64,000 nucleotides of DNA. Source: Cloacibacterium normanense (GTDB lineage: Bacteria > Bacteroidota > Bacteroidia > Flavobacteriales > Weeksellaceae). Below are positions 1 to 64,000 of the stretch, one piece after another. The position numbers and the translations under genes are program-made. The first letter of the stretch is position 1; each line of letters begins with the position of its first letter. Location: the NCBI RefSeq assembly GCF_003860565.1, contig NZ_CP034157.1:2480001-2544000 (forward strand), written 5' to 3'. A model generated the notes under the pieces. That model was not told where the DNA came from and made no database searches. It saw nothing but the letters and a program-made list of their open reading frames with translations.

Positions 1-725
1 TCTTGTGTCAATTGAACCAAAAACAGCTTTCTAAAGCGCTTTTCCCAATTGGCGAACTTACTAAACCAGAAGTAAGAGAAATTGCCAGAGAAATGGAATT
101 GGCAACTGCTGATAAAAAAGATTCTCAAGGTCTTTGTTTCATCGGTAAAGTAAGTTTACCGACTTTTCTTCAGCAACAATTAAAAGCCAAAGAAGGTGAA
201 ATTGTAGAAATTTTCAGTGATTTTGCTGAATATCACAAAGAAAAACCTGAATTTTCTTCAAAATTAGAAGAGTTAGAATATTTGTCTGCAAAAATCCATT
301 ACAAAAAATCAGACGGAAAAGTAATTGGCAAACATCAAGGTGCACAATTCTACACGATTGGTCAAAGTAAAGGTCTCGGAATTGGCGGACATAAAGAATC
401 TTGTTTCCTCATTTCCAGAGATATGGAAAATAATTTAGTTTATGTAGGAGAAGGAAGAAATTTCCCAGGATTGTTTAGAAAAGCCTTGAAAATTGACAAT
501 TCAGAATTGCATTGGGTTCGTGAAGATTTACGTCTTAAAAACGGAGAGTCTATGGAAGTAATGGCGAGAATCAGATACAGACAACCATTAGAAAAAGCCA
601 CGCTTTATCAGTTTGAAGAAGGATTTTTCATAGAATTCCAAAATCCACAATCCGCGATTGCAGAAGGACAATTTGCGGCGTGGTACGTTGGTGATGAATT
701 GCTAGGAAGCGGAGTGATTTCTTAG
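1..725 (+). CDS. mnmA: tRNA-specific 2-thiouridylase MnmA, C-terminal part (5' truncated by window edge)
   Basis: MnmA transfers sulfur to the wobble uridine (U34) of Lys, Glu and Gln tRNAs in the cytoplasm. Only the last ~240 residues are present, and the frame is open to the window edge, so the TTG at position 3 is internal rather than a start. The GLCFIG motif near residue 45 of the fragment holds the catalytic Cys of the family, and the YTIGQ-KGLGIGG block of the C-terminal beta-barrel follows. About 40 extra charged residues lie between these blocks, which I recall as common in flavobacterial MnmA. A terminator follows at 746-775. Identification is firm. Confidence 0.95.
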
Positions 726-745
726 AAATTTTAAAAATATAAAGG

Positions 746-775
746 AAAGCAGTCTGTCTTAGGCTGCTTTTTTTA
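746..775 (+). terminator. Rho-independent terminator after mnmA
   Basis: Arms AAAGCAG (746-752) and CTGCTTT (764-770) pair perfectly and are followed by a T-run to 775. Confidence 0.8.
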
Positions 776-847
776 TGTTTTGAAAAAAAACCTTATCAAC
801 AAAGGATTTTAAGCAATAAAAACTTTTATTTTGAAGTTATAATTAAA

Positions 848-2086
848 ATGATGCTTATGAATTACAATGAACTCTATGAAATTTTAAAAGAAAACTTTGA
901 AAAAGAAGGAAATTTCAAAACCATTGAACACTTAAATGTAACGATAGAAACCATTCATTTTCATTCTAAAAAAGCAGATTTACTCAATGGTTCTTTTTCT
1001 ACCACTTCTTGCGAAAAACATCAAACACATTTCAAGGAAAGCAATGAAAATCAAATGCTTTACGGTTTTTCCAGTATTGATGTAAAAGATTTTGACATCG
1101 AAAGAAATAAACGTTTCGACTATTATATTCTCAAAAGAGCAGATATAGAAATCGCCGAAGGAACGCTCATTTTTTTCCATGGATTGAACGAGAAAAAGTG
1201 GGATAAATATTTACCTTGGGCTTATGAATTGGCTCAAAAAACAAAAAAAGCCATCATTCTTTTCCCGATTGCTTTTCACATGAACAGAGCCGAAGAAATC
1301 TGGAGTGACAGACGTGCAATGGTAGAAGTAGCACAGTTCAGAAAGAAAAATTATCCCGAAAATACCAATTGTTCATTTGTAAATGCTGCGATAAGTTCAC
1401 GTTTAGAAGCGCATCCTCAGAGAATTTTTTGGTCTGGTTTTCAGACGTATTCAGATGTGATACAAGTGGTGAAATATATTAGAAATCAGAAGATTAAAAG
1501 TATTTCAAAGGAAACTTCTATTGATTTATTTGGCTATTCTATCGGTTCATTTTTGTCGATGATTCTAAAAATGGCAGATCCTGAAGGAATTTTTGAAAAT
1601 TCAAAACTCTTTTGTTTTTGTGGTGGAATGACGATTGATAGAATGTTCCCGATTTCTAAATACATTATGGATGCAAGAGCTGCCATAAAAATGCAAACGG
1701 TTTTTGCAGAATTGTTAAGCTCTGATTTTCAGTCAGATGAAAGATTAGGTCATTTTCAAGACGAGAAATTACATCCACAGGAAAGTTGGTTCAAAATGAT
1801 GTTGAGGTACAATTATTTCCAAAAAGAAAGAGAAGACAGAATTAAAAAACTGCATCATCAAATCAAACTCTATGTCCTTGAAAAAGACGAAGTTGCATCA
1901 CCAATGGAAGCACTCAATACTTTGCAAGGCGGTTACAGAAATATAAAAACAGAGGTAGAAATTCAGGATTTTCCTTATGAATATTCGCACATGGTTCCGT
2001 TTCCTTTAACCAATAAAATTCAGAAAGAAGTTACGGAAGCTTTTCAGCATTTTATCAATTCTGCGAGTGAGTTTTATAATTCTTGA
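848..2086 (+). CDS. Predicted alpha/beta-hydrolase-fold protein (DUF6051-like)
   Basis: A 412-residue cytoplasmic protein with no signal peptide. An FFHGL motif near residue 115 resembles the oxyanion-hole HG of alpha/beta hydrolases, and GYSIG near residue 230 matches the GxSxG nucleophile elbow, so a serine hydrolase or lipase-like fold is likely. A histidine in EYSHMVPF near the C-terminus could complete the triad. The sequence resembles the Bacteroidota family DUF6051, though I could not search for it. The substrate is unknown. The start could also be the ATG at 857, because two Met codons are close together. The gene is monocistronic and converges with the LytTR gene. Confidence 0.65.
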   Translation: MMLMNYNELYEILKENFEKEGNFKTIEHLNVTIETIHFHSKKADLLNGSFSTTSCEKHQTHFKESNENQMLYGFSSIDVKDFDIERNKRFDYYILKRADIEIAEGTLIFFHGLNEKKWDKYLPWAYELAQKTKKAIILFPIAFHMNRAEEIWSDRRAMVEVAQFRKKNYPENTNCSFVNAAISSRLEAHPQRIFWSGFQTYSDVIQVVKYIRNQKIKSISKETSIDLFGYSIGSFLSMILKMADPEGIFENSKLFCFCGGMTIDRMFPISKYIMDARAAIKMQTVFAELLSSDFQSDERLGHFQDEKLHPQESWFKMMLRYNYFQKEREDRIKKLHHQIKLYVLEKDEVASPMEALNTLQGGYRNIKTEVEIQDFPYEYSHMVPFPLTNKIQKEVTEAFQHFINSASEFYNS

Positions 2087-2096
2087 AAATTAGATT

Positions 2097-2837
2097 TTAC
2101 TTCACCAACCAATCTTTAAAATCTTTCACACGTTCTCTACTTACCGTAATTTCCTCGGCAGGTTGCGCTTGCAATTCTACTTTGTAATTCGGTGAAGTAT
2201 GAATGTTTTTAATAAAATCTGAACTGATGATAAACTGTCTATTCACACGGAAAAACGTCTTTTCATCCAAAACTTCTTCCAGTTCATCTAAGGTAAAATC
2301 TGTTGGGAAACTGCGTTCTAAAGTCTGTGCATAAACAATTTTGTTTTCAGAATAAAAACAGCAAATTTCTTCAGTTTTGATGACCTTCAAATTATAACCA
2401 ATTTTCACTAGAATTCTAGACAATTTCGGTTGATTTTCTTTGATTAAAGATTTCATTTCCAAAGCGTTGTGCGTTTCTTCTGAAGGTAAAAAACTTTTGA
2501 ATTTTTCAATTGCTTTGGCTAAATCTTCCTCTGAAATGGGCTTGAGAAGATAATCTATGGAATTGAGTTTGAAGGCTTTCAATGTGTATTGATCAAAAGC
2601 AGTGGTGTAAATAATGAAACTTTTGGTAGGAACTTTTTCAAAAATATCAAAAGACAAACCATCGCCCAAAACAATATCTGAAAATATCAGTTTCGGATGT
2701 TCGTTTTTACTGAACCAATCTACAGCATCTTCCACAGAATGGAGCGTTGCAACCAATTGTAAATCAGTAAAATTGCTTATTAATCTTTCGAGTTTTCTTG
2801 CAGCTGGTTTTTCGTCTTCTATAATTACTACTTTCAT
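2097..2837 (-). CDS. LytTR-family response regulator
   Basis: A 246-residue response regulator, last gene of the 2TM/kinase operon. Residues 1-120 form a receiver domain: acidic pocket at E7-D8, phosphoacceptor D54 in FSDIVLGDG and conserved K99 in LLKP. Residues ~140-246 form a LytTR DNA-binding domain ending in SRERVKDFKDWL. Such regulators bind pairs of ~10-bp direct repeats about two helical turns apart. Three such pairs occur at 5323-5353, 6815-6845 and 9148-9178, so this protein is the obvious candidate to bind them. Its partner kinase is the LytS-type protein at 3569-4912. Family assignment is firm; the target sites are inferred. Confidence 0.93.
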   Translation of the reverse strand: MKVVIIEDEKPAARKLERLISNFTDLQLVATLHSVEDAVDWFSKNEHPKLIFSDIVLGDGLSFDIFEKVPTKSFIIYTTAFDQYTLKAFKLNSIDYLLKPISEEDLAKAIEKFKSFLPSEETHNALEMKSLIKENQPKLSRILVKIGYNLKVIKTEEICCFYSENKIVYAQTLERSFPTDFTLDELEEVLDEKTFFRVNRQFIISSDFIKNIHTSPNYKVELQAQPAEEITVSRERVKDFKDWLVK

Positions 2838-2878
2838 ATTTTCAATTCAAAGTTCAAGGTAAAGTTTTGGTTTTCTAA

Positions 2879-2906
2879 TGTCATTCTGAGTGAAGTGAAA
2901 CGGAAT
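2879..2906. repeat. Single arm of a TGTCATTCTG-type dispersed repeat
   Basis: This stretch matches one arm of the long inverted repeat at 14762-14850 (TGTCATTCTGA, then TGAAGTGAAACGGAAT). Only one arm is present. It lies between the last 2TM gene and the LytTR gene. Confidence 0.6.
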
Positions 2907-2953
2907 TAAAAATTTATTTTTAAGAATAATTTCATCTCCAAATTAGCTCATTT

Positions 2954-3265
2954 TTATATTTTCAAATTTCTATTTCTTTCCATCAATTCACGAATTTTCT
3001 TTTCTTCCCAGTTTTTTCCGAGGATAAAATTAGGCAAGAAAACGGATAAACCATGCGCAAAAAGTCCAATTCCCCAAAGTCCAATTCCCCAGAATTGATT
3101 TTGCTGGAAAAACGTTTCAAAAGAATCGTATTTTATGGATGTTGACAAAATTAAAAACAAGTTGACCAAAACATAAACCAAAGCGTGAATATAGAAACCT
3201 TTGATTTCTTTCACCCTTTTTCTGGCTCTTTCGTATTGAATATTTTTATCGTTTATAGGTTCCAT
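2954..3265 (-). CDS. 2TM-domain membrane protein
   Basis: A 103-residue protein made of one 2TM module: a basic N-terminal helix (YERARKRVKEIKGFY), a hydrophobic helix near residues 28-45, a short loop, a second helix near 60-80 (WGIGLFAHGLSVF) and a C-terminal WEEKKIRELM segment. Three further copies of this module lie in the operon. The 2TM family (PF13239) is often found with histidine kinases in Bacteroidota. A role in membrane sensing or kinase assembly is inferred from context. The gene starts 4 nt after the preceding 2TM gene. Confidence 0.85.
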   Translation of the reverse strand: MEPINDKNIQYERARKRVKEIKGFYIHALVYVLVNLFLILSTSIKYDSFETFFQQNQFWGIGLWGIGLFAHGLSVFLPNFILGKNWEEKKIRELMERNRNLKI

Positions 3266-3269
3266 TTTT

Positions 3270-3578
3270 TTAATTTTTTTGTTTGTATTTCTCCATTAAT
3301 TCTTTGGTTTTTCTTTCTTCCCAATTTCTGAAATAAGGTGTGAATAAATAAATTCCGTAACCCAAAAGAAAAATTCCCCATAAGATAACTATCCAAACGC
3401 TGTAATTTCTAGAAATATTGAAAATATTACCGTCATAATTTCGGCTAACAATGAAATAACCCACTGCTAAATATCCCAAAACCATGTAATAATACGTTCT
3501 GATGTCTTTTACTCTTTTTTGTGCTTTTTTGTAAGCAATTTCGTTGAATTTATCTTGGTTTTCCATAATTATTTCCAT
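3270..3578 (-). CDS. 2TM-domain membrane protein
   Basis: A 102-residue 2TM protein with the same layout as its neighbours: a basic helix (AYKKAQKRVKDIRTYYY), two hydrophobic helices and a C-terminal WEERKTKELMEKY segment. The listed ATG overlaps the kinase stop. The ATG at 3566, 2 nt beyond that stop, gives MENQDKF and is an equally good start. This copy is the most divergent of the four modules, because the HG in the second helix is replaced by YG. Translation is probably coupled to the kinase gene. Confidence 0.82.
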   Translation of the reverse strand: MEIIMENQDKFNEIAYKKAQKRVKDIRTYYYMVLGYLAVGYFIVSRNYDGNIFNISRNYSVWIVILWGIFLLGYGIYLFTPYFRNWEERKTKELMEKYKQKN

Positions 3579-4912
3579 TTTTTAGCGTTTTCTTCCTCTT
3601 TTTGCATGTATTTTTTGATTTGGCGCTCTTCCCAATCTGTTCCGATTCCGAAAGTCTTAATTCCGTGAGAAATTACACCGATTCCCCAACCTAACAATGG
3701 CCACCAAAACCAATGATATTTAGGCGAAGTTTGGAAGTTGATAAAAATTAAAAATGGGATAAAAATGCAGTAAGAAATTAAGTTTCCGTAGAAACCTTTG
3801 AGTTCTTCTACGCGTTTTGCGGCTTTTTCGTAAGCCAATTGTTCTTGTGATGGAGTATATGGATTCATAGGGTTCAATTTTTCTGTTAAAATAGGGAGTT
3901 TCACACGGAAGAAAGCTTCTGATTTTTCTACAAAGACATTTCTTTCGGTTAATAAATTATATCTCGAAACTATGTTCGCTAAACCTACTCCTGTAGATGT
4001 ATTGGGCAATTCTCTGGTTTGCAAATTATTTTCGATGATGAGGTTTCCTTTTTCTGTAAATATTTTGATATTCAATGGTTTAGATGAAGTGGCAAAATTA
4101 TGTTTAATAGAATTTTCGAGCAAAAGTTGCAAAGAAAGTGGCACTACAAAACCTTTTTTGTCTTCCTCTGAAATGTTGAAATCAAAGGTTACTGCGTCTT
4201 CAAATCTGGTTTTCAGTAGTTCGCAATAGGTTTTGGCAAAGTCTATTTCTTCTTCCAACGAAACCAGTTCCTTGTCTTTTTGTTCCAAAACATAGCGATA
4301 AATTTTTGACATAGAATTGGTAAAACGTTGCGCTTGAACAGGATTTTCTTCAATCAAAGAATCTAAAACGTTCAGAGAATTGAATAAAAAATGCGGGTCT
4401 AATTGATTTTTTAAACTTTCGAATTGTGCATTGGCAGATTTGGCGATGAGTTTTTGTTCTACTACTTCTTTTTTGGTAGAGTTTTTCCAAGCCGCCATAA
4501 AACCTCGAGCGTGACCAATTGACGAAATCATAATCGCAAAATTGATGAAAAACCAATTGATGAAGTTCATCTCACCATTGAAGAATTTTTCAGGATTTTT
4601 GCCTTGTATAACAATGAAATTCAAATAATTACAAAAATAGACTAGTGCAATATTCATCACCAAAGTTCCTACAATCGCAGAGATGGTTCTTTTGCGCGTT
4701 TCCTCTGTCCACGAGAATTTAGAATCTAGATAATCGTTTAAAAAACCGTTTCCTAAACCTATGAAAAACGTGTACATTCCAGAAATAAGGAAAGTTATAG
4801 AGTATCTTTCGAAGGTTTTTTCTCCACCATCAATTAAGAAGATAAAAAGACTTACAATAATATTGATGTAGAGTAGGTTAAGAGCCGCTTTTTTGATTAC
4901 CTCGAGTTTCAT
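3569..4912 (-). CDS. LytS-type sensor histidine kinase with a C-terminal 2TM module
   Basis: A 447-residue membrane kinase. Residues 1-140 contain about four hydrophobic helices. Residues ~165-250 form a His_kinase (PF06580) domain with phosphoacceptor H174 in LDPHFLFNSLN. The ATPase part follows, with an N-box at LLLENSIKHN (~264-272) and a G-box GVGLANI (~308-314). The catalytic core ends near residue 345, and a complete 2TM module begins at M349 and runs to the end. This fusion is unusual because the other three modules are separate genes. The likely partner is the LytTR regulator downstream. The operon appears autoregulated through the site at 5323-5353. Confidence 0.9.
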   Translation of the reverse strand: MKLEVIKKAALNLLYINIIVSLFIFLIDGGEKTFERYSITFLISGMYTFFIGLGNGFLNDYLDSKFSWTEETRKRTISAIVGTLVMNIALVYFCNYLNFIVIQGKNPEKFFNGEMNFINWFFINFAIMISSIGHARGFMAAWKNSTKKEVVEQKLIAKSANAQFESLKNQLDPHFLFNSLNVLDSLIEENPVQAQRFTNSMSKIYRYVLEQKDKELVSLEEEIDFAKTYCELLKTRFEDAVTFDFNISEEDKKGFVVPLSLQLLLENSIKHNFATSSKPLNIKIFTEKGNLIIENNLQTRELPNTSTGVGLANIVSRYNLLTERNVFVEKSEAFFRVKLPILTEKLNPMNPYTPSQEQLAYEKAAKRVEELKGFYGNLISYCIFIPFLIFINFQTSPKYHWFWWPLLGWGIGVISHGIKTFGIGTDWEERQIKKYMQKEEENAKKWK

Positions 4913-4935
4913 TTTCTAAAAATAATATTTTAAAA

Positions 4936-5229
4936 TTATTTTTCGTTTAAAATTTCTTGGATTTTTCTTTCTTCCCAGTTTCTGCCTAAAAACAGCTCAC
5001 CACCAAAAACCGATAAACCATGAGCCAATAAGCCGAAACCCCAGAAAAAAGCCGTGTAATAATTATCCATGTCATTAAAACCTTTTCCGTCTGCAATTGC
5101 ATTAGAGAAAATAATAAATACGTTTACCAGTACGAAAACCAAAGCGTGCGTGTAAAAACCTTTGATTCTTTTTACGTGCTTTCTAGCGTTTTCTAGTTTC
5201 TGTTCTTGTGTAGTTTTGTACGTTTCCAT
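4936..5229 (-). CDS. 2TM-domain membrane protein, first gene of the kinase operon
   Basis: A 97-residue 2TM protein: a basic helix (ENARKHVKRIKGFYTHALVF), a first membrane segment at ~28-45, a second at ~63-80 with a FGLLAHGLSVF motif, and a C-terminal WEERKIQEIL segment. It is most like the module at 2954-3265. It leads the operon, with a near-consensus promoter at 5283-5313 and the direct-repeat operator at 5323-5353 upstream. The kinase gene starts 23 nt downstream. The biochemical role is unknown; a sensory or scaffold function is inferred. Confidence 0.85.
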   Translation of the reverse strand: METYKTTQEQKLENARKHVKRIKGFYTHALVFVLVNVFIIFSNAIADGKGFNDMDNYYTAFFWGFGLLAHGLSVFGGELFLGRNWEERKIQEILNEK

Positions 5230-5282
5230 AGTGTTTGAATTTTAAAAATTAATATTTTGTGATTGGGTTAAATTTCTTGATG

Positions 5283-5313
5283 TAAAGGTAGTTTTATAAG
5301 ATGCGCTTTCAAA
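5283..5313 (-). promoter_or_regulatory. Promoter of the 2TM-kinase-LytTR operon
   Basis: On the minus strand, TTTG (5310-5313) is followed after 19 nt by TACCTTTA (5283-5290), one base off the Bacteroidetes -7 consensus TAnnTTTG. The predicted transcript begins near 5276, giving a leader of roughly 45 nt. Confidence 0.7.
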
Positions 5314-5322
5314 TTTTAGTTG

Positions 5323-5353
5323 ACTGAACCGTCATTTTTATATACTGAAATGT
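5323..5353 (-). promoter_or_regulatory. Direct-repeat operator, probable LytTR site 1
   Basis: ACTGAACCGT (5323-5332) and ACTGAAATGT (5344-5353) are direct repeats 21 bp apart. The near repeat starts 33 bp from the end of the TACCTTTA box, exactly as at the two sister sites. The minus-strand form ACGGTTCAGT resembles LytTR half-sites. The position just upstream of the -33 element fits an activator. Confidence 0.75.
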
Positions 5354-5358
5354 AATTT

Positions 5359-5391
5359 AATCCTTAAAGGATTTCAAATCCTTTAAGGATT
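5359..5391. repeat. REP-like palindrome on the left of the RAYT gene
   Basis: A perfect 16-bp inverted repeat with a 1-nt centre: arms 5359-5374 and 5376-5391, built on AATCCTTAAAGGATT and AATCCTTTAAGGATT. Each arm is itself nearly palindromic. The same units, in the other order, flank the right side of the transposase gene. Confidence 0.85.
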
Positions 5392-5426
5392 GGAAATGAA
5401 AAAATGTTATTTTTACAAAAAAACTA

Positions 5427-6038
5427 ATGGATTCTTTAGCCTTAATACCTGGAAATTTTTACCATATTTATAATAGGGGAAATAATGGACAAGATATTTT
5501 CTTTGAGAATGAAAATTATATTTTTTTTCTTAATCGATACGACAGATATATTTCGCCCTTTTGTGAAACGATAGCTTGGGTTCTTTTAAAAAATCATTTT
5601 CATATTTTAATTTATGTTAAAGATTATGAAGATTTTAATATGAATAACCTAGAATATTCAACTGTGAAAAGTCCCAAACGTATAGATTTGCATTTACAAT
5701 TTGGACACTTTTTTAATTCTTATGCAAAAGCTATTAATAAACGATATAAAAGAACAGGAAGCCTATTCGAGAAAAAATTTGAAAGAAAAATTGTAAATTC
5801 TGATACTTATTTACGAAATCTGATACATTATATCCACTATAATCCTGTAAAACATCGTTTTACGGAAAATATTTGGGATTATCCTTGGAGTTCTTATGAA
5901 AGCGTTTTATCTAGTAAACCCACAAAACTTAAAAGAGAATTTGTTCTTAATTTATTTAAAAACAAAAAAGCCTTTGAAGAAGAGCACCAAAAAGAAAAAA
6001 ATTATATAGACATTGAAGATTTAATTATTGAATATTAA
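5427..6038 (+). CDS. REP-associated tyrosine transposase (RAYT, Y1_Tnp family)
   Basis: A 203-residue single-domain HUH transposase of the IS200-like/TnpA-REP family. The HUH motif is KNHFHILIYV (~residues 56-65), and the YIHYNPVKH block (~131-139) holds the likely catalytic tyrosine. The SLFEKKF and WSSY signatures typical of RAYTs are also present, and the length is normal. The gene is flanked at once by palindromes at 5359-5391 and 6041-6073, as expected for a RAYT and its REP substrates. It appears intact. It reads against the surrounding minus-strand genes and sits between the LytTR operator and the neighbouring periplasmic-protein gene, so it probably arrived after that cluster formed. 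Confidence 0.88.
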   Translation: MDSLALIPGNFYHIYNRGNNGQDIFFENENYIFFLNRYDRYISPFCETIAWVLLKNHFHILIYVKDYEDFNMNNLEYSTVKSPKRIDLHLQFGHFFNSYAKAINKRYKRTGSLFEKKFERKIVNSDTYLRNLIHYIHYNPVKHRFTENIWDYPWSSYESVLSSKPTKLKREFVLNLFKNKKAFEEEHQKEKNYIDIEDLIIEY

Positions 6039-6040
6039 AA

Positions 6041-6073
6041 AATCCTTTAAGGATTCTTAATCCTTAAAGGATT
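6041..6073. repeat. REP-like palindrome on the right of the RAYT gene
   Basis: A perfect 15-bp inverted repeat with a CTT loop: arms AATCCTTTAAGGATT (6041-6055) and AATCCTTAAAGGATT (6059-6073). The units are those of the left palindrome in swapped order. It begins 2 nt after the transposase stop and may also act as its terminator. Confidence 0.85.
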
Positions 6074-6082
6074 GAAATAAAA

Positions 6083-6739
6083 CTATTTCGCTTGAGAAAT
6101 AAAATAATTCGCTTCACCTTGTCCCCAATTTGGATCAAGAGAAGATTTTATTTTGTAAGTTTTGAACTGTTCTAAAGCTTTCTTAAAAAGTTCAATTCCT
6201 TTGGTTTTGCTTCCACCAAATTGTTCTGGAGTGAAATATAAATCTTCGGCTTCCATAATCGTAATTCTAGGATTTTCTGGGTCTAATTTTTTAGCTTCAG
6301 CAAGAGCGTTTTGAGCAGCGAGACCTTCAGTCTGGTATCTTTCCATAGGATTTACCATCATTTTAAGCCCGTGATTCATTTTTTTCAAAATATAGATTTC
6401 TGCATTATTTGGAGAAAGTGCTTCTGCTTTGTCAATGTAATTTTGAGCCTCTTTTGCCACTTCGTCTAGTTGTGCAATTTGGTTTTGTTGCATCAGTGTT
6501 CTTCCTTTTTTTAGAATAGAAAAAGCAGCATAATAGTACGGTTGCCAAAGTGTTTTTTCTTTGTCGCCAATTCTTGCAAAATCATTGGCTTGAGCAGTGT
6601 AATCATCTGGATTAGGTTTTGGCATTTCGATGGTTTGAACTTTCGGCATCATGGCTTTTTCGTAAGCAGTTTGTGCAAAAGTGTAAGTGGTAGATAGGCT
6701 AATCGCAAGTGTAAGAATGGTTTTTTGTAAAGTTTTCAT
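6083..6739 (-). CDS. Secreted helical-repeat (TPR-like) protein
   Basis: A 218-residue protein with a clear signal peptide (MKTLQKTILTLAISLSTTYTFA, cleavage near AQT). The rest is alpha-helical and alanine-rich with TPR-like spacing, for example AEALSPNNAEIYILKKM (~residues 103-119) and AKKLDPENPRITIMEAED (~148-165). A periplasmic location is likely. I do not recognise a named family. It has its own promoter with a perfect TACCTTTG box (6775-6782) and a LytTR-type operator at 6815-6845, which tie it to the kinase operon and the TonB receptor. Function is unknown; the shared control suggests a role with the receptor. Confidence 0.75.
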   Translation of the reverse strand: MKTLQKTILTLAISLSTTYTFAQTAYEKAMMPKVQTIEMPKPNPDDYTAQANDFARIGDKEKTLWQPYYYAAFSILKKGRTLMQQNQIAQLDEVAKEAQNYIDKAEALSPNNAEIYILKKMNHGLKMMVNPMERYQTEGLAAQNALAEAKKLDPENPRITIMEAEDLYFTPEQFGGSKTKGIELFKKALEQFKTYKIKSSLDPNWGQGEANYFISQAK

Positions 6740-6774
6740 ATATAATATTTTTTAATTGTTTTAATTTTATGGTT

Positions 6775-6782
6775 CAAAGGTA
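6775..6782 (-). promoter_or_regulatory. -7 box of the TPR-like gene promoter
   Basis: The minus strand reads TACCTTTG, a perfect TAnnTTTG match. The -33 position about 20 nt upstream reads TTTC rather than TTTG, which fits a promoter that needs an activator. Confidence 0.7.
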
Positions 6783-6814
6783 TTTTGAAAGAAATTTTCT
6801 TGAAATTTTAGTTC

Positions 6815-6845
6815 ACCGAACTGTAGTTTTTCTTGACTGAATGGT
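6815..6845 (-). promoter_or_regulatory. Direct-repeat operator, probable LytTR site 2
   Basis: ACCGAACTGT (6815-6824) and ACTGAATGGT (6836-6845) are 21 bp apart. The near repeat begins 33 bp from the end of the TACCTTTG box, the same geometry as sites 1 and 3. Confidence 0.75.
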
Positions 6846-6871
6846 TTGTATGGTCAATTTTGGACTTAATT

Positions 6872-9088
6872 CTATAAGTTATTATTAATGGCTTCTTGAG
6901 TTCTGTCAGTACCAAAACTGATGAATGCACCGATGAAAACAAAAGTATTGGTAGGAGGAACGATGGCTCTAGATTTGAGACCATTGCTCGAAAAATTGTA
7001 TCCAAATTCATTTTTAGTTCCTAGAACGTTATTGATAGAAAGCACCAAGACGGTGAAAGCTCTCGCATCTTTTTTGCCTAAATTCGGTAAGTAATTAAGG
7101 CTGAAATTCACCGCTTGATAATCTTTTACAAAGCCTTGATTTTTGAGAAAAGTATTACCATTTTCGGTCACGAAATTGTAATATGGTCTTCCAGAATTAT
7201 AATTATAAGAAATATTAAATCCTGTTTTCCAATTGGTTACAAATTTTTTAGCCACCACAGAAAGCGTATGTTTTGCCGCAAAATTTGGGAATAAACTTTC
7301 GGTGTAATTCAGGTAATCTCTTTTAGAATCTAGATAAGAATAAGACACCCAATAATCTATATTTTTCAAAGATTTTTTATCTCGCCAAAATAATTCTACA
7401 CCTTTTGCATATCCACTTCCATTATTATTAAGAGTGATAGGTCTGTAAAAATCTGTGGTAGTTTTTATTAAATCTTGATATTTTTTGTAATACGTTTCCA
7501 ATCTCAAACTTCTTCCATCTGCTGCTCTTTGAACTTGAAAAATATAATGGTCAGCTCTTTGATAATGGGGTTGATAATTTTCGGTAAAAAATCTACTTTC
7601 CGGATTTTGGAAGAAAGTTCCGTAAGCTAATGAACTCGTCCATTCTTTAGAAATTCTGTAAGCCATGGCAAATCTTGGCGAAAAATTCCAGCGGTTGATC
7701 GAAGAAGAGTTTTCTGCTCTTGCTCCTATTTTTAAAGATAAATCATTGCTGATTTCCAAATCTGTTTCTGCGAAAAGTGAAGTGATATCATCTCTAAATT
7801 CATAATTTTTTTGAGCGATGGAAACCCAAGTTTCTTCTTTAGTTGTATTCAGTTCTATTCCTGCTCTTATTGCCGAAATTTTAAATAATTTTCTCTCAAT
7901 CAATGCTTTGGCGTTGAAATAATTGCCTTTAGAATCTATATCATTACTGAATTGAGACCTTCCGTTTTGGTCTACATTAGAAAAATGAAGAATATTTTGA
8001 TTATAAGTATATGAACTTCCAAGATTCAAAGTATATCTGCCAAATTTTTCTCGGTAAGAAAGCGAGTGAAACGTATTTTTCCCGTTTTGATTGATTTTAT
8101 CAGAAGAAGTTTCGTCGTCTAAATTGGGAGAAGAAAGTTTCATAGAACTGGTGTCATAACTTCCGTAATATTTGATAAAACCGCCTCTTGACGTTTTAAT
8201 TCTGAAGTTACCATTGCCACCAAAACTGTTAGGTGCTTTTTCGAAATCGGTATTGAATTTCAGAATTTTCTGCATGAGTTCTAGGTTAGAATAGCCTAAA
8301 GAAATTCCGTAAGAATGCGTTTTTTCTTGATTAATTCGCTGAATTCCGCCACTTGCAAAAATGGGAGAAATCCCAAAATCTGCAGCATTTCTCTCTGGTA
8401 AATCGATACTTTCCAAAGCTAAAACTCCAGATAAAGCTTGTCCGTAAACTGCAGAATAACCACCACTCGAAAATACATTTCCTTTGAAAAGCGAAGTATT
8501 CAATCTGTCCATCGCTTTAATTCCGGGTACAGAATTTCCGAAATAATTATTGACCAAATTTCCGTCCATGAAGAATTTGGTTTCCGTTCCGGTTCCTCCT
8601 CTCACGAAAAGACCTTCTGATTCTCCCACTTTTTGAACTCCAGGTAAGGTTTCCAATGCCGATGAAATTTGACCATTGGCTCCAGCTGTTGTGTAGACGT
8701 CAATGGGCGTCAATAGAGTAGTGGCGCGTTTTTTATCGCTGGCTTCTATGCTTCCCGCAGAAATGACTACTGCATCTATTTCGCTCACCGATTCTTTTAG
8801 TTCAGCATTTAGAATAAGGTTTTTGTCTTCAATTTGAATAGATTTTTCAATTTCTATAAATTTAGGATTAGAGAAAATCAAGGTTTGGCTTCCTTTTTCA
8901 GAAGTTTCAAACTTATAATTTCCTGTTTCGTCTGTTGTAGCGCCATCATAAGAATCTTTCAGTGTTACAGAAACACCTTTCAGCGGTTTGTTATTTCTTC
9001 CTAAAACTTTTCCAGAAATGGTAATTTGAGCAATTAAGGTAAAAGTAAAGACAAAGGTAAAGAGTAATGTAAAAATGCGAGTTTTCAT
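6872..9088 (-). CDS. TonB-dependent outer-membrane receptor
   Basis: A 738-residue receptor. A signal peptide (~1-20) is followed by a carboxypeptidase-regulatory-like beta-sandwich (~22-105), a plug domain (~120-230; GLFVRGGTGTETKFFMDG) and a 22-strand-type barrel ending in an aromatic-rich strand. It should bind a ligand at the cell surface and import it with TonB/ExbB/ExbD energy. The ligand cannot be told from sequence, and there is no SusD partner. Its promoter (9108-9115) and operator (9148-9178) place it in the putative LytTR regulon. The AraC-type gene is immediately upstream on the same strand. Confidence 0.92.
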   Translation of the reverse strand: MKTRIFTLLFTFVFTFTLIAQITISGKVLGRNNKPLKGVSVTLKDSYDGATTDETGNYKFETSEKGSQTLIFSNPKFIEIEKSIQIEDKNLILNAELKESVSEIDAVVISAGSIEASDKKRATTLLTPIDVYTTAGANGQISSALETLPGVQKVGESEGLFVRGGTGTETKFFMDGNLVNNYFGNSVPGIKAMDRLNTSLFKGNVFSSGGYSAVYGQALSGVLALESIDLPERNAADFGISPIFASGGIQRINQEKTHSYGISLGYSNLELMQKILKFNTDFEKAPNSFGGNGNFRIKTSRGGFIKYYGSYDTSSMKLSSPNLDDETSSDKINQNGKNTFHSLSYREKFGRYTLNLGSSYTYNQNILHFSNVDQNGRSQFSNDIDSKGNYFNAKALIERKLFKISAIRAGIELNTTKEETWVSIAQKNYEFRDDITSLFAETDLEISNDLSLKIGARAENSSSINRWNFSPRFAMAYRISKEWTSSLAYGTFFQNPESRFFTENYQPHYQRADHYIFQVQRAADGRSLRLETYYKKYQDLIKTTTDFYRPITLNNNGSGYAKGVELFWRDKKSLKNIDYWVSYSYLDSKRDYLNYTESLFPNFAAKHTLSVVAKKFVTNWKTGFNISYNYNSGRPYYNFVTENGNTFLKNQGFVKDYQAVNFSLNYLPNLGKKDARAFTVLVLSINNVLGTKNEFGYNFSSNGLKSRAIVPPTNTFVFIGAFISFGTDRTQEAINNNL

Positions 9089-9107
9089 AATTCTGTTTTT
9101 GATGAAG

Positions 9108-9115
9108 CAAAGGTA
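9108..9115 (-). promoter_or_regulatory. -7 box of the TonB-receptor promoter
   Basis: The minus strand reads TACCTTTG, identical to the box of the TPR-like gene and one base from that of the kinase operon. No clear -33 TTTG is visible. Confidence 0.7.
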
Positions 9116-9147
9116 TCTCTGCTCATTTCCGAAAAGAAATAAGTTTT

Positions 9148-9178
9148 ACTGAACCGTAAAAAATAGAAACTGAATCGT
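9148..9178 (-). promoter_or_regulatory. Direct-repeat operator, probable LytTR site 3
   Basis: ACTGAACCGT (9148-9157) and ACTGAATCGT (9169-9178) are 21 bp apart, with the near repeat 33 bp from the end of the TACCTTTG box. The site lies between the AraC-type gene's stop codon and the receptor start. Confidence 0.78.
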
Positions 9179-9184
9179 AGAAAA

Positions 9185-10090
9185 TTACAAAATAGGAATA
9201 CAAAAATCTACCAAACACTTTTTCTCAGGGTGTTCTTGGTAATCATTATGGTAAATTTCATAAGGACATTCTTTTCTGAACTGATGTCCGTTTTCGTTCA
9301 TCCAAAGGAAAAGAGCGTTCCAAGCAGTTTCGAATTCGGGAAGCGTAATTTCTTGTCGAGAAACGATATATTTCCCTTTTGGCAAAATTTCTAGGAAAAC
9401 TTCGCCTTCATTTTTGATGGCTTCTTCTAGCAACATTCCTGCGTGAATTCTCACTTTATTGGGAGCAGTAACTTTGAAACTATCGTGATAAACGGTAATC
9501 ATTTTCACATTTTCTCTGGGGAAAATATTTTTAGAAATAGCCCAAGAAATAAGGGTGTTATAAGCGTTTCCTATATTTTGTACACCTATGCTTAATACTG
9601 ATGCAATCTGCATTTCTGGCATTTCTTTTATTTGGATATTGGCTTTATTTTCCATAAAAAATTTCATTTGTTCTAGTTGGTAAAGATATTGCTCGAAAAC
9701 GACATCTTTTTGTCCGATATTGCTGATAATGGTTTGAATTTTCTTAAAATTTTCTGGCGAATTTTTTCTAAAAGCAGCTGGAGAAATCCCAAAGTGCTTT
9801 TTGAAGGTTTTGCCAAAAGTAGAAGGACTATTGAATCCTATTTCCAAGAAAATATCTTCTAAAGATTTTTCTTTTTTTAAGGAAAGCATCATGGCAGCTT
9901 TTTCCATGCGTTTTCTGGTGATGTAACTTAGCAAAGTTTCACTGGTAACCGCGCGAAAAATTCTATGAAAATGAAAAGGCGAAAAGGAGCCAATTTCTGC
10001 GAGTTTTTCCAAAGGAAGTTCATCGACCAGATGTTGGTCAATGTAATCTAAAACCTTTCTAATTCTTGCTAAATGTTCTTGTGAAGTCAA
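9185..10090 (-). CDS. AraC-family regulator with a GyrI-like effector domain
   Basis: About 301 residues from the chosen TTG start. Residues ~1-100 carry two helix-turn-helix motifs of AraC type (FSPFHFHRIFRAVTSE and GFNSPSTFGKTFKKHFGISPAAFR). The C-terminal ~150 residues look like a GyrI-like small-molecule binding domain. The open frame extends to another TTG at 10162, but that codon lies in the U-tract of the upstream terminator, and a consensus promoter sits at 10105-10133. I therefore place the start at 10090 (LTSQEHLARIRKVL). The effector and targets are unknown. It may regulate the neighbouring receptor or GLPGLI gene, but no shared site was seen. Confidence 0.85.
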   Translation of the reverse strand: MTSQEHLARIRKVLDYIDQHLVDELPLEKLAEIGSFSPFHFHRIFRAVTSETLLSYITRKRMEKAAMMLSLKKEKSLEDIFLEIGFNSPSTFGKTFKKHFGISPAAFRKNSPENFKKIQTIISNIGQKDVVFEQYLYQLEQMKFFMENKANIQIKEMPEMQIASVLSIGVQNIGNAYNTLISWAISKNIFPRENVKMITVYHDSFKVTAPNKVRIHAGMLLEEAIKNEGEVFLEILPKGKYIVSRQEITLPEFETAWNALFLWMNENGHQFRKECPYEIYHNDYQEHPEKKCLVDFCIPIL

Positions 10091-10104
10091 ACGATTATTT
10101 TTTA

Positions 10105-10133
10105 CAAATATAAAACTAAAAACCACAGCGCAA
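10105..10133 (-). promoter_or_regulatory. Promoter of the AraC-type gene
   Basis: On the minus strand, TTG (10131-10133) is followed after 18 nt by TATATTTG (10105-10112), a perfect TAnnTTTG box. The leader to the TTG start at 10090 would be under 10 nt. Confidence 0.65.
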
Positions 10134-10158
10134 TGGTCTATTCTTGCTCTTATAAAAT

Positions 10159-10190
10159 GCAAAAAACTCGAAGACGAATCCTCGAGTTTT
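10159..10190 (-). terminator. Terminator after the GLPGLI gene
   Basis: The arms AAAACTCGA (10163-10171) and TCGAGTTTT (10182-10190) pair, and the minus strand continues into a T-run. Confidence 0.8.
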
Positions 10191-10220
10191 CTGTTACAAA
10201 AGTTTAATATGAAGGGAATT

Positions 10221-11108
10221 TTATTTTTTCGCTTTTTCTGGAGTGTAGATTTCTACGGTATTATTACTTGCGTTATAGAAATCTTTAATTGATTTTTCTT
10301 GATCACTCATCATTTCGCCCATCGTTTTATCATTTCCTGGCATTTTCATCGCTTTCATTTCTGGAGTGATTTGTGCTCTTATCGATGCAAAAGGATCTTT
10401 TTTATATTCCTCAAAAGAAGATTCAAATTTATCTCTGTTGATAATCGTTACATCATTTCTCGCACCAAATTGTGCCGATAGTTTTTCGCTGTAAGAAAGT
10501 TCTTCAAATTCTTTTAGCGGTTTATTTGCGGTTAAAACCCAAGAGAAATTTTTCTCAGCATCTTCTATTTTTACGATTAATCCTGGTAAACCAGAGAATT
10601 TATACGGACCATCAGGGAAAGGAATAGATTCTGTAAACCAAGCCGTCCATTTTCTTCCACCAAATTCTGTGGTAGCTTTTTGAGCTTCGTATTCTCCTAT
10701 TTTTTGTTTATCGTTTGATATTTTCCAGTTGAATTTTGGTTCTTCATTATATCCAAAAACAGAATTCAGCATTCTTTCGCTAAAGTTTACCTTCATGGTA
10801 GGATATTCTTTCGTGATTTTATAAGCAAATTTTGGCATTTGGAAAGACTTTGATAAATCTTTGAAAACACCTGCTTTTTGCATTTTTTCAACTTCAATTT
10901 TTAGAACAGAATCCTGTGAAACCGTCAAGTAATCTCTATAAAGTGATTTTTTATCGGTTACGTCTAGAATCATAACCGCTTTTTGTAAAGAGTCTATTCC
11001 TTTTTTGGGTTTAAAGGTCAATTCATAAAAAAATCTGTTTGCAGATTGTGCATTTGCAAGAACTACTAAAAACAATAAAGCAAAGCTTAAAGATTTATAC
11101 CATTTCAT
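10221..11108 (-). CDS. GLPGLI family secreted protein
   Basis: A 295-residue protein with a signal peptide (MKWYKSLSFALLFLVVLANA). It contains the family-defining FSGLPGLIVKIED motif near residue 172 and the preceding WTAWFTESIPFPDGPYKF block. This family (TIGR01200) is common in Bacteroidota, often near TonB receptors, and has no established biochemical function. The protein is probably periplasmic or outer-membrane associated. The C-terminal ~80 residues are charged and Met-rich (KAMKMPGNDKTMGEMM). The gene is monocistronic, with a terminator at 10159-10190. Confidence 0.92.
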   Translation of the reverse strand: MKWYKSLSFALLFLVVLANAQSANRFFYELTFKPKKGIDSLQKAVMILDVTDKKSLYRDYLTVSQDSVLKIEVEKMQKAGVFKDLSKSFQMPKFAYKITKEYPTMKVNFSERMLNSVFGYNEEPKFNWKISNDKQKIGEYEAQKATTEFGGRKWTAWFTESIPFPDGPYKFSGLPGLIVKIEDAEKNFSWVLTANKPLKEFEELSYSEKLSAQFGARNDVTIINRDKFESSFEEYKKDPFASIRAQITPEMKAMKMPGNDKTMGEMMSDQEKSIKDFYNASNNTVEIYTPEKAKK

Positions 11109-11235
11109 TTTTTAAATTTTATTAATTAGTAAGGGATTTTATAATTTGTTACAAAAATTTATGAAAAATTTAATAGCAACTCTTAGAAACGATTCTCTAA
11201 GTTGATGTAACTTCGTTCTACCAAACTCAAAAATT

Positions 11236-11733
11236 ATGGACACCTTATCACAACTTAGACAAGAACTCGAACAAGAGTATCAAACCACTAAAAAGTTTTT
11301 CGAAAGATTTCCAGAAGGGAAAAATGATTATGCACCACATGAAAAAAGCATGAAAATGATGCCACTTTCTACGCACATTGCCGAAGTTTTCGGTTGGCCA
11401 GATTTCATTGTCAAAACTTCTGTTTTAGATTTTGCAGCAGGAGATTATCAACCTACTTTTTTAGAAACTAGAGAGCAGCTTTTACAAAAATTAGAAGAAG
11501 ATTATCAAAAAAGCAAAGCTACACTTCATGAAATTTCAGAAGACAAACTGAATGAAAGATGGCAAATGAAAATGGGCGAACAAGTTCTCGCAGATTGGGA
11601 TAAATACGGAGCAATTCGTCATTCATTAAATCAAGCTACGCATCATAGAGCTCAATTAGGCGTTTATTATCGATTATTAGATATTCCCGTTCCTGGAAGT
11701 TATGGACCTTCTGCTGACGAGCAAGAAATGTAA
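11236..11733 (+). CDS. DinB-like four-helix protein
   Basis: A 165-residue cytoplasmic protein resembling the DinB/YfiT fold. Candidate metal ligands are the His in STHIAEVFGW (~residue 47) and the HH in NQATHHRAQLGVYYRLL (~137-138). The C-terminus PGSYGPSADE is typical of this Bacteroidota subgroup. DinB-like proteins are putative metal-dependent enzymes, some of them thiol transferases, but no activity can be assigned here. The gene stands alone, with a strong terminator at 11737-11763. Confidence 0.85.
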   Translation: MDTLSQLRQELEQEYQTTKKFFERFPEGKNDYAPHEKSMKMMPLSTHIAEVFGWPDFIVKTSVLDFAAGDYQPTFLETREQLLQKLEEDYQKSKATLHEISEDKLNERWQMKMGEQVLADWDKYGAIRHSLNQATHHRAQLGVYYRLLDIPVPGSYGPSADEQEM

Positions 11734-11736
11734 ATA

Positions 11737-11763
11737 AAACTCCGAAATTTTTCGGAGTTTTTT
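11737..11763 (+). terminator. Terminator after the DinB-like gene
   Basis: The arms AAACTCCGAA (11737-11746) and TTCGGAGTTT (11751-11760) form a perfect 10-bp stem with a 4-nt loop, followed by T residues. Confidence 0.85.
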
Positions 11764-11803
11764 ATTTTTTATGATTTTAAAATCCACATTTACAGATAAT
11801 TTA

Positions 11804-11811
11804 TATTTTTG
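11804..11811 (+). promoter_or_regulatory. -7 box of the DUF885 gene promoter
   Basis: TATTTTTG matches TAnnTTTG and lies 17 nt before the ATG at 11829. No good -33 element was found. Confidence 0.5.
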
Positions 11812-11828
11812 TTTAAAATTTAAGACAA

Positions 11829-13619
11829 ATGAGATTCTTTAGAGCGCCTATTTTAGGAATATTTGCAATGATGCTTTTCGTTATCAGTTGTAAAAAATCA
11901 GACATTGCTTTGCCAAAATCCGAAGCCAATATAGACAGCATTGCTTCTAAATATTATGAAGGTTACCTGAAAATGTTTCCTCTGGAAGCCACTATGCAAG
12001 GCGATAATAGATATAATGACCAATTGCCAAATGCTATCAGTCAGGATTTTATTTCTAAAGAAATCGGTTTCTATACCGAAACTCAAAAAAAGTTGCAAAC
12101 TCTTGATTATGAATCTCTTTCGGATAAAGACAAAACCGTTTATGATGTTTTAGATTTTACCTTAAAAGATAAAATTGAAAAGTATGCGTATCATCCAGAA
12201 CTGATGCCTTTTAACCAATTTGAAGGTTTGCCATTAGATTTTCCCTTGTTAGGAAGTGGAGATGGAAATCAACCGTTTAAAACGACTAAAGATTATGATA
12301 ATTTCTTGAAAAGAATAGATGCTTTTGCCGTTTGGATGAACACCGCCGAAAAGAATTTCAGAGATGGAATGAAACAAAATGTGATGCTTCCCAAAAAACT
12401 GGTGGTGAAAATGATTCCTCAAATGAGAGGTGAAGAAATTATTTCTGAAAATTTTGATAAAAATATTTTCTACGGACCTATCAAAAAAATCCCAGCCAGT
12501 TTTTCTGCTGCAGATAAACAAAAGTACACCGTACTTTATCAAAACGCCATCAAAACAAAAATTATTCCCGCTTACACAAGAATGGGTGATTTTCTAGAAA
12601 AAGAATATTTGCCAAAAGCGAGAAATACAGATGGAATTAACGCCATTCCTAATGGAAGCAATATTTATACTTATCTCGCAAAATCTTGGACTACCACTAA
12701 TCTTACTCCCGATGAAATCAATAAAATTGGGTTAAAAGAAGTAGCGATGCTAAGAGCAGAAATGGAGAAAGTAAAAACTCAATTAGGTTTTAAAGGAACA
12801 CTAGAACAATTTTTAGCAAGCCTAAAAACAGACAAAAAAGCAATGCCTTATAAAACGCCAGAAGAAGTAATTGCCGCATTTAATGGAATTTTAAAGAAAA
12901 TAGAGCCAAAGCTTCCAACGATGTTTAGTCAATCTCCTAAAACACCGTTTGAAATCAGAAGAACCGAAAAGTTTAGAGAAGCAAGTGCAAGTGCAGAATA
13001 CAAACCGGGTTCTGCAGATGGAAGCAGACCGGGAATTTTTTATACGCCAATTCCAGATGCTACTCAATATAATGTAACCAATGGTTTCGAATCTCTATTC
13101 TTGCACGAAGCTATTCCGGGACATCATTATCAAGTTTCGCTTCAACAGGAAAATATGGAAATTCCTAAATTCATGAGATTTGGTTGGTTCGGAGCTTATG
13201 GAGAAGGTTGGGCGCACTATACAGAAACTTTAGGCCCAGAGTTTGGTTTGTACACCGATCCTTATCAAAAAATGGGTTATTTGAGCGATCAAATGTTGCG
13301 TGCAGTTCGATTGGTGGTAGATACAGGAATTCATACGGGTAAAATGACCAGAGAAGAAGCGATAAAATATTATCTGAACAATATTTCTGATTCTGAAGAA
13401 GGCGCAACTGCCGCAATTGAGCGTTATATGGCGATTCCGGGACAAGCGTTAGGCTACAAAATCGGTTCGCTTAAATTTTTAGAATTAAGAGCCAAATATC
13501 AAAAAGAACTAGGTAAGAAATTTAGTTTGGCTAAATTCCACGATGAAATTCTGAACCAAGGATGTCTTCCATTATCTGTTTTAGAAAGAAAGATGGAACT
13601 TTGGGCAAAAAAAAAGTAA
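11829..13619 (+). CDS. DUF885 family lipoprotein, putative metallopeptidase
   Basis: A 596-residue protein with a lipoprotein signal ending in LFVISC (Cys ~21), so it is probably anchored in the envelope. It belongs to DUF885. The block FLHEAIPGHHYQ near residue 425 gives candidate metal ligands, and GWFGAYGEGWAHYTETLG (~453-470) supplies a conserved Glu-rich motif. A YMAIPGQALGYKIG motif lies near residue 540. Related proteins are treated as M3/M32-like peptidases, but the activity here is inferred. The gene is monocistronic and converges with nth across the terminator at 13626-13652. Confidence 0.85.
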   Translation: MRFFRAPILGIFAMMLFVISCKKSDIALPKSEANIDSIASKYYEGYLKMFPLEATMQGDNRYNDQLPNAISQDFISKEIGFYTETQKKLQTLDYESLSDKDKTVYDVLDFTLKDKIEKYAYHPELMPFNQFEGLPLDFPLLGSGDGNQPFKTTKDYDNFLKRIDAFAVWMNTAEKNFRDGMKQNVMLPKKLVVKMIPQMRGEEIISENFDKNIFYGPIKKIPASFSAADKQKYTVLYQNAIKTKIIPAYTRMGDFLEKEYLPKARNTDGINAIPNGSNIYTYLAKSWTTTNLTPDEINKIGLKEVAMLRAEMEKVKTQLGFKGTLEQFLASLKTDKKAMPYKTPEEVIAAFNGILKKIEPKLPTMFSQSPKTPFEIRRTEKFREASASAEYKPGSADGSRPGIFYTPIPDATQYNVTNGFESLFLHEAIPGHHYQVSLQQENMEIPKFMRFGWFGAYGEGWAHYTETLGPEFGLYTDPYQKMGYLSDQMLRAVRLVVDTGIHTGKMTREEAIKYYLNNISDSEEGATAAIERYMAIPGQALGYKIGSLKFLELRAKYQKELGKKFSLAKFHDEILNQGCLPLSVLERKMELWAKKK

Positions 13620-13625
13620 AAATAT

Positions 13626-13652
13626 AAACCGCAGAATTTTGCGGTTTTTTTT
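13626..13652. terminator. Bidirectional terminator between the DUF885 gene and nth
   Basis: The arms AAACCGCA (13626-13633) and TGCGGTTT (13640-13647) form a stem with a T-run on the plus side and A residues on the other, serving both convergent genes. Confidence 0.75.
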
Positions 13653-14272
13653 TATTTCTCAAAAAGCATCTTTGTGAGGTAATCATTTTCCTGATTTCCT
13701 CTGGCTGGAGAATATTCTCTGCCGTAGAAAATAATTTGAAGGTGAAGTTTATTCCAAGTTTCTTTAGGGAAAAGTTTTTTAGCATCATTTTCGGTTTGAA
13801 CCACGTTTTTCCCTTCGGTTAATTTCCATTGTTTCATTAATCGATGAATGTGCGTATCTACTGGGAAAGCAGGCACGCCAAAAGCCTGACTCATCACTAC
13901 ACTTGCCGTTTTATGTCCTACTCCCGCTAAATTTTCTAAATCTTCAAAATTAGAGGGAACTTCGCCGTTATGTCTTTCCAGAAGTTGATTGGCCATGATT
14001 TTTAGATTTTTGGCTTTGGTGGTAGACAATCCAATTTCTTTAATCAATTCCTTGATTTCAGGCTCTTCTAATGAAGCCATTTTTTCTGGATTGGGAGCTA
14101 CAGAAAACAATTTGGGAGTTACTTCGTTTACTTTTTTATCAGTAGTTTGAGCAGAAAGTGCAACTGCAACCAGCAATTCATAAGCATTTCTATGGTTCAG
14201 TGGAATAGGCGTTTCGGGATAGATTTTTTCTAACTCAGTCATTACTATTTTTGCACGCTCTTTTTTAGTCAT
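13652..14272 (-). CDS. nth: Endonuclease III-like DNA glycosylase without Fe-S cysteines
   Basis: A 206-residue member of the HhH-GPD superfamily, acting in base excision repair of oxidised pyrimidines. The helix-hairpin-helix LAGVGHKTA carries catalytic Lys121, and VDTHIHRL carries Asp139, so both active residues are present. The usual C-terminal [4Fe-4S] loop (C-x6-C-x2-C-x5-C) is missing; the protein contains no cysteine at all and ends soon after IIFYGREYSPARG. Length and catalytic core otherwise match Nth. It diverges from bcp with only 30 bp between the start codons. Confidence 0.9.
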   Translation of the reverse strand: MTKKERAKIVMTELEKIYPETPIPLNHRNAYELLVAVALSAQTTDKKVNEVTPKLFSVAPNPEKMASLEEPEIKELIKEIGLSTTKAKNLKIMANQLLERHNGEVPSNFEDLENLAGVGHKTASVVMSQAFGVPAFPVDTHIHRLMKQWKLTEGKNVVQTENDAKKLFPKETWNKLHLQIIFYGREYSPARGNQENDYLTKMLFEK

Positions 14273-14278
14273 TTTCTG

Positions 14279-14286
14279 TAAATTTG
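14279..14286 (+). promoter_or_regulatory. -7 box of the bcp promoter
   Basis: TAAATTTG matches TAnnTTTG, 16 nt upstream of the bcp ATG, which predicts a leader of about 10 nt. Confidence 0.55.
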
Positions 14287-14302
14287 AGCAAAAATAAGCA
14301 TT

Positions 14303-14749
14303 ATGTTAAAAATAGGTGATACACTTCCTACGTTTCAATTGGATAATCAAGATGGAAATCTGGTTAAATCTTCAGATTTCAAAGGGAAAAAATTGGTGGT
14401 TTTCTTTTACCCGAAAGCCAATACGCCAGGTTGTACAGCAGAAGCTTGTAACCTTAATGAAAATATAGAATACTTAACGAAACAAGGCTTTACGATTTTG
14501 GGAATATCTGCAGATCCTGTGAAAAATCAAAAGAAATTTCATGATAAATTCGGGTTTAAATATGATTTATTAGCTGATGAAAACCATGAAGTTTGTGAAA
14601 AATTCGGGGTGTGGCAACTCAAAAAATTCATGGGCAAAGAATTCATGGGAATCGTGAGAACTACCTTTTTATTTGATGAAAATTCTGTTTGCACAGAAGT
14701 CATCGAAAAAGTAGAAACCAAAAATCACGCAGCTCAGATTTTGAAGTAA
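14303..14749 (+). CDS. bcp: Peroxiredoxin Bcp/PrxQ (thiol peroxidase)
   Basis: A 148-residue cytoplasmic peroxiredoxin of the AhpC/TSA fold that reduces H2O2 and organic hydroperoxides using thioredoxin. The active-site motif ANTPGCTAEAC contains peroxidatic Cys44 and resolving Cys49, the helix-2 spacing of the Bcp/PrxQ class. The FFYPKA motif and a C-terminal FLFDEN block also fit. Length is typical. It is transcribed away from nth, so two oxidative-damage functions share one intergenic region. Confidence 0.95.
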   Translation: MLKIGDTLPTFQLDNQDGNLVKSSDFKGKKLVVFFYPKANTPGCTAEACNLNENIEYLTKQGFTILGISADPVKNQKKFHDKFGFKYDLLADENHEVCEKFGVWQLKKFMGKEFMGIVRTTFLFDENSVCTEVIEKVETKNHAAQILK

Positions 14750-14761
14750 TCTTTTTTACAT

Positions 14762-14850
14762 TGTCATTCTGAACGAAACGCAGTGAAGTGAAGAATCTGT
14801 TCTATATTAAAGAGATTCTTCATTCCGTTTCACTTCATTTCAGAATGACA
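14762..14850. repeat. Long inverted repeat, TGTCATTCTG family
   Basis: The left arm (14762-14798) and right arm (~14814-14850) pair over roughly 35 bp with a few mismatches around a short A/T-rich loop. Outer ends are TGTCATTCTG and CAGAATGACA. A single-arm relative is at 2879-2906. It may terminate bcp and the convergent acetyltransferase gene. Confidence 0.8.
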
Positions 14851-14861
14851 GATAATTTTAT

Positions 14862-15374
14862 TTAAATATCAGCTTCGAAATACAATAATTCTTCTGGATC
14901 ATCATCCATGAAGAATTTTTTTTGGAATTTTAAACCTAGCTTTTCTAATAATTTTCTGGAAGCGTGGTTGTATTCTACCGTAATTCCTCCCAATTTGGTG
15001 ATATTGAAATCATTTTTAACCAAATTTTTCATAAAATTGGCACTTTCATAGCCATAGCCTTTTCCTTCAAATTCTGGTAAAAAAGCAAAGCCAATATCAG
15101 GAGCATTATCGGTGTTTTCTCTAGCGTAAACTCCACAAGTTCCCATTTTAGAAGAATCTTCCTTTAGAATTACGGTAAAACTTCCGTAACCTAGTCTTTC
15201 ATACTGAAGAAAACATCTATTGCGAATGTAGTTTTCGGCGTCTTCTATTGTTCTTACGTTTCTGTCACCAATATATTTTATGAAACTTTCAGAATTTAAA
15301 AGTTGAAGAATAAATTCGGCATCCTCTAAATCTGTAGGTTTGAGTAAAAGTCTTTCGGTTTCGTAGGTTTTCAT
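14862..15374 (-). CDS. GNAT-family N-acetyltransferase (RimJ/RimL-like)
   Basis: A 170-residue protein beginning with the TERLLLKPTDLEDAEF signature of RimJ/RimL-type acetyltransferases. The acetyl-CoA motif A region is IGFAFLPEFEGKGYGYESANFM (~residues 95-116), with a beta-bulge segment (GGITVEYNHASRKLLEKLGLKF) after it. The substrate is unknown; ribosomal proteins, small molecules or antibiotics are all possible for this family. It lies 5 nt downstream of chaA on the same strand, so the two are probably cotranscribed. Confidence 0.9.
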   Translation of the reverse strand: MKTYETERLLLKPTDLEDAEFILQLLNSESFIKYIGDRNVRTIEDAENYIRNRCFLQYERLGYGSFTVILKEDSSKMGTCGVYARENTDNAPDIGFAFLPEFEGKGYGYESANFMKNLVKNDFNITKLGGITVEYNHASRKLLEKLGLKFQKKFFMDDDPEELLYFEADI

Positions 15375-15379
15375 ATCAA

Positions 15380-16447
15380 TTAAGGATAAATTACAGTAAA
15401 AATATAAGCTGCTAAGTTCACGAGTAAAACTACACCGTAAAGAATGTTGGTTTTTCCTCGACTTAGTGATAACATGGTGATAAAAATAGACAATCCCAGC
15501 AAAACCATCGATTTATAATCTAATCCTAGAACAAGGTCTAAATCAAAAATACTGCACACTACTGTAACTGCAGGAATGGTAAGTCCAATAGAAGCCAATG
15601 CGGAACCTAAAGAAAGATTAAGGCTGGTCTGTAAATCATCTTTTCTGGCAGCTTTAATGGAAGCGATTCCTTCTGGTAATAAAATCACCGCTGCAATGAT
15701 AATTCCAACCAAAGATTGTGGCAATCCTGCGTTTCTAATGATAGTTTCTATCGGTGTAGAGAGTTTTTTTGCCATTAATACTACTATTCCGAGACAGACC
15801 AATAAGGTAATAAAACTCAGAATACTTTCTTTAGCTGTAGGAACAGAAACCACTTCTTCTTTGTTATTGGGTAAAAAATAATTTCTATGTCTCACCGTTT
15901 GAACCAATAAAAATGTGCTGTAAATGGTGAGACAAGCTATAGAAACAAAAATTAATTGAGGTTGTGTATAAACAGGACCATTTGCACTCGTGGTAAAATT
16001 GGGAAGAATAAGAGTAAGCACTAAAATAGCAATCAAAGAAACGAGTAGGGAATTGGCAGAAGTTCTGGCAAAAAACTGTTCGTTAAATTTCACACTTCCT
16101 ACCAATAAACTTAAGCCTAAAACACCGTTTAAAATAAGCATTACCGCTGCGAAAACAGTATCTCTGGCGAGATGTGAGGTTTCTTTTCCTCCTGCTGTCA
16201 TGAGCGAAATAATAAGCGCTACTTCTATAATTGTAATAGAAATCGCCAAGACAATAGTTCCAAAAGGTTCACCAATTTTATGTGCGATGACTTCTGAATG
16301 GTGTACTGCAGAAAATACACTTAACATTAAAAAAACGCCACAAAGCATTAAAATAACTGTACTGTCTGAATCGGGAGTTAAAAAGTAAATAAACCAAGCT
16401 AAAATAGGTGCAATAACCGTCCAATGGAAAAGTTTTTTTAATTTCAT
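15380..16447 (-). CDS. chaA: Cation/proton antiporter of the ChaA/CaCA family
   Basis: A 355-residue inner-membrane protein with about eleven hydrophobic segments. It shows the two inverted CaCA repeats: an acidic motif in the first half (ITIIEVALIISLMTAGG, ~residues 71-87) and its counterpart in the second (ILLPEGIASIKAARKDDLQTS, ~255-275), each with the conserved Glu. ChaA-type proteins exchange Ca2+ or Na+/K+ for protons. The ion cannot be settled from sequence. It is cotranscribed with the GNAT gene. Confidence 0.88.
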   Translation of the reverse strand: MKLKKLFHWTVIAPILAWFIYFLTPDSDSTVILMLCGVFLMLSVFSAVHHSEVIAHKIGEPFGTIVLAISITIIEVALIISLMTAGGKETSHLARDTVFAAVMLILNGVLGLSLLVGSVKFNEQFFARTSANSLLVSLIAILVLTLILPNFTTSANGPVYTQPQLIFVSIACLTIYSTFLLVQTVRHRNYFLPNNKEEVVSVPTAKESILSFITLLVCLGIVVLMAKKLSTPIETIIRNAGLPQSLVGIIIAAVILLPEGIASIKAARKDDLQTSLNLSLGSALASIGLTIPAVTVVCSIFDLDLVLGLDYKSMVLLGLSIFITMLSLSRGKTNILYGVVLLVNLAAYIFTVIYP

Positions 16448-16464
16448 ACGCGTTTATATTTAAG

Positions 16465-16941
16465 TTATATTCCTTTTTTACCAGTTAAAATCATTTCTAT
16501 TAATTTTACCTTTCGGTTTTCTCTGGTTTCTGGTTTTTTGGCTTCGGTAATCCATCTCATGTATTCTTTCCGATGCGTGTAAGACATTTTTTGATACATT
16601 TCAAAAGCTTCTTTGTTCTTTTCGAAAACTTCTAAAACATCTTCAGGAATTTCTACAATTCTCTCTTCTTGGTCTTCCCAAAGTTTCACCGTAACCTTAT
16701 CCCCAAAAGTTTTCCCAAGTTGTTTTCTTACTTCTTGAGTTAATCCAAGTAGATGACCATCACTTTTCATTTTGGCAAGGCTTCCTCTGTATTCTACTTT
16801 TTCGTCAAGCAAAGCTTTGATTTTTACCTGACCTTTTTTGCCAAACAATTCTTCTGTAGAGAAAGGAAAGTCTACAAAGGCAGCATTCATAGTGCCATTT
16901 TGTTTAATTTCTGCTTCAAAAGTGATGTAATCCGTTGTCAT
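16465..16941 (-). CDS. DUF1905 / YdeI-OmpD-associated family protein
   Basis: A 158-residue cytoplasmic protein. The N-terminal ~90 residues resemble DUF1905 (TFEAEIKQNGTMNAAFVDFPF, later LLGLTQEVRKQLGKTFGDKV). The C-terminal helix-rich half (SYTHRKEYMRWITEAKKPETRENRKVKL) is the YdeI/OmpD-associated region, which appears in proteins annotated as protecting against bacteriocins. No function can be assigned. The gap to chaA is 17 nt, so it may lead a chaA-GNAT operon. Confidence 0.82.
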   Translation of the reverse strand: MTTDYITFEAEIKQNGTMNAAFVDFPFSTEELFGKKGQVKIKALLDEKVEYRGSLAKMKSDGHLLGLTQEVRKQLGKTFGDKVTVKLWEDQEERIVEIPEDVLEVFEKNKEAFEMYQKMSYTHRKEYMRWITEAKKPETRENRKVKLIEMILTGKKGI

Positions 16942-17053
16942 TTTTATGAATTTTGAGAAAAAAGAAACGTTTAAAAAATTATGATTTCCTAAAAATAAGA
17001 AAATTTGAGTTTTTATAAAAGTTTTTTAAAAACTAAACGGAGTAAAAAGTAAT

Positions 17054-17083
17054 AAAAAACCTCGAAGAAATTTCTCCGAGGTT
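17054..17083 (-). terminator. Terminator after the S46 peptidase gene
   Basis: On the minus strand AACCTCGGAGAAA pairs with TTTCTTCGAGGTT (17058-17083), one mismatch, followed by a T-run. Confidence 0.8.
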
Positions 17084-17107
17084 AATTTTAGAAGCAACAA
17101 AGCTGCC

Positions 17108-19240
17108 TTATTTTCTGATAGTCATTTCGTTTAATAAATAACCAGCTCCGTGATATTTATCCATTACCCAAAGTAAGAATCTTACATCTAGGTTGATGGT
17201 TTTTTGCCATTGTTTTTCGAAAACGATATCTCCTGAAAGTGCTTCAGAGTTACCATCGAAAGCAAGACCAATTAATTCACCATTTCCGTTTAAGATAGGA
17301 GAACCAGAGTTTCCACCTGTAATATCATTATCTGATAAGAAGTTTACAGGCATATAACCTTTTTTGTCTTTGTATGGACCGAAATCTTTTTTCTTGTATA
17401 AATCTAACAATCTTTGAGGTAAATCAAACTCTGCGTCGCCTTTTTTGTATTTAGCCACCATACCTTTCATATCAGTATAGAAGTTATCTTTTACGCCATA
17501 ATATTGTCTGTCTTTTCTGATTGGTAATCTATCTACTTTACCGAAAGTTACTCTCATAGTAGAGTTAGCATCTGGATAGAATTCTTTTTCTGGCATAGAT
17601 TTTCTAAGACCGTCAAAATATAATCTAGTGTTTTTAGCAAATTGGTCATCAGCTTTTACATATTTGTCTCCAAACATCATAGCTTCTGCTACCATAATTC
17701 CTGAGAATTTGTAAAGCGGATCGTTTTCCAGAATAGCTAAACTAGGATTTTCGATGAATTTAAGTAGAGATTCTTTGGTGCTGAAAATAGAAGCGTCTGC
17801 TTGGTTTGCTAATTCTGCTGGATTAGAATATTTCATCACCGGAAGTTGATAATCAAACGGTACTTTGTTCTTATAAAGAGAAAGTAAAGTTTGTAACATA
17901 TCTTTTTCTACTACTGGGTGGAAACCATCGTAAGAAGCTTCTACACCAGCAAGAAGTCTAGCTTTCATAGCTGCTTTTCCAGCTTCGTTTTGCTCAATAT
18001 AAGATTTAAGAGCAGCGCCAATTCTGTAAGGAAGAACTGCATATTTAGCATTTCTTTGGAATTGAGTAGCGTAGTTTCTTTCTAAATTTCTATCAGCGAT
18101 TAATTTGTAATACGCTTCGATTTCTGAAAGAACATTTCCGTAAGTAGCTTTGTTTTCAGCTAAGTTTGCCCATTCTTGGAATTTAGCCTCTACTTTTTGT
18201 TTGTCTGCAACTGTTCCGTTTTTGTTTACAGATTCTATGGTTCCAGCTCTGTTTTTCCAGTAGTTTGCAACAGAAGCGTATTGTGAAGCGTAATCTAATC
18301 TGATTTGAGTGTCTTTGTCCATGTACTTCTTCATCACATCCATTGCAGATTTAGAAGCATCTACCCAACCGATATAATCTTTAGTCACCAATTGATTGAT
18401 TCCATAAGAAGTTAAATATCTGTTAGTTCTACCAGGATAACCCATAATCATAGTGAAATCACCAGGTTTTACTCCTTTCATAGAAACAGGAAGGTGATAT
18501 TTAGGTTTTAATGGAACATTGTTTAATGAATATTCTGCAGGATTTCCGTTAGCATCACCATAAATTCTGAAAACAGAGAAGTCACCAGTGTGTCTTGGCC
18601 ATTCCCAGTTATCGGTATCACCACCATATTTACCGATAGATTCTGTAGGAGTTCCTACTAATCTTACGTCTTTATAATCTTGATATACGAAATAGTAGAA
18701 TTCATTTCCACTGAAGAAATCTCTTACTACAACAGTATATTTACCATTTTCTGAATTTTCTTTTTGGATGGCTTTGTATTCTGCATCGATTACTGCTTTT
18801 CTTTCGTCAGCAGACATTTGAGGATTAAGTTTCCCGTTAATTCTAGCCGTTACATCGTCCATTCTTACTAAAAATCTCACATAAAGATTTTTTGCAGGAA
18901 GTTCTTCTTTGTTGTTCATGGCGAAGAAACCATCTTTTAAATAATTTTTTTCTGGAGTAGAAAGTGCCGCAATAGCATCATAACCGCAGTGGTGGTTTGT
19001 GAAAAGCAAACCTTCTTTAGAAACTACTTCTGCGGTACAACCACCATTAAATTGTACGATGGCGTCTTTTAGGCTAGAGTTGTTTACAGAATAAATTTCT
19101 TCTGCAGTTAATCTAAGACCTTGTTTTTGTAAGTCTTTTCCGTTTAATCTCTTTACGAGCATCATCAGCCACATTCCTTCGTCTGCACGCATTTGTGCAA
19201 AGCTCAATAGAAATGTGAATAGTAAAAATATTCTTTTCAT
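17108..19240 (-). CDS. S46 family dipeptidyl-peptidase, DPP7-like
   Basis: A 710-residue exported serine peptidase with a signal peptide (residues 1-~19). Its chymotrypsin-like triad is visible: His in TNHHCGYDAI (83/84), Asp in the DTDNWEWPRHTGDF block (~residue 225) and Ser647 in GNSGSPILNG. S46 enzymes remove dipeptides from peptide N-termini in the periplasm, feeding amino-acid catabolism. After the Ser the sequence reads LAFDGNSEA. As I recall, DPP11 enzymes have Arg where this has Gly, so a DPP7-type preference for hydrophobic P1 residues is likelier than acidic. Monocistronic, with a terminator at 17054-17083. Confidence 0.93.
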   Translation of the reverse strand: MKRIFLLFTFLLSFAQMRADEGMWLMMLVKRLNGKDLQKQGLRLTAEEIYSVNNSSLKDAIVQFNGGCTAEVVSKEGLLFTNHHCGYDAIAALSTPEKNYLKDGFFAMNNKEELPAKNLYVRFLVRMDDVTARINGKLNPQMSADERKAVIDAEYKAIQKENSENGKYTVVVRDFFSGNEFYYFVYQDYKDVRLVGTPTESIGKYGGDTDNWEWPRHTGDFSVFRIYGDANGNPAEYSLNNVPLKPKYHLPVSMKGVKPGDFTMIMGYPGRTNRYLTSYGINQLVTKDYIGWVDASKSAMDVMKKYMDKDTQIRLDYASQYASVANYWKNRAGTIESVNKNGTVADKQKVEAKFQEWANLAENKATYGNVLSEIEAYYKLIADRNLERNYATQFQRNAKYAVLPYRIGAALKSYIEQNEAGKAAMKARLLAGVEASYDGFHPVVEKDMLQTLLSLYKNKVPFDYQLPVMKYSNPAELANQADASIFSTKESLLKFIENPSLAILENDPLYKFSGIMVAEAMMFGDKYVKADDQFAKNTRLYFDGLRKSMPEKEFYPDANSTMRVTFGKVDRLPIRKDRQYYGVKDNFYTDMKGMVAKYKKGDAEFDLPQRLLDLYKKKDFGPYKDKKGYMPVNFLSDNDITGGNSGSPILNGNGELIGLAFDGNSEALSGDIVFEKQWQKTINLDVRFLLWVMDKYHGAGYLLNEMTIRK

Positions 19241-19333
19241 TGATCTAAAAAATTTTATGGGTAAATGTATGAATTAAAAGCGATTTTTGAAAATTGGTAT
19301 ATAATTTGACTGGTCTGTTACAAATTACCTACG

Positions 19334-19756
19334 ATGAAAACACGTTTTTTTATAATCAGCATATTATCAATTTCATTTTTTATGATGAGTTTTGCTCCAC
19401 AGAAAGAAATTTCTTCTCTGGAGAGAAAGTGGATGTTAGTTGAATTTCAGGGATTTACCAAAGAAGAACTCATTCAGAAAAAAGCATATCTAGACCTAAC
19501 TCACTTCGAAAAAGGAGGTGGCGCAAAAATGGGCTGCAACAGTATTTTTTTCTCTGTAAAACTGAAAAATAATCACAGAATACATTTCTCAGGAGTTGGT
19601 TCTACCATGATGTATTGTGACGGAAACATGAAATTAGAAGAAAACTTCGGGAAATTATTACCTACGATAACCAAATATCAAGTAAAAGGACATTTTTTGA
19701 CTTTGAAAAATAAAAATGGACATGCCATGAAATTTGTTGCCGAAGATTGGGACTGA
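19334..19756 (+). CDS. META-domain (HslJ-like) secreted protein
   Basis: A 140-residue protein with a signal peptide (~1-22). The remaining part is a META/HslJ-like domain: a KWMLVEFQGF strand, GCNSIFFSVKL (~residues 68-78) and a STMMYCDGNMKLEENFGKLL helix (~95-115) with the conserved Cys pair. The family is found in heat-shock protein HslJ and in secreted proteins, with no known catalytic activity. An envelope stress role is only a guess. The gene is single, and its stretch to the next gene is A/T-rich. Confidence 0.85.
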   Translation: MKTRFFIISILSISFFMMSFAPQKEISSLERKWMLVEFQGFTKEELIQKKAYLDLTHFEKGGGAKMGCNSIFFSVKLKNNHRIHFSGVGSTMMYCDGNMKLEENFGKLLPTITKYQVKGHFLTLKNKNGHAMKFVAEDWD

Positions 19757-19860
19757 TAGTTTGATATTGAGTAGATTTGATGAAGATTTTGAAAAAATTC
19801 GCAAATTTGAATTAAAAAAAATCATCATATCAACTCATCATCATATTAACACATTATCAA

Positions 19861-20124
19861 ATGAATTTTAACCCAGAAATTCTCGGCTTGATTGCAGGAA
19901 CATTGTCTTGCATTACCTTCGTTCCGCAAATTTTTAAAACTTGGAAGTCTAAATCGGTGAAAGATATTTCTGTAACGTCTTTTATGATTGTAGTAACCAG
20001 TACTTTAATTTGGTTGGTTTACGGAATTTGGAAAGAGCTTCCTTCAGTAATTCTTACCAATGTAGTGGTCTGTATATCAGCAGTTATCATGCTTTTGCTC
20101 AAGTGGAAATATTATGAAAAATGA
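19861..20124 (+). CDS. SemiSWEET-type sugar transporter (PQ-loop)
   Basis: An 87-residue protein with three transmembrane helices, the single triple-helix bundle of SemiSWEETs, which dimerise to form a sugar uniporter. The PQ motif is in ITFVPQIFKTWKSKSVKDIS (~residues 19-38). A sugar substrate is expected from the family, but its identity is unknown. The stop overlaps the start of the next gene (ATGA, 20121-20124), so the two are translationally coupled. Confidence 0.9.
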   Translation: MNFNPEILGLIAGTLSCITFVPQIFKTWKSKSVKDISVTSFMIVVTSTLIWLVYGIWKELPSVILTNVVVCISAVIMLLLKWKYYEK

Positions 20125-20780
20125 AAATCGCTACTTGGAATGTAGAACGTCTTAAAAAGAAGAAATATCTACCCGAAATTATTTCTGAAATCGAAAAAAT
20201 TAATGCCGATATTTTAGTCTTAACAGAAACCGATTCGCAGATTTTGCCAGAGAATTATCCTTATAAAATTGAAACAAAACCTTTAATTTTAGTCAATTCT
20301 TTAGCAAAAACTACAGAAAACCGAGTTTCTATTTTTTCTAAATTTCCTATTGTGGAAACTTTTGAAACCTATGATAATTTCACTTCTTGTTCGGCAGAGA
20401 TAGAAACGCCTTTCGGAAAACTAGTTATTTATGGAACTATTGTTGGCGTTTTAGGTAATAGAAATGAACAATTCATTCCAGATTTGAAAAGTCAAATGAA
20501 TGATTTACAAGAGCTTTCAGATAAAAATATTTGTTTTGTAGGTGATTTTAATTGCAGTTTTTCTGATAATTATTACTTTACAAATGAAGGAAGAAATCTA
20601 TTTAATGAAAATTTTAAAATTTTAAAACTAAAAAATATTACCGCAAAAATCCCTGAAAATATCGACCATATTGTAATGTCTGAAAATTTTATTGAAAGAT
20701 TCAAAATTAAGATTTCAGAATTTAATTTGGATAAAAAACTATCTGATCATAAGGGAATTATTGCAGAATTAAAATATTAG
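20121..20780 (+). CDS. Endonuclease/exonuclease/phosphatase-fold protein
   Basis: A 219-residue cytoplasmic protein starting directly with the EEP strand MKIATWNVERLKKKKYL. Conserved acidic and His residues appear in ILVLTETDSQ, FVGDFNCSFSD (~141-151) and at the end in KLSDHKGIIAEL (~206-217), giving the usual Asn/Glu/Asp/His metal-dependent active site. The substrate may be DNA, a lipid phosphate or another phosphoester and is unknown. It is coupled to the SemiSWEET gene by a 4-nt overlap. Confidence 0.85.
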   Translation: MKIATWNVERLKKKKYLPEIISEIEKINADILVLTETDSQILPENYPYKIETKPLILVNSLAKTTENRVSIFSKFPIVETFETYDNFTSCSAEIETPFGKLVIYGTIVGVLGNRNEQFIPDLKSQMNDLQELSDKNICFVGDFNCSFSDNYYFTNEGRNLFNENFKILKLKNITAKIPENIDHIVMSENFIERFKIKISEFNLDKKLSDHKGIIAELKY

Positions 20781-20813
20781 GAATACCATTTAATCTTTAA
20801 AAATTCTATAAAA

Positions 20814-20891
20814 GCCACGAAGTGGCGAAATATAACAGCATCGGGTGCAAATGGAAAATTAAATTAGGCTAAGGGAAGCCCTGAAAGGGCG
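20814..20891. repeat. Two short hairpins sharing a GAA loop and GAAAT tail
   Basis: GCCAC-GAA-GTGGC (20814-20826) and GCCCT-GAA-AGGGC (20878-20890) have the same 5-bp stem, loop and following GAAAT, while the stem bases differ in a paired way. They look like two units of a dispersed Bacteroidota intergenic element. The wider 20781-21016 stretch holds no gene. Confidence 0.7.
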
Positions 20892-20958
20892 AAATGTTTT
20901 TAAAGTTTCAACCCCAAAATAGTGTAAATCTGTGTAACCAGAGGGAAATAAATTTCAC

Positions 20959-20966
20959 TAAATTTG
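20959..20966 (+). promoter_or_regulatory. -7 box of the hflX promoter
   Basis: TAAATTTG is a perfect TAnnTTTG match 50 nt before the hflX ATG. No clear -33 element is visible. Confidence 0.5.
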
Positions 20967-21016
20967 CAAAAATCAAGCAGAAAGCAGATTGCTGAATGCC
21001 GAAAGCAAAATAATAT

Positions 21017-22231
21017 ATGCTCGAAAAAAAAGAACATCAATACGAAAAAGCCGTTTTAGTAGGCTTAATTACACAGCATCAAGACGAAGAAAAACTTACC
21101 GAATACCTCGATGAGTTAGAATTTCTTGCTTATACTGCAGGTGCAACTGTAGAAAAACGCTTTACGCAAAAATTATCTCAACCAGATTCCAGAACTTTTG
21201 TAGGAAGCGGAAAAGCAGAAGAAATTAAAAATTTTGTAAAAGAAAACGAAATAGGAACCGTTATTTTTGATGACGAACTTTCACCTTCTCAATTGAAAAA
21301 TTTAGAGAAAGAAATGGAAGTAAAAATCCTCGATAGAACCAATCTTATCCTCGATATTTTTGCACAAAGAGCACAAACTTCTTATGCAAGAACTCAAGTA
21401 GAACTCGCTCAATATCAATATCTTCTTCCAAGATTAACCAGAATGTGGACGCACCTTGAACGTCAAAAAGGAGGAATCGGAATGCGTGGTCCTGGTGAAA
21501 CCGAAATTGAAACAGATAGACGTATTATTCGTGATAGAATTACGCTTCTAAAAGAAAAGTTGAAAACCATTGACAGACAAATGGCAACTCAACGAAATAA
21601 TCGTGGAAAAGTGGTGAGAGTTGCATTGGTAGGATATACCAACGTAGGAAAATCTACTTTGATGAATGCGCTTTCTAAATCTGAAGTTTTTGCAGAAAAT
21701 AAACTTTTTGCAACGCTAGATACTACCGTTCGTAAAGTAGTGATTGGAAACTTACCATTTTTATTGACAGATACGGTTGGTTTCATTAGAAAATTGCCGA
21801 CTCAATTGGTAGAGTCTTTCAAATCTACGCTTGACGAAGTTCGCGAGGCTGATTTGCTGATTCATGTAGTAGATATTTCTCACGAAAGTTTCGAAGACCA
21901 CATTGATTCTGTGAATCAAATTCTCATGGAAATTAATGCACATCAAAAACCTATGATTATGGTTTTCAATAAAATAGATGCTTTTGCTTATGAGAAAAAA
22001 GACGAAGATGATTTAACTCCAGCTACCAAAAAGAACATTTCTCTGGAAGAATGGAAAAAAACGTGGATGGCAAAATCTAAATATCCTACGGTTTTCATTT
22101 CGGCTTTATCTAAAGAAAATTTTCCAGAAATGAAGAAAATGATTTACGATGAGGTTCACAAAATTCACATTTCAAGATTTCCATATAACGATTTCTTGTT
22201 TGAATATTTTGATGACGAGGAAGTTGTTTAA
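21017..22231 (+). CDS. hflX: Ribosome-associated GTPase HflX
   Basis: A 404-residue cytoplasmic GTPase that splits stalled 70S ribosomes, especially in heat stress. The N-terminal HflX domain (~1-195) has the glycine-rich VGSGKAEEIKNF motif and the GGIGMRGPGETEIETDRR linker. The G domain shows G1 GYTNVGKST (~206-214), G3 DTVGF (~252-256) and G4 NKID (~317-320). The C-terminal tail (~390-404) is short and acidic. Identification is firm. The stop codon touches a repeat beginning at 22230. Confidence 0.95.
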   Translation: MLEKKEHQYEKAVLVGLITQHQDEEKLTEYLDELEFLAYTAGATVEKRFTQKLSQPDSRTFVGSGKAEEIKNFVKENEIGTVIFDDELSPSQLKNLEKEMEVKILDRTNLILDIFAQRAQTSYARTQVELAQYQYLLPRLTRMWTHLERQKGGIGMRGPGETEIETDRRIIRDRITLLKEKLKTIDRQMATQRNNRGKVVRVALVGYTNVGKSTLMNALSKSEVFAENKLFATLDTTVRKVVIGNLPFLLTDTVGFIRKLPTQLVESFKSTLDEVREADLLIHVVDISHESFEDHIDSVNQILMEINAHQKPMIMVFNKIDAFAYEKKDEDDLTPATKKNISLEEWKKTWMAKSKYPTVFISALSKENFPEMKKMIYDEVHKIHISRFPYNDFLFEYFDDEEVV

Positions 22232-22301
22232 ACACAGAGGCACAACGAAAACACAGAGCATACTGTGAACTCTGTGAAACAAGCTCTGTTTCTCTGTGTT
22301 T
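22230..22301. repeat. Inverted repeat with AAACACAGAG ends
   Basis: AAACACAGAG (22230-22239) is mirrored by CTCTGTGTTT (22292-22301), with further ACACAGAG and CTCTGTG copies inside. It probably ends hflX transcription. A second TGTCATGCTGA-type element follows at 22331-22373. Confidence 0.6.
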
Positions 22302-22330
22302 AAATTTTTAAATTAGATTTTTGCACACTT

Positions 22331-22373
22331 TGTCATGCTGAAATCTTTAGATTCGACGAAGTCAAAGCATCTA
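22331..22373. repeat. Degenerate TGTCATGCTG-type repeat
   Basis: The start TGTCATGCTGAAATC and later GTCAAAGCATCT resemble the dispersed TGTCATTCTG repeats at 2879 and 14762, though with lower similarity. Confidence 0.4.
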
Positions 22374-22384
22374 AATAGTAATTT

Positions 22385-23041
22385 ATGAAAAAAGCGCTAT
22401 TCACTTTTATTTTTTTGTGTTTACATAGCATTGTTTTTTCTCAAGTTAATATTGAGGAAATAAAGAAAAATGTCACCGTAAATCCTCAAAAATATTATTA
22501 TGAATATTTAGAAATTTTCAAAACTGCTCCAGAAACACTTTCTCAAGAACAACTTAATTATATTTATTACGGGAATAACTATGTAGATTATGGATATGAC
22601 AGATTAACATTTAATCAAAAATCTGGTAAAATTTCAAAATTCGCACATAATAGAATTTCAAAGAAATTTGCAGAGAAAATTTTACTAGACGCTTTACCTC
22701 TCTATGAACAAAATCCATTAAATAAAGAGCTTTTACTTTGTTTGTCAGATTTGTATAAAGCTAAAAGTGAGCAAGAAAAAAGCGATTTTCATTATAATCA
22801 ATATCAGCTTCTAATTAAAACCATAGAAAAAAGTGGAAATGGAAAGTTAGACAATTCAGCTATTCTAGTCACAAGTTTTCAAGATTTGATGCTTTCTGTG
22901 GAGAGGTTTTCTATTGTATTTGTACCGGGTTTAGATTTTAAGGAAAAAGTATTACCAGATGGTTCTTGGCTTTACATTTTCAAGAATGGTATTGATTTAT
23001 TTTTTGTTAGATTAGTACATCATAAAGATGCATTTAAATAA
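22385..23041 (+). CDS. Secreted DUF4919-like protein
   Basis: A 218-residue protein with a signal peptide (MKKALFTFIFLCLHSIVFS). The sequence (YYYEYLEIFKTAPETLSQEQLNYIYYGNNY, helical middle, FVPGLDFKEKVLPDGSWLYIFKNGIDLFFVRL at the end) resembles the Bacteroidota family DUF4919, though I could not search. No catalytic motif is visible and function is unknown. The next gene begins at 23043, directly after its stop, so the pair is probably cotranscribed. Confidence 0.7.
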   Translation: MKKALFTFIFLCLHSIVFSQVNIEEIKKNVTVNPQKYYYEYLEIFKTAPETLSQEQLNYIYYGNNYVDYGYDRLTFNQKSGKISKFAHNRISKKFAEKILLDALPLYEQNPLNKELLLCLSDLYKAKSEQEKSDFHYNQYQLLIKTIEKSGNGKLDNSAILVTSFQDLMLSVERFSIVFVPGLDFKEKVLPDGSWLYIFKNGIDLFFVRLVHHKDAFK

Positions 23042-23042
23042 A

Positions 23043-23759
23043 ATGACACTCCACAACCAAATCCTTGAAGCCTTACAATTTCTTTCTACACCAGAAAAGA
23101 GAGATTTTTTGCCGTATTTTTTTAAAACAGGTAAAGGTCAATACGCAGAAGGTGACCAATTCATTGGTGTAGTCGTTCCAGATTCTAGAAAGTTGGTGAA
23201 GGAATATTGGCAAAAAGCCACTTTAGATGATGTTCAAGAAATTTTGAAATCAGAATTTCACGAGATGAGATTAGTAGCGCTGTTGATTTTGATAACAAAA
23301 TTTGAAAAATCAAAAGACGAAAAAGAGAAGAAAAATCTCGTTGATTTTTATCTAAAAAATACAAAGTATATCAACAATTGGGACTTGGTAGATTTGTCTT
23401 GTTATAAATTATTAGGAAGGTATTGCTTTGAAAATCAGAAAGATGATATTTTGAAAAAGTTATCGAATTCTGAAAATATGTGGGAAAAACGCATCGCAAT
23501 TGTGGCGACCATGTATCATATCAAAAAAGGAAGTCATGATTTAACCATAGAATTGGCACTGAATAATTTGAATCACTCACACGACTTGATGCACAAAGCC
23601 AACGGTTGGCTTCTAAGAGAAATGGGCAAAAAAGATGAAGAAAAATTCTTGAATTTCTTGAAAACGCATTACCAAAATATGCCCAGAACTTCACTTCGTT
23701 ATGCGATTGAAAAACTAGACGAAGATTTACGCCAAGACTTTTTAAAAGGAAGAATTTAA
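23043..23759 (+). CDS. DNA alkylation repair protein, AlkD-like
   Basis: About 238 residues from the chosen ATG (23043); an upstream in-frame ATG (23028) lies inside the previous gene. The protein is built of HEAT-like helical repeats. Family signatures are FIGVVVPDSRKLVKEYW (~residues 37-53), EMRLVALLILITKFEK (~70-85), NNWDLVDLSCYKLLG (~109-123) and WEKRIAIVATMYHIKKG (~145-161), where the Trp/Asp/Arg residues lining the AlkD active site occur. AlkD excises N3- and N7-alkylated purines. Identity is good from motifs. Confidence 0.9.
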   Translation: MTLHNQILEALQFLSTPEKRDFLPYFFKTGKGQYAEGDQFIGVVVPDSRKLVKEYWQKATLDDVQEILKSEFHEMRLVALLILITKFEKSKDEKEKKNLVDFYLKNTKYINNWDLVDLSCYKLLGRYCFENQKDDILKKLSNSENMWEKRIAIVATMYHIKKGSHDLTIELALNNLNHSHDLMHKANGWLLREMGKKDEEKFLNFLKTHYQNMPRTSLRYAIEKLDEDLRQDFLKGRI

Positions 23760-23762
23760 ACT

Positions 23763-24101
23763 TTGGAAATTGCAAAAATCATAACGCATTATTTTTTACA
23801 CTTGATATTTCCAGTGTTTATAGCGCTTGTTTTCTTTAGAGAAAATTGGAAAAAGGCTTATTTCATTATGTTGGCTACCATGTTGGTAGATGTAGATCAT
23901 GTTTTAGCTACGCCAATTTTCCAAGAGGGAAGAAGCAGCATTGGTTTTCATCCTTTGCATACTTATCCTATGATTTTTTTATACTTTTTAGGCGTTTTAT
24001 TTCTGCGAGGAAACTACAGAATCATAGCAATAGGATTGCTATTTCACATGTTTACAGATTTTCAGGATTTCTATTTCTGGAGATGGTTAATGAAATTATA
24101 G
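23763..24101 (+). CDS. Small membrane protein, DUF6122-like
   Basis: A 112-residue protein with about four hydrophobic helices and conserved acidic/His residues between them (MLVDVDHVLATPIFQ ~40-54, GFHPLHTYPM ~61-70, LFHMFTDFQDF ~93-103). The pattern resembles DUF6122 and membrane metal-dependent hydrolases of the YdjM type, but no activity is proven. The start is TTG, 4 nt after the alkD-like stop, so it is likely cotranscribed. Its end overlaps the convergent globin gene by 6 nt. Confidence 0.78.
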   Translation: MEIAKIITHYFLHLIFPVFIALVFFRENWKKAYFIMLATMLVDVDHVLATPIFQEGRSSIGFHPLHTYPMIFLYFLGVLFLRGNYRIIAIGLLFHMFTDFQDFYFWRWLMKL

Positions 24102-24482
24102 TTTTCTCAATTTGGTATCCATTTCCATTTTATAAGCCATTAAACTGGCAATATTTTCGGCTTTAGATTTGGCAGATTCTGCGATTTCTCCAGAGAATAA
24201 TTGGTCTACAGTAGATTTCCAAAGACTTAACCACGTGTCAAAATGATGTTTTTCCATTGCCATTTTTTCATTAATCGGGAAATGAGCTCCCATAGGATTT
24301 CCGTTAAATTTCACATCAGCAAATAACAAAGCTTGCCAGAAAATATACATTTTGGGCAAATGTTTTTCCCAATTTACTTGGGCGATTTCTTCAAAGAAAA
24401 ACCCGATTTCTGATTCTCGAACGCTTTCGTAAAAAGTATTAACGAGTAGTTGTATATCTTGAGTAGTGGTAATGTCTTTCAT
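24096..24482 (-). CDS. Group III truncated haemoglobin
   Basis: A 128-residue globin. The 2-on-2 fold is indicated by FFFEEIAQVNWEKHLPKMYIFW (~residues 28-49), a PMGAHFPI segment, and the proximal His in EKHHFDTWLSLW (79 or 80). Group III globins lack the Gly-Gly motifs of groups I/II, as here, and bind O2, NO or sulfide. The physiological ligand is unknown. A TATTTTTG box lies only 4 nt upstream of the ATG, so the mRNA may be leaderless if that box is used. Confidence 0.9.
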   Translation of the reverse strand: MKDITTTQDIQLLVNTFYESVRESEIGFFFEEIAQVNWEKHLPKMYIFWQALLFADVKFNGNPMGAHFPINEKMAMEKHHFDTWLSLWKSTVDQLFSGEIAESAKSKAENIASLMAYKMEMDTKLRKL

Positions 24483-24486
24483 TTTA

Positions 24487-24494
24487 CAAAAATA
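24487..24494 (-). promoter_or_regulatory. Possible -7 box of the globin gene, very close to its ATG
   Basis: The minus strand reads TATTTTTG, which matches TAnnTTTG and ends 4 nt before the ATG. This sequence is frequent by chance in AT-rich DNA, so support is weak. Confidence 0.35.
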
Positions 24495-24538
24495 GAGGTT
24501 TAAAACATCAAAAATTTATGATTTCAGTCAATTAGTTA

Positions 24539-24546
24539 TAATTTTG
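24539..24546 (+). promoter_or_regulatory. -7 box of the YkgJ-like gene promoter
   Basis: TAATTTTG matches TAnnTTTG, 16 nt upstream of the ATG at 24563. Confidence 0.5.
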
Positions 24547-24562
24547 CATCATTAATTATAAG

Positions 24563-25051
24563 ATGGATTTAGAATTTTATAAAAATCAAGCTTTACAAAA
24601 GCAGAAAGAGCACAAAAAGTTTTTAGAAAATCTCAAGAAAAAACCGCCGAAAAATTTGGATTATGTGGTTCAAGAAGTACATGATGAGGTTTTCGATGAG
24701 GTTGATTGTTTGTCTTGCGCCAATTGTTGTAAAACTACAGGACCATTGTATACCGAAAAAGACATCGAGAGAATTGCTAAGCATTTGAGAATGAAACCAG
24801 CAGATTTTGAAGCAAAATTTCTGAGAATTGACGAAGATAATGATAAAATTTTGCAAAATTTACCTTGTTTTTTTCTGAATGAAGATAACACGTGTTCTAT
24901 CTACGAAGTAAGACCAAAAGCTTGCCGAGAATATCCTCATACGGATAGAAAAAAGATTTATCAAATCAATAATCTCATGTTGAAAAACACTGTGATTTGT
25001 CCCGCTGCATTTACCTTTGTAGAGAAAATGATGAAGAATCTTAGCAAATAA
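24563..25051 (+). CDS. YkgJ-family cysteine-cluster protein
   Basis: A 162-residue cytoplasmic protein of the CxxCxxCC family. Its motif is CLSCANCCKTTGP (~residues 51-63), with further Cys in LPCFFLNEDNTCSIYEVRPKACREYP (~94-120) and CPAAF near the end. The cysteines probably bind zinc or an Fe-S cluster. The family is widespread and its function is not settled. A bidirectional terminator at 25053-25079 separates it from gdhA. Confidence 0.9.
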   Translation: MDLEFYKNQALQKQKEHKKFLENLKKKPPKNLDYVVQEVHDEVFDEVDCLSCANCCKTTGPLYTEKDIERIAKHLRMKPADFEAKFLRIDEDNDKILQNLPCFFLNEDNTCSIYEVRPKACREYPHTDRKKIYQINNLMLKNTVICPAAFTFVEKMMKNLSK

Positions 25052-25052
25052 A

Positions 25053-25079
25053 AAAGTCTCGAATAAAATCCGAGACTTT
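25053..25079. terminator. Bidirectional terminator between the YkgJ-like gene and gdhA
   Basis: A 9-bp perfect stem, AAAGTCTCG (25053-25061) with CGAGACTTT (25071-25079). The longer T-run is on the minus side, after gdhA. Confidence 0.8.
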
Positions 25080-25122
25080 CTACCGTTTTACGGGTCTTTA
25101 TTTTGAAAAAATCATCAATTAT

Positions 25123-26481
25123 TTAGACTACACCTTGTGCAAGCATTGCTTCAGCTACTTTTACGAAACCAGCAATATTAGCACCTTTTACATAGTTTAC
25201 GTATCCATCTTCTTCTTTACCGTATTTTCTACAAGCATTGTGAATACCAATCATAATTTCTTTTAGTCTAGCGTCTACTTCTTCAGAACTCCAGTTTAAT
25301 CTAATTGAGTTTTGTGTCATTTCTAGACCAGAAGTTGCTACACCACCAGCGTTAGAAGCTTTTCCTGGGCTGAATAATACTTTATTATCTAAGAAATAGT
25401 TGATAGCATCTAAAGTAGAAGGCATGTTTGCCGCTTCTACTACACATCTACAACCGTTTTCGACTAAATTTTTAGCATCTTCTAGGTGAAGTTCGTTTTG
25501 TGTAGCAGCAGGAATCGCTACGTCACATTTTACTTCCCAAGGTCTCTTACCAGCATGGAATTCTGCAGTTGGGAATTTCTTAACATAATCTTCAGCTCTG
25601 TTGTTTCCAGAAGCTCTTAATTCTAATAAGAAATCTATTTTTTCGCCAGTAATACCGTCTTTATCATAAACATAACCGTCAGGGCCAGAAATAGTTACTG
25701 CTTTTCCGCCTAATTCTTCTATTTTTTTGATAACTCCCCAAGCTACGTTACCGAAACCTGAAACGGTTACGATTTTATCTTTGAAATCTTCGCCATTTGT
25801 TTTTAGCATTTGTTCACCAAAATATACTACACCATAACCTGTAGCTTCTGGTCTGATTAATGAACCACCATATGCTAAACCTTTACCAGTAAGAACTCCG
25901 GTAAACTCATTTTTAATTCTCTTGTATTGACCGAAAAGGTAACCAATTTCTCTAGCACCTACTCCGATATCTCCTGCAGGAACGTCTGTTTCTGGACCGA
26001 TGTGTTTACACATTTCCGTCATGAAAGATTGGCAAAAACGCATAATTTCGTTGTTTGATTTTCCTGTTGGGTCAAAATCAGAACCCCCTTTTCCACCACC
26101 CATTGGTAGAGTAGTTAATGAGTTCTTGAAAACTTGTTCGAATGCTAAAAATTTAAGCACGGATAAGTTTACTGTAGGATGGAATCTAATTCCTCCTTTA
26201 TATGGTCCGATTGCAGAATTCATCTGAATTCTGAAACCTCTATTTACCTGAATTTCACCTTTATCATCTACCCAAGGAACTCTGAAAATGATTACTCTTT
26301 CAGGTTCAGCCATTCTCTCTAGAAGCTTCATTCCTCTATACTCTTCTTTGGTAGCAATAAAAGGAATAACTGTAACCGCTACTTCTTTTACCGCCTGTAA
26401 AAATTCTGGCTCATTTGGGTTTTTTGCTTCAATTTTCGCAACGAACTCTTGTATTTTTTGTTCGATAGTGTTTTGTTCCAT
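25123..26481 (-). CDS. gdhA: NADP-specific glutamate dehydrogenase
   Basis: A 452-residue hexameric glutamate dehydrogenase that aminates 2-oxoglutarate to glutamate, a main route of ammonia assimilation. The active-site block LPMGGGKGGSDFDPTGKS (~residues 122-139) with its catalytic Lys, the DIGVGAREIGYLFG motif (~165-178) and the nucleotide-binding VSGFGNVAWG (~239-248) are present. Length and the N-terminal ~60-residue extension match the NADP-dependent class. It has a complete promoter at 26504-26533. Identification is firm. Confidence 0.95.
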   Translation of the reverse strand: MEQNTIEQKIQEFVAKIEAKNPNEPEFLQAVKEVAVTVIPFIATKEEYRGMKLLERMAEPERVIIFRVPWVDDKGEIQVNRGFRIQMNSAIGPYKGGIRFHPTVNLSVLKFLAFEQVFKNSLTTLPMGGGKGGSDFDPTGKSNNEIMRFCQSFMTEMCKHIGPETDVPAGDIGVGAREIGYLFGQYKRIKNEFTGVLTGKGLAYGGSLIRPEATGYGVVYFGEQMLKTNGEDFKDKIVTVSGFGNVAWGVIKKIEELGGKAVTISGPDGYVYDKDGITGEKIDFLLELRASGNNRAEDYVKKFPTAEFHAGKRPWEVKCDVAIPAATQNELHLEDAKNLVENGCRCVVEAANMPSTLDAINYFLDNKVLFSPGKASNAGGVATSGLEMTQNSIRLNWSSEEVDARLKEIMIGIHNACRKYGKEEDGYVNYVKGANIAGFVKVAEAMLAQGVV

Positions 26482-26503
26482 AGATGTTATGAATTATTAA
26501 AGA

Positions 26504-26533
26504 CAAATTTAATTTTTTTTTCTATTCTCACAA
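26504..26533 (-). promoter_or_regulatory. gdhA promoter
   Basis: On the minus strand TTG (26531-26533), 19 nt, then TAAATTTG (26504-26511) fits the Bacteroidetes promoter consensus, with the ATG 22 nt downstream of the -7 box. Confidence 0.7.
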
Positions 26534-26666
26534 GATTTATTTTGACTTTAATGAAAATTATATAAATTATGTTAAAAATTTTATTAAATTCATAATTATA
26601 ATGTTTCTGTTAAGGAAAACATGATGTTATGTGAAAAATAATGAAATATTAAAAAATTGTGAATTT

Positions 26667-27776
26667 TTAAATTATAGAATATTGCTTTCCGGAAAGTGCT
26701 TTAATGTATCCTTTTAACTCAAAATCAAGCAAAATGGGCAATAATTTATAAGGTGGAATGTCTAGTTTTTCGCTCAAGTCGTCTAACGAAATTTGAGGTT
26801 GAGAAGCAATCGTGTCATAAATCGGTTGCAAGTCTTTGCTCAGTTTAATTTCTCTCGCTGCAAAAAGGCTTCCTATCTTTTCTTTTTCCTTTCCTAGTTG
26901 AAGTTCATCTAATATCTCTTCAAAATTTTGTAAAATTCTGGCTTTGTTCTGTGCGATGAGTAAATTACAACCTTGGCTGTACTTATCATTGATTTTTCCT
27001 GGCAAGGCAAAAACTTCTCTGTTGTAATCATTGGCATAACTTACGGTACTCATAGAACCGCCGCCAAAAGCAGTTTCTACCACAATGGTAACTGGAGAAA
27101 ATCCTGCTACGATTCTATTTCTTTGCAGAAAATGTTCTCTGTCTGGTTTATCACTAGAATTAAATTCTGTAAGCAAAGCGCCATCTTGGTCTAAAATTTC
27201 TGCAGCTAATTTTTTATGCTGAGAAGGATAAATAAGATGCAAGCCATGAGCTAAAACTCCTGCTGTTTTCAGTTGGTTTTTCAAGGCTTCTGTATGAGCG
27301 CAACCATCTGTTCCGAGTGCTAAACCGCTTACAATGAGCACTTTTTTATTTTTTAAAATTTCTAGAAATTCTTCAATGAAATGTTTGCCATAACTCGTCA
27401 TGTTTCTGGTTCCTACGATGGAAATGGGAGTTAAACTTTCGTCTAAACTTCCTTTTTGGTAAAGAATTGCAGGAGCGTCATCACAATTAGAAAGTAATTT
27501 TGGCAATTCTTTTAAATGGCAAAGATTAATTTTAATGTTATTTTTTTCACAGAAGTCAATTTCCTTTTCTGCGAATTTCAAATAAGTTTCGTTGCCGATT
27601 TCTTTCGTAATTTTGGAGCCAATTCCCGGAATTTCTTTGAGCAATTTCTTAGAAAGATGCCAAGTTTCTTTGGCAGAACCTGTAATTTCTACCAATCTCA
27701 TAAAATTTACATCGCCAATAAGCGGAGTAGCGCGTAACGCTATGGAATATAGATGTTCTTCATGTAACATTCTCAA
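26667..27776 (-). CDS. dprA: DNA-processing protein DprA
   Basis: A 369-residue protein that loads RecA onto incoming single-stranded DNA in natural transformation. After an N-terminal helical domain (~1-75), the Rossmann-like domain carries ISIVGTRNMTSYGKHFIEEF (~116-135), GLALGTDGCAHTEAL (~151-165) and TEFNSSDKPDREHFLQRNRI (~197-216). A C-terminal winged-helix domain (~300-369) is present, as in the longer DprA form. It is 3 kb from comM, another transformation gene. The next gene on the strand is a rhomboid, whose start is separate. Confidence 0.94.
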   Translation of the reverse strand: MRMLHEEHLYSIALRATPLIGDVNFMRLVEITGSAKETWHLSKKLLKEIPGIGSKITKEIGNETYLKFAEKEIDFCEKNNIKINLCHLKELPKLLSNCDDAPAILYQKGSLDESLTPISIVGTRNMTSYGKHFIEEFLEILKNKKVLIVSGLALGTDGCAHTEALKNQLKTAGVLAHGLHLIYPSQHKKLAAEILDQDGALLTEFNSSDKPDREHFLQRNRIVAGFSPVTIVVETAFGGGSMSTVSYANDYNREVFALPGKINDKYSQGCNLLIAQNKARILQNFEEILDELQLGKEKEKIGSLFAAREIKLSKDLQPIYDTIASQPQISLDDLSEKLDIPPYKLLPILLDFELKGYIKALSGKQYSII

Positions 27777-27794
27777 AAATAAGAAAAAATCGCT

Positions 27795-28565
27795 TTACTT
27801 TTTTCTGATTTCGTCTAAATGTTCCCAGATTTCTTCTTTCTTTTTCTGTGGCATTTCTAGAAAATGTTCAGGATGACCTTCGATATATTCTTGCCAAAGT
27901 TTATCGTCTTTTTCGCTGTAATAATTCGGGAATTCCCAAATGAATTTTTTCTTTTTTTCTTGATGTTTTTTTCTAAAAATTAGCGCCAAAGAAAGGCCAA
28001 CTACCGCTCCAGAAAGGTGAGCTTGCCAAGAAATTCGGCTCGGTTCGTCTAATCGATAGAATAATTCTTCCGGAAAAATTCCCCAGATTAAACTTCCGTA
28101 ATACAAGGCGACTAAAAGAGAAACAGTAAGTAGTTTTTTGTCTTTTCTGAAAATTCCGCTGAAGAATAAGAAAAATGCTAGCATGTAAACAATTCCACTT
28201 GCTCCGATGATGCAGGTATAAGTAGCTTCTTGTCCGAAAAAATTCATAGGTGGAAGTAACCAAACTACGAGTCCCGTAACAATCCATCCGTAAAAAAATA
28301 CAGGATTGGCCAATTTAGGATAAAACTGATAAAGCAAGAACAGCAATGCTGCAATCGGTACAGAATTACTGGCGATATGTTCTAAATTTCCGTGTAAAAG
28401 CGGAGAAAATATTACGCCTTTTAATCCTTCAGGAACTAGAGGAATGAGGGAACCTTCGCAGTTTTCTACAAAACCGATGTGTTGTAAAAATAAACCTAAC
28501 CACATGGCAGAGAGCATGAAGAGAGGAATTAAAAGCGCTTTGATGTGGATGGTGTTTTTCAGCAT
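27795..28565 (-). CDS. Rhomboid-family intramembrane serine protease
   Basis: About 256 residues from the ATG at 28565; the longer reading frame uses a TTG that lacks support. Six or so membrane helices are seen. Catalytic features are the Ser in IGASGIVYM and the His in SWQAHLSGAVVG, with the HGNLEHIASN block before them. Rhomboids cleave membrane-spanning substrates; none is predictable here. The C-terminal ~60 residues are charged and cytoplasmic (KKHQEKKKKFIWEF and onward). It is 18 nt upstream of dprA and probably cotranscribed. Confidence 0.9.
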   Translation of the reverse strand: MLKNTIHIKALLIPLFMLSAMWLGLFLQHIGFVENCEGSLIPLVPEGLKGVIFSPLLHGNLEHIASNSVPIAALLFLLYQFYPKLANPVFFYGWIVTGLVVWLLPPMNFFGQEATYTCIIGASGIVYMLAFFLFFSGIFRKDKKLLTVSLLVALYYGSLIWGIFPEELFYRLDEPSRISWQAHLSGAVVGLSLALIFRKKHQEKKKKFIWEFPNYYSEKDDKLWQEYIEGHPEHFLEMPQKKKEEIWEHLDEIRKK

Positions 28566-28699
28566 AAATAAAATGTGACTAAATAAATGCCAAGACAATT
28601 TTATGGAAAAATTGACTATAAATCCCCGATTTTTTTAAAAATTATAGACAAAAAGTAAGATTTTTTCGTTTTCAAGACTTCCATTCGTTTTACAAATTG

Positions 28700-28707
28700 T
28701 ATTTTTG
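28700..28707 (+). promoter_or_regulatory. -7 box of the DUF3078 gene promoter
   Basis: TATTTTTG matches TAnnTTTG, 17 nt upstream of the ATG at 28725. Confidence 0.45.
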
Positions 28708-28724
28708 AACTGGTTTTTTAAATT

Positions 28725-29837
28725 TTGAAAATGAAGAAGTTGTTAATTTTTGTGTTCGGTTGTCTATCTGTAAATATGTATTACTCCCAAATTGAGAGTA
28801 AAAGAATTCTAGATTCAATTAGCGCAGAAAACTGGAAAAAAAACATTCCTAATTTAGATTCTTTGGCAGAGATTAATCTACAAAAAATAGATGTAAAGCA
28901 CAAAGACACCATTATTCTAAAAACCGATAAAATTACTGCGGAACTCGGCACAGAGCTTCCTATTACACCGTTTCAATTGATTAAAACCAAAGAAGAAAAA
29001 GTTTGGTATTTCTATGGTCAAAACAATATGGTTTTTAATCAGGCGAGTTTCAGCAACTGGAATTCTGGGGGAAATAATAACATAGGGATTTTAGGGAAAA
29101 TCAACTATAATTTGAGTTTTAAAAAGCGCAAACATTATTTAGAAAATAATTTCCAATTAGGATATGGAATTGTAGCAGCAAGCGGACAAACCACCAGAAA
29201 AACAGAAGATTTCATCAATATCATGGCGAATTATGGTTATGATTTAGGAAGGAATTATTATTTGTCTTCAGGTTTGCAGTTTATCTCTCAGTTTGCGCCG
29301 GGTTATAATTATGTAAAAACGCCAAGTCCGAATTTTGATGACAGAATTTCTAAATTTTTAGCACCAGCATATATTAATACGGGTATCGGTATCTCTTATA
29401 ATCCTAATGAAAATTTCCAAGTCATTTTTAGACCGATTAATGGTAAGTTTACCATCGTGGCTGATAAACATTTGCAAAAAGTAGGTTTTTACGGTTTAGA
29501 AAAAGATGGTCAAAGCCTCAGAAAAGAGTTGGGAGCCATGGTGAATATTTTGTACAGACAAAAAATTTATAAAGACATTAATTTGGTAAATCAGTTTAAT
29601 TTCTTTGCGAATTATTTATATCATACAGAACGAGTGGATTTTTCTTACAACGGTCAATTGAACTTTAGAGTTAATAAATTGATTTCTGCTAATGTAAGTG
29701 CAGATTTATTGTACGATCACGATCAAATTAAGAGAATGCAGTTTAAGCAAACTTTAGGTATAGGTTTTTCTTATAATTTAGGCGTAGAAAACCAAGATAG
29801 ACCGAAAGTTAAAAAAGTGGTAAAGCCGTTTTTATAA
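28725..29837 (+). CDS. DUF3078 outer-membrane-like protein
   Basis: A 370-residue protein with a signal peptide (~1-21). After a ~70-residue variable region it follows the DUF3078 pattern: WYFYGQNNMVFNQASFSNWNSGG (~residues 101-123), then alternating amphipathic strands (NYNLSFKKRKHYLENNFQLGYG, YYLSSGLQFISQFAPGY) typical of a beta-barrel. It probably sits in the outer membrane. Function is unknown. A strong terminator at 29865-29892 follows. Confidence 0.88.
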   Translation: MKMKKLLIFVFGCLSVNMYYSQIESKRILDSISAENWKKNIPNLDSLAEINLQKIDVKHKDTIILKTDKITAELGTELPITPFQLIKTKEEKVWYFYGQNNMVFNQASFSNWNSGGNNNIGILGKINYNLSFKKRKHYLENNFQLGYGIVAASGQTTRKTEDFINIMANYGYDLGRNYYLSSGLQFISQFAPGYNYVKTPSPNFDDRISKFLAPAYINTGIGISYNPNENFQVIFRPINGKFTIVADKHLQKVGFYGLEKDGQSLRKELGAMVNILYRQKIYKDINLVNQFNFFANYLYHTERVDFSYNGQLNFRVNKLISANVSADLLYDHDQIKRMQFKQTLGIGFSYNLGVENQDRPKVKKVVKPFL

Positions 29838-29864
29838 TGAAATTTAAATAATTTAGAAAAATAT

Positions 29865-29892
29865 AATCCACCAAATTATTGGTGGATTTTTT
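29865..29892 (+). terminator. Terminator after the DUF3078 gene
   Basis: The arms AATCCACCAA (29865-29874) and TTGGTGGATT (29879-29888) form a perfect 10-bp stem, followed by T residues. Confidence 0.85.
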
Positions 29893-29912
29893 ATTTTAAG
29901 TAGGAATATTTG

Positions 29913-30371
29913 TTAATTCATCATTGCAGCAGCTCCCGCTCCAATAAGTCCAATGAAAATCATAATGGCATAAAAAGAAAGCAGAATGATGGTCAAAATC
30001 CCCATAAATTTATAATGAGATTTTAAAAATTCAAATGCATCTCTAATAGCGTTATTGTCATTGTTTTCAATTGCTTTTTTAGTATTTTCTGAAAATTGAT
30101 ACAAGTAAGAAATTGGGAAATAGTATAAAACAGCAAATGCCAAATAAAGAAGCATCATAAATATTTTTCCACCAAAAGGAAAATCTCCATTAGACATTAA
30201 TGATGACGGAGCAAAAAGCATTACTAATGAACCCAAAACCATTAATCCAATTCCTACGAAACCTAAAATGGCTAAAAACTTAGTCCATTTTGCCGTTTCT
30301 TTTAAAAATTCTTTCGAACGCCAATCGATTACTAAATTTTCGCCGTTCTCTACATGTAAATTGTCTTCCAT
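29913..30371 (-). CDS. DUF5362-like membrane protein
   Basis: A 152-residue protein with four predicted helices: ~33-54, ~67-88, and two at ~117-150 of which the last ends in the Gly/Ala-rich FIGLIGAGAAAM. It starts with an acidic cytoplasmic segment. It resembles DUF5362, a Bacteroidota membrane family of unknown function. It lies 21 nt downstream of comM and is probably in the same transcript. Confidence 0.75.
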   Translation of the reverse strand: MEDNLHVENGENLVIDWRSKEFLKETAKWTKFLAILGFVGIGLMVLGSLVMLFAPSSLMSNGDFPFGGKIFMMLLYLAFAVLYYFPISYLYQFSENTKKAIENNDNNAIRDAFEFLKSHYKFMGILTIILLSFYAIMIFIGLIGAGAAAMMN

Positions 30372-30392
30372 AAATTATAATAGTTTAAAAAA

Positions 30393-31928
30393 TTAAGCAT
30401 TCCAAAATTCTCTATCCAGACTTCTGTATTGTATGGCTTCAGAAATATGATGAGAAAGAATATGTTCTGATTGTTCTAAATCAGCAATCGTTCTAGAAAC
30501 CTTCAAAATCCTGTCATAAGCTCTCGCCGAAAGATTTAGTTTTTCCATTGCGTTTTTGATGAGGTTTTTAGAATCTTCATTCAGTTCGCAGTATTTTTCT
30601 AATTCTTTAGGGCCGATTTGAGCATTGTAACTGATGTCTAAATCTTGGTAGCGCACATTTTGCATTTCTCTGGCTTTCAAAACACGCTCTCTTATTGCAA
30701 TACTGCTTTCGCCTTTTCTTCTGTCTGAAAGTTGCTCGAATTCTACTTTTTGAACTTCTATATGAATATCAATTCTATCCAATAAAGGTCCAGAAAGTTT
30801 GTTCATGTAGCGTTGCATTTCAAATTGAGAAGAAGTATTATTAGGATCATCTGGGAAATAACCACTTGGACTTGGATTCATACTCGCCACGAGCATAAAA
30901 CTCGCAGGATAATTCACCGAAAATCTCGCTCTGGAAATCGTTACTTCTCGGTCTTCCAACGGTTGACGCATTACTTCCAGAACTGTTCTTTTAAATTCTG
31001 GCATTTCATCCAGAAATAAAACGCCATTATGTGCCAAAGAAATTTCGCCAGGTTGAGGATAACTTCCGCCACCAACTAAAGCTACATCAGAAATGGTGTG
31101 ATGCGGACTTCTAAAAGGCCTAACTGTCATCAAAGAATTATTAGCGCCCATTTTTCCTGCCACAGAATGAATTTTGGTAGTTTCCAAAGCTTCTTTCATG
31201 GTTAAAGGTGGCAGAATACTCGGAACGCGTTTAGCGAGCATGGTTTTTCCACTTCCAGGAGGACCGATGAGAATAATGTTATGACCACCAGCTGCGGCAA
31301 CTTCCATCGCACGTTTTGCCGTTTCTTGACCTTTCACTTCAGAAAAATCAAAAGGAAAATGGTCTATTTTTTCTTGAAATTCTTTTCGGGTGTCAAATTC
31401 TGTTCTTTCCAGCGGAATATCTTCGTTAAAGAAATCAATAACTTGTTTAATGTTTTCTACGCCGTACACTTCCAGATTATTGACTATTGCAGCTTCTCTT
31501 ACGTTTTGTTTGGGTAAAATAATGCCTTTGAAACCTTCTTCTCTGGCTTTTATCGCAATGGGTAGAACGCCTTTTATCGGTTGCAAACCTCCGTCAAGGG
31601 AAAGTTCGCCCATGATGATGTATTTTTCTAGATTTTCGGCTTTTATTAAATCTGAAGCTGCCAAAATCCCAATGGCAATGCTTAAATCATAGGCAGAACC
31701 TTCTTTGCGCAAATCTGCAGGAGCCATGTTGATGGTGATTTTCTTCCCCGGAATTTTGTAGCCTACATTTTTGAGTGCTGCATTAATTCTATAGCTGCTT
31801 TCTTTAATGGCATTATCTGGTAAGCCTACAAGATGATAGCCTACTCCGCCTGTATCTACATTAACTTCTATAGTGATGGTTTGCGCCGAAACGCCATGAA
31901 TAGCGCTCCCGAAAATCTTTACTAGCAT
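30393..31928 (-). CDS. comM: YifB/ComM family AAA+ ATPase (Mg-chelatase-like)
   Basis: A 511-residue ATPase. In ComM it acts as a hexameric DNA helicase that promotes branch migration during natural transformation. The N-terminal ~170 residues are the ChlI-like/Lon-type domain (MLVKIFGSAIHGVSAQTI, then GVGYHLVGLPD). The AAA+ core has Walker A GPPGSGKTMLAKR (~222-234) and Walker B GVLFLDEMPEF (~302-312), with a sensor-1 ASMNPSP and an arginine-containing C-terminal domain ending in QYRSLDREFW. Length and motifs are standard. dprA is nearby. Confidence 0.93.
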   Translation of the reverse strand: MLVKIFGSAIHGVSAQTITIEVNVDTGGVGYHLVGLPDNAIKESSYRINAALKNVGYKIPGKKITINMAPADLRKEGSAYDLSIAIGILAASDLIKAENLEKYIIMGELSLDGGLQPIKGVLPIAIKAREEGFKGIILPKQNVREAAIVNNLEVYGVENIKQVIDFFNEDIPLERTEFDTRKEFQEKIDHFPFDFSEVKGQETAKRAMEVAAAGGHNIILIGPPGSGKTMLAKRVPSILPPLTMKEALETTKIHSVAGKMGANNSLMTVRPFRSPHHTISDVALVGGGSYPQPGEISLAHNGVLFLDEMPEFKRTVLEVMRQPLEDREVTISRARFSVNYPASFMLVASMNPSPSGYFPDDPNNTSSQFEMQRYMNKLSGPLLDRIDIHIEVQKVEFEQLSDRRKGESSIAIRERVLKAREMQNVRYQDLDISYNAQIGPKELEKYCELNEDSKNLIKNAMEKLNLSARAYDRILKVSRTIADLEQSEHILSHHISEAIQYRSLDREFWNA

Positions 31929-31982
31929 TTTGGTTATTAGTTTTTTATAAAAGTAAAAGTAAGGATTTTTTTGAAATGAAAA

Positions 31983-32005
31983 AACCTCAATTTTTGGTTG
32001 AGGTT
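31983..32005 (-). terminator. Terminator after the lipoprotein gene
   Basis: AACCTCAA (31983-31990) pairs with TTGAGGTT (31998-32005); the minus strand continues with a T-run. Confidence 0.75.
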
Positions 32006-32016
32006 TTGGTTTTTTT

Positions 32017-32033
32017 GCGGATTACAAATCCGC
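32017..32033. repeat. Small REP-like hairpin
   Basis: GCGGAT (32017-32022) pairs with ATCCGC (32028-32033), followed by GAGATCG. The sequence around it carries no credible ORF and looks like the remnant of a dispersed element. Confidence 0.5.
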
Positions 32034-32133
32034 GAGATCGCGTTCAATGATTGAATATGTGCAACGTATTGATCATAAATGGAATATAAGCTAAATTTTG
32101 TACTAAACACCACATTGTGCCAATACAATTTTT

Positions 32134-32979
32134 CTATTTATATGATATTTCAAATATTTGTTTGTCTAGAAGTTTATCATTAACATATTTTTCTGAAATA
32201 ATGATATTTCCTTTTTTGTCAAAGACATTTTTAAAACATGTTGTTTGTTTGGGCATATAATTATTTATAAGGAAGCCTTTTCTGCACTGTAGATTTCCTT
32301 TTGTATCATAAGTCAGATTGGATGCGAAAGAATAATCTTTATTTTTCCCCTCATATAAAAATTCTGTTTTTATGATGTATCCATCTTTATTAAAGTATGT
32401 TTTTAAAAAGTTAGTGTTTATTGGGTCACTATTTTTTTTGAAACTTTTAACTGTATAAAATAGTTTTTTATAATTATATTCAAAAACTTCTCTACTATCA
32501 TTCATAGAATTTTTTGGGAAAGTATATGTTTGTTCAATAGGGTTATTGTGTATGTCATACTTTGATTCTTTAATAAAATAAATCTCTCCATTAAAAATTT
32601 GGATATATTTTATGATATTATTTTTGTTATCATAGAAAAAATCCTCTGAATTTATATTTGTATTGTTTTTTGTAACAGTCTTTTGTAAATTTTTATTTTT
32701 ATAAAAGTAGAAAGTTGAATCTGTGTATTTTTCTTGTTTATCTATTTGAAGCTTAATTTGATTATTAGAATTAAAATAAACTTCAGTTATGGACTTTCTA
32801 ATTATTGTATCTTTTCTAAATAATGGATAATTATAATTTGTAATTTTTATTTTGGTTATATTGCCTATCAGTTTTTGAGTTTGATTATCATTATCCTGCT
32901 TTATTTTATAAGTTCTACATGAAATTAGAATCACAAAAATGAATAATAAAAATAGAATTTTTAAAGGTTTAGTTTTCAT
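32134..32979 (-). CDS. Hypothetical lipoprotein with YD-like repeats
   Basis: About 281 residues starting at M (32979): the N-terminal MKTKPLKILFLLFIFVILISC is a lipoprotein signal with the Cys at residue 21. A longer reading frame adds 28 residues upstream, but these lie before the signal and are unlikely. The mature part has tandem motifs of aromatic-Asp-x-x-x-Asn spacing, such as FFYDNKNNIIKY, KYDIHNNPIEQ, YFNKDGYIIKTEF and FDKKGNIIISEKY, like repeats seen in YD/RHS-type or MORN-like envelope proteins. No family was recognised. It is very AT-rich, more so than its neighbours. Confidence 0.7.
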   Translation of the reverse strand: MKTKPLKILFLLFIFVILISCRTYKIKQDNDNQTQKLIGNITKIKITNYNYPLFRKDTIIRKSITEVYFNSNNQIKLQIDKQEKYTDSTFYFYKNKNLQKTVTKNNTNINSEDFFYDNKNNIIKYIQIFNGEIYFIKESKYDIHNNPIEQTYTFPKNSMNDSREVFEYNYKKLFYTVKSFKKNSDPINTNFLKTYFNKDGYIIKTEFLYEGKNKDYSFASNLTYDTKGNLQCRKGFLINNYMPKQTTCFKNVFDKKGNIIISEKYVNDKLLDKQIFEISYK

Positions 32980-33041
32980 GTTATTTTTGCTAAAATCCAA
33001 ATATACAAAAGTTTTTAGACACTTAAAATCTCTCTTATTTT

Positions 33042-33206
33042 CTTTGACTAAAGTTCCAGTCAAAGTCTACTCAAGTTTTAGGTTTGCTCGTGGTTTGTTC
33101 GTAATTTATGGTACTTTTCCGAGGCTGATTCGAAGGAAACACGAACAAACCACGAACAAACGTAGAGCAAGACTCCTAAAAGACTGCTTTTTGAGTGCTA
33201 CTTACT
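33042..33206. repeat. Nested inverted-repeat element between the lipoprotein and EF-G-like genes
   Basis: In the gene-free stretch 32980-33296, matched arms nest around a ~38-bp centre: ACTCAA/TTGAGT (33069/33191), TTTTAGG/CCTAAAA (33076/33175), TTGCTC/GAGCAA (33084/33165) and CGTGGTTTGTTCGT/ACGAACAAACCACG (33089-33102/33141-33154). A separate hairpin CTTTGACT/AGTCAAAG lies at 33042-33065. It resembles a MITE or a structured RNA. Confidence 0.65.
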
Positions 33207-33250
33207 TGGTGAAATTTTTATCAAGAAAAAAGAATATGCACCCAACAAAA

Positions 33251-33272
33251 AACCCCAACTTGCGTTGAGGTT
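33251..33272 (-). terminator. Terminator after the EF-G-like gene
   Basis: On the minus strand AACCTCAAC pairs with GTTGGGGTT (33251-33272), one mismatch, followed by a T-run. Confidence 0.75.
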
Positions 33273-33296
33273 TTCTTCGAAATTATATTAGAAAAA

Positions 33297-35423
33297 CTAT
33301 GCTTCTACTTTTTCAGCAGCATGTTTTTTCACGAGGTCTTGTTGTACATTGGCAGGAACCAATTGGTAGTCACTAAATTTCATAGAGAATTTTGCTCTAC
33401 CTCCTGTTAATGAGCGCAATGTAGAACCGTAATCGTTCATTTCAGCCAATGGAACTTCGGCCATAATTTTTTGATAATGACCTTCGCTATCCATTCCAGA
33501 AATCATGGCACGTCTGGTTTGTAAATCTCCCATTACATCACCGGTACATTCGTCTGGAGCTAGAATTTCTACATGATACATAGGTTCTAGCAATTGAGGA
33601 TGCGCATTGTGGAACGCTTCTTTAAACGCACCAGAAGCTGCCAATTGGAAAGAAATATCATTAGAGTCTACACTGTGCATTTTTCCGTCATATACAGAAA
33701 CTCTGATGTTTTGACAGTGTGAACCAGTTAATGGACCTTCTTTTAACTGTTGCATAATTCCTTTTTTAATGGCGCCGATGTAGCGAGAATCTATTGCTCC
33801 ACCTACGATACACCAGTAGAATGCAAATTTTCCGCCCCAAGGTAAATCTTCGAATTCTTTATTTCTAATATTTACACCTTCTGGTTCTGGCATTCCTTCG
33901 TAGTAGTTTTCTACTCTCATGTGAATTTCACCAAATTGACCAGCTCCACCAGATTGTTTTTTGTGTCTGTAATCTGCTTCTGCTTTTCCAGTGATGGTTT
34001 CGCGGTAAGAAATTTTAGGATTTTTCATTTCCATTTTCACTCCGAAATCTTTTTCGAGACGATATTTTACCAAGTCTAAGTGCAACTGACCTTGTCCTCC
34101 TAAAATGGCTTCGTGCGTATCATGGTCTATTTCTACTTTTAGGGTAGGATCTTCTTCTTTAAGTTTATTAAGTGCAGCAAAAAGTTTTTCGGTTTCTGCT
34201 GTATTTTCTACGAAAACAGCTTTTCTCAATCTGCTTTCTGGGAATTTCATAGGTTCTATTTTTCTATCAACCCCTTTTGTATTTAGGGTGTTGTTAGAAT
34301 GTCCGCTTTTAAGTTTTACGGTAACACCTAGGTCACCCGCAACTAATTTATCTACGGCGGTTCTCTCTTTTCCTTCTGCTACGAAAATTTGAGAAATTCT
34401 TTCGAGTTCACCGTTATTGGCATTAATCAGTTCATCACCTGGTTTTATTTCGCCAGAGAATACTTTGAAATAAGAAACTACGCCAACTTGCGGTTCAGAT
34501 TGAGTTTTGTAAATGAAAATAGTGGTTTTGTCTGCAGCATTACAAGTCAAAACTTCGCCATTTTCTAGTTTGCTACCAAAACGGTCAGCTGGAGATGGAG
34601 CGATATCATCTATAAAGCCCATAATTCTACCAGAGCCCATATCTTTAGCACCAGATGCTACAAATACTGGGAAGAAATCGTGTTTTGCTAAACCAATCAT
34701 TAAACCTTGTGCCAATTCTTCTTCAGAAAGATTACCTTCTTCGAAATATTTTTCCATTAATCCTTCTTCGTTTTCGGCAGCCATTTCTACCAATGCATTG
34801 TGCATTTCATTGGCTCTTGCCATTTCAGATTCTGGGATAGGTTTTTTCTCTGGTTTACCACCAGTTGCAGGGAACTCGTACATTACCATTCTCAAGGCAT
34901 CCACAATTTGGTTAAAACTTTCACCAGAATTTAGTGGATATTGAATAGGAATCACTTTGCTTCCAAATCTATTTTTAAGTTGTTCTAAAGCAGCATCGTA
35001 ATCTGCTTTTTGATGATCCATCTGATTAATCACGAAAATAGAAGGTGTTTTGTAATCTTCTACATATTCCCAAACCAATTCAGTGCCTACTTCTACACCA
35101 GCTGCAGCATTTACCATAATCAGTGCAGTATCTGCTACTTTTAAGTTGGCAATTACTTCACCTACGAAATCGTCAAAACCAGGGGTATCTAAAATGTTGA
35201 TTTTATTTTTTTTCCAATTCACGAACATTTGATGTGAGAAAATCGTGTTTTCGCGTTCGTGTTCTAGGTCGGTATTGTCGGAAACGGTGTTGTGTTGTTC
35301 TACAGTTCCTCTTCTTTTGATAGCTCCACCTTCGTAGAGCATGGTTTCTATAAATGTAGTTTTACCGCTTCCTGAATGCCCGAGTAAAACTACGTTACGG
35401 AGGTCTTTAGTGTTAGTGCTCAT
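33297..35423 (-). CDS. Elongation factor G-like paralog with altered GTPase motifs
   Basis: A 708-residue translation-factor-family protein with the EF-G domain order (G, II, III, IV, V). The P-loop GHSGSGKT (~14-22) and HERENTI (switch I, Thr60) are present. The G3 motif reads DTPGFDDF, with Phe83 where EF-G has the catalytic His, and G4 reads NQMD instead of NKMD. The domain-IV region (KQSGGAGQFGEIHMRVE) keeps the EF-G shape. Such paralogs (EF-G2 in Bacteroides) can work in translation without GTP hydrolysis, so a starvation or stress role is possible. The canonical fusA is not in this window. Confidence 0.88.
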   Translation of the reverse strand: MSTNTKDLRNVVLLGHSGSGKTTFIETMLYEGGAIKRRGTVEQHNTVSDNTDLEHERENTIFSHQMFVNWKKNKINILDTPGFDDFVGEVIANLKVADTALIMVNAAAGVEVGTELVWEYVEDYKTPSIFVINQMDHQKADYDAALEQLKNRFGSKVIPIQYPLNSGESFNQIVDALRMVMYEFPATGGKPEKKPIPESEMARANEMHNALVEMAAENEEGLMEKYFEEGNLSEEELAQGLMIGLAKHDFFPVFVASGAKDMGSGRIMGFIDDIAPSPADRFGSKLENGEVLTCNAADKTTIFIYKTQSEPQVGVVSYFKVFSGEIKPGDELINANNGELERISQIFVAEGKERTAVDKLVAGDLGVTVKLKSGHSNNTLNTKGVDRKIEPMKFPESRLRKAVFVENTAETEKLFAALNKLKEEDPTLKVEIDHDTHEAILGGQGQLHLDLVKYRLEKDFGVKMEMKNPKISYRETITGKAEADYRHKKQSGGAGQFGEIHMRVENYYEGMPEPEGVNIRNKEFEDLPWGGKFAFYWCIVGGAIDSRYIGAIKKGIMQQLKEGPLTGSHCQNIRVSVYDGKMHSVDSNDISFQLAASGAFKEAFHNAHPQLLEPMYHVEILAPDECTGDVMGDLQTRRAMISGMDSEGHYQKIMAEVPLAEMNDYGSTLRSLTGGRAKFSMKFSDYQLVPANVQQDLVKKHAAEKVEA

Positions 35424-35638
35424 ATCTTTTGAGTTTTAAAATTATTTTCATCTATCACATCTGATTTACTAAAATTCAGACGGAATGCACACTGCAATTC
35501 CTTATAAGGCGAAAATTTTTAAAATCAAGAATGTCTTAAAAGGCACTTTGAATGTAAAAATTTAGGATACTAAAATTACAAAAGATTTTAATACAATGTA
35601 AACTTTGGAACATGATTTTTGAAAGGTCGGGAATTGTG

Positions 35639-35722
35639 AGGTGATGGAAGTTGGGTGCAAGGTGTTTAAATAAGGAAAATATATTTTCAAGAAAACATCC
35701 ATCACCCATCTTCTAACTTCCA
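35639..35722. repeat. Imperfect inverted repeat upstream of the SpmA/B-like gene
   Basis: The gene-free stretch 35424-35760 holds GTGATGGAAGTTGGGTG...GGTGTTT (35641-35667) and its loose complement AAAACATCC...CACCC...AACTTCCA (35693-35722). The rest of the stretch shows nothing beyond AT-rich leaders of the two divergent genes. Confidence 0.45.
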
Positions 35723-35760
35723 GCAAAATTTTACTACTTTTATCAAAATTTTTCAAGGAA

Positions 35761-37161
35761 ATGGTTTTAAGCAGAATTTGGAGCGCATTTATTATTGTAG
35801 CCATTGTAGTGGCAAGTATTAAATATTTATTTAGCGATAACTACAAAGCAATTTATAATGATTTGGTAGTAGGAAAAAGTGGAGACACGGTTCAGATTGC
35901 TAAAGTTCCTGTTCAAAAACTTTCTGCGGAAATTCAGAAATCTTTAACCGAAAATCCAGACACCGAACTAGCGAGAATTAATTACAAAAAAGATTCTACC
36001 AATCAAGTGGCTGTTTATAGAGTTCAAAAAGCAGATGGTGTAATCTCTACCAGTAAAACTGCGGTAGAAATTTCCCTTGGTTTAATAGGAATTATGACGC
36101 TTTTTATGGGTTTTATGAGTATCGCCGAAAAAGCAGGAGGCATCAATTTTCTTTCAAGAATGATTCAACCATTTTTCTCGAAATTATTCCCAGAAATTCC
36201 TAAAAATCACCCTTCTTTCGGTCACATGACGCTTAATTTCGCAGCGAATTTATTAGGATTGGATAATGCTGCAACGCCTTTTGGTTTAAAAGCCATGGAA
36301 AGTTTACAAACCTTGAATCCTGATAAAGACAGAGCTTCTAATGCACAAATTATGTTTCTGTGTCTTCATGCAAGTGGTTTAACGCTGATTCCGGTTTCCA
36401 TCATTGCGATTAGAGCTTCTATGAATTCTGCAACGCCAACTGATATTTTCTTGCCGACTTTAATTGCTACTTTTTGTGCAACCATGGCTGCGATGATTAT
36501 TGTTTCCATCAAACAAAAAATAAATCTTTTTCAGCCTACACTTTTGGCTTTCGTGGGTGGAATTTCGGCACTCATTGCCTTGTTGGTTTGGTTTTTAGTA
36601 AGATTGAGCAAAGAAGAATTAGATGATGTAAGTAAGTTGATTAGCAACGGAATGATTTTATTGATTTTCTTTGCCATAATTGCAGGAGCAGTTTACAAAA
36701 AAATAAATGTTTTCGATGCGTTTATAGATGGTGCAAAAGAAGGTTTCAATGTCTGCGTAAAGATTATTCCGTATTTGGTAGGAATGCTTATTGCGATTTC
36801 TCTTTTGAGAACTTCTGGTGTTTTTGATGTCATTATTGACGGAATGAAATGGTTTGCCCAAATTGCCAATTTAGACACCAGATTTGTTGACGGTTTACCA
36901 ACGGCTTTAATCAAACCACTTTCTGGTTCAGGAGCAAGAGGAATGATGGTAGACACGATGAATGTTTTTGGTGTAGATTCTTTCCCTGCGAGACTTTCTG
37001 GGATTTTACAGGGCAGTTCAGATACTACTTTTTATGTGATTGCAGTGTATTTCGGAGCAGTTGGAATTAAAAACACTCGTTATACAGTTGGTGCCATGTT
37101 GTTGGCAGATTTAGTGGGAATTGTTACTTCTATTTTAATGGCGTATTTGTTTTTTGGGTAG
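35761..37161 (+). CDS. Fused SpmA/SpmB-like nucleoside-recognition membrane protein
   Basis: A 466-residue inner-membrane protein with ~10 membrane helices and two nucleoside-recognition (Gate) domains, one in each half, as in spore-maturation proteins SpmA and SpmB joined in one chain. The first domain shows NLLGLDNAATPFGLKAMESLQ (~residues 162-182), and the second has GLPTALIKPLSGSGARGMM (~377-395) and GSSDTTFYVIAVYFGAVG (~419-436). Related proteins are proposed to transport or gate nucleosides or peptides, with no sporulation here. Function is unproven. Confidence 0.88.
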   Translation: MVLSRIWSAFIIVAIVVASIKYLFSDNYKAIYNDLVVGKSGDTVQIAKVPVQKLSAEIQKSLTENPDTELARINYKKDSTNQVAVYRVQKADGVISTSKTAVEISLGLIGIMTLFMGFMSIAEKAGGINFLSRMIQPFFSKLFPEIPKNHPSFGHMTLNFAANLLGLDNAATPFGLKAMESLQTLNPDKDRASNAQIMFLCLHASGLTLIPVSIIAIRASMNSATPTDIFLPTLIATFCATMAAMIIVSIKQKINLFQPTLLAFVGGISALIALLVWFLVRLSKEELDDVSKLISNGMILLIFFAIIAGAVYKKINVFDAFIDGAKEGFNVCVKIIPYLVGMLIAISLLRTSGVFDVIIDGMKWFAQIANLDTRFVDGLPTALIKPLSGSGARGMMVDTMNVFGVDSFPARLSGILQGSSDTTFYVIAVYFGAVGIKNTRYTVGAMLLADLVGIVTSILMAYLFFG

Positions 37162-37186
37162 TATTTTTTCTAAATAAATGAACAAG

Positions 37187-37211
37187 AGAAGCAGAAATGC
37201 TTCTTTTTTTG
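37187..37211 (+). terminator. Terminator after the SpmA/B-like gene
   Basis: The arms AGAAGCA (37187-37193) and TGCTTCT (37198-37204) are followed by a T-run. Confidence 0.75.
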
Positions 37212-37257
37212 TAACAAAAAACACCATTCTTCGTCTAATTAAGAAACTTTTCATCCT

Positions 37258-38607
37258 ATGAAAAAAATATTTTCACTCGTATTGCTATCAGCATTTTCTT
37301 TAGGGTTTTCTCAGAAGAAATGGAGTTTACAAGAATGTGTAGATTATGCTGTTAAAAATAATTTGCAAGTTATTAGCAATCAATATAATGCAGATATTCA
37401 GGCTAAAAATCTAGAAATTTCTAAAAGAGATAAATTGCCTTCAGTTTCGGGTAGTTTTAACAATAATATGAGCTTTGGAACTACGCAAGGATTCCAAGGA
37501 AGTATCGGTAGAAATGATAATTTCAATAATAGCGCTTCAGTAGGGGCAAATATGCAATTGTACAATAACGGAAGATTGAAGAAATCTGCCGAAAAATCTC
37601 AATATGATTTAGAAGCGAGTTTGTTAGATGCAGAACGTGTAAAAAATGATATTTCACTTCAAATTGCACAGCAATATTTACAAGTTTTACTGAATAAGGA
37701 AGTAAAGAAAATCTCTGATGAAGCCGTAGCAAATGCCGAAAAAGTATTAAGCAGAGCGAAAATTACTACAGAAGTAGGAACCACACCAAAAACAGTAGAA
37801 GCAGAAGCAACTGCAGGTTTAGCAAGAGAAAAGCAACGCCAAAAATCTGCTGAAATAGACATTCAGCGTTCTCTTTTTTCATTAGCAATGTTATTGCAAC
37901 TAAAAGATTATCAGAATTTTGATGTGCAAGAAGTTCCTTTGCCAAGTTCTTTGGAAGCACCATTGAATTCTACCGAAAATATTGTGGAAAAAGCCTTCGA
38001 AAATCAACCGCAAGTAAAAGCTGCTGAAACCAGAATTCTTTCTGCACAGAAACAAACCGAAATTGCAAAAACTGCTTTTTATCCTTCTGTTTCAGCATTT
38101 GCAGGATTAAGCACATTTTATTTCTATAAAGTTTCGCCTACACTTAATCCAACTACAGGACAGGAAATAGATGTAGAGTATGACAGTTTTTTTAAGCAAT
38201 ACAAAGACAATTTTGGACAAAATATAGGCGTTTCTGCAAACATTCCCATCTTTAACAAAGGGATTACCAAATTACAAGTAGAACAGGCTAAAATTTCTGA
38301 AAGCATTGCTAAAAATACTCTGGAACAACAAAAAGTAGAAGTTCAGCAAAATGTTCAGCGTGCTTATTTTGATGCCAATGCAAATTATGAAAATTATCTA
38401 GCTGCTTTAGAAGCAGAAAAATCGACCAAGTTAGCATTAGAATTTGCCGAGAAAAGTTATGAAGCAGGTAGAGCTACCATTTATGACTTGAACAATGCAA
38501 GAAATAATTATATCAATGCGCAAGGTTCTGTTTCTCAAGCGAAATACAATTTTATTTTCAGCACGAAACTGTTGAATTTCTATGCAGGAATTCCGCTTTC
38601 TTTGTAA
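37258..38607 (+). CDS. TolC-family outer-membrane efflux protein
   Basis: A 449-residue protein with a signal peptide (~1-18) and the repeated structure of outer-membrane factor proteins: two long coiled-coil/barrel halves. The first half includes WSLQECVDYAVKNNLQV and VGANMQLYNNGRLKKSAEKSQYDLEA. The second half has GVSANIPIFNKGITKLQVEQAK and AARAEKSYEAGRAT-like sequence with a YDLNNARNNYINAQ segment. It should form a trimeric export channel, but no membrane-fusion or inner-membrane pump gene is next to it, so its partners are elsewhere. Confidence 0.92.
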   Translation: MKKIFSLVLLSAFSLGFSQKKWSLQECVDYAVKNNLQVISNQYNADIQAKNLEISKRDKLPSVSGSFNNNMSFGTTQGFQGSIGRNDNFNNSASVGANMQLYNNGRLKKSAEKSQYDLEASLLDAERVKNDISLQIAQQYLQVLLNKEVKKISDEAVANAEKVLSRAKITTEVGTTPKTVEAEATAGLAREKQRQKSAEIDIQRSLFSLAMLLQLKDYQNFDVQEVPLPSSLEAPLNSTENIVEKAFENQPQVKAAETRILSAQKQTEIAKTAFYPSVSAFAGLSTFYFYKVSPTLNPTTGQEIDVEYDSFFKQYKDNFGQNIGVSANIPIFNKGITKLQVEQAKISESIAKNTLEQQKVEVQQNVQRAYFDANANYENYLAALEAEKSTKLALEFAEKSYEAGRATIYDLNNARNNYINAQGSVSQAKYNFIFSTKLLNFYAGIPLSL

Positions 38608-38661
38608 TTGAATCGTGAATATTTTCCTTTAGAAAAGTGAATTCCAAATTTTTTTAATGTA

Positions 38662-38669
38662 TATATTTG
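38662..38669 (+). promoter_or_regulatory. -7 box of the SprT-like gene promoter
   Basis: TATATTTG is a perfect TAnnTTTG match, 64 nt upstream of the ATG at 38734. Confidence 0.5.
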
Positions 38670-38733
38670 TAAAAATTCACTCAAAGAAATTCACAGCGAA
38701 ACGAATTGATTTGAAAAAATTCACTCGAACTAA

Positions 38734-39336
38734 ATGTCTGTTTCTGTTTTAGAAAAATTTTTGCCAGAGAACGCGCTTCCTTATCTCAAAATTTGGTTTG
38801 GGAGTTATCCGTGTCATCTTAAAATTACCAAAAATAGAAACAGTAAACTAGGAGATTACCGAAAATTACCCGATAAATCTCACCAAATTACCGTCAATGG
38901 AACACTTGAACCGCAATTATTTTTCTTTGTGCTTACGCATGAATTGGCGCACCTGATTGCTTTTGAAAAATATGGCAGAAGAATTTCGCCTCATGGTGCA
39001 GAATGGAAGCAGACTTTTAGAGAAATGTTGCTAGAAAGTTTGACCGTTTATGCAGAAGATTTACGTCCCATCATTCAGAAATTTTCAAAATCTCCGAAAG
39101 CCAATTTTATGGCTTCCCCAGACTTAGTGAAGTATTTTCATGTACCAGATGAAGATGAGTTATTATATCTAGAAAACCTTATCGTTGGGGATGTTTTTGT
39201 CCTTGAAAATAAAGTTTTCGTAATAGAAGAAACAACAAAAAAGCGCTATCTTTGCCGTAATTTAAAATCTGGGCTAAAATATAAGGTAAATATATTAGCT
39301 CGGGTGAAAAAAATGGATAATCATTATGAAAAATAA
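38734..39336 (+). CDS. SprT-like zinc metallopeptidase-family protein
   Basis: A 200-residue cytoplasmic protein. The HEXXH zinc-binding site is LTHELAHLIAFEKYGRRISPHGAEWKQTF (~residues 69-97, HELAH), and the third ligand is probably the His in SPHGAEW. This is the SprT/Spartan-like arrangement. The C-terminal ~65 residues form a small beta-rich domain instead of the zinc ribbon of larger homologs. Function is uncertain; Spartan-type proteins degrade DNA-protein crosslinks. It overlaps manC by 11 nt, which suggests coupling. Confidence 0.87.
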   Translation: MSVSVLEKFLPENALPYLKIWFGSYPCHLKITKNRNSKLGDYRKLPDKSHQITVNGTLEPQLFFFVLTHELAHLIAFEKYGRRISPHGAEWKQTFREMLLESLTVYAEDLRPIIQKFSKSPKANFMASPDLVKYFHVPDEDELLYLENLIVGDVFVLENKVFVIEETTKKRYLCRNLKSGLKYKVNILARVKKMDNHYEK

Positions 39337-40405
39337 TAACTACTGCGTCATTATGGCAGGTGGAATTGGCAGCAGATTTTGGCCAATGTCTACTCAGAAA
39401 TTTCCGAAGCAGTTTCAAGATATTTTAGGAACGGGAAGAACCATGATTCAGCAAACTTTTGACCGAATTAAGCAAATCGTTCCTACCGAAAATATATACG
39501 TAATCACCAATCAAGAGTACGTAGAATTATCTCATCATCAGTTGCCAGAGATTCCTCTAGAAAATATTGTTGGCGAACCTGTAATGAAAAACACAGCAGC
39601 ATGTAATATTTACATGGTTAATAAAATTGCTGATAGAGATCCTGATGCAAACGTAATTGTTGTACCAGCAGATCATTTAATTATTAAGGAGAAAACTTTT
39701 TTAGAAAAAGTAGAATTAGCCTTTGATTTAGCGAGCAAGCATGACTACCTTATCACGCTAGGAATTACACCAACTCGTCCTGATACTGGATATGGTTACA
39801 TACAATTTATCGAGAAAAAAGAGGAAGAATTTTTCAAAGTAAAAACTTTTACCGAAAAACCTAGTTTAGAAATCGCTAAAGCATTTTTAGAAAGTGGAGA
39901 TTTCCTTTGGAATGCAGGAATTTTTGTTTGGAATGTAAAATCTATTCATAAAGCGTTCCAAGAGTTTTTACCAGAAATGACGCATGAATTTGATACTTGC
40001 GAATATAATAATGATAAAGAATCTGTTTGTATAGAAACCATTTATCCTAAAGTAGAAAAAATCTCTATAGACAATGGAATTTTAGAAAAGGCGAAAAACG
40101 TTTACGTGATTCCCGCAGATTTAGGTTGGAGTGATTTAGGAACTTGGACTTCTGTCTACGAGAATGCTGAAAAAGATGATAACAATAATGCAGTAAAATC
40201 TAAGCATGTTCTTACCTATAATTCTAAAGGAAACATCATCAGACTTAGAAATAATAATAAAGCAGCTATTATTGACGGTTTAGAAAACTACATCGTGGTA
40301 GATACAGAGAAGGCTCTCCTGATTTGCCCAATTAGCAATGACCAATTGATTAAGGACTACGTTTTAGACTTGAAAAACTTTAAAAAAGGAGAAAAATTCA
40401 TGTAA
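39326..40405 (+). CDS. manC: Mannose-1-phosphate guanylyltransferase
   Basis: A 359-residue enzyme making GDP-mannose for glycan synthesis. The nucleotidyltransferase signature is VIMAGGIGSRFWPMSTQKFPKQF (~residues 8-30), with the VVPADHL metal-binding block (~109-115) and the TPTRPDTGYGYIQF and TFTEKPS motifs. It ends at the left-handed helix domain, without the C-terminal isomerase domain of bifunctional ManC, which is usual in Bacteroidota. Likely products feed lipopolysaccharide, capsule or glycoprotein synthesis. Confidence 0.93.
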   Translation: MKNNNYCVIMAGGIGSRFWPMSTQKFPKQFQDILGTGRTMIQQTFDRIKQIVPTENIYVITNQEYVELSHHQLPEIPLENIVGEPVMKNTAACNIYMVNKIADRDPDANVIVVPADHLIIKEKTFLEKVELAFDLASKHDYLITLGITPTRPDTGYGYIQFIEKKEEEFFKVKTFTEKPSLEIAKAFLESGDFLWNAGIFVWNVKSIHKAFQEFLPEMTHEFDTCEYNNDKESVCIETIYPKVEKISIDNGILEKAKNVYVIPADLGWSDLGTWTSVYENAEKDDNNNAVKSKHVLTYNSKGNIIRLRNNNKAAIIDGLENYIVVDTEKALLICPISNDQLIKDYVLDLKNFKKGEKFM

Positions 40406-40431
40406 TTTTTATTCTTTAACCCGATAAAAAC

Positions 40432-40466
40432 AAAAAGAGAAACTTATGCTAAAGTTTCTCTTTTTT
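40432..40466. terminator. Bidirectional terminator overlapping the end of the DUF6973-like gene
   Basis: The 14-bp arms AAAAAGAGAAACTT (40432-40445) and AAGTTTCTCTTTTT (40452-40465) pair perfectly with a 6-nt loop. The stop codon of the minus-strand gene lies within it. Confidence 0.8.
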
Positions 40467-40968
40467 CGTCTATTATAATTAGTTCAAAACCGAAAGTTTC
40501 GTCTTCTCTTTTTACCGTTTTAATGTGCTGAGTTAATGCCAACAGTTTTTCTACAAAAAAACTGGTCTCAAAAAACTGTCTGTGAATGGTAGGCAATAAT
40601 TGCATAAAATAATCACGCCCCACTTTATTATTATGTAAATCCATTTTGCGCTGCAAAGGCTCATTGGGAAATAAATCTTCGTGCATTTGCGTGATTTTTT
40701 CAGTCCAAATTAGCGCTTTTTTCGGGGAAGAAACCTTGCAACAATACATCATAATCAAACTGTTCCAAAGTGCGTGTCTGAAAGCATTTCCTGAGCCATG
40801 CAAATCATGGGTTAGTGGAAATAATTTTTCAGAAATTCTGTACGTTTTATAAGTTGCAAAAAAGGTTAAAATCGAGAAAATAGGATGACTAAACCCAATA
40901 AGAAATAATTTCAAAAGGTTTTTTAAACTTAGGCTTTTTAAGATATTAAAAACAAGTTTAGGCGTCAT
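40444..40968 (-). CDS. DUF6973-like protein of unknown function
   Basis: A 174-residue protein with one membrane-like N-terminal segment (~residues 20-40) and a conserved core: LHGSGNAFRHALWNSLIMM (~56-74) and the later MDLHNNKVGRDYFMQLL (~108-124), giving several His/Asn residues in a hydrolase-like arrangement. I tentatively match it to DUF6973. No activity is known. The C-terminal ~45 residues are charged. It is monocistronic and faces manC across the terminator. Confidence 0.65.
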   Translation of the reverse strand: MTPKLVFNILKSLSLKNLLKLFLIGFSHPIFSILTFFATYKTYRISEKLFPLTHDLHGSGNAFRHALWNSLIMMYCCKVSSPKKALIWTEKITQMHEDLFPNEPLQRKMDLHNNKVGRDYFMQLLPTIHRQFFETSFFVEKLLALTQHIKTVKREDETFGFELIIIDEKRETLA

Positions 40969-41022
40969 TCTAAGAGATTTTTCTAAGGATTAGTAAGTGT
41001 TTTTTTGAAAATGTTTCAAACA

Positions 41023-41054
41023 AAAATCGTAAAACAATTAAGTTTTACGATTTA
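41023..41054 (-). terminator. Terminator after accD
   Basis: AATCGTAAAAC (41025-41035) pairs perfectly with GTTTTACGATT (41042-41052); the minus strand runs into T residues. Confidence 0.8.
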
Positions 41055-41078
41055 AAATTATCTCAGAGAATAAATATT

Positions 41079-41930
41079 CTATTTATTCATCAATAGTTTC
41101 ACTGTTTTAGAAACCGTTTCTTTAATTTCAGTTCTTTTTACAATAAAATCTACAAATCCTTTTTCCTGAATAAATTCAGACGTTTGGAAGCCTTCTGGTA
41201 AATCTCTACCGATGGTTTCTCTAATTACTCTAGGACCTGCAAAACCGATTAAAGCGCCAGGTTCTGCCATGATTACATCAGCAGTCATTGCAAAAGATGC
41301 GGTAATTCCACCAAAAGTAGGGTCGCATAAATAAGCAATGTAAGGCAATTTTTTATCAGAAAGTTGAGCCAACTTAGACTGTACTTTTGCTAATTGCATC
41401 AAAGAATAAGCCGCTTCTTGCATTCTAGCACCACCAGATTGGCAGATAATCATGTAAGGAAGTTGATGTTCTATACAATAATCTACAGCTCTTCTGATTT
41501 TTTCGCCCATTACAGAACCAAGTGAACCCCCGATAAACGCAAAATCCATACAAGAAATCACCATGTCTACACCATTTACGCTTCCTCTTGCATTTCTGAT
41601 GGAATCTTTAAGTTTTGTTTTAGATTTTACTTCTTTTAATCGGTCTGTATATGCTTTTGTATCTTTAAATTTAAGCATATCTACACTTTCTACATCGGGA
41701 TGTAATTCTGTGAATTTCCCTTCGTCAAAAAGTATATCGTAGAACTCTGCGCTTCCTATTCTCACGTGGAAACCGTCTTCTGGAGAAACGTAATTATTTC
41801 TCTTAAGCTCGTCATGTTCTACAATCTTACCAGAAGGAGTTTGATGCCAAAGACCTTTTGGAACGTCTTTTTTCTCTTCGGTTCCTGTGGTAATATTTTT
41901 TTTCTTTCTTTTAAACCAATCAAAAGCCAT
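41079..41930 (-). CDS. accD: Acetyl-CoA carboxylase carboxyltransferase beta subunit, without zinc-ribbon cysteines
   Basis: A 283-residue subunit that with AccA transfers the carboxyl group from biotin to acetyl-CoA in fatty-acid synthesis. The crotonase-like core is clear (VVISCMDFAFIGGSLGSVMGEK ~residues 103-124, CQSGGARMQEAAYSLMQ ~146-162, GGITASFAMTADVIMAEPGALIGFAGPRV ~202-230). The N-terminus keeps the shape of the family's zinc ribbon (VPKGLWHQTPSGKI, then NNYVSPEDGFHVRIG), but all four Cys are replaced, so no Zn2+ site remains. This loss may be common in Flavobacteriia. It follows fbaA by 54 nt. Confidence 0.93.
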   Translation of the reverse strand: MAFDWFKRKKKNITTGTEEKKDVPKGLWHQTPSGKIVEHDELKRNNYVSPEDGFHVRIGSAEFYDILFDEGKFTELHPDVESVDMLKFKDTKAYTDRLKEVKSKTKLKDSIRNARGSVNGVDMVISCMDFAFIGGSLGSVMGEKIRRAVDYCIEHQLPYMIICQSGGARMQEAAYSLMQLAKVQSKLAQLSDKKLPYIAYLCDPTFGGITASFAMTADVIMAEPGALIGFAGPRVIRETIGRDLPEGFQTSEFIQEKGFVDFIVKRTEIKETVSKTVKLLMNK

Positions 41931-41984
41931 AGTTATTTATTTAAGGTTAAAATTGAGGTTTCGAATTTAGTGAAATCTTTGATT

Positions 41985-43055
41985 TTAGCCTAATGTATTT
42001 ACGTTATTTAAATCTTCGAAGGCTTTTACTAATCTATTAACGAAAGTTTCTTCACCTTTTCTAATCCAAACTCTTGGGTCATAGAATTTTTTGTTTGGTT
42101 TTTCTTCACCTTCTGGATTACCAATTTGAGTTCTTAAATATTCGATGTTAGAATTCATGTAATCTCTAATTCCTTCTGTGTAAGCAAACTGAAGGTCTGT
42201 ATCGATGTTCATTTTGATAACACCATAAGAAATCGCTTCTCTAATTTCTTCTAATGTAGAACCAGAACCACCGTGGAATACGAAATTTACTGGTTTTTCA
42301 GAAGTTCCGAATTTTTCTTGTACATATTTTTGAGAATTGTCTAAGATTTTCGGAGTTAATTTTACGTTTCCTGGTTTGTAAACACCGTGAACGTTACCAA
42401 AAGCTGCAGCGATGGTAAATTCTGGAGAAATCGCTTTTAATCTTTCGTAAGCGTAAGCTACTTCGTCTGGCTGAGTGTACAATTTAGAAGAATCTACATC
42501 TGAGTTGTCTACACCATCTTCTTCGCCACCAGTTACACCTAATTCTATTTCTAGAGTCATGCCCATTTTAGCCATTCTTTCGAAATATTTAGTAGAAATA
42601 TCTAAATTTTCTTCGATAGGTTCTTCTGATAAATCTAGCATGTGAGAAGAGAATAATGATTTACCATAAGCTTTGAAGTGTTCTTCGCTTGCGTCTAATA
42701 ACCCATCAATCCAAGGAAGTAATTTTTTAGCACAGTGGTCTGTGTGAAGAATTACGGTAGCTCCATAAGCTTCTGCAAGGGTATGAATATGTCTAGCTCC
42801 TGCAATTCCTCCTAGGATTGCAGATTTTTGATTTTCAGTACTAAGGCTTTTTCCTGCGTTAAATGCAGCTCCTCCGTTTGAAAACTGAATAATTACTGGA
42901 GCGTTTAATTTAACTGCTGTTTCCATAGTAGCGTTTATGTTGCTAGAACCTACTACGTTTACTGCAGGAAGTGCGTAATTATTTTCTTTTGCGTGTGCAA
43001 AAATTTCTGATACTAATGAACCTGTGGCAACACCTGCCGGAAATTTTCTGCTCAT
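41985..43055 (-). CDS. fbaA: Class II fructose-bisphosphate aldolase
   Basis: A 356-residue zinc-dependent aldolase that splits fructose-1,6-bisphosphate in glycolysis and runs in reverse in gluconeogenesis. The zinc/catalytic motifs are HTDHCAKKLLPWIDGLL (~residues 107-123, with the catalytic Asp and His), AAFGNVHGVYKPGNVKL (~219-235) and VFHGGSGSTLEEIREA (~255-270). The N-terminal ~30 residues and total length match the Escherichia FbaA-like class. It is upstream of accD on the same strand. Confidence 0.95.
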   Translation of the reverse strand: MSRKFPAGVATGSLVSEIFAHAKENNYALPAVNVVGSSNINATMETAVKLNAPVIIQFSNGGAAFNAGKSLSTENQKSAILGGIAGARHIHTLAEAYGATVILHTDHCAKKLLPWIDGLLDASEEHFKAYGKSLFSSHMLDLSEEPIEENLDISTKYFERMAKMGMTLEIELGVTGGEEDGVDNSDVDSSKLYTQPDEVAYAYERLKAISPEFTIAAAFGNVHGVYKPGNVKLTPKILDNSQKYVQEKFGTSEKPVNFVFHGGSGSTLEEIREAISYGVIKMNIDTDLQFAYTEGIRDYMNSNIEYLRTQIGNPEGEEKPNKKFYDPRVWIRKGEETFVNRLVKAFEDLNNVNTLG

Positions 43056-43130
43056 TTTTCTTTTGTTTTATTATTGATTATTAAATGTAAATTTCGAAAT
43101 GTAAATTTAGTGAATTTTATGCTATTAATA

Positions 43131-43997
43131 CTAATTTCTTTTGTCTTTCCCCCACAGCAATTTCTGCCTTAAAGTTTTGAAAAAGCTCAAGTCTTTTGGG
43201 TGCATTAAGATCAGCTGGAAGTCGGCTTTTTTTACCGTAATCACATCATCATTTTTCATGTGATAGAGTCTAGAATCTAGAGAAAGAGAATATTGTGGAA
43301 CTCTGCTTTCTACTTTTAAGGTAATTTCTATATCGTCTCTTAAAACAATTGGTCTCACGTTAAGGTTGTGAGGCGCAATTGGCGTAAGCGAAAGAATTCC
43401 GTTTCCTGGCGAAATAATAGGACCACCACAACTCAGTGAGTATGCGGTAGAACCAGTAGGTGTAGAAATAATTAAACCATCTCCCCAATAATACGTAAGA
43501 AATTGGTCGTTAATATGCGTTTCTATCGTAATCATAGAAGTGGTTTCGTTTCTAGAAACGCTCAAATCATTTAGTGCATACGGAAAATCAATAGGAGTAC
43601 CAGAAGAAGTAACGTGCAAAACGCTTCTTTTGCTCAAATTCATTTCTTTGGTGATGATTTCGTCTATATGACTGAAGATTTCGTCTTTAGAAAAACTTGC
43701 CAAAAACCCTAATCTACCCGTGTTTACACCGATGATGGGAATTTCTAATTCTTTGATAAAGTTCAAGGCATTTAGAATGGTTCCGTCTCCACCAAAACTG
43801 AAGAAAAAATCTATTTTTTCTTGTTTTACATCTTCGTAGTTAGAAAAAGTGGAAAACTCTTTAGAAAATTCTAAATCTTTGAAGAGCTGTTCATATATAA
43901 TAGCTTTTACACCTCTTTTGTTAAGTTCTGATATAAACTTACTTAAGTATAAAAATGTATCTAAGTCTTTTTTCTGTGAATAAATGGCAGCTTTCAA
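43131..43997 (-). CDS. nadK: NAD kinase
   Basis: A 288-residue kinase converting NAD+ to NADP+. The GGDGTILNALNFI motif (~residues 70-82), NDLSVSR (~143-149), the GDGLIISTPTGSTAYSLSCGGPII block (~172-195) and the C-terminal domain are all present. Size is normal. It lies 30 nt downstream of the CBS-domain gene, an adjacency common in Bacteroidota, and the two are probably cotranscribed. Confidence 0.94.
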   Translation of the reverse strand: MKAAIYSQKKDLDTFLYLSKFISELNKRGVKAIIYEQLFKDLEFSKEFSTFSNYEDVKQEKIDFFFSFGGDGTILNALNFIKELEIPIIGVNTGRLGFLASFSKDEIFSHIDEIITKEMNLSKRSVLHVTSSGTPIDFPYALNDLSVSRNETTSMITIETHINDQFLTYYWGDGLIISTPTGSTAYSLSCGGPIISPGNGILSLTPIAPHNLNVRPIVLRDDIEITLKVESRVPQYSLSLDSRLYHMKNDDVITVKKADFQLILMHPKDLSFFKTLRQKLLWGKDKRN

Positions 43998-44027
43998 AAT
44001 AAATCTTTTTATAAAATCAAAAATACA

Positions 44028-44681
44028 TTAAAATTCTAAATATTTTTGAAAATATTGATATCGGTCTTTGATGAGTTCTTCTTTTTCGTCGTTGTAAAAT
44101 TTATGAACTACGTGATAACCAAATCGGTCGAAGGTTTCGTCTATGGAACTTAAATTATCATGATTAATTTTCATGGTAACTTGTATTACATCATCATTTA
44201 CATGACTGATGAATGCTCCGTAAAATTTAGAATTGTTGCTTTCTACAATTTTGGCAATTTCAGTCATCGAAAACGATTTTAAGTTGGTTTCTACCGTTAA
44301 AACCGCTCCGTTTTCAGAAAATAAAGGATATTTCGACAGTTCATTAAAAACATCATCGTAAGCAATGTATCCTAGATATTCTTCATTTTTATTGATAATA
44401 GGAATAATATTAGCATTAAAAGTATAGAATAATTTTACAGTATCTAATACGGTTCCGCCTTCTAAAATAGCAAAACGTTCGATGTGAATAAGAAGTTCTT
44501 CTAAATTTTTATCTGGATTTTCTTCCAAAAATTCTTTGCAGATTCCTCCCAAAAAAAGATTGTTTTTTTGCACAAAAACATGGGTGAAACCAAATTCCGA
44601 GGCTATTTCTAGTGCTTCTTCTGCTGATGAATCAACTTCAAAAGCGGGAAAATCTTTGGATATGTATTCAGAAATTAACAT
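44028..44681 (-). CDS. CBS-domain protein upstream of nadK
   Basis: About 217 residues from the ATG at 44681 (MLISEYISKDFPAF). The longer reading begins nine residues earlier and is less likely. Two CBS motifs form a Bateman module (~residues 1-125), and the remaining part (~140-217) resembles an ACT-like regulatory extension (KIVESNNSKFYGAFISHVNDDVIQVTMKI). Such modules bind adenine nucleotides and control a partner. With nadK next to it, a regulatory link to NAD(P) metabolism is plausible but unproven. Confidence 0.82.
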   Translation of the reverse strand: MLISEYISKDFPAFEVDSSAEEALEIASEFGFTHVFVQKNNLFLGGICKEFLEENPDKNLEELLIHIERFAILEGGTVLDTVKLFYTFNANIIPIINKNEEYLGYIAYDDVFNELSKYPLFSENGAVLTVETNLKSFSMTEIAKIVESNNSKFYGAFISHVNDDVIQVTMKINHDNLSSIDETFDRFGYHVVHKFYNDEKEELIKDRYQYFQKYLEF

Positions 44682-44748
44682 GTTGCAAAGGTAATTAATT
44701 CTTATCAATCAGCTAAATGACGGAAATCATAAAAATTTTTCAAACATT

Positions 44749-44781
44749 TTTGAATTTTACTGAAAAAAAATTTTATCTTTG
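44749..44781 (+). promoter_or_regulatory. Orphan consensus promoter reading into a gene-free gap
   Basis: TTTG (44749-44752), 21 nt, then TATCTTTG (44774-44781) is a complete Bacteroidetes-type promoter. No plus-strand gene follows before the convergent EamA gene. Confidence 0.7.
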
Positions 44782-44787
44782 TCACCT

Positions 44788-44855
44788 TTCATTTTTACTT
44801 TTTATTAGATTTATTTCAAACTGCATTGCTTCCTAAGGGGTTATGCAGTTTTTTT
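44788..44855 (+). ncRNA. Candidate small RNA between an orphan promoter and a terminator
   Basis: The predicted transcript runs from about 44788 to a terminator: AAACTGCAT (44818-44826) pairs perfectly with ATGCAGTTT (44843-44851), followed by TTTTTTT to 44855. The 16-nt loop contains CCTAAGGGG. There is no ORF. The U-run is on the plus side only, so it is not the terminator of the minus-strand EamA gene. Family and targets are unknown. Confidence 0.5.
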
Positions 44856-44867
44856 ATGTAAAAAATC

Positions 44868-45743
44868 CTAGCTTTTTTTCTTTCTCAGAAAAATTAATCC
44901 TCCCAGAATAATTGCACCGCCTATTCCTTGTAAAAAAGTAAAACTTTCTCCGTCTATGATTCCCCAAGCTACCGCTACAATTGGCATTAATAAAGTTACG
45001 GTAGACGCAAATAGCGGATTAGAAACGCTCATTAATCTATATTGTAACATCATGGCTAGTCCAGTTCCGAAGATGGATAAAGTCGCTACAAATCCTAATC
45101 CTATCATGTTTTCTCTTGTAAAAGAAAACTCGTGAAAGAAATTTGAGAAATATAAAGCCAATAAAGACGGTAAAAACAAGACGTAGAAAAATACAAATGA
45201 GGACAGAAGTTTTGCAGGAATATGCGTGAGTTTTGCGCCAACTGTAGTCACGCTTACAGCGTACAAGAAAGCAGCAAAAAGTAATAATCCTATGTAAAAT
45301 AAGTGTTCTGTATTATTGTCATGTCCTGAATTCATCAATAAAATCACTCCAAAAAAACTGATGACAATTCCTATAATTTGTCGAGGAGTGGTTTTGGTTT
45401 TCCAAAATGCTGCACCTACCAAAATAACAAAAAGTGGCATCGTAGAATTGATAATTCCTGCAATACTGCTGCTGACTTTGGTTTCCGCAATAGGGAATAA
45501 GAACATAGGAATAAAATTTCCACAAAGTGCAGCAATAATGAACCATTTTAGATGTGATTTAGGGAATTTTTTGATGTTCAATAAAGCAATCGGCGAGAGT
45601 AAAACCCCAGAAATAAGAACTCTTAGCGCTCCTACTTGATACGGATTAAAATGTTCTAGCGATTTTTTTATCAAAATAAATGAAGAGCCCCAAATCAGAG
45701 AGAGCAATACCAATAAAATCCATTTTTCTTTTTCAGGGTTCAT
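44868..45743 (-). CDS. EamA/DMT-family transporter
   Basis: A 291-residue inner-membrane protein with ten predicted helices arranged as two EamA domains. Diagnostic features are the N-terminal WGSSFILIKKSLEHFNPYQVGALRVLISG (~residues 19-47) and LLMPIVAVAWGIIDGESFTFLQGIGGAIILGGL in the second half. Substrates of this family are amino acids, metabolites or nucleotide precursors and cannot be read from the sequence. The C-terminus is short and Lys-rich. Monocistronic. Confidence 0.92.
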   Translation of the reverse strand: MNPEKEKWILLVLLSLIWGSSFILIKKSLEHFNPYQVGALRVLISGVLLSPIALLNIKKFPKSHLKWFIIAALCGNFIPMFLFPIAETKVSSSIAGIINSTMPLFVILVGAAFWKTKTTPRQIIGIVISFFGVILLMNSGHDNNTEHLFYIGLLLFAAFLYAVSVTTVGAKLTHIPAKLLSSFVFFYVLFLPSLLALYFSNFFHEFSFTRENMIGLGFVATLSIFGTGLAMMLQYRLMSVSNPLFASTVTLLMPIVAVAWGIIDGESFTFLQGIGGAIILGGLIFLRKKKS

Positions 45744-45759
45744 ATTTTTTTTATTTTTT

Positions 45760-45844
45760 GGGCGCCAATTTCCTCGTACCGCTCTCGCTTTTTTAAAATT
45801 TGTTAATTTTAAAAAGAGCTCCGCTCAACTCGGGGCGCAATTTC
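45760..45844. repeat. Hairpin element bounded by GGGCGC(C)AATTTC direct repeats
   Basis: Direct repeats GGGCGCCAATTTC (45760-45772) and GGGCGCAATTTC (45833-45844) enclose a hairpin with perfect 11-bp arms (TTTTTAAAATT 45790-45800 and AATTTTAAAAA 45805-45815) plus GCTC/GAGC ends. It is G+C-richer than its surroundings and looks like a dispersed repeat unit. Confidence 0.6.
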
Positions 45845-45848
45845 TTTA

Positions 45849-46511
45849 TCATTTTACGTTCTCGTCTGAGAAATTTTGTTTTAAAGTTTTCAGAAACTCT
45901 CTTTTAGGAATTTCTTTAGCACCTAAAGAAGCTAAATGTTCAGTGTAAATTTGGCAATCAATCAGCTCATACTGATTTTTATATTTTTCTACAAAATAAA
46001 TAAAACCCGCTTTACTTGCATTGCTCACTTTGGCAAACATGCTTTCTCCACAGAAGATATGACCTAAATCTACACCATATAAACCGCCCACTAACACATC
46101 ATTTTCCCAAACTTCTACGCTTTTGGTTTTGCCATAACGATGCAGAGTGCTATAAGATTTTATCATTTCATCGGTAATCCATGTTCCGTCTTGTCCTTTT
46201 CTTTCTGCGGCTTGGCAATTTTTCATCACTTCTTCGAAACATTTATTTTCGGTAAAAGTAAATTTCCCTTCTCGCAGAATTTTCTTCATGGATTTAGAAA
46301 TTTTCAAATCTTCTGGAAATAATACGAATCTAGGATCAGGACACCACCACAAAATATCATCTTCGGGATTAAACCACGGGAAAATCCCGTTCTGATAAGC
46401 AAACCAGATTCTTTCTGGAGATAAATCTCCGCCCATTGCCAATAATCCTCCTTCAAAATCATACAAAGCAGGGTCTGGAAAAGCAATTTCTTCGGAATCT
46501 AGTAGAAACAT
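45849..46511 (-). CDS. aat: Leucyl/phenylalanyl-tRNA-protein transferase
   Basis: A 220-residue cytoplasmic enzyme that attaches Leu or Phe to N-terminal Lys/Arg residues, marking proteins for ClpS/ClpAP degradation by the N-end rule. Family motifs are FPWFNPEDDILWWCPDPRFVL (~residues 44-64), the TWITDEM block, SVEVWENDVLVGGLYGVDLGHIFCGESMF (~136-164) and SKAGFIYFVEKY (~171-182). The N-terminal ~30 residues (FPDPALYDFEGGLLAMGGDLSPERI) are typical. Length is standard. Confidence 0.94.
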   Translation of the reverse strand: MFLLDSEEIAFPDPALYDFEGGLLAMGGDLSPERIWFAYQNGIFPWFNPEDDILWWCPDPRFVLFPEDLKISKSMKKILREGKFTFTENKCFEEVMKNCQAAERKGQDGTWITDEMIKSYSTLHRYGKTKSVEVWENDVLVGGLYGVDLGHIFCGESMFAKVSNASKAGFIYFVEKYKNQYELIDCQIYTEHLASLGAKEIPKREFLKTLKQNFSDENVK

Positions 46512-46527
46512 ATCTTATTTTAAAAAC

Positions 46528-46555
46528 GAAATCCCACTTATTAAAGTAGGATTTC
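46528..46555 (-). terminator. Terminator after the DUF3127 gene
   Basis: GAAATCC (46528-46534) pairs with GGATTTC (46549-46555) and an inner ACTT/AAGT stem. The minus strand continues GTTTTTAAAA. Confidence 0.65.
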
Positions 46556-46578
46556 AAATGTATAAAATTTCTATTATT

Positions 46579-46959
46579 TTAGAAAGGTAAATCGTCATCA
46601 CCTTCGTCTGCGAAAGGATTTTCGTTTGTTGTAGCTGGAGTAGCTGCAGTAGATGGGGCAGCGTAAGTAGGTTGAGCGCCGTTATCTGCTACTTTTTCTA
46701 ATCTCCAAGCCGTAATAGAGTTGAAATATTTTACTTCACCTTGTGGGTTAGTCCACTCTCTACCTCTAATATTGATTCCTAATTTTACAGTTTCGCCTTC
46801 AGAAACATTATCTAATAAATTAATTTTATCTGATAAAAATTCTATTGAAATAGGCTGAGGATATTGTTCTTGAGTCAATAAAACCATTTCTCTTTTTTGA
46901 AAACCACTTGCAAAAGTCTGGGTATCAAATATTTTCTTAACCGTTCCTTGTAATTCCAT
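46579..46959 (-). CDS. DUF3127 OB-like protein
   Basis: A 126-residue protein. Residues ~1-90 match DUF3127 (ELQGTVKKIFDTQTFASGFQKREMV, then ISIEFLSDKINLLDNVSEGETVKLGINIRGREW), which is predicted to have an OB-like fold and may bind nucleic acid. The C-terminal ~35 residues are a low-complexity Ala/Thr/Pro linker ending in an acidic tip (FADEGDDDLPF), resembling the tail of single-strand-binding proteins. That tail suggests a protein-interaction role, as in SSB. Function is inferred only. Confidence 0.88.
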   Translation of the reverse strand: MELQGTVKKIFDTQTFASGFQKREMVLLTQEQYPQPISIEFLSDKINLLDNVSEGETVKLGINIRGREWTNPQGEVKYFNSITAWRLEKVADNGAQPTYAAPSTAATPATTNENPFADEGDDDLPF

Positions 46960-47055
46960 ATCTATTAATCTTAAAGTTGTAAAAGTAATAAAAACAGAAA
47001 CAATAATCTAATTTCTAAGTTTTTTTTTCAAAAAATAAAAATTTTCAAAAAAAAG

Positions 47056-47087
47056 TTGTGAACATTAGGAAAAAGTTTCTATATTTG
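47056..47087 (+). promoter_or_regulatory. Promoter of the tRNA operon
   Basis: TTG (47056-47058), 21 nt, then TATATTTG (47080-47087) is a full consensus promoter. Transcription would begin near 47094, some 30 nt before the first tRNA. Confidence 0.8.
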
Positions 47088-47123
47088 CACTCACAAAAAA
47101 CGAACAAAGTTCTTTAAATACTA

Positions 47124-47205
47124 GCGGATGTGGTGTAATTGGTAGCCACGCCAGACTTAGGATCTGGTGCCGTGAGGCGTGGGGGTTCGAGTCCCTTCAT
47201 CCGCA
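47124..47205 (+). tRNA. tRNA-Leu (anticodon TAG)
   Basis: An 82-nt tRNA. The acceptor GCGGATG pairs with CATCCGC (discriminator A at 47205), with the anticodon loop CTTAGGA and a long variable arm (TGCCGTGAGGCGT) typical of tRNA-Leu. The T-loop TTCGAGT is flanked by a stem with two G-U pairs. CCA is not encoded. It is the first gene of a three-tRNA transcript. Confidence 0.95.
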
Positions 47206-47219
47206 CACGAAATAGAAAT

Positions 47220-47292
47220 GCGAAAATAGCTCAGCTGGTAGAGCACAACCTTGCCAAGGTTGGGGTCGCGGGTTCGAATCCCGTTTTTCGCT
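47220..47292 (+). tRNA. tRNA-Gly (anticodon GCC)
   Basis: A 73-nt tRNA. The acceptor GCGAAAA pairs with TTTTCGC, with anticodon GCC in CTTGCCAAG, D-loop AGCTGGTA and T-loop TTCGAAT. CCA is not encoded. It lies 14 nt downstream of tRNA-Leu(TAG). Confidence 0.95.
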
Positions 47293-47301
47293 CTCCATTT
47301 T

Positions 47302-47385
47302 GCCCTGGTGGTGGAACTGGTAGACACGCAGGACTTAAAATCCTGTGTCCGCAAGGACGTACGGGTTCAAGTCCCGTCTGGGGTA
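47302..47385 (+). tRNA. tRNA-Leu (anticodon TAA)
   Basis: An 84-nt tRNA. The acceptor GCCCTGG pairs with CTGGGGT (with G-U pairs), anticodon TAA in ACTTAAAAT, and a long variable arm (TGTCCGCAAGGACGT). CCA is not encoded. It ends the operon, followed by a terminator at 47393-47420. Confidence 0.94.
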
Positions 47386-47392
47386 CATTAAG

Positions 47393-47420
47393 AAGCCTTC
47401 TCATTTGAGAAGGCTTTTTT
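47393..47420 (+). terminator. Terminator of the tRNA operon
   Basis: A perfect 10-bp stem AAGCCTTCTC (47393-47402) with GAGAAGGCTT (47407-47416), then a T-run. Confidence 0.9.
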
Positions 47421-47441
47421 GTTTTTAATATTTTGAAAAAT

Positions 47442-48191
47442 TTATTTTTTCTTAAAAGAATAAAGATAAGGCGCCTTATTTGCAGAACCGCTAAAAAGTT
47501 TTTCGTGTCTGTCTAATATATTTAAGCTGAGCATTTTACGCTGAAAGTTGTTTCTTCTGAATTTTTCTCCCAAGATGGCTTCATACAGATTTTGCAAATC
47601 TTTCATGGTGAATTTTTCTGGTAGCAGGTTGCTTCCTACAATGTCATAATCTAGCGTTTTTCTAAGATGTTCTAAGCCTTTTTCGATGATTTCTTTATGG
47701 TCAAAAGCCATCTCTGGTAAATCATGTACATCAAACCAAGCGCAAGTTTCATTGAACGCATCTGGGAAGGTATGAGATAAGGTGTAGTCTATCAATGCAT
47801 AATAACCTACAGTTACAAATCTTTTATTAATCCAGTGGTCTTTATCTATTTCTATTCCTTTGTTAGCTAATAATTGACGGTGCGGATTGTTTTTTTCGGT
47901 TCTGTCTATTCCTCCAAATGCATAGAACTGTTGCAAATACACGTCTTCTAAATGAGTTCTTTCATATAAAATTCTGTGTGCGGCATCGTCTAGATGTTCA
48001 TCTTCGAAGATGAAACCTCCAGGAATCGCCCAAAGATTGAGTTCGTGATATTTAAGCAATAAAATTTTTAAAGAATTGTCGTGAAAGCCAAAGATTGCAC
48101 AGTCTACAGATAATTGATTAATAAAGTTTTTGGTATCAATCAATTCTTGTAGGGTCATCTTATTTTTGGAGTCGTCAAGTTTCATGATCAT
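47442..48191 (-). CDS. NrtR-like regulator: degenerate Nudix domain plus winged helix
   Basis: A 249-residue protein. Residues ~25-170 are a Nudix fold whose signature (WAIPGGFIFEDEHLDDAAHRILYERTHL) lacks the catalytic REUxEE glutamates: RI instead of RE, and ER instead of EE. So it probably binds rather than hydrolyses a ligand. Residues ~185-249 form a winged helix (LYEAILGEKFRRNNFQRKML). This is the NrtR/AraR-type regulator layout, whose members sense NAD metabolites or sugars in Bacteroidota. It overlaps the MFS gene by 17 nt and lies next to the polysaccharide locus, so it likely controls that locus. The ligand is unknown. An ATG at 48185 is an equal start. Confidence 0.88.
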   Translation of the reverse strand: MIMKLDDSKNKMTLQELIDTKNFINQLSVDCAIFGFHDNSLKILLLKYHELNLWAIPGGFIFEDEHLDDAAHRILYERTHLEDVYLQQFYAFGGIDRTEKNNPHRQLLANKGIEIDKDHWINKRFVTVGYYALIDYTLSHTFPDAFNETCAWFDVHDLPEMAFDHKEIIEKGLEHLRKTLDYDIVGSNLLPEKFTMKDLQNLYEAILGEKFRRNNFQRKMLSLNILDRHEKLFSGSANKAPYLYSFKKK

Positions 48192-49398
48192 TTTTATTTA
48201 TAGACATTCTTTCTTTGATGGAAAATAAAGAAGAAAGTATCAGTATCAAAATTAAGGGAATTGAAGCAAATAACAAGTAATAATTTGCTAAATTTTTTTG
48301 AAAAATATATGCAGTGCTTATTGAGCCTATAGAACCGCCTAAAGAAGTGAACAAAATGATGAAGGAAACCATTCTGCTTATTTTTTTCTCGGGGTAGTTG
48401 CCTAGGAACTTAGAGTTTAGCATAGGATAAAGTGGCGCAATAAAAAAACCAATCAGTGGAAAAATAAACATTAATATCTTTATTTTTAAATCGCTTTCTT
48501 GCCCTATAAAAAATGCTGAACTGATGAGAATAATCCCGGAAATTAAACTGGTGTAAAAGATTTTCATGGGGCTAAACCTATGAATGAGTTTTGAAGCTAT
48601 TATTCTCCCTAAAAATGAGAAGAACGCCAGTAATGCAGAAGATTGTAGCGCAAAAAAAGAAGAAGAATTGAGGGATTTTTTATAAAAAGTAGGAAGCCAC
48701 GAGTTGAATATTTGTTCAGCAAAAATAATGAGTGATATAATAGCCAAAAATAGTAAAGAACTTTTGTTCAGTAATATTGTAAAGTCGATTTTTGATTTTT
48801 TTACGGGAATGGGTTCAGAATTTTTATGAGTGTGGTGATGTCTTATAATTTGTATGCCTGTCCACAACGAAATAAATCCTACCAACCAAAATCCAAATCT
48901 CCAAAATTCTTGATAATCACTGCTCAGAATAAGCGCAAATTCCATGTTTACAATGAAAATCCCGAGCATAAAAGCAGCTTCTGTTCGGCTCATCGTTATA
49001 GAAAATTCTTTTTCAGTTTCTGTTGTGTTTTTGATGATGCTAAACACACAGATTTTACCAATAGAAAATGAAATTCCGATAAGAATGAACCATATTTTTA
49101 AAAACCAAAATTCGGTAAGAAAAGGGATGCTAAAGCTACAGACGGTACAAATAAATAATGCAAATGCTAATGAAAGGTAGTAACTCTTTTTTTTAATATA
49201 ATCTACCAAAAAAATAGAAACCAAAGCTATGGGAATATCCTTGAAAAATTCTAAAATTCCTAATCCTGTATAAGTATGCTGAGCGTTTTGAGAGAGCTGT
49301 AATATGATAATGCTCATGGAATTAAGGAGCATAGAAAAGACTATGAAACTTAACATTAAGCTTATATTAAGCGATTTATTTTTCTTGTTTATTAACAT
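48175..49398 (-). CDS. Major facilitator superfamily transporter
   Basis: A 407-residue inner-membrane protein with about twelve hydrophobic segments. The signature region between helices 2 and 3 and the central loop (~residues 190-210) follow the MFS pattern. It is not obviously any named sugar transporter, but the divergent susC/susD locus and its own operon-mate regulator suggest sugar import. It would complete the pathway by moving mono- or disaccharides from the periplasm into the cytoplasm. The start is chosen from the first ATG after the leader. Confidence 0.85.
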   Translation of the reverse strand: MLINKKNKSLNISLMLSFIVFSMLLNSMSIIILQLSQNAQHTYTGLGILEFFKDIPIALVSIFLVDYIKKKSYYLSLAFALFICTVCSFSIPFLTEFWFLKIWFILIGISFSIGKICVFSIIKNTTETEKEFSITMSRTEAAFMLGIFIVNMEFALILSSDYQEFWRFGFWLVGFISLWTGIQIIRHHHTHKNSEPIPVKKSKIDFTILLNKSSLLFLAIISLIIFAEQIFNSWLPTFYKKSLNSSSFFALQSSALLAFFSFLGRIIASKLIHRFSPMKIFYTSLISGIILISSAFFIGQESDLKIKILMFIFPLIGFFIAPLYPMLNSKFLGNYPEKKISRMVSFIILFTSLGGSIGSISTAYIFQKNLANYYLLFASIPLILILILSSLFSIKERMSINKNDHET

Positions 49399-49489
49399 AA
49401 TGTTAAAAGTTGGCTCAATTTTTAGTTAAAATTTTTTTGAAAAAATAAGAGGTTTTACTCCTAAAAAGAGATTTTGACCACTCCAAAAG

Positions 49490-49497
49490 TATCTCAA
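49490..49497 (-). promoter_or_regulatory. Second TGAGATAC half-site in the divergent region
   Basis: The minus strand reads TGAGATAC here, sharing TGAGATA with the palindrome at 49564-49576. It may be a half-site for the same regulator on the MFS side. Confidence 0.35.
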
Positions 49498-49563
49498 ATA
49501 AACGAAAAATTAAAATTATTAAGAAATTATTTTTTTCTTAACTAAATTCTTTTAAATTTATTG

Positions 49564-49576
49564 TCTCAAAATGAGA
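49564..49576. promoter_or_regulatory. Candidate operator upstream of susC
   Basis: TCTCA-AAA-TGAGA is a perfect palindrome 13 nt upstream of the susC ATG. Its position just before the gene suggests a repressor site, possibly for the NrtR-like protein. The intergenic stretch 49399-49589 holds no gene. Confidence 0.45.
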
Positions 49577-49589
49577 TAAAAAATATATT

Positions 49590-52364
49590 ATGAACATGAA
49601 TATTAAAAAAGGGTTAGGACTGATAGCAGTTCTTTATTTCACCTCAAGTTTTCAGGCTCAAATTAAAAGTGATTCTTCAGCTATAAAAGAGAAGAAAATA
49701 GATGAGGTGGTTCTGATTGGTTATGGTTCTGTAAAAAAGAAAAATGCAACCAGTGCAATTGAAAACATTAAAGCAGATGTTTTTGAAGACAGACCAATTT
49801 ATAACGTGACGCAAGCTTTGCAAGGAACAGCAGCGGGTGTAAGTGTAGTACAAAACTCGGGTAAACCAGGGCAGGCTTTAAATATTAAAATTAGAGGGAA
49901 TAACTCAATTTCTTCTGGTGTAGATCCACTTTATGTAGTAGATGGAATTCAGACTAAGGATATTAGTGGTATTAACCCAGATGACATTGTAGATATTACC
50001 GTTCTTAAAGATGCGACGTCTGCAGCAATCTATGGGATTAGCGGCTCTTCAGGAGTTGTAATTGTAACAACAAAAAGAGCTAAAGCCAATAAGCCACAGT
50101 TAAACTTTAATGCTTATTGGGGAGTTTCAAATAAAGTAGATAACGTTGATGTTCTTAATCTAGAACAATATAAAGCTTTAATATCAGAAATTAATCCTGC
50201 TTGGTTAAATACAATCAATGATCCAATGTATGCAGGGATTAATACAGATTGGGTTAAAAAGGTATATACTACTGGATTTGACCAAAACTACAATGTAAAC
50301 TATGCTTTTGGTAATGAGAATGTTAGAGCTTATACCGCTTTAGGATATCAAAATATTGCAGGAATTGTATCTCCATCTGATTTTGGAAGAACCTCTGCAA
50401 AAGTAAATTTAGATGCAAAAGTAACGAATTGGCTTAAGGTAACATCTAGTTTAAATTATATTAACACAAACTCAAAAAATACAGCAGATAACAATGCGGG
50501 AGCACAAGGTGGGGTAATTTTATCAGCCTTAACTACACCAACTTTTATGCCTGCATATGGAAGTGAAGTGAAAGTTAGACCTACTGACAGTTCTGGAAAT
50601 TATTTGAACGGGTACAAAGATGGGCAGTTTGCTCTAAACCCTTTTACGGGTGGTTGGGAAAATCCAGTTTCTTTTATGAACAGAGAATCAGACAAAACAC
50701 ATACACAGAGATTTTTATCAAATTTAGGAATTGAAGTGAATATCCTTAAAAATTTAGTTTGGAAATCTGCAGCATCATTAGATTATATTAACTCAACAAA
50801 TGATAAATTCCTAGACCCTTATCGTTCAGAATGGGGAAGACAACAAAAAGGTAGTGGTTCTAAAAATGATTTAACTTTCCGTGATTTTAATTTTGAGAAC
50901 ACATTAAATTATACTCTTAAATCTGGTAATCATGACCTTGGTGTATTGGCAGGTATTCAAATGCATGAAAGAATGAATAGTGGTCAATACTATTGGGGAA
51001 GCCAATTTGCAGATCCAATGCAATCTTCGTTTGTTTATGATGAAACAAATCCTTCTCATGGAGAAATATTTAGAAAAGATATTTTAAAAGAATTATCATT
51101 CTTTGGAAGATTAGTTTACACACTAAATAATAAATATACAGTTATGGCTGTTTTCCGTGAAAATGGAAGTTCAGCGCTTCATCCAGATAAAAGATGGGGT
51201 TTCTTCCCGGGAGTTTCTGCTTCATGGAATATTTCAAATGAAAACTTCCTTCAAGACAATTCTACGATATCTGAATTTAAAATCAGAGGAGGTTGGGGTA
51301 AAGCAGGTAATGCCTCAGGAATACCAGCCTATGCTTACTATAACTTAGAAAGGCTTAATAAGGATGGGGGTGCATGGTCTCCTTACCAGACTGGTAGTGA
51401 CGTATCTTGGGAAACCACTACAGATACTAACTTTGGTGTAGATTTAGGATTTTTAAATAACAGAATTAAGTTAACTGCAGATTTCTATAAAAGAAAAACA
51501 GACGATTTGATTATGTCAATACCGATTGGGCTTGGAATTCCTGATGTTTTAAGAAATGTAGGTTCAATGGAAAATAAAGGGATGGAGTTTACTTTGAATA
51601 CAGTTAACTTTAAAAACACTGATTTTTCTTGGAATACCAACTTTAACATATCATTTAATAAGTCGAAAGTTTTGGAATTGAAGTATGTACCTGTTCTTGA
51701 TAAGGCAGGAATACCAAGTGCTGGTAATTTAGTAAGATTTGCAGCAGACCAACCAATAAGTTCTTTCTATGGATATAAATATGGTGGAGTAGATTCTAAT
51801 ACAGGAGAAATTATTTATAAAGATTTGGACGGAAACGGAATGTTAAGTGCAGGTGATAGAACTTTTATTGGTGATCCAAACCCTGACTTTACTTTCGGTT
51901 TTACCAATAACTTTACCTATAAAAATTGGTATATGGATCTTTTAGTAACGGGATCTCAAGGAGGTGATATTTATAACGCTTCTCGTTTTGAACTAGAAAT
52001 GATGGATGATCACAAAAACCAATCAACTATAGTACTTAATAGATGGACTACCCCAGGTGATATTACAAATGTACCTAAAGCTAATGCTCAAAATGCTAAA
52101 TTAGTATCAGACAGATTTATTGAAGATGGATCATATATAAAATTAAAGAGTGTTACTTTGGGGTATAATTTTGCTCAACCGTTTAAGGGTGTAACTAAAC
52201 TTAATGTTTATGTAACAGGTCAAAACTTATATACATGGACTAATTATTCAGGATTTGATCCAGAAGTGAATGCTTTTGCTACAACAAATGGTGTTTTAGG
52301 TATTGATTACGGAACTTATCCACAAGTAAGAACATTTGTATTCGGTTTAAAAGCTAATTTCTAA
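49590..52364 (+). CDS. susC: SusC/RagA-family TonB-linked outer-membrane transporter
   Basis: A 924-residue barrel with a signal peptide (~1-23). The mature protein begins almost at the TonB box (EVVLIGYGSVKKKNATSAI, ~40-58) and plug (~65-170; ALQGTAAGVSVVQNSGKPG, IRGNNSISSG, LYVVDGIQ). The N-terminal carboxypeptidase-like domain that many SusC proteins have is missing. The barrel ends in a typical Phe (LKANF). It imports oligosaccharides with SusD. The operon lies downstream of the divergent regulatory region. Confidence 0.94.
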   Translation: MNMNIKKGLGLIAVLYFTSSFQAQIKSDSSAIKEKKIDEVVLIGYGSVKKKNATSAIENIKADVFEDRPIYNVTQALQGTAAGVSVVQNSGKPGQALNIKIRGNNSISSGVDPLYVVDGIQTKDISGINPDDIVDITVLKDATSAAIYGISGSSGVVIVTTKRAKANKPQLNFNAYWGVSNKVDNVDVLNLEQYKALISEINPAWLNTINDPMYAGINTDWVKKVYTTGFDQNYNVNYAFGNENVRAYTALGYQNIAGIVSPSDFGRTSAKVNLDAKVTNWLKVTSSLNYINTNSKNTADNNAGAQGGVILSALTTPTFMPAYGSEVKVRPTDSSGNYLNGYKDGQFALNPFTGGWENPVSFMNRESDKTHTQRFLSNLGIEVNILKNLVWKSAASLDYINSTNDKFLDPYRSEWGRQQKGSGSKNDLTFRDFNFENTLNYTLKSGNHDLGVLAGIQMHERMNSGQYYWGSQFADPMQSSFVYDETNPSHGEIFRKDILKELSFFGRLVYTLNNKYTVMAVFRENGSSALHPDKRWGFFPGVSASWNISNENFLQDNSTISEFKIRGGWGKAGNASGIPAYAYYNLERLNKDGGAWSPYQTGSDVSWETTTDTNFGVDLGFLNNRIKLTADFYKRKTDDLIMSIPIGLGIPDVLRNVGSMENKGMEFTLNTVNFKNTDFSWNTNFNISFNKSKVLELKYVPVLDKAGIPSAGNLVRFAADQPISSFYGYKYGGVDSNTGEIIYKDLDGNGMLSAGDRTFIGDPNPDFTFGFTNNFTYKNWYMDLLVTGSQGGDIYNASRFELEMMDDHKNQSTIVLNRWTTPGDITNVPKANAQNAKLVSDRFIEDGSYIKLKSVTLGYNFAQPFKGVTKLNVYVTGQNLYTWTNYSGFDPEVNAFATTNGVLGIDYGTYPQVRTFVFGLKANF

Positions 52365-52383
52365 TCATCAAAAATTATCAATT

Positions 52384-53859
52384 ATGAAACTAAATAAAAG
52401 AATATTAAACAAAGGTTTATATTTTATACTATTGGGAGCTGGTCTTAGTTTAGGAACAGTCTCTTGTTCAGATTATCTAGATACAGAGCCCATAACAGAC
52501 AGACCTGTCGAGGTTAGTGAAACGCCTTATACGAAAGCTTCTGAAGCTGAAGATCTAATGAAAACCATGTATGTTGGTCCAGGGTTTGGGCATTCCAACT
52601 ATTGGCAATTAGATTATTTTGCGAATGGATCTATGCAAACTGATGAAGCATACGTAAGTGGGGATAATCAAGATAACAGACAACAAGCAGAGTACAGAAT
52701 TTTATCTACTAACGGAAATGTTAAAAGAAACTGGGAAGCTATTTATGAATTAATTAATAACTGTAATAAAGTTCTTAATTTTGTAGATGGAATTAAAGAC
52801 CATGCTTTAACTGCAGAACGTAAAGCAGAAATGAAAGCTGAAGCTGCTATTGTAAGAGCGTTGTATTATTTTCATGCGGTTCAATTATGGGGTGATGTTC
52901 CATTAGTGACCAAATCAGTTACTTCTGTTACTTCAGAGAATTTTGATGAAGTATATAGCCAAATTTATCCTGCAAGAAAGACAAAAGAAGAGGTTTACTC
53001 TTTTATAATATCAGATTTAGAAGGTGCTCTAGCTGCAGCTCCTAATGCTTCAGTAAGTAAATACAGAGCAACAAAAGGAGTAGCCCATGCATTATTGGCA
53101 AAAGTTTATGCAACAAAGCCAAACCCAGATTACAATAAAGTAATCCAGCATGTAGATCAACTGGCAGGTGATTACAGTTTATTGCCAGACTACAATCAAT
53201 TATTTGACGGAAACCACAATGCTAATGTAGAATCTATATTAGAAATTAATTCAGATGCAAGTAATATCTGGTGGTGGGGAACAGGTATGTTTATTGGTGA
53301 TGGATGGCAAAGATTTAATTTACCGACTCATGATTTAGTAAACGCTTTTAATGCACAAAATGATAATATTAGAAAAACAAACTCTATAAAGTTTGATATA
53401 GGAGTTAGCGATGCTTATTGGACTGACAAAAATAACTATCCATTTGCATACAAACAAAGAATACAAGATGGCACCCAACATATATATATTCTTAGATATG
53501 CAGACTTACTATTATTAAAAGCAGAAGCTAAAGTGAAATTAGGAGACTTTACTGGGGCGGCAGCTTTAGTAAACCAAGTAAGAGGTAGAGTAAGTTTAAA
53601 CCCTATTACTATCACAAGTGAAACCGATGGTATTAACAAAATCCTTAAAGAAAGATTGCTAGAGTTGGCATTTGAAGGGCAACGTTGGTTTGATCTTAAG
53701 AGAACAGGTAAAGCTTTAGAAGTTATTAAAGCCAGAACTGATGGAAAAGGTAACAAGTTAGGTTATGTTAATAATCTTACAGAACAAAGATTACTTTGGC
53801 CAGTTCCTCAATCTCAGTTAGATAAAAACCCTAATTTAACTCAAAACCCTGGTTATTAA
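52384..53859 (+). CDS. susD: SusD/RagB-family surface lipoprotein
   Basis: A 491-residue lipoprotein with a lipobox ending in TVSCSDYLDTEP (Cys ~28). The TPR-rich SusD fold is seen in MKAEAAIVRALYYFHAVQLWGDVPLV (~residues 147-172) and DYSLLPDYNQLFDG (~258-271). The C-terminal RLLELAFEGQRWFDLKRTGKA motif (~420-440) is diagnostic. It caps the SusC channel and binds glycan. It follows susC by 19 nt. A terminator-like hairpin at 53905-53935 separates it from the GH30 gene, which may lower enzyme expression relative to SusCD. Confidence 0.95.
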   Translation: MKLNKRILNKGLYFILLGAGLSLGTVSCSDYLDTEPITDRPVEVSETPYTKASEAEDLMKTMYVGPGFGHSNYWQLDYFANGSMQTDEAYVSGDNQDNRQQAEYRILSTNGNVKRNWEAIYELINNCNKVLNFVDGIKDHALTAERKAEMKAEAAIVRALYYFHAVQLWGDVPLVTKSVTSVTSENFDEVYSQIYPARKTKEEVYSFIISDLEGALAAAPNASVSKYRATKGVAHALLAKVYATKPNPDYNKVIQHVDQLAGDYSLLPDYNQLFDGNHNANVESILEINSDASNIWWWGTGMFIGDGWQRFNLPTHDLVNAFNAQNDNIRKTNSIKFDIGVSDAYWTDKNNYPFAYKQRIQDGTQHIYILRYADLLLLKAEAKVKLGDFTGAAALVNQVRGRVSLNPITITSETDGINKILKERLLELAFEGQRWFDLKRTGKALEVIKARTDGKGNKLGYVNNLTEQRLLWPVPQSQLDKNPNLTQNPGY

Positions 53860-53902
53860 TCTTATATCAAATTAGAATTTATATAACCTTATTCTAAAAA
53901 AA

Positions 53903-53935
53903 TTGCTGCGCATTTTATCGTGCAGCAGTTTTTTT
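53903..53935 (+). terminator. Terminator or attenuator between susD and the GH30 gene
   Basis: GCTGCGC (53905-53911) pairs with GTGCAGC (53920-53926, one wobble), followed by seven T. Read-through would give the downstream enzymes a lower level than SusCD. Confidence 0.7.
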
Positions 53936-53955
53936 GAATATCAAAAATAAATGTT

Positions 53956-55368
53956 ATGGTTCTAAAAAAAATGATCCCCGCCTTAGTTTTAGGCTCTATA
54001 GCTTCTCTTATCTCATGTAATTCTTTTACAAAAGTAGAAGCTCCACAAACAATAGAATATTGGCAAACTAATGCTGATGAAACTTTAAAACTTCAAAAAC
54101 AAAACAATCTTGTTTTTGATAATCCACAAAATAATTTCCAAAACATTCTCATCAATCCTTCAGAAAAATTCCAAACCGTAGATGGTTTTGGGTATACTCT
54201 TACCGGAGGAAGCGTAGAGGTAATCAATCAATTATCTCCAGCGAAGAAAAAAGAACTTCTTCAAGATATTTTCGGAAAATCAGAACAATCCATAGGCGTA
54301 AGTTATCTTAGATTAAGCATTGGTGCATCAGATCTTAACAGTTCTGTCTTTTCTTATGATGATGTTCCCGCAGGTCAAACAGACGAAGACCTGAGCGAAT
54401 TCAGCTTAGCAAAAGACCAACCAGTGATTGATATGTTAAAAGAAATTTTAGCCATTAATCCAGATATTAAAATTATTGGCGCACCTTGGTCACCACCAGT
54501 TTGGATGAAGGACAACGGAAATAGCATAGGAGGAAGCCTGAAAACTGAATACTATCAAGTTTATGCAGAATATTTCGTGAAATATATTCAGGAAATGAAT
54601 AAAAATGGAATCACCATTGACGCCATTACTCCTCAAAACGAACCATTGCATCCTGGGAATAACCCAAGTATGTATATGACCGCAGAACAGCAAAGAGATT
54701 TCATAAAAAACAATTTAGGTCATGCTTTTAGAGCAGCAAATATTTCTACTAAAATCGTTTTGTACGACCATAATTGTGATAAACCCGAATATCCTATTAC
54801 AATTCTCCAAGACCCAGAAGCTGCACAATATGTAGACGGATCAGCGTTTCACCTTTATGCGGGAGATGTTTCAGCTCTTGGTGTTGTAAAGAACGCTTTT
54901 CCAAATAAAAATCTGTATTTCACAGAACAATGGACGGGTTCTACAGGAACTTTTGCAGGAGACTTTATTTGGCATACCAAAAATGTAATCATTGGAACCA
55001 TGAGAAATTGGAGCAAAATTGCATTAGAATGGAATTTAGCAAATGACGCACAATTCCAACCTTTTACTCCAGGTGGATGTACCCAATGTAAAGGAGCAAT
55101 TACCATCAATTCTTCAGAATCTTACACTAAAAATGTAGCGTATTACATCATTGCTCATGCTTCTAAATTTGTACCTCAAAATTCACAAAGAATAGGTTCT
55201 ACACAAGTAGGAAATTTAAGTACACTAGCGTTTAAAACACCAGAAGGCAAAATAGCTTTAATCGTTTTAAATGAAGGAGCAGAAGTTGAAAATTTTAATA
55301 TTAACTTTGATGGTAAATCTGTAGCAGCATCATTGCCATCTAATTCAGTGGCTACCTACACTTTTTAA
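53956..55368 (+). CDS. Glycoside hydrolase family 30 lipoprotein
   Basis: A 470-residue enzyme with a lipobox (SLISCNSF, Cys ~21), so probably at the cell surface or periplasm. The TIM barrel has the GH30 signature DGFGYTLTGGSV (~residues 75-86) and the acid/base Glu in AITPQNEPLHPG (~214-225). The nucleophile Glu is in LYFTEQWTG (~318-326). The C-terminal ~60 residues form the usual beta domain. GH30 includes beta-1,6-glucanases (subfamily 3) and beta-glucosylceramidases; given the GH3 neighbour, a beta-glucan endo-enzyme is the leading guess. No subfamily can be fixed from this sequence alone. Confidence 0.9.
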   Translation: MVLKKMIPALVLGSIASLISCNSFTKVEAPQTIEYWQTNADETLKLQKQNNLVFDNPQNNFQNILINPSEKFQTVDGFGYTLTGGSVEVINQLSPAKKKELLQDIFGKSEQSIGVSYLRLSIGASDLNSSVFSYDDVPAGQTDEDLSEFSLAKDQPVIDMLKEILAINPDIKIIGAPWSPPVWMKDNGNSIGGSLKTEYYQVYAEYFVKYIQEMNKNGITIDAITPQNEPLHPGNNPSMYMTAEQQRDFIKNNLGHAFRAANISTKIVLYDHNCDKPEYPITILQDPEAAQYVDGSAFHLYAGDVSALGVVKNAFPNKNLYFTEQWTGSTGTFAGDFIWHTKNVIIGTMRNWSKIALEWNLANDAQFQPFTPGGCTQCKGAITINSSESYTKNVAYYIIAHASKFVPQNSQRIGSTQVGNLSTLAFKTPEGKIALIVLNEGAEVENFNINFDGKSVAASLPSNSVATYTF

Positions 55369-55379
55369 ATATAAAATTT

Positions 55380-57599
55380 ATGAAAAAAATATTCCTTTCA
55401 ATTTTTTTAGCAGGATTGGGAATAACTGTTTCTGCACAGAAATCAATCGACCAAAAAGTTACAGAGCTGATGGCGAAAATGACTTTGGAAGAAAAAATAG
55501 GACAGCTCAATCAGTATAATGATGATATTACAGCAACTGGTCCTATTACGAAAGATGCAGACAAAGCTGGTCAAGTTCGTGTAGGGAAACTAGGCTCTAT
55601 TCTAAATGCTATCGGTGCTAAAAACACTAAGAACTGGCAAGACCAAGCCATGCAGTCTCGTCTTAAAATTCCTTTACTTTTTGGGCAAGATGTTATTCAT
55701 GGTTTTAGAACTACTTTTCCTATTCCGTTAGGCGAAACCGCTACTTGGGATATGAATTTAATTGAGAAATCTGCAAGAATTGCCGCTATTGAAGCTTCAG
55801 CTTATGGAATTCATTGGACTTTTGCACCAATGGTAGATATAGGAAGAGATCCAAGATGGGGCAGAGTAATGGAAGGAGCAGGTGAAGATACGTACTTAGG
55901 AACATTGGTAGGAAAAGCTAGAGTAAAAGGTTTTCAAGGAAATGGCTTAGGAAATAAAGATGCAGTAATGGCTTGCGCTAAACATTTTGCAGCTTATGGA
56001 GCTGCTGTTGGCGGAAGAGATTACAATTCTGTAGATATGAGCCTTAGACAGTTGCACGAAACGTATTTGCCACCTTTCAAAGCGGTGTCTGATATGGGAG
56101 TAGCCACTTTTATGAATTCATTTAATGATATCAATGGAATTCCTGCCACTGGAAATAAATACATTCAAAGAGACTTATTAAAAGGTGTTTGGAATTTCCA
56201 AGGATTTGTGGTTTCTGACTGGGGAAGCATTGGCGAAATGATTCCTCACGGTTTTGCTAAAGACAATAAAGAAGCTGCCTTGAAAGCAATTTTGGCAGGT
56301 AGTGACATGGATATGGAGAGCCGTTCTTATACCAATCATTTAGCAGAATTGGTAAAAGAAGGGAAAGTAGATATTCAATTAATAGATGATGCGGTTCGCA
56401 GAATTTTGACTAAAAAATATGAACTTGGACTTTTTGATGACCCTTATCGTTTCATCAATGAAAAGAGAGAAAAAGAACAAGCCAATAATCCAGAACACAG
56501 AAAATTTGCAAGAGAAATTGGTGCAAAAAGTATTGTTTTACTAAAAAATGAAAATCAATTATTACCACTTTCTCCAACTACTAAAAAAGTGGCCATTATT
56601 GGTCCATTTGCGAAAGCTACAGTAGAAAATCACGGTTTTTGGTCTATTGCTTTTCCAGATGATAGCCAAAGAATTGTAACTCAGTTTGATGGAATTAAAG
56701 CTCAATTGGATAAAAATTCAGAATTGCTTTATGCTAAAGGATGTAACGCAAATGACAATGATAAATCTCTATTTGCAGAAGCGGTAGAAACTGCCAAGAA
56801 AGCAGACGTAGTGATTATGACTTTAGGCGAAGGTCACGCCATGAGTGGCGAAGCAAAAAGCCGAAGCAACATCCATTTTTCTGGCGTTCAAGAAGATTTA
56901 TTAAAAGAAATTGCCAAAACAGGAAAACCAATTATATTAATGATTAATGCCGGTCGTCCTTTGGTTTTTGATTGGGCTTCAGAAAACATTCCTACCATTG
57001 TTTATACTTGGTGGTTAGGTACAGAAGCAGGAAACTCTATTGCAGATGTACTTTTCGGGAAAATAAATCCTGGAGGTAAATTGCCAATGACTTTTCCTAG
57101 AACTGAAGGTCAAATTCCTATTTATTACAATCATTACAATACAGGAAGACCTGCTAAAAATAATACAGACAGAAACTATGTTTCGGCGTATATTGACTTA
57201 GATAATGACCCAGCTTATCCATTCGGATTTGGCTTGAGTTACACTACATTTCAATATTCGGATGTAAACGTAAGTGCTACGCAACTGAAAGGCAACCAAA
57301 CTTTGACGGCTTCAGTTACCCTCACCAATTCAGGAAATTATGACGGAGAAGAGGTGGTTCAGTTGTACATCAGAGATTTAGTAGGAAAAGTAGTTCGTCC
57401 TGTAAAAGAACTGAAAGGTTTTCAAAAAATATTCTTGAAAAAAGGAGAAAGCAAAACCGTTTCTTTTAACATTACACCAGAAGATTTAAAATTCTATGAT
57501 GATGAACTCAATTTCGATTGGGAATCAGGAGAATTTGACATCATGATAGGAACCAATTCTGCTCAGGTACAAACCAAAAGAGTAAATTGGGAAAAATAA
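55380..57599 (+). CDS. bglX: Glycoside hydrolase family 3 beta-glucosidase, BglX-like
   Basis: A 739-residue periplasmic exo-hydrolase with a signal peptide (~1-19). The GH3 N-terminal TIM-barrel domain (~30-380) holds the nucleophile Asp in GFVVSDWGSIGEM (~residues 277-289), after the GEDTYLGTLVGKARVKGFQGNG block. The C-terminal domain (~410-630) and a fibronectin-III-like module (~660-735) complete the BglX architecture. It should release glucose from the ends of beta-linked oligosaccharides delivered by SusCD. It follows the GH30 gene by 11 nt. Confidence 0.93.
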   Translation: MKKIFLSIFLAGLGITVSAQKSIDQKVTELMAKMTLEEKIGQLNQYNDDITATGPITKDADKAGQVRVGKLGSILNAIGAKNTKNWQDQAMQSRLKIPLLFGQDVIHGFRTTFPIPLGETATWDMNLIEKSARIAAIEASAYGIHWTFAPMVDIGRDPRWGRVMEGAGEDTYLGTLVGKARVKGFQGNGLGNKDAVMACAKHFAAYGAAVGGRDYNSVDMSLRQLHETYLPPFKAVSDMGVATFMNSFNDINGIPATGNKYIQRDLLKGVWNFQGFVVSDWGSIGEMIPHGFAKDNKEAALKAILAGSDMDMESRSYTNHLAELVKEGKVDIQLIDDAVRRILTKKYELGLFDDPYRFINEKREKEQANNPEHRKFAREIGAKSIVLLKNENQLLPLSPTTKKVAIIGPFAKATVENHGFWSIAFPDDSQRIVTQFDGIKAQLDKNSELLYAKGCNANDNDKSLFAEAVETAKKADVVIMTLGEGHAMSGEAKSRSNIHFSGVQEDLLKEIAKTGKPIILMINAGRPLVFDWASENIPTIVYTWWLGTEAGNSIADVLFGKINPGGKLPMTFPRTEGQIPIYYNHYNTGRPAKNNTDRNYVSAYIDLDNDPAYPFGFGLSYTTFQYSDVNVSATQLKGNQTLTASVTLTNSGNYDGEEVVQLYIRDLVGKVVRPVKELKGFQKIFLKKGESKTVSFNITPEDLKFYDDELNFDWESGEFDIMIGTNSAQVQTKRVNWEK

Positions 57600-57648
57600 C
57601 ATCCTTAAAAAATTAACCTTATAAGAAATAAATCTTAAAGGAATTAAA

Positions 57649-59571
57649 ATGAAAAAATCACTCAGCGTATTCTTATTAATGACCATTCAATTATTGATGG
57701 CGAATGTTTCTTTACCATACATTTTCTCAGACAATATGGTGTTGCAGAGAAATTCTAAAATTCCAGTTTGGGGTTTTGCATCACCTCATGAAAAAGTGTT
57801 GGTAAGTTTTAAAAATCAAACCAAATCCACTGTTGCTGACCAAAATGGCAATTGGAAAGTAGATTTAGACCAAGAAAAAGAAGGTGGTCCTTTTACATTG
57901 ACGATTAAAGGAAATAATGAAATTGTTTTCAAAAATGTTTTGGTAGGAGATGTTTGGTTATGCAGCGGACAAAGCAATATGGAGTGGGCTCTCTCATCTT
58001 CTGAAGGTTATAAAGAGGAATTAAATCAAAAAGAGTTTCCGATTATTAGACATATTAAAGTTGAAAGAAAAATAAATTCTTTACCTCAAAATAACCTTGC
58101 AAAAACAGAATGGAATGTTGCGAATGCTTCTAATATTGGAGATTTTTCTGCAGTAGCCTATTTTTTTGCTAAAAAAATGTATCACGAGAGACAAGTTCCT
58201 ATAGGAATCATTAATTCTTCTTGGGGCGGAACTGTAATTGAAGCTTGGATTCCTAAAAACGCATTCGAGCAATCGCCTTATTTCAAAGAAATGATTGCCA
58301 ATATGCCACAAATAGACATAGAAAGTCTTCAACAGAAAAATTTCGAGGCTAAAACTGTTTTTTTTGAGAAAAAACTGAATGCTAAAATTGCAGATTTTAA
58401 TCAAGAACAATTCTTGAGTGCAGATTATAACGCTTCTGTTTTAAAAGATTTATATGTTCCAAAAGCATGGGAACAACAAGGTTTCGAAGGTTTAGACGGA
58501 GTAGCTTGGGTTAGAAAAACAATCGTTCTTTCAGAGGAAGACCTTACTGGAAATGCAGTGCTGTATTTAGGAAAAATTGATGACGAAGACCTTACTTATT
58601 TTAATGGAAAATTAGTGGGACAAATGAAACAATGGTCAGATGATAGAATTTATACCATTCCGAAAGAAATTTTAAAGAAAGGAGAGAATATTATTGCAGT
58701 AAAGGTTAATGACACTGGTGGTGGCGGTGGTTTGTGGAGTAATGATGATGAGGTGAAATTAGTCACCGCTCAAAAAAGTATTCCATTGGCAGGAAATTGG
58801 AAATTTGCTGTAGAAAAAATTTATGCAGCCATTAATCAAAATGAATTTCCTTCTTTGATTTACAATACCATGATTCACCCGATTGAAGATTTTAGAATTT
58901 CTGGAATGCTTTGGTATCAAGGAGAATCTAATGCAGAGAGAGCATATGAATATAACCAAAGTTTCCCACTATTGATTAACAGTTGGAGACAGAGATTTGG
59001 AGAAAACTTACCTTTTTATTTCGTTCAATTAGCCACTTTTAACACTAAAGGCGACAGTAATGAAGGTTGCGATTGGTGTGAAGTACGAGATGCTCAACTG
59101 AATACTACCAAAATGAAAAACACTGGAATGGTAGTAACTACCGATGTAGGAAATCCGAATGATATTCACCCAAGAAATAAAAAAACAGTAGGAGAAAGAT
59201 TGGCTAATTTAGCCTTAAATAATGGTCTGAAAAGCCCAATTTATCAAAAATCAACGGTAAAAGGAAATAAAATTACCATCAGTTTCAATACAAAAGAAAA
59301 ATTAATTTCTAAAAATAATGAAATCTTAAAAGGTTTTGAAATTGCAGGAAATGACCAAAAATTCTATCCAGCAAAAGCAGAAATTAAGAAAAATAAAATT
59401 GTAGTTACATGCGAAAAGGTAAGCAATCCCGTTGCTGTAAGATATGGCTGGAAAGGAGATGACTCAGAAATTAATCTTTTCACCGAAAAAGGATTACCTA
59501 TAGCGCCTTTTAGAACAGATTCTTTTAAACTTTCTACAGAAAACAAAAAATATCAGTTCGAGTTAAAATAA
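57649..59571 (+). CDS. Sialate O-acetylesterase-like SGNH protein
   Basis: A 640-residue protein with a signal peptide (~1-19). An SGNH/SASA fold is indicated by DVWLCSGQSNMEWAL (~residues 103-117, Ser in GQSNM) and by the later ISGMLWYQGESNAERAYEYN block (~419-438) with its conserved residues. A jelly-roll-like insert occurs in the middle (~270-390). Despite the family name, related enzymes act on acetylated plant or fungal glycans, so the true substrate may be an acetyl group on the beta-glucan chain. It is the third enzyme gene of the operon. Confidence 0.85.
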   Translation: MKKSLSVFLLMTIQLLMANVSLPYIFSDNMVLQRNSKIPVWGFASPHEKVLVSFKNQTKSTVADQNGNWKVDLDQEKEGGPFTLTIKGNNEIVFKNVLVGDVWLCSGQSNMEWALSSSEGYKEELNQKEFPIIRHIKVERKINSLPQNNLAKTEWNVANASNIGDFSAVAYFFAKKMYHERQVPIGIINSSWGGTVIEAWIPKNAFEQSPYFKEMIANMPQIDIESLQQKNFEAKTVFFEKKLNAKIADFNQEQFLSADYNASVLKDLYVPKAWEQQGFEGLDGVAWVRKTIVLSEEDLTGNAVLYLGKIDDEDLTYFNGKLVGQMKQWSDDRIYTIPKEILKKGENIIAVKVNDTGGGGGLWSNDDEVKLVTAQKSIPLAGNWKFAVEKIYAAINQNEFPSLIYNTMIHPIEDFRISGMLWYQGESNAERAYEYNQSFPLLINSWRQRFGENLPFYFVQLATFNTKGDSNEGCDWCEVRDAQLNTTKMKNTGMVVTTDVGNPNDIHPRNKKTVGERLANLALNNGLKSPIYQKSTVKGNKITISFNTKEKLISKNNEILKGFEIAGNDQKFYPAKAEIKKNKIVVTCEKVSNPVAVRYGWKGDDSEINLFTEKGLPIAPFRTDSFKLSTENKKYQFELK

Positions 59572-59591
59572 TTTTCATCAAGAATTAAAAT

Positions 59592-60431
59592 ATGAAAACA
59601 AAAAACATTTCTACCATTTTGTTTATACTTTTTGCATCGTTTTTATTTTGCCAAACCATTGATGTAATGAGTTTTAACATCAGATTGGCAAGCGTAGATG
59701 ATGGCGAAAACCACTGGAACATCAGAAAAGATAAAGTAAAAGACCTTATTTCTTATTATGAAGCAGATTTTGTAGGACTACAAGAAGCGCAGAAACCTCA
59801 GATTGATTATTTATTAGATAACAACTCTGCTTATAGTTTTTTAGGAAGACCGAGAACAGATGAAGCGAATGCAGAATTTTCATGTATTTTTTATCTGAAA
59901 AATAAGTATAAAGTTCTAGAACAAAACACATTTTGGCTTTCAGAAAATCCTGAAAAATCAGGAAAATCTTGGGACGCAGCATATCCTAGAATCGTTACGT
60001 ATGCTCTTTTTGAAAATATAAAAACCAAAAAGAAAGTTTGGGTACTGAATACGCATTTTGACCATGTAGGTGTTATTGCGAGACAGAAGTCTGCAGAAAT
60101 CATTCTGGAAAAAATTAAAACCTTGCAGAAGAAAAGAAATGTTCCTGCAGTTCTTACGGGTGATTTTAATTCTGTAGAGAGTGATTCATGGATGAAACCG
60201 CTTTTTGAGAATTTGCAAGAAGCCAGAAGCAATAGCGTTACAAAACCTTACGCTGATAAAGCAACTTGGAATGGATTTAAATTCAATGAAAAACCTAGCG
60301 AACAAATAGATTTTATTTTTAGCTCAAAAAACAATACGAAAGTTTTAAAATACAGAACGATTACAGACTTTTATGATTATAAATATCCGTCTGATCATTT
60401 TCCTATAGTAGCAAAAATACAATTGAAATAA
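59592..60431 (+). CDS. Secreted EEP-family protein in the polysaccharide operon
   Basis: A 279-residue protein with a signal peptide (~1-20), then MSFNIRLASVDDGENHWNIRKDKV, the start of an endonuclease/exonuclease/phosphatase fold. Conserved acidic and His residues appear in FVGLQEAQ, NTHFDHVG (~152-159), VLTGDFNSVESDSW and the final YPSDHFPIVAKI (~265-276). EEP proteins of this type occur in polysaccharide loci, but their substrate there is not established. It is the last gene of the operon, with a terminator at 60454-60478. Confidence 0.86.
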   Translation: MKTKNISTILFILFASFLFCQTIDVMSFNIRLASVDDGENHWNIRKDKVKDLISYYEADFVGLQEAQKPQIDYLLDNNSAYSFLGRPRTDEANAEFSCIFYLKNKYKVLEQNTFWLSENPEKSGKSWDAAYPRIVTYALFENIKTKKKVWVLNTHFDHVGVIARQKSAEIILEKIKTLQKKRNVPAVLTGDFNSVESDSWMKPLFENLQEARSNSVTKPYADKATWNGFKFNEKPSEQIDFIFSSKNNTKVLKYRTITDFYDYKYPSDHFPIVAKIQLK

Positions 60432-60453
60432 TCTGAAAAAAATATAATTCAAC

Positions 60454-60478
60454 CTTCTCAAAACGAGAAGCCTTTTTT
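60454..60478 (+). terminator. Terminator of the polysaccharide operon
   Basis: The arms CTTCTC (60454-60459) and GAGAAG (60465-60470) are followed by a T-run to 60478. Confidence 0.75.
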
Positions 60479-60516
60479 ATTTATTTTGTATTTTTATTGG
60501 CTCAAAATATTTTCAG

Positions 60517-61233
60517 ATGAAGAAAGAAGAAGTTTCTCAGTTCTATGACCAGTTCTCCGAAAGACAAATAAAAATAGGAGTTAATGAAAGATTGATTTTT
60601 TTGTTTAAACAACTTAAAAAATTAGGACTTACTAAAAAATCTAAAATTTTAGAACTGGGGTGTGGAGTGGGAGCTTTTACCTATTTACTTTCTAAAAAAG
60701 TAGAAAAAGGTTATATAGAAGCAGTAGATTTAAGCGAAAAAAGTATAGAAAACGCACAGAAAAATATCCAAAAAAATAACGTTCAACTTTTTGTAGGAGA
60801 CGTGGTGCATTATCAGCCCCAAGAATCTGATTTTGATTTCATCACACTGTTAGATGTTATAGAGCATATTCCTGTAGAAGAGCATTTTAATTTGTTTAAA
60901 AACATCAGCAATTATATTTCAGAAAAATCTCTTTTACTCATCAATATTCCAAATCCAGAATACATTAAATATCTTCATCAGCATCAGCCAGAATCACTTC
61001 AAGTGATAGACCAACCCATCGAATTGCCAACTTTAGCAGAAAATATAGATAAAAATAATCTAGAGATGGTTTTCTTTCAGAAATATGGAATTTGGGAGCA
61101 AGAAGATTATCATCTTTTTGTAGTGAGAAAAAAAAGAGAATTTAAACTTCGTCATCTTGCTGATGAAAGAACATTAACCCAGAAAATCACTAAAAAACTT
61201 CGTCAGAAATTAGACTTCATAAAATTTTCTTAA
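60517..61233 (+). CDS. Class I SAM-dependent methyltransferase
   Basis: A 238-residue cytoplasmic protein. The Rossmann-fold motif I is KILELGCGVGAFTYLLS (~residues 43-59), motif II-like EAVDLSEKSIENAQKN (~67-82), and the DFITLLDVIEHIPVEEHF block (~107-124) is typical of methyltransferases of the UbiE/Methyltransf_11 type. The substrate is unknown. The C-terminal ~50 residues are Lys-rich. It stands alone between the polysaccharide locus and mutL. Confidence 0.9.
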   Translation: MKKEEVSQFYDQFSERQIKIGVNERLIFLFKQLKKLGLTKKSKILELGCGVGAFTYLLSKKVEKGYIEAVDLSEKSIENAQKNIQKNNVQLFVGDVVHYQPQESDFDFITLLDVIEHIPVEEHFNLFKNISNYISEKSLLLINIPNPEYIKYLHQHQPESLQVIDQPIELPTLAENIDKNNLEMVFFQKYGIWEQEDYHLFVVRKKREFKLRHLADERTLTQKITKKLRQKLDFIKFS

Positions 61234-61282
61234 CAATCAGGATTACTCATCCACAAATTCAATTTTTTTAGAAATTAAACAC

Positions 61283-61290
61283 TATTTTTG
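61283..61290 (+). promoter_or_regulatory. -7 box of the mutL promoter
   Basis: TATTTTTG matches TAnnTTTG, 17 nt upstream of the mutL ATG. Confidence 0.45.
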
Positions 61291-61307
61291 GAGTTTCAAT
61301 TATAGAA

Positions 61308-63086
61308 ATGTCAGATATTATTCAACTTTTACCAGATCATGTTGCCAATCAGATTGCTGCAGGAGAAGTAGTGCAAAGACCTGCTTCTATTGTTAAGGAA
61401 TTGCTAGAAAACGCCATAGATGCTGGTGCTACTAAAATAGAATTGATTGTAGAAGAAGCGGGCAGAAATCTCATAAAAGTAGCAGATAACGGAAGCGGAA
61501 TGTCTGAAACCGATGCGAGAATGGCGTTCGAAAGACACGCTACTTCTAAAATTAGAACTACAGAAGATATTTTTCATATCGCTACTAAAGGTTTTCGTGG
61601 TGAAGCTTTGGCTTCTATTGCTGCGGTAGCTCAGGTAGAACTCAAAACCAAAAAACAAGACGCAGAAATAGGAACCGTTATCTACATAGAAGGCGGAGAA
61701 TTACAATTTCAGGAGCCTGCACAAACTACGGAAGGCGCTGTTTTTTCGGTGAAAAATCTGTTTTTTAATGTTCCAGCGCGTAGAAAATTTCTGAAATCCA
61801 ACAATATAGAATTCAGACATATTATAGATGAATTCCAAAGAGTAGCTTTGGCTCATGAAAATTTAGAGTTTTCGCTCTACCATAATGATGAGGTGATTTT
61901 TAACCTCAGAAAAGGAAGCCAAATGCAGAGAATTGTAGATATTTTCGGTAGAAAATTGCATCCACTTTTGGTTCCTATCAAAGAAGATTTAGGTTGGGTA
62001 AAACTCAATGGTTTCGTGGGAAAACCAGAAGCAGCGAAAAAATCTAGAGGCGAACAGTTTTTCTTTGTCAATGGAAGATATTTTAGAAGTCCGTACTTAA
62101 ATAGAGCGGTTCAGGAAGCTTTTGAAGGGCTGTTGCAAAGCAATTACAGCCCGAGTTTTTTCTTGTATTTGGATCTTGACCCAGAAAAAATAGATGTCAA
62201 CATACATCCGCAAAAAACAGAGGTAAAATTCGAAGATGAGAACCTTATTTTTGCATTGATTCGTTCTACAATTAAAAAATCTTTGGGAATTTATAATGTA
62301 GCGCCAAGTCTAGATTTTGAGCGAAATGAACAAATGGATTCATTTTTTCCACCAAAAGTAGATGCTGCGAAAAGTTATCACGCTCCAGGAATTCATATCG
62401 ACAGAAATTTTAATCCGTTTAAAGACCAAATTCCTTCTAAAATTAATGATACAGCAATGGTAAATCTCACCGAAATGTATCAACAAGAATCATCAGCTTT
62501 GCCATCTAAAATTAACCTTTTTGATGAAGAAGACGAGGATTTAGAAGAAGATTTGCTCAGATTGCCAAATGGTTATTGGCTTTTTAATAAAGACCACAGA
62601 ACGTTGATGCTCGATTTGGGAAGAATTCACCAAATTGTCTTAGCCGAAAACCGTAAAAATGTTTCTAAAAGTAAGAAAAGTCAAAGTTTGCTGTTTTCTT
62701 TAGAATATCATTTAAATGAAATTGAGAAAAATAAATTTCGTTCGATTAAAAAATACTTGCCAGATTTAGGTTTCGATATTGTTTTGGCACAAGATAATGT
62801 GCTGAGAATAAATGCGGTGCCTGAAGATGTGAAAGAATCTCAAGTAATCAAATTTTTAGAAAATCTCTTCGAAATTTTAGAATACAAAACTGAAGAAGAA
62901 TTTTTAGAAAATTATAACAATCAGTGGATTAGAACCAATGCGAAATCTAAGTTTGATTTTCTGTATAAAGCTGAAGTGGAACAAATTTTGAAAGATTTTA
63001 TCAAGTTAGGCTTCCCAGAGTTTACAACAAACGGAAACAGAACCTTTGTAGAAGTTCCTACAGAAGAATTGAAAAATAAATTTTAA
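61308..63086 (+). CDS. mutL: DNA mismatch repair protein MutL, no recognisable endonuclease motif
   Basis: A 592-residue protein coordinating mismatch repair. The GHKL ATPase is clear: VKELLENAIDAGATKIE (~residues 27-43), DNGSGMSETDARMAFERHATSKI (~59-81) and TKGFRGEALASI (~88-99). The transducer domain follows. In the C-terminal dimerisation part, where other bacterial MutL have DQHA-x2-E-x4-E, this reads DLGRIHQIVLAE, and a CPHGRP-like motif is not found. So the nicking activity may be absent. Short ~15-nt gap to the next gene. Confidence 0.92.
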   Translation: MSDIIQLLPDHVANQIAAGEVVQRPASIVKELLENAIDAGATKIELIVEEAGRNLIKVADNGSGMSETDARMAFERHATSKIRTTEDIFHIATKGFRGEALASIAAVAQVELKTKKQDAEIGTVIYIEGGELQFQEPAQTTEGAVFSVKNLFFNVPARRKFLKSNNIEFRHIIDEFQRVALAHENLEFSLYHNDEVIFNLRKGSQMQRIVDIFGRKLHPLLVPIKEDLGWVKLNGFVGKPEAAKKSRGEQFFFVNGRYFRSPYLNRAVQEAFEGLLQSNYSPSFFLYLDLDPEKIDVNIHPQKTEVKFEDENLIFALIRSTIKKSLGIYNVAPSLDFERNEQMDSFFPPKVDAAKSYHAPGIHIDRNFNPFKDQIPSKINDTAMVNLTEMYQQESSALPSKINLFDEEDEDLEEDLLRLPNGYWLFNKDHRTLMLDLGRIHQIVLAENRKNVSKSKKSQSLLFSLEYHLNEIEKNKFRSIKKYLPDLGFDIVLAQDNVLRINAVPEDVKESQVIKFLENLFEILEYKTEEEFLENYNNQWIRTNAKSKFDFLYKAEVEQILKDFIKLGFPEFTTNGNRTFVEVPTEELKNKF

Positions 63087-63100
63087 CACACCAAAACAAT

Positions 63101-63808
63101 ATGTTTCAAAATATAACACCCATCACCAGAAATATTATCATCCTGAATGTGATTGTTTTCATTCTAGCGATGCTTATTCCGCAATCCTATCAATATTTAG
63201 CGGCTTTTTTTCCTACATCTCCTTATTTTAAATCTTGGCAAATCATCACACACATGTTTATGCATGGAGGTTTTATGCATATTGCTTTTAATATGTTGAC
63301 TTTTGCGAGTTTCGGACCAGTTTTAGAGCGGTTTTTAGGAGAAAAGAAATTTTTAATTTTATATTTTCTTTCTGGGTTAGGAGCTTTTGCATTGTTTAAT
63401 CTTTGGGAATATTATCAGTTATACCAAGATGCTCAACCGCTTATTGTAGAAGGTTTACAATTTTCGGATATTTTAAAGGGTGATTTTGGAAAATTTCCAG
63501 TAAGATTAGAAGGAAATGCACAGAATATAGTAAACATACTTTCTACACCGATGGTTGGAGCTTCTGGAGCTATTTTTGGTGTAATTGCGGCGTTTTCTTT
63601 GCTGTATCCTAATGCAGAAATGTTCATTATGTTTATTCCGTTTCCGATTAAAGCAAAGGTTTTATTTCCTATTACTATTATAGTTTCTCTATATCTAGGT
63701 TTTTCTGGAAGTGGAGGAAATATTGCACATTTCGCACATATCGGTGGCGCTTTAGTAGGCTATATTTTAGTGAAAGTTTGGGGTAGAAACAGATATAGAA
63801 TTAATTAA
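63101..63808 (+). CDS. Rhomboid-family intramembrane serine protease
   Basis: A 235-residue membrane protein with about six helices. Catalytic elements are the Ser in VGASGAIFGVIAAF (~residues 151-164) and the His in NIAHFAHIGGALVGY (~207-221). The HMFMHGGFMHIAFNM block (~51-65) is the HxxxN oxyanion region. It has an inserted loop between helices 3 and 4 (~105-145). It follows mutL by 14 nt, and the next gene starts 3 nt after its stop, so a short operon is likely. Substrate unknown. Confidence 0.92.
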   Translation: MFQNITPITRNIIILNVIVFILAMLIPQSYQYLAAFFPTSPYFKSWQIITHMFMHGGFMHIAFNMLTFASFGPVLERFLGEKKFLILYFLSGLGAFALFNLWEYYQLYQDAQPLIVEGLQFSDILKGDFGKFPVRLEGNAQNIVNILSTPMVGASGAIFGVIAAFSLLYPNAEMFIMFIPFPIKAKVLFPITIIVSLYLGFSGSGGNIAHFAHIGGALVGYILVKVWGRNRYRIN

Positions 63809-63811
63809 TCA

Positions 63812-64000
63812 GTGGGGATTTTCAGAAGTATTTTTACCGTTGTTCATGTAGTAATTGTGTTGCTTTTAGGAGCAACCATGCTTAATGCTTATATCCCTCC
63901 AAAAGTATTTCCTTTACTCAATTTATTATCATTGGCATTTCCTTTTTTGATGATTGCCAATCTGTTACTCTGTGTTTTTTGGATTTTTTCTTGGCGAAAA
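63812..64000 (+). CDS. Membrane-anchored EEP-family protein, N-terminal fragment (3' truncated by window edge)
   Basis: The frame opens at GTG (63812), 3 nt after the rhomboid stop, and runs for 63 codons to the window edge. The peptide starts MGIFRSIFTVVHVVIVLLLG and has two long hydrophobic helices separated by AYIPPKVFP, ending in WIFSWRK. This N-terminal layout matches membrane-anchored endonuclease/exonuclease/phosphatase proteins that often follow rhomboid genes in Flavobacteriia. The catalytic part is outside the window. Confidence 0.65.
   Translation, partial: MGIFRSIFTVVHVVIVLLLGATMLNAYIPPKVFPLLNLLSLAFPFLMIANLLLCVFWIFSWRK

Follow-up and report, generated by a model that had tools for sequence, protein, structure and literature searches.

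A putative positively autoregulated LytTR two-component regulon for Hus-type haem or porphyrin scavenging in Cloacibacterium normanense

The closest described systems are known from Porphyromonas gingivalis, Streptococcus mutans and Escherichia coli (the papers cited by PMC number were available in part, and statements attributed to them refer to those parts). The Hus system of P. gingivalis comprises the haemophore HusA and the TonB receptor HusB. Haemin acquisition in this species is also under two-component control by HaeSR, which is cited for the hmu, iht and gingipain genes and, in the available parts of these papers, not for hus (PMC10913741, PMC10100897). LytTR control of hus was not found in our literature search or in the available parts of the hus papers compared. 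LytTR binding sites consist of repeats of 9-11 nt separated by spacers of 11-13 nt, lie just upstream of the -35 element and are autoregulatory (PMC4847170, PMC6193735). In the LytTR Regulatory Systems (LRS) HdrRM and BrsRM of S. mutans, a LytTR regulator is encoded together with a membrane protein, and direct repeats with spacers of 11-13 bp, just upstream of -35, accompany positive autoregulation; LRS are defined as two-protein systems of a LytTR regulator and a membrane inhibitor, apart from phosphorelay systems (PMC6193735). A LytS-type kinase and a LytTR response regulator form the YpdA/YpdB pair of E. coli. In that species, the product of yhjX is a transporter. The signal for YpdA is extracellular pyruvate, and yhjX is induced by YpdB (PMC4847170).

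The locus analyzed here lies in a 64-kb stretch of the C. normanense genome (the window), and its features are collected in Table 1. Like the Hus system, it encodes a HusA-like, TPR-like protein beside a TonB receptor; the difference is that each unit carries a LytTR-type operator and that a pair of 2TM kinase and LytTR regulator is attached. In contrast to HdrRM and BrsRM, this is a two-component pair in which a histidine kinase accompanies a regulator with a receiver domain, and the membrane proteins belong to the 2TM family; assignment to the LRS was rejected on account of the kinase and the receiver. It differs from YpdA/YpdB in its predicted targets, which are a homologue of a haemophore and a TonB receptor of the outer membrane, and in the three 2TM proteins that accompany a kinase itself bearing a 2TM domain at its C-terminus. 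We consider it likely that the locus is a positively autoregulated LytTR two-component regulon for Hus-type haem or porphyrin scavenging, a reading based on sequence comparison of the operators, their fixed spacing, the set of targets, the HusA homology and the conservation of the layout. A description of a LytTR-controlled Hus-like regulon was not found in a literature search from which subscription papers were mostly out of reach.

Table 1. Features of the locus, in window coordinates.
Feature	Position	Strand	Evidence
LytTR response regulator, 246 aa (receiver and LytTR DNA-binding domain)	2097..2837	-	Pfam Response_reg, LytTR
Stand-alone 2TM-domain membrane protein	2954..3265	-	Pfam 2TM, E 2.2e-25
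Stand-alone 2TM-domain membrane protein, 10-base overlap with kinase gene	3270..3578	-	Pfam 2TM, E 9.3e-13
LytS-type histidine kinase, 447 aa, C-terminal 2TM domain	3569..4912	-	Pfam His_kinase, 2TM
Stand-alone 2TM protein, first gene of the operon	4936..5229	-	Pfam 2TM, E 4.8e-26
-7 promoter box TACCTTTA, 2TM-kinase-LytTR operon	5283..5290	-	Sequence; box conserved in relatives
Operator 1, ACATTTCAGT-N11-ACGGTTCAGT	5323..5353	-	Sequence; same site conserved before 2TM/kinase operons of relatives
HusA-like (haemophore family) helical protein, 218 aa	6083..6739	-	Profile, AlphaFold, Foldseek
-7 box TACCTTTG, HusA-like gene	6775..6782	-	Sequence
Operator 2, ACCATTCAGT-N11-ACAGTTCGGT	6815..6845	-	Sequence; before HusA-like gene
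TonB-dependent receptor, 738 aa, probably HusB-like	6872..9088	-	Pfam TonB_dep_Rec_b-barrel, CarbopepD_reg_2
-7 box TACCTTTG, TonB-dependent receptor gene	9108..9115	-	Sequence
Operator 3, ACGATTCAGT-N11-ACGGTTCAGT	9148..9178	-	Sequence; before receptor gene

The original prediction had described three repeat pairs in which the two starts are 21 bp apart and the first repeat is 33 bp from the end of a -7 box. On rechecking the sequence, all repeat and box coordinates proved correct, the 21-bp spacing was found in all three pairs (5323-5332/5344-5353, 6815-6824/6836-6845 and 9148-9157/9169-9178), and the 33 bp correspond to 32 intervening bases between the box and the nearest repeat at every site, the same distance measured differently. 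Read in the direction of transcription, the repeat consensus is ACNNTTCRGT, and the pairs lie upstream of TACCTTT(G/A) boxes. The exact pattern matches three times in the 2.76-Mb genome, always at the window sites, and the backward control gives no match; with up to two mismatches allowed, there are four matches in the window (the three perfect ones and one with two mismatches inside the receptor gene) versus a mean of 0.05 in shuffled sequences. The observation of the three sites is confirmed as real and far beyond chance. Since the pattern was derived from these same sites, the independent evidence is comparative. The original prediction had used the rule that LytTR regulators bind direct repeats two helical turns apart; the repeat pairs agree with published LytTR sites in both spacing and place (PMC4227749, PMC4847170, PMC6193735).

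For the comparison with near relatives, the loci of the best 80 of 461 relatives of the regulator (73-99% identical) were used. In these 80 loci, 48 repeat pairs scoring at least 15 of 16 were found at gap 11, at most one such pair at each of the other gaps from 0 to 39, and none in the backward control at gap 11. The original prediction had proposed a search of related genomes for the motif upstream of orthologues, and had named the absence of the repeats, or of their fixed spacing, from orthologous loci as the outcome that would speak against it. In the near relatives this check came out in favour of the prediction: within the window's family, taken here to be the Weeksellaceae, the same genes carry the layout, with at least one operator in 79 of the 80 loci. 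A TAnnTTT(G/A) box is located at +32 (60 sites) or +33 (48 sites) downstream of all 108 gene-linked sites of the relatives. Across the family, 78 exact sites were found in 48 of 197 genomes, versus 2 control matches, and part of these sites lie outside all fetched loci. Kinase matches were obtained in 173 of the 197 genomes, including all 48 with sites (20 of the 24 genomes without a match are individually listed), and a strict-pattern site is absent from 125 of these 173.

The operators were also scored with a matrix built with one locus group held out at a time, at a cut of 14; the groups were set by hand, and the Kaistella group includes records titled Chryseobacterium. An operator precedes 58 of 59 receptor genes, the exception being a 26%-identical paralogue, and 10 of 12 first 2TM genes, the other two being mid-operon paralogues (35-37%). 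The HusA-like orthologue has an operator of its own in 15 of 15 cases outside the Chryseobacterium group and in 0 of 43 loci within it, where co-transcription with the receptor is assumed as the explanation. None of 967 other genes (ORFs of at least 100 aa, 250 bp upstream scanned) is preceded by an operator, the maximum score being -7.7. In a listing of 66 rows (loci L001-L003 and L138-L199, exact repeats dropped), the 65 complete rows all precede genes of four kinds (receptor, HusA-like, kinase/2TM, hydrolase). The hydrolase rows, 11 when grouped by eye, place an operator before a gene for a secreted-looking alpha/beta hydrolase in relatives.

Beyond the window's family, the strict pattern remains at control level (1 match versus 5 control matches in 207 genomes). 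Twenty loci were examined from a second family within the same order, Flavobacteriaceae by inference (f3); in 12 of them the genes for the receptor, the HusA-like protein, the kinase, the 2TM protein and the LytTR regulator are consecutive. Conservation is partial here: a relaxed operator, the form mostly seen in this family, with a first repeat often ending in CATC, was found before one of those genes or a DUF2141 gene in 13 loci, and no operator before the expected genes in the other 7. After pairs scoring at least 12, the box occurs at +32 only (11 of 11 boxes), a count made without the filter of the corresponding listing, in which pairs scoring 11-12 appear only with a nearby box. Two box-bearing pairs (L249 and L261) precede unrelated genes, and the receptor gene itself contains some of the listed pairs.

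From the best HusA matches outside the order, twenty loci of other families were chosen by hand, and in all of them the receptor and HusA-like genes are adjacent. In 9 of the 20, these two genes are followed within at most 2 kb by kinase and LytTR genes of the same orientation, and in 10 the LytTR gene is absent from the fetched stretch. A clear operator upstream of the receptor was found in 4 of the 10 LytTR-bearing loci (scores 13-16, three from one genus) and in none of the 10 loci without a LytTR gene, which score at most 10. Three further loci score 11, a weak result in that other gaps also reach 11 and more. If these proteins bind porphyrin, the presence of HusA-receptor pairs in many other families suggests an older origin of the function.

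The regulator scores 71.1 bits for LytTR (cut-off 22.6) and 42.1 for Response_reg (cut-off 30.2), and the neighbouring kinase matches His_kinase (PF06580) with E 8.2e-25. Against NCBIfam, the regulator gives only matches below cut-off, the nearest being BtsR/LytR. With a receiver and a LytTR domain in the regulator, a LytS-type kinase beside it and paired repeats upstream, the locus is classified by its predicted domains as a LytTR-type two-component system. The whole genome contains a single LytTR (PF04397) match at E ≤0.001, that of this regulator, and with three operators beside it and the layout conserved in relatives, the proposal of an autoregulated regulon of three units is well supported by the comparison. 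A histidine towards the second 2TM helix was observed in 95% of 97 kinase C-termini and in 63% of 273 stand-alone 2TM proteins. Tentatively, the 2TM proteins and the 2TM domain of the kinase could form a haem- or porphyrin-binding membrane complex that gates the kinase, which would make 2TM-LytTR systems a porphyrin-sensing class, although we hold this to be rather unlikely. If true, the 2TM-LytTR systems of the order would each form a positive-feedback loop with their own haemophore and receptor.

The HusA-like protein has no Pfam name at cut-off. On the strength of its profile match to PG_2227/HusA (E 2.4e-36) and of its AlphaFold model (pLDDT 90.9; Foldseek E 4e-10 to 6bqs), it is a homologue of the P. 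gingivalis haemophore HusA. The original prediction had called it a TPR-like, secreted or periplasmic partner: the TPR-like character is borne out by the HusA-type homology, and an N-terminal stretch resembles a signal peptide by eye, but the periplasmic placement finds no parallel in HusA of P. gingivalis, which is surface-attached or secreted rather than periplasmic (PMC10100897). The comparison with Hus covers the HusA-type homologue by homology and fold and the TonB receptor by adjacency. No solved-structure homologue of the receptor was obtained by sequence search, and its model is poor (pLDDT 67.5), matching FusA, FptA, BtuB and ZnuD alike and hence uninformative on the ligand. It is therefore through its HusA-like neighbour that the receptor is probably HusB-like, and the HusA-type partner likewise makes haem or porphyrin the likely cargo of the pair.

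The regulon may be real and its cargo another ligand, the HusA relative having been reused; this is the strongest of the alternatives, though we judge it unlikely. The HusA groove is hydrophobic and binds porphyrin without iron coordination (PMC6173696), so that its ligand range could drift. Four groove residues taken from that paper (L123, V124, W130 and Y164) were placed by counting along the HusA profile alignment; in 30 orthologues they are similar rather than identical, and most of these positions are hydrophobic or aromatic: L123 is M in 29 and V in 1, and V124 is V in 26, A in 2 and E in 2. Both aromatic positions, W130 and Y164, are kept as aromatic in 30/30. The hydrolase that shares the operator in relatives is no obvious haem gene. 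Against a change of cargo stands the adjacency of receptor and HusA-like genes (12/20 loci of the second family, 20/20 of the hand-picked ones), as in the hus operon of P. gingivalis, which contains both husA and husB (PMC10100897). Two observations count against the favoured reading of the locus. The genome encodes a ferrochelatase, so that haem may be made by the organism itself and its import be dispensable, and P. gingivalis husA fell or hardly changed under iron or haem starvation in one study (PMC10913741).

In the positively autoregulated Hus-type regulon that we favour, the 2TM-containing kinase, probably complexed with the stand-alone 2TM partners, would sense a signal and phosphorylate the LytTR regulator. 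A regulator dimer would then occupy both ACNNTTCRGT repeats, which face the same side of the DNA at a distance of two helical turns, with about 9 bp separating them from the -33 element downstream. From there it would recruit RNA polymerase to TTG/TAnnTTTG promoters and induce the operon that encodes it, together with the genes for the HusB-like TonB receptor and for the secreted, HusA-like porphyrin binder. In this scheme we infer that the LytTR protein binds the repeats and that it activates instead of repressing, as well as the grouping of the genes into an operon, the haem or porphyrin cargo and the kind of signal sensed. The predicted operators precede exactly three units, namely the system's own genes, an outer-membrane importer and a relative of a haem scavenger, and a sensor family without a known signal thus becomes linkable, in a testable way, to haem or porphyrin uptake. 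This would propose a function for the widespread 2TM kinases, the attached LytTR regulator and the HusA-like protein, for which none was found in the literature search. With one sequence-readable operator tied to a pair of TonB receptor and haemophore, such regulons may become predictable genome by genome.

The same LytTR operators could serve repression, keeping the system off until the signal arrives. LytTR proteins can repress when bound downstream of a promoter, as AgrA does at bsaA (PMC4227749); the sites described here precede the -33 element at a constant distance from the promoter, which is the activating place (PMC4227749, PMC6193735), and repression appears improbable. Even less probable is binding by the neighbouring AraC-family regulator (9185-10126), which we rejected. 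Direct repeats about 21 bp apart can also be bound by AraC-type proteins, the 3' end of the AraC gene, which runs in the same direction, immediately precedes operator 3, and AraC matches were found in 3/4 Cloacibacterium-group and 20/50 Chryseobacterium-group loci. No AraC match was present in the fetched stretches of 17 Kaistella-group and 9 Epilithonimonas-group loci, yet all 26 carry operators, and none of 24 AraC genes is preceded by an operator. In genome G006, moreover, the helix-turn-helix part of the AraC gene is gone while the operator is intact. A chance origin, or dissemination of the repeats by a mobile element, has next to no probability despite the RAYT transposase unit (about 5356-6077) that abuts operator 1, and was rejected: the repeats are specific for one gap and match the promoter spacing, they are absent before the 967 other genes, and L058 and L266 (the latter from genome G001) lack the RAYT-matching stretch and keep all three operators.

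A promoter swap was observed at the G006 locus. Here the stretch matching window positions 5255-9087, which begins in the 2TM operon's leader and reaches the start of the receptor gene, is missing, and the operator-promoter of the receptor is now located before the 2TM-kinase operon.

The original prediction placed three identical operator-promoter layouts upstream of three minus-strand units, and its coordinates and spacings were correct on re-reading of the sequence. In the direction of transcription, each unit is preceded by ACNNTTCRGT-N11-ACNNTTCRGT, 9 bases, TT(T/C), 20 bases and the -7 box TACCTTT(A/G). The operator pattern with up to two mismatches was matched four times in the window, versus 0.05 expected, and the exact pattern three times in the whole 2.76 Mb genome, where a backward-motif control gave none. 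Among named bacteria, Cloacibacterium comes closest to this genome.

Features of the window and operator-linked loci of relatives
Feature	Position or locus	Strand	Remark
Probable operon: 2TM protein, LytS-type kinase with C-terminal 2TM domain, two more 2TM proteins, LytTR response regulator	5229 down to 2097	-	
HusA-like protein, 218 aa, secreted-looking	6739-6083	-	
TonB-dependent receptor	9088-6872	-	
Predicted operators 1, 2 and 3	5323-5353, 6815-6845, 9148-9178		
REP-associated tyrosine transposase-like gene	5427-6038	+	NCBIfam REP_Tyr_transpos, below cut-off
Transposase unit	5356-6077		Abuts operator 1
AraC-GyrI regulator and GLPGLI-family protein	9185-11108		Upstream of receptor; both without operator
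Hydrolase-linked operator sites	L149, L152, L155, L158, L161, L168, L172, L177, L182, L184, L192		

Since the search pattern had been derived from the three window sites themselves, relatives were tested. Using the LytTR protein, we fetched 80 loci (the best 80 of 461) from Chryseobacterium, Kaistella, Epilithonimonas, Cloacibacterium and their kin. In these best 80 of 461, repeat pairs matching at least 15 of 16 positions numbered 48 at a gap of 11 bases versus no more than one at each of the other gaps between 0 and 39, with no backward motif at gap 11; at a score of at least 14, the counts were 113 versus at most 8. A receptor, HusA-like or 2TM/kinase gene lay 30-300 bp downstream of 108 of these 113 pairs. 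All 108 gene-linked pairs had TAnnTTT(G/A) starting 32 bp (60 pairs) or 33 bp (48 pairs) after the second repeat, and a TTG-like -33 element 9 bp past that repeat. The proposed motif search upstream of orthologs returned predicted operators at fixed box spacing, with at least one operator in 79 of the 80 loci. Across 197 genomes of the family (Weeksellaceae), the exact pattern yielded 78 sites in 48 genomes, versus 2 control matches. All 48 belong to the 173 genomes that have a kinase match and none to the 24 that lack one, a co-occurrence that we regard as supportive rather than decisive because the genera differ between the two sets; 125 kinase-bearing genomes had no site to the exact pattern, which is very strict.

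Target specificity was analyzed using a weight matrix of operator and box, leaving out one locus group per round and scoring its upstream regions (cut 14). Above the cut were 58/59 receptor genes (the single miss being a 26%-identical paralogue), 10/12 first 2TM genes (both misses being 35-37% mid-operon paralogues), 2/2 hydrolase genes and 98/155 kinase-type matches, many of which are short 2TM proteins. No LytTR gene (0/80), AraC gene (0/24) or other gene (0/967; best score -7.7) exceeded it. HusA-like genes scored above the cut in 15/15 cases outside the Chryseobacterium group and in 0/43 inside, where the gene mostly lies within 100 bp after the receptor. Many loci of this group have an extra operator ahead of the 2TM-LytTR part, and their regulator genes can therefore have two operators. 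A split regulator operon, in which the kinase has its own operator and a short 2TM gene immediately ahead of LytTR has another, was observed in L073, L081, L084, L106 and other loci of the group. Relatives have a fourth operator target, a secreted-looking alpha/beta hydrolase some 264 aa long (Pfam Hydrolase_4 in the L060/L149 copy), to which the window's genome has weak matches only.

The LytTR regulator predicted to act at the three neighbouring sites carries the sole LytTR domain of the genome, and all three operators lie beside its gene. Published LytTR sites are described as two 9-11 nt repeats, 11-13 nt apart, just upstream of -35 and autoregulatory (PMC4847170, PMC6193735, PMC4227749), a description that the three predicted operators fit. 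The neighbouring AraC regulator was excluded as general binder: its matches among the best 80 of 461 loci are confined to the Cloacibacterium and Chryseobacterium groups, and 26/26 Kaistella- and Epilithonimonas-group loci without AraC in the fetched stretch keep operators. Moreover, in a genome of the same genus (G006), the DNA-binding part of AraC is gone and the operator is kept.

Most likely, LytTR would act as a positive autoregulator at the three promoters and drive a haemophore-receptor pair; the operator position suggests that it activates rather than represses. The LytS-type kinase YpdA is described as sensing extracellular pyruvate (PMC4847170). Here, haem sensing by the 2TM domains is possible, because they carry a conserved histidine. 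As in the original prediction, which knew of no description of this regulon, our literature search found no LytTR regulon of such kind, no LytTR protein controlling hus genes and no function for 2TM kinases. The parts are of known kinds; their combination, the operator and its spread appear to us to be new.

The structure model of the HusA-like protein (pLDDT 90.9) had as best PDB match HusA, the Porphyromonas gingivalis haemophore (6bqs; E 4e-10, 30% identity, TM 0.75/0.80). A profile from 30 orthologues matched PG_2227 (HusA) at E 2.4e-36; no further sequence reached E 0.01. The hydrophobic groove of HusA is reported to hold haem and other porphyrins, with L123, V124, W130 and Y164 contributing together (PMC6173696). 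At the aligned positions, the orthologues have M (29) or V (1) for L123, V (26), A (2) or E (2) for V124, and an aromatic residue in 30/30 for both W130 and Y164. Since HusA is thought to pass its ligand on to the TonB receptor HusB, the receptor beside the HusA-like partner is probably HusB-like; neither the receptor's model nor its sequence could establish HusB identity. Haem uptake may be optional, given that a ferrochelatase is encoded in the genome. One study of P. gingivalis (PMC10913741) reports husA without induction under iron/haem starvation, and another HusA only under iron limitation.

A HusA-profile match was found in 78/296 genomes across the phylum. Among 20 loci from another family of this order (presumably Flavobacteriaceae), kinase and LytTR were present in 20/20, the HusA-like gene in 16/20 and the full row of receptor, HusA-like, kinase, 2TM and LytTR in 12/20. 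Pairs scoring at least 13 numbered 20 at gap 11, versus 0-10 at other gaps from 5 to 19. Relaxed operators preceded a receptor, HusA-like, kinase or DUF2141 gene in 13/20 loci, 10 of these with a box at +32; after pairs scoring at least 12, boxes occurred at +32 only (11/11; distances 10-49 scanned). In 20 hand-picked loci of other families, the receptor always adjoins the HusA-like gene; in 9/20, the pair is followed on the same strand by kinase and LytTR genes no more than 2 kb away. Such kinases are shorter, at 340-381 aa, with no stand-alone 2TM gene found next to them. A clear operator preceded the receptor in 4/10 loci whose fetched stretch includes a LytTR gene versus 0/10 others. Three hus-like pairs without such a gene (L302, L303, L305) share a different element before the receptor gene, about TTTGGTTTATAAAATAAACTA, which is perhaps the site of another regulator.

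The counterpart of window 5255-9087 is absent from G006. The locus has lost its HusA-like gene, and the genome retains no orthologue of the receptor, the best match reaching 25% identity over 155 residues. Directly ahead of the 2TM-kinase-LytTR operon, which has open kinase and LytTR frames, there now lie the operator, promoter and leader of the receptor (deletion fusion, L265 about 5500-6090). As read from the sequence, the operon has thereby swapped its promoter for another of the same kind, and this suggests that these promoters are interchangeable. The adjacent AraC gene has lost its helix-turn-helix part through a second deletion in L265. In the window, the transposase gene is flanked by AATCCTTAAAGGATT-type palindromes; locus L267 has the whole unit, which loci L058 and L266 lack.
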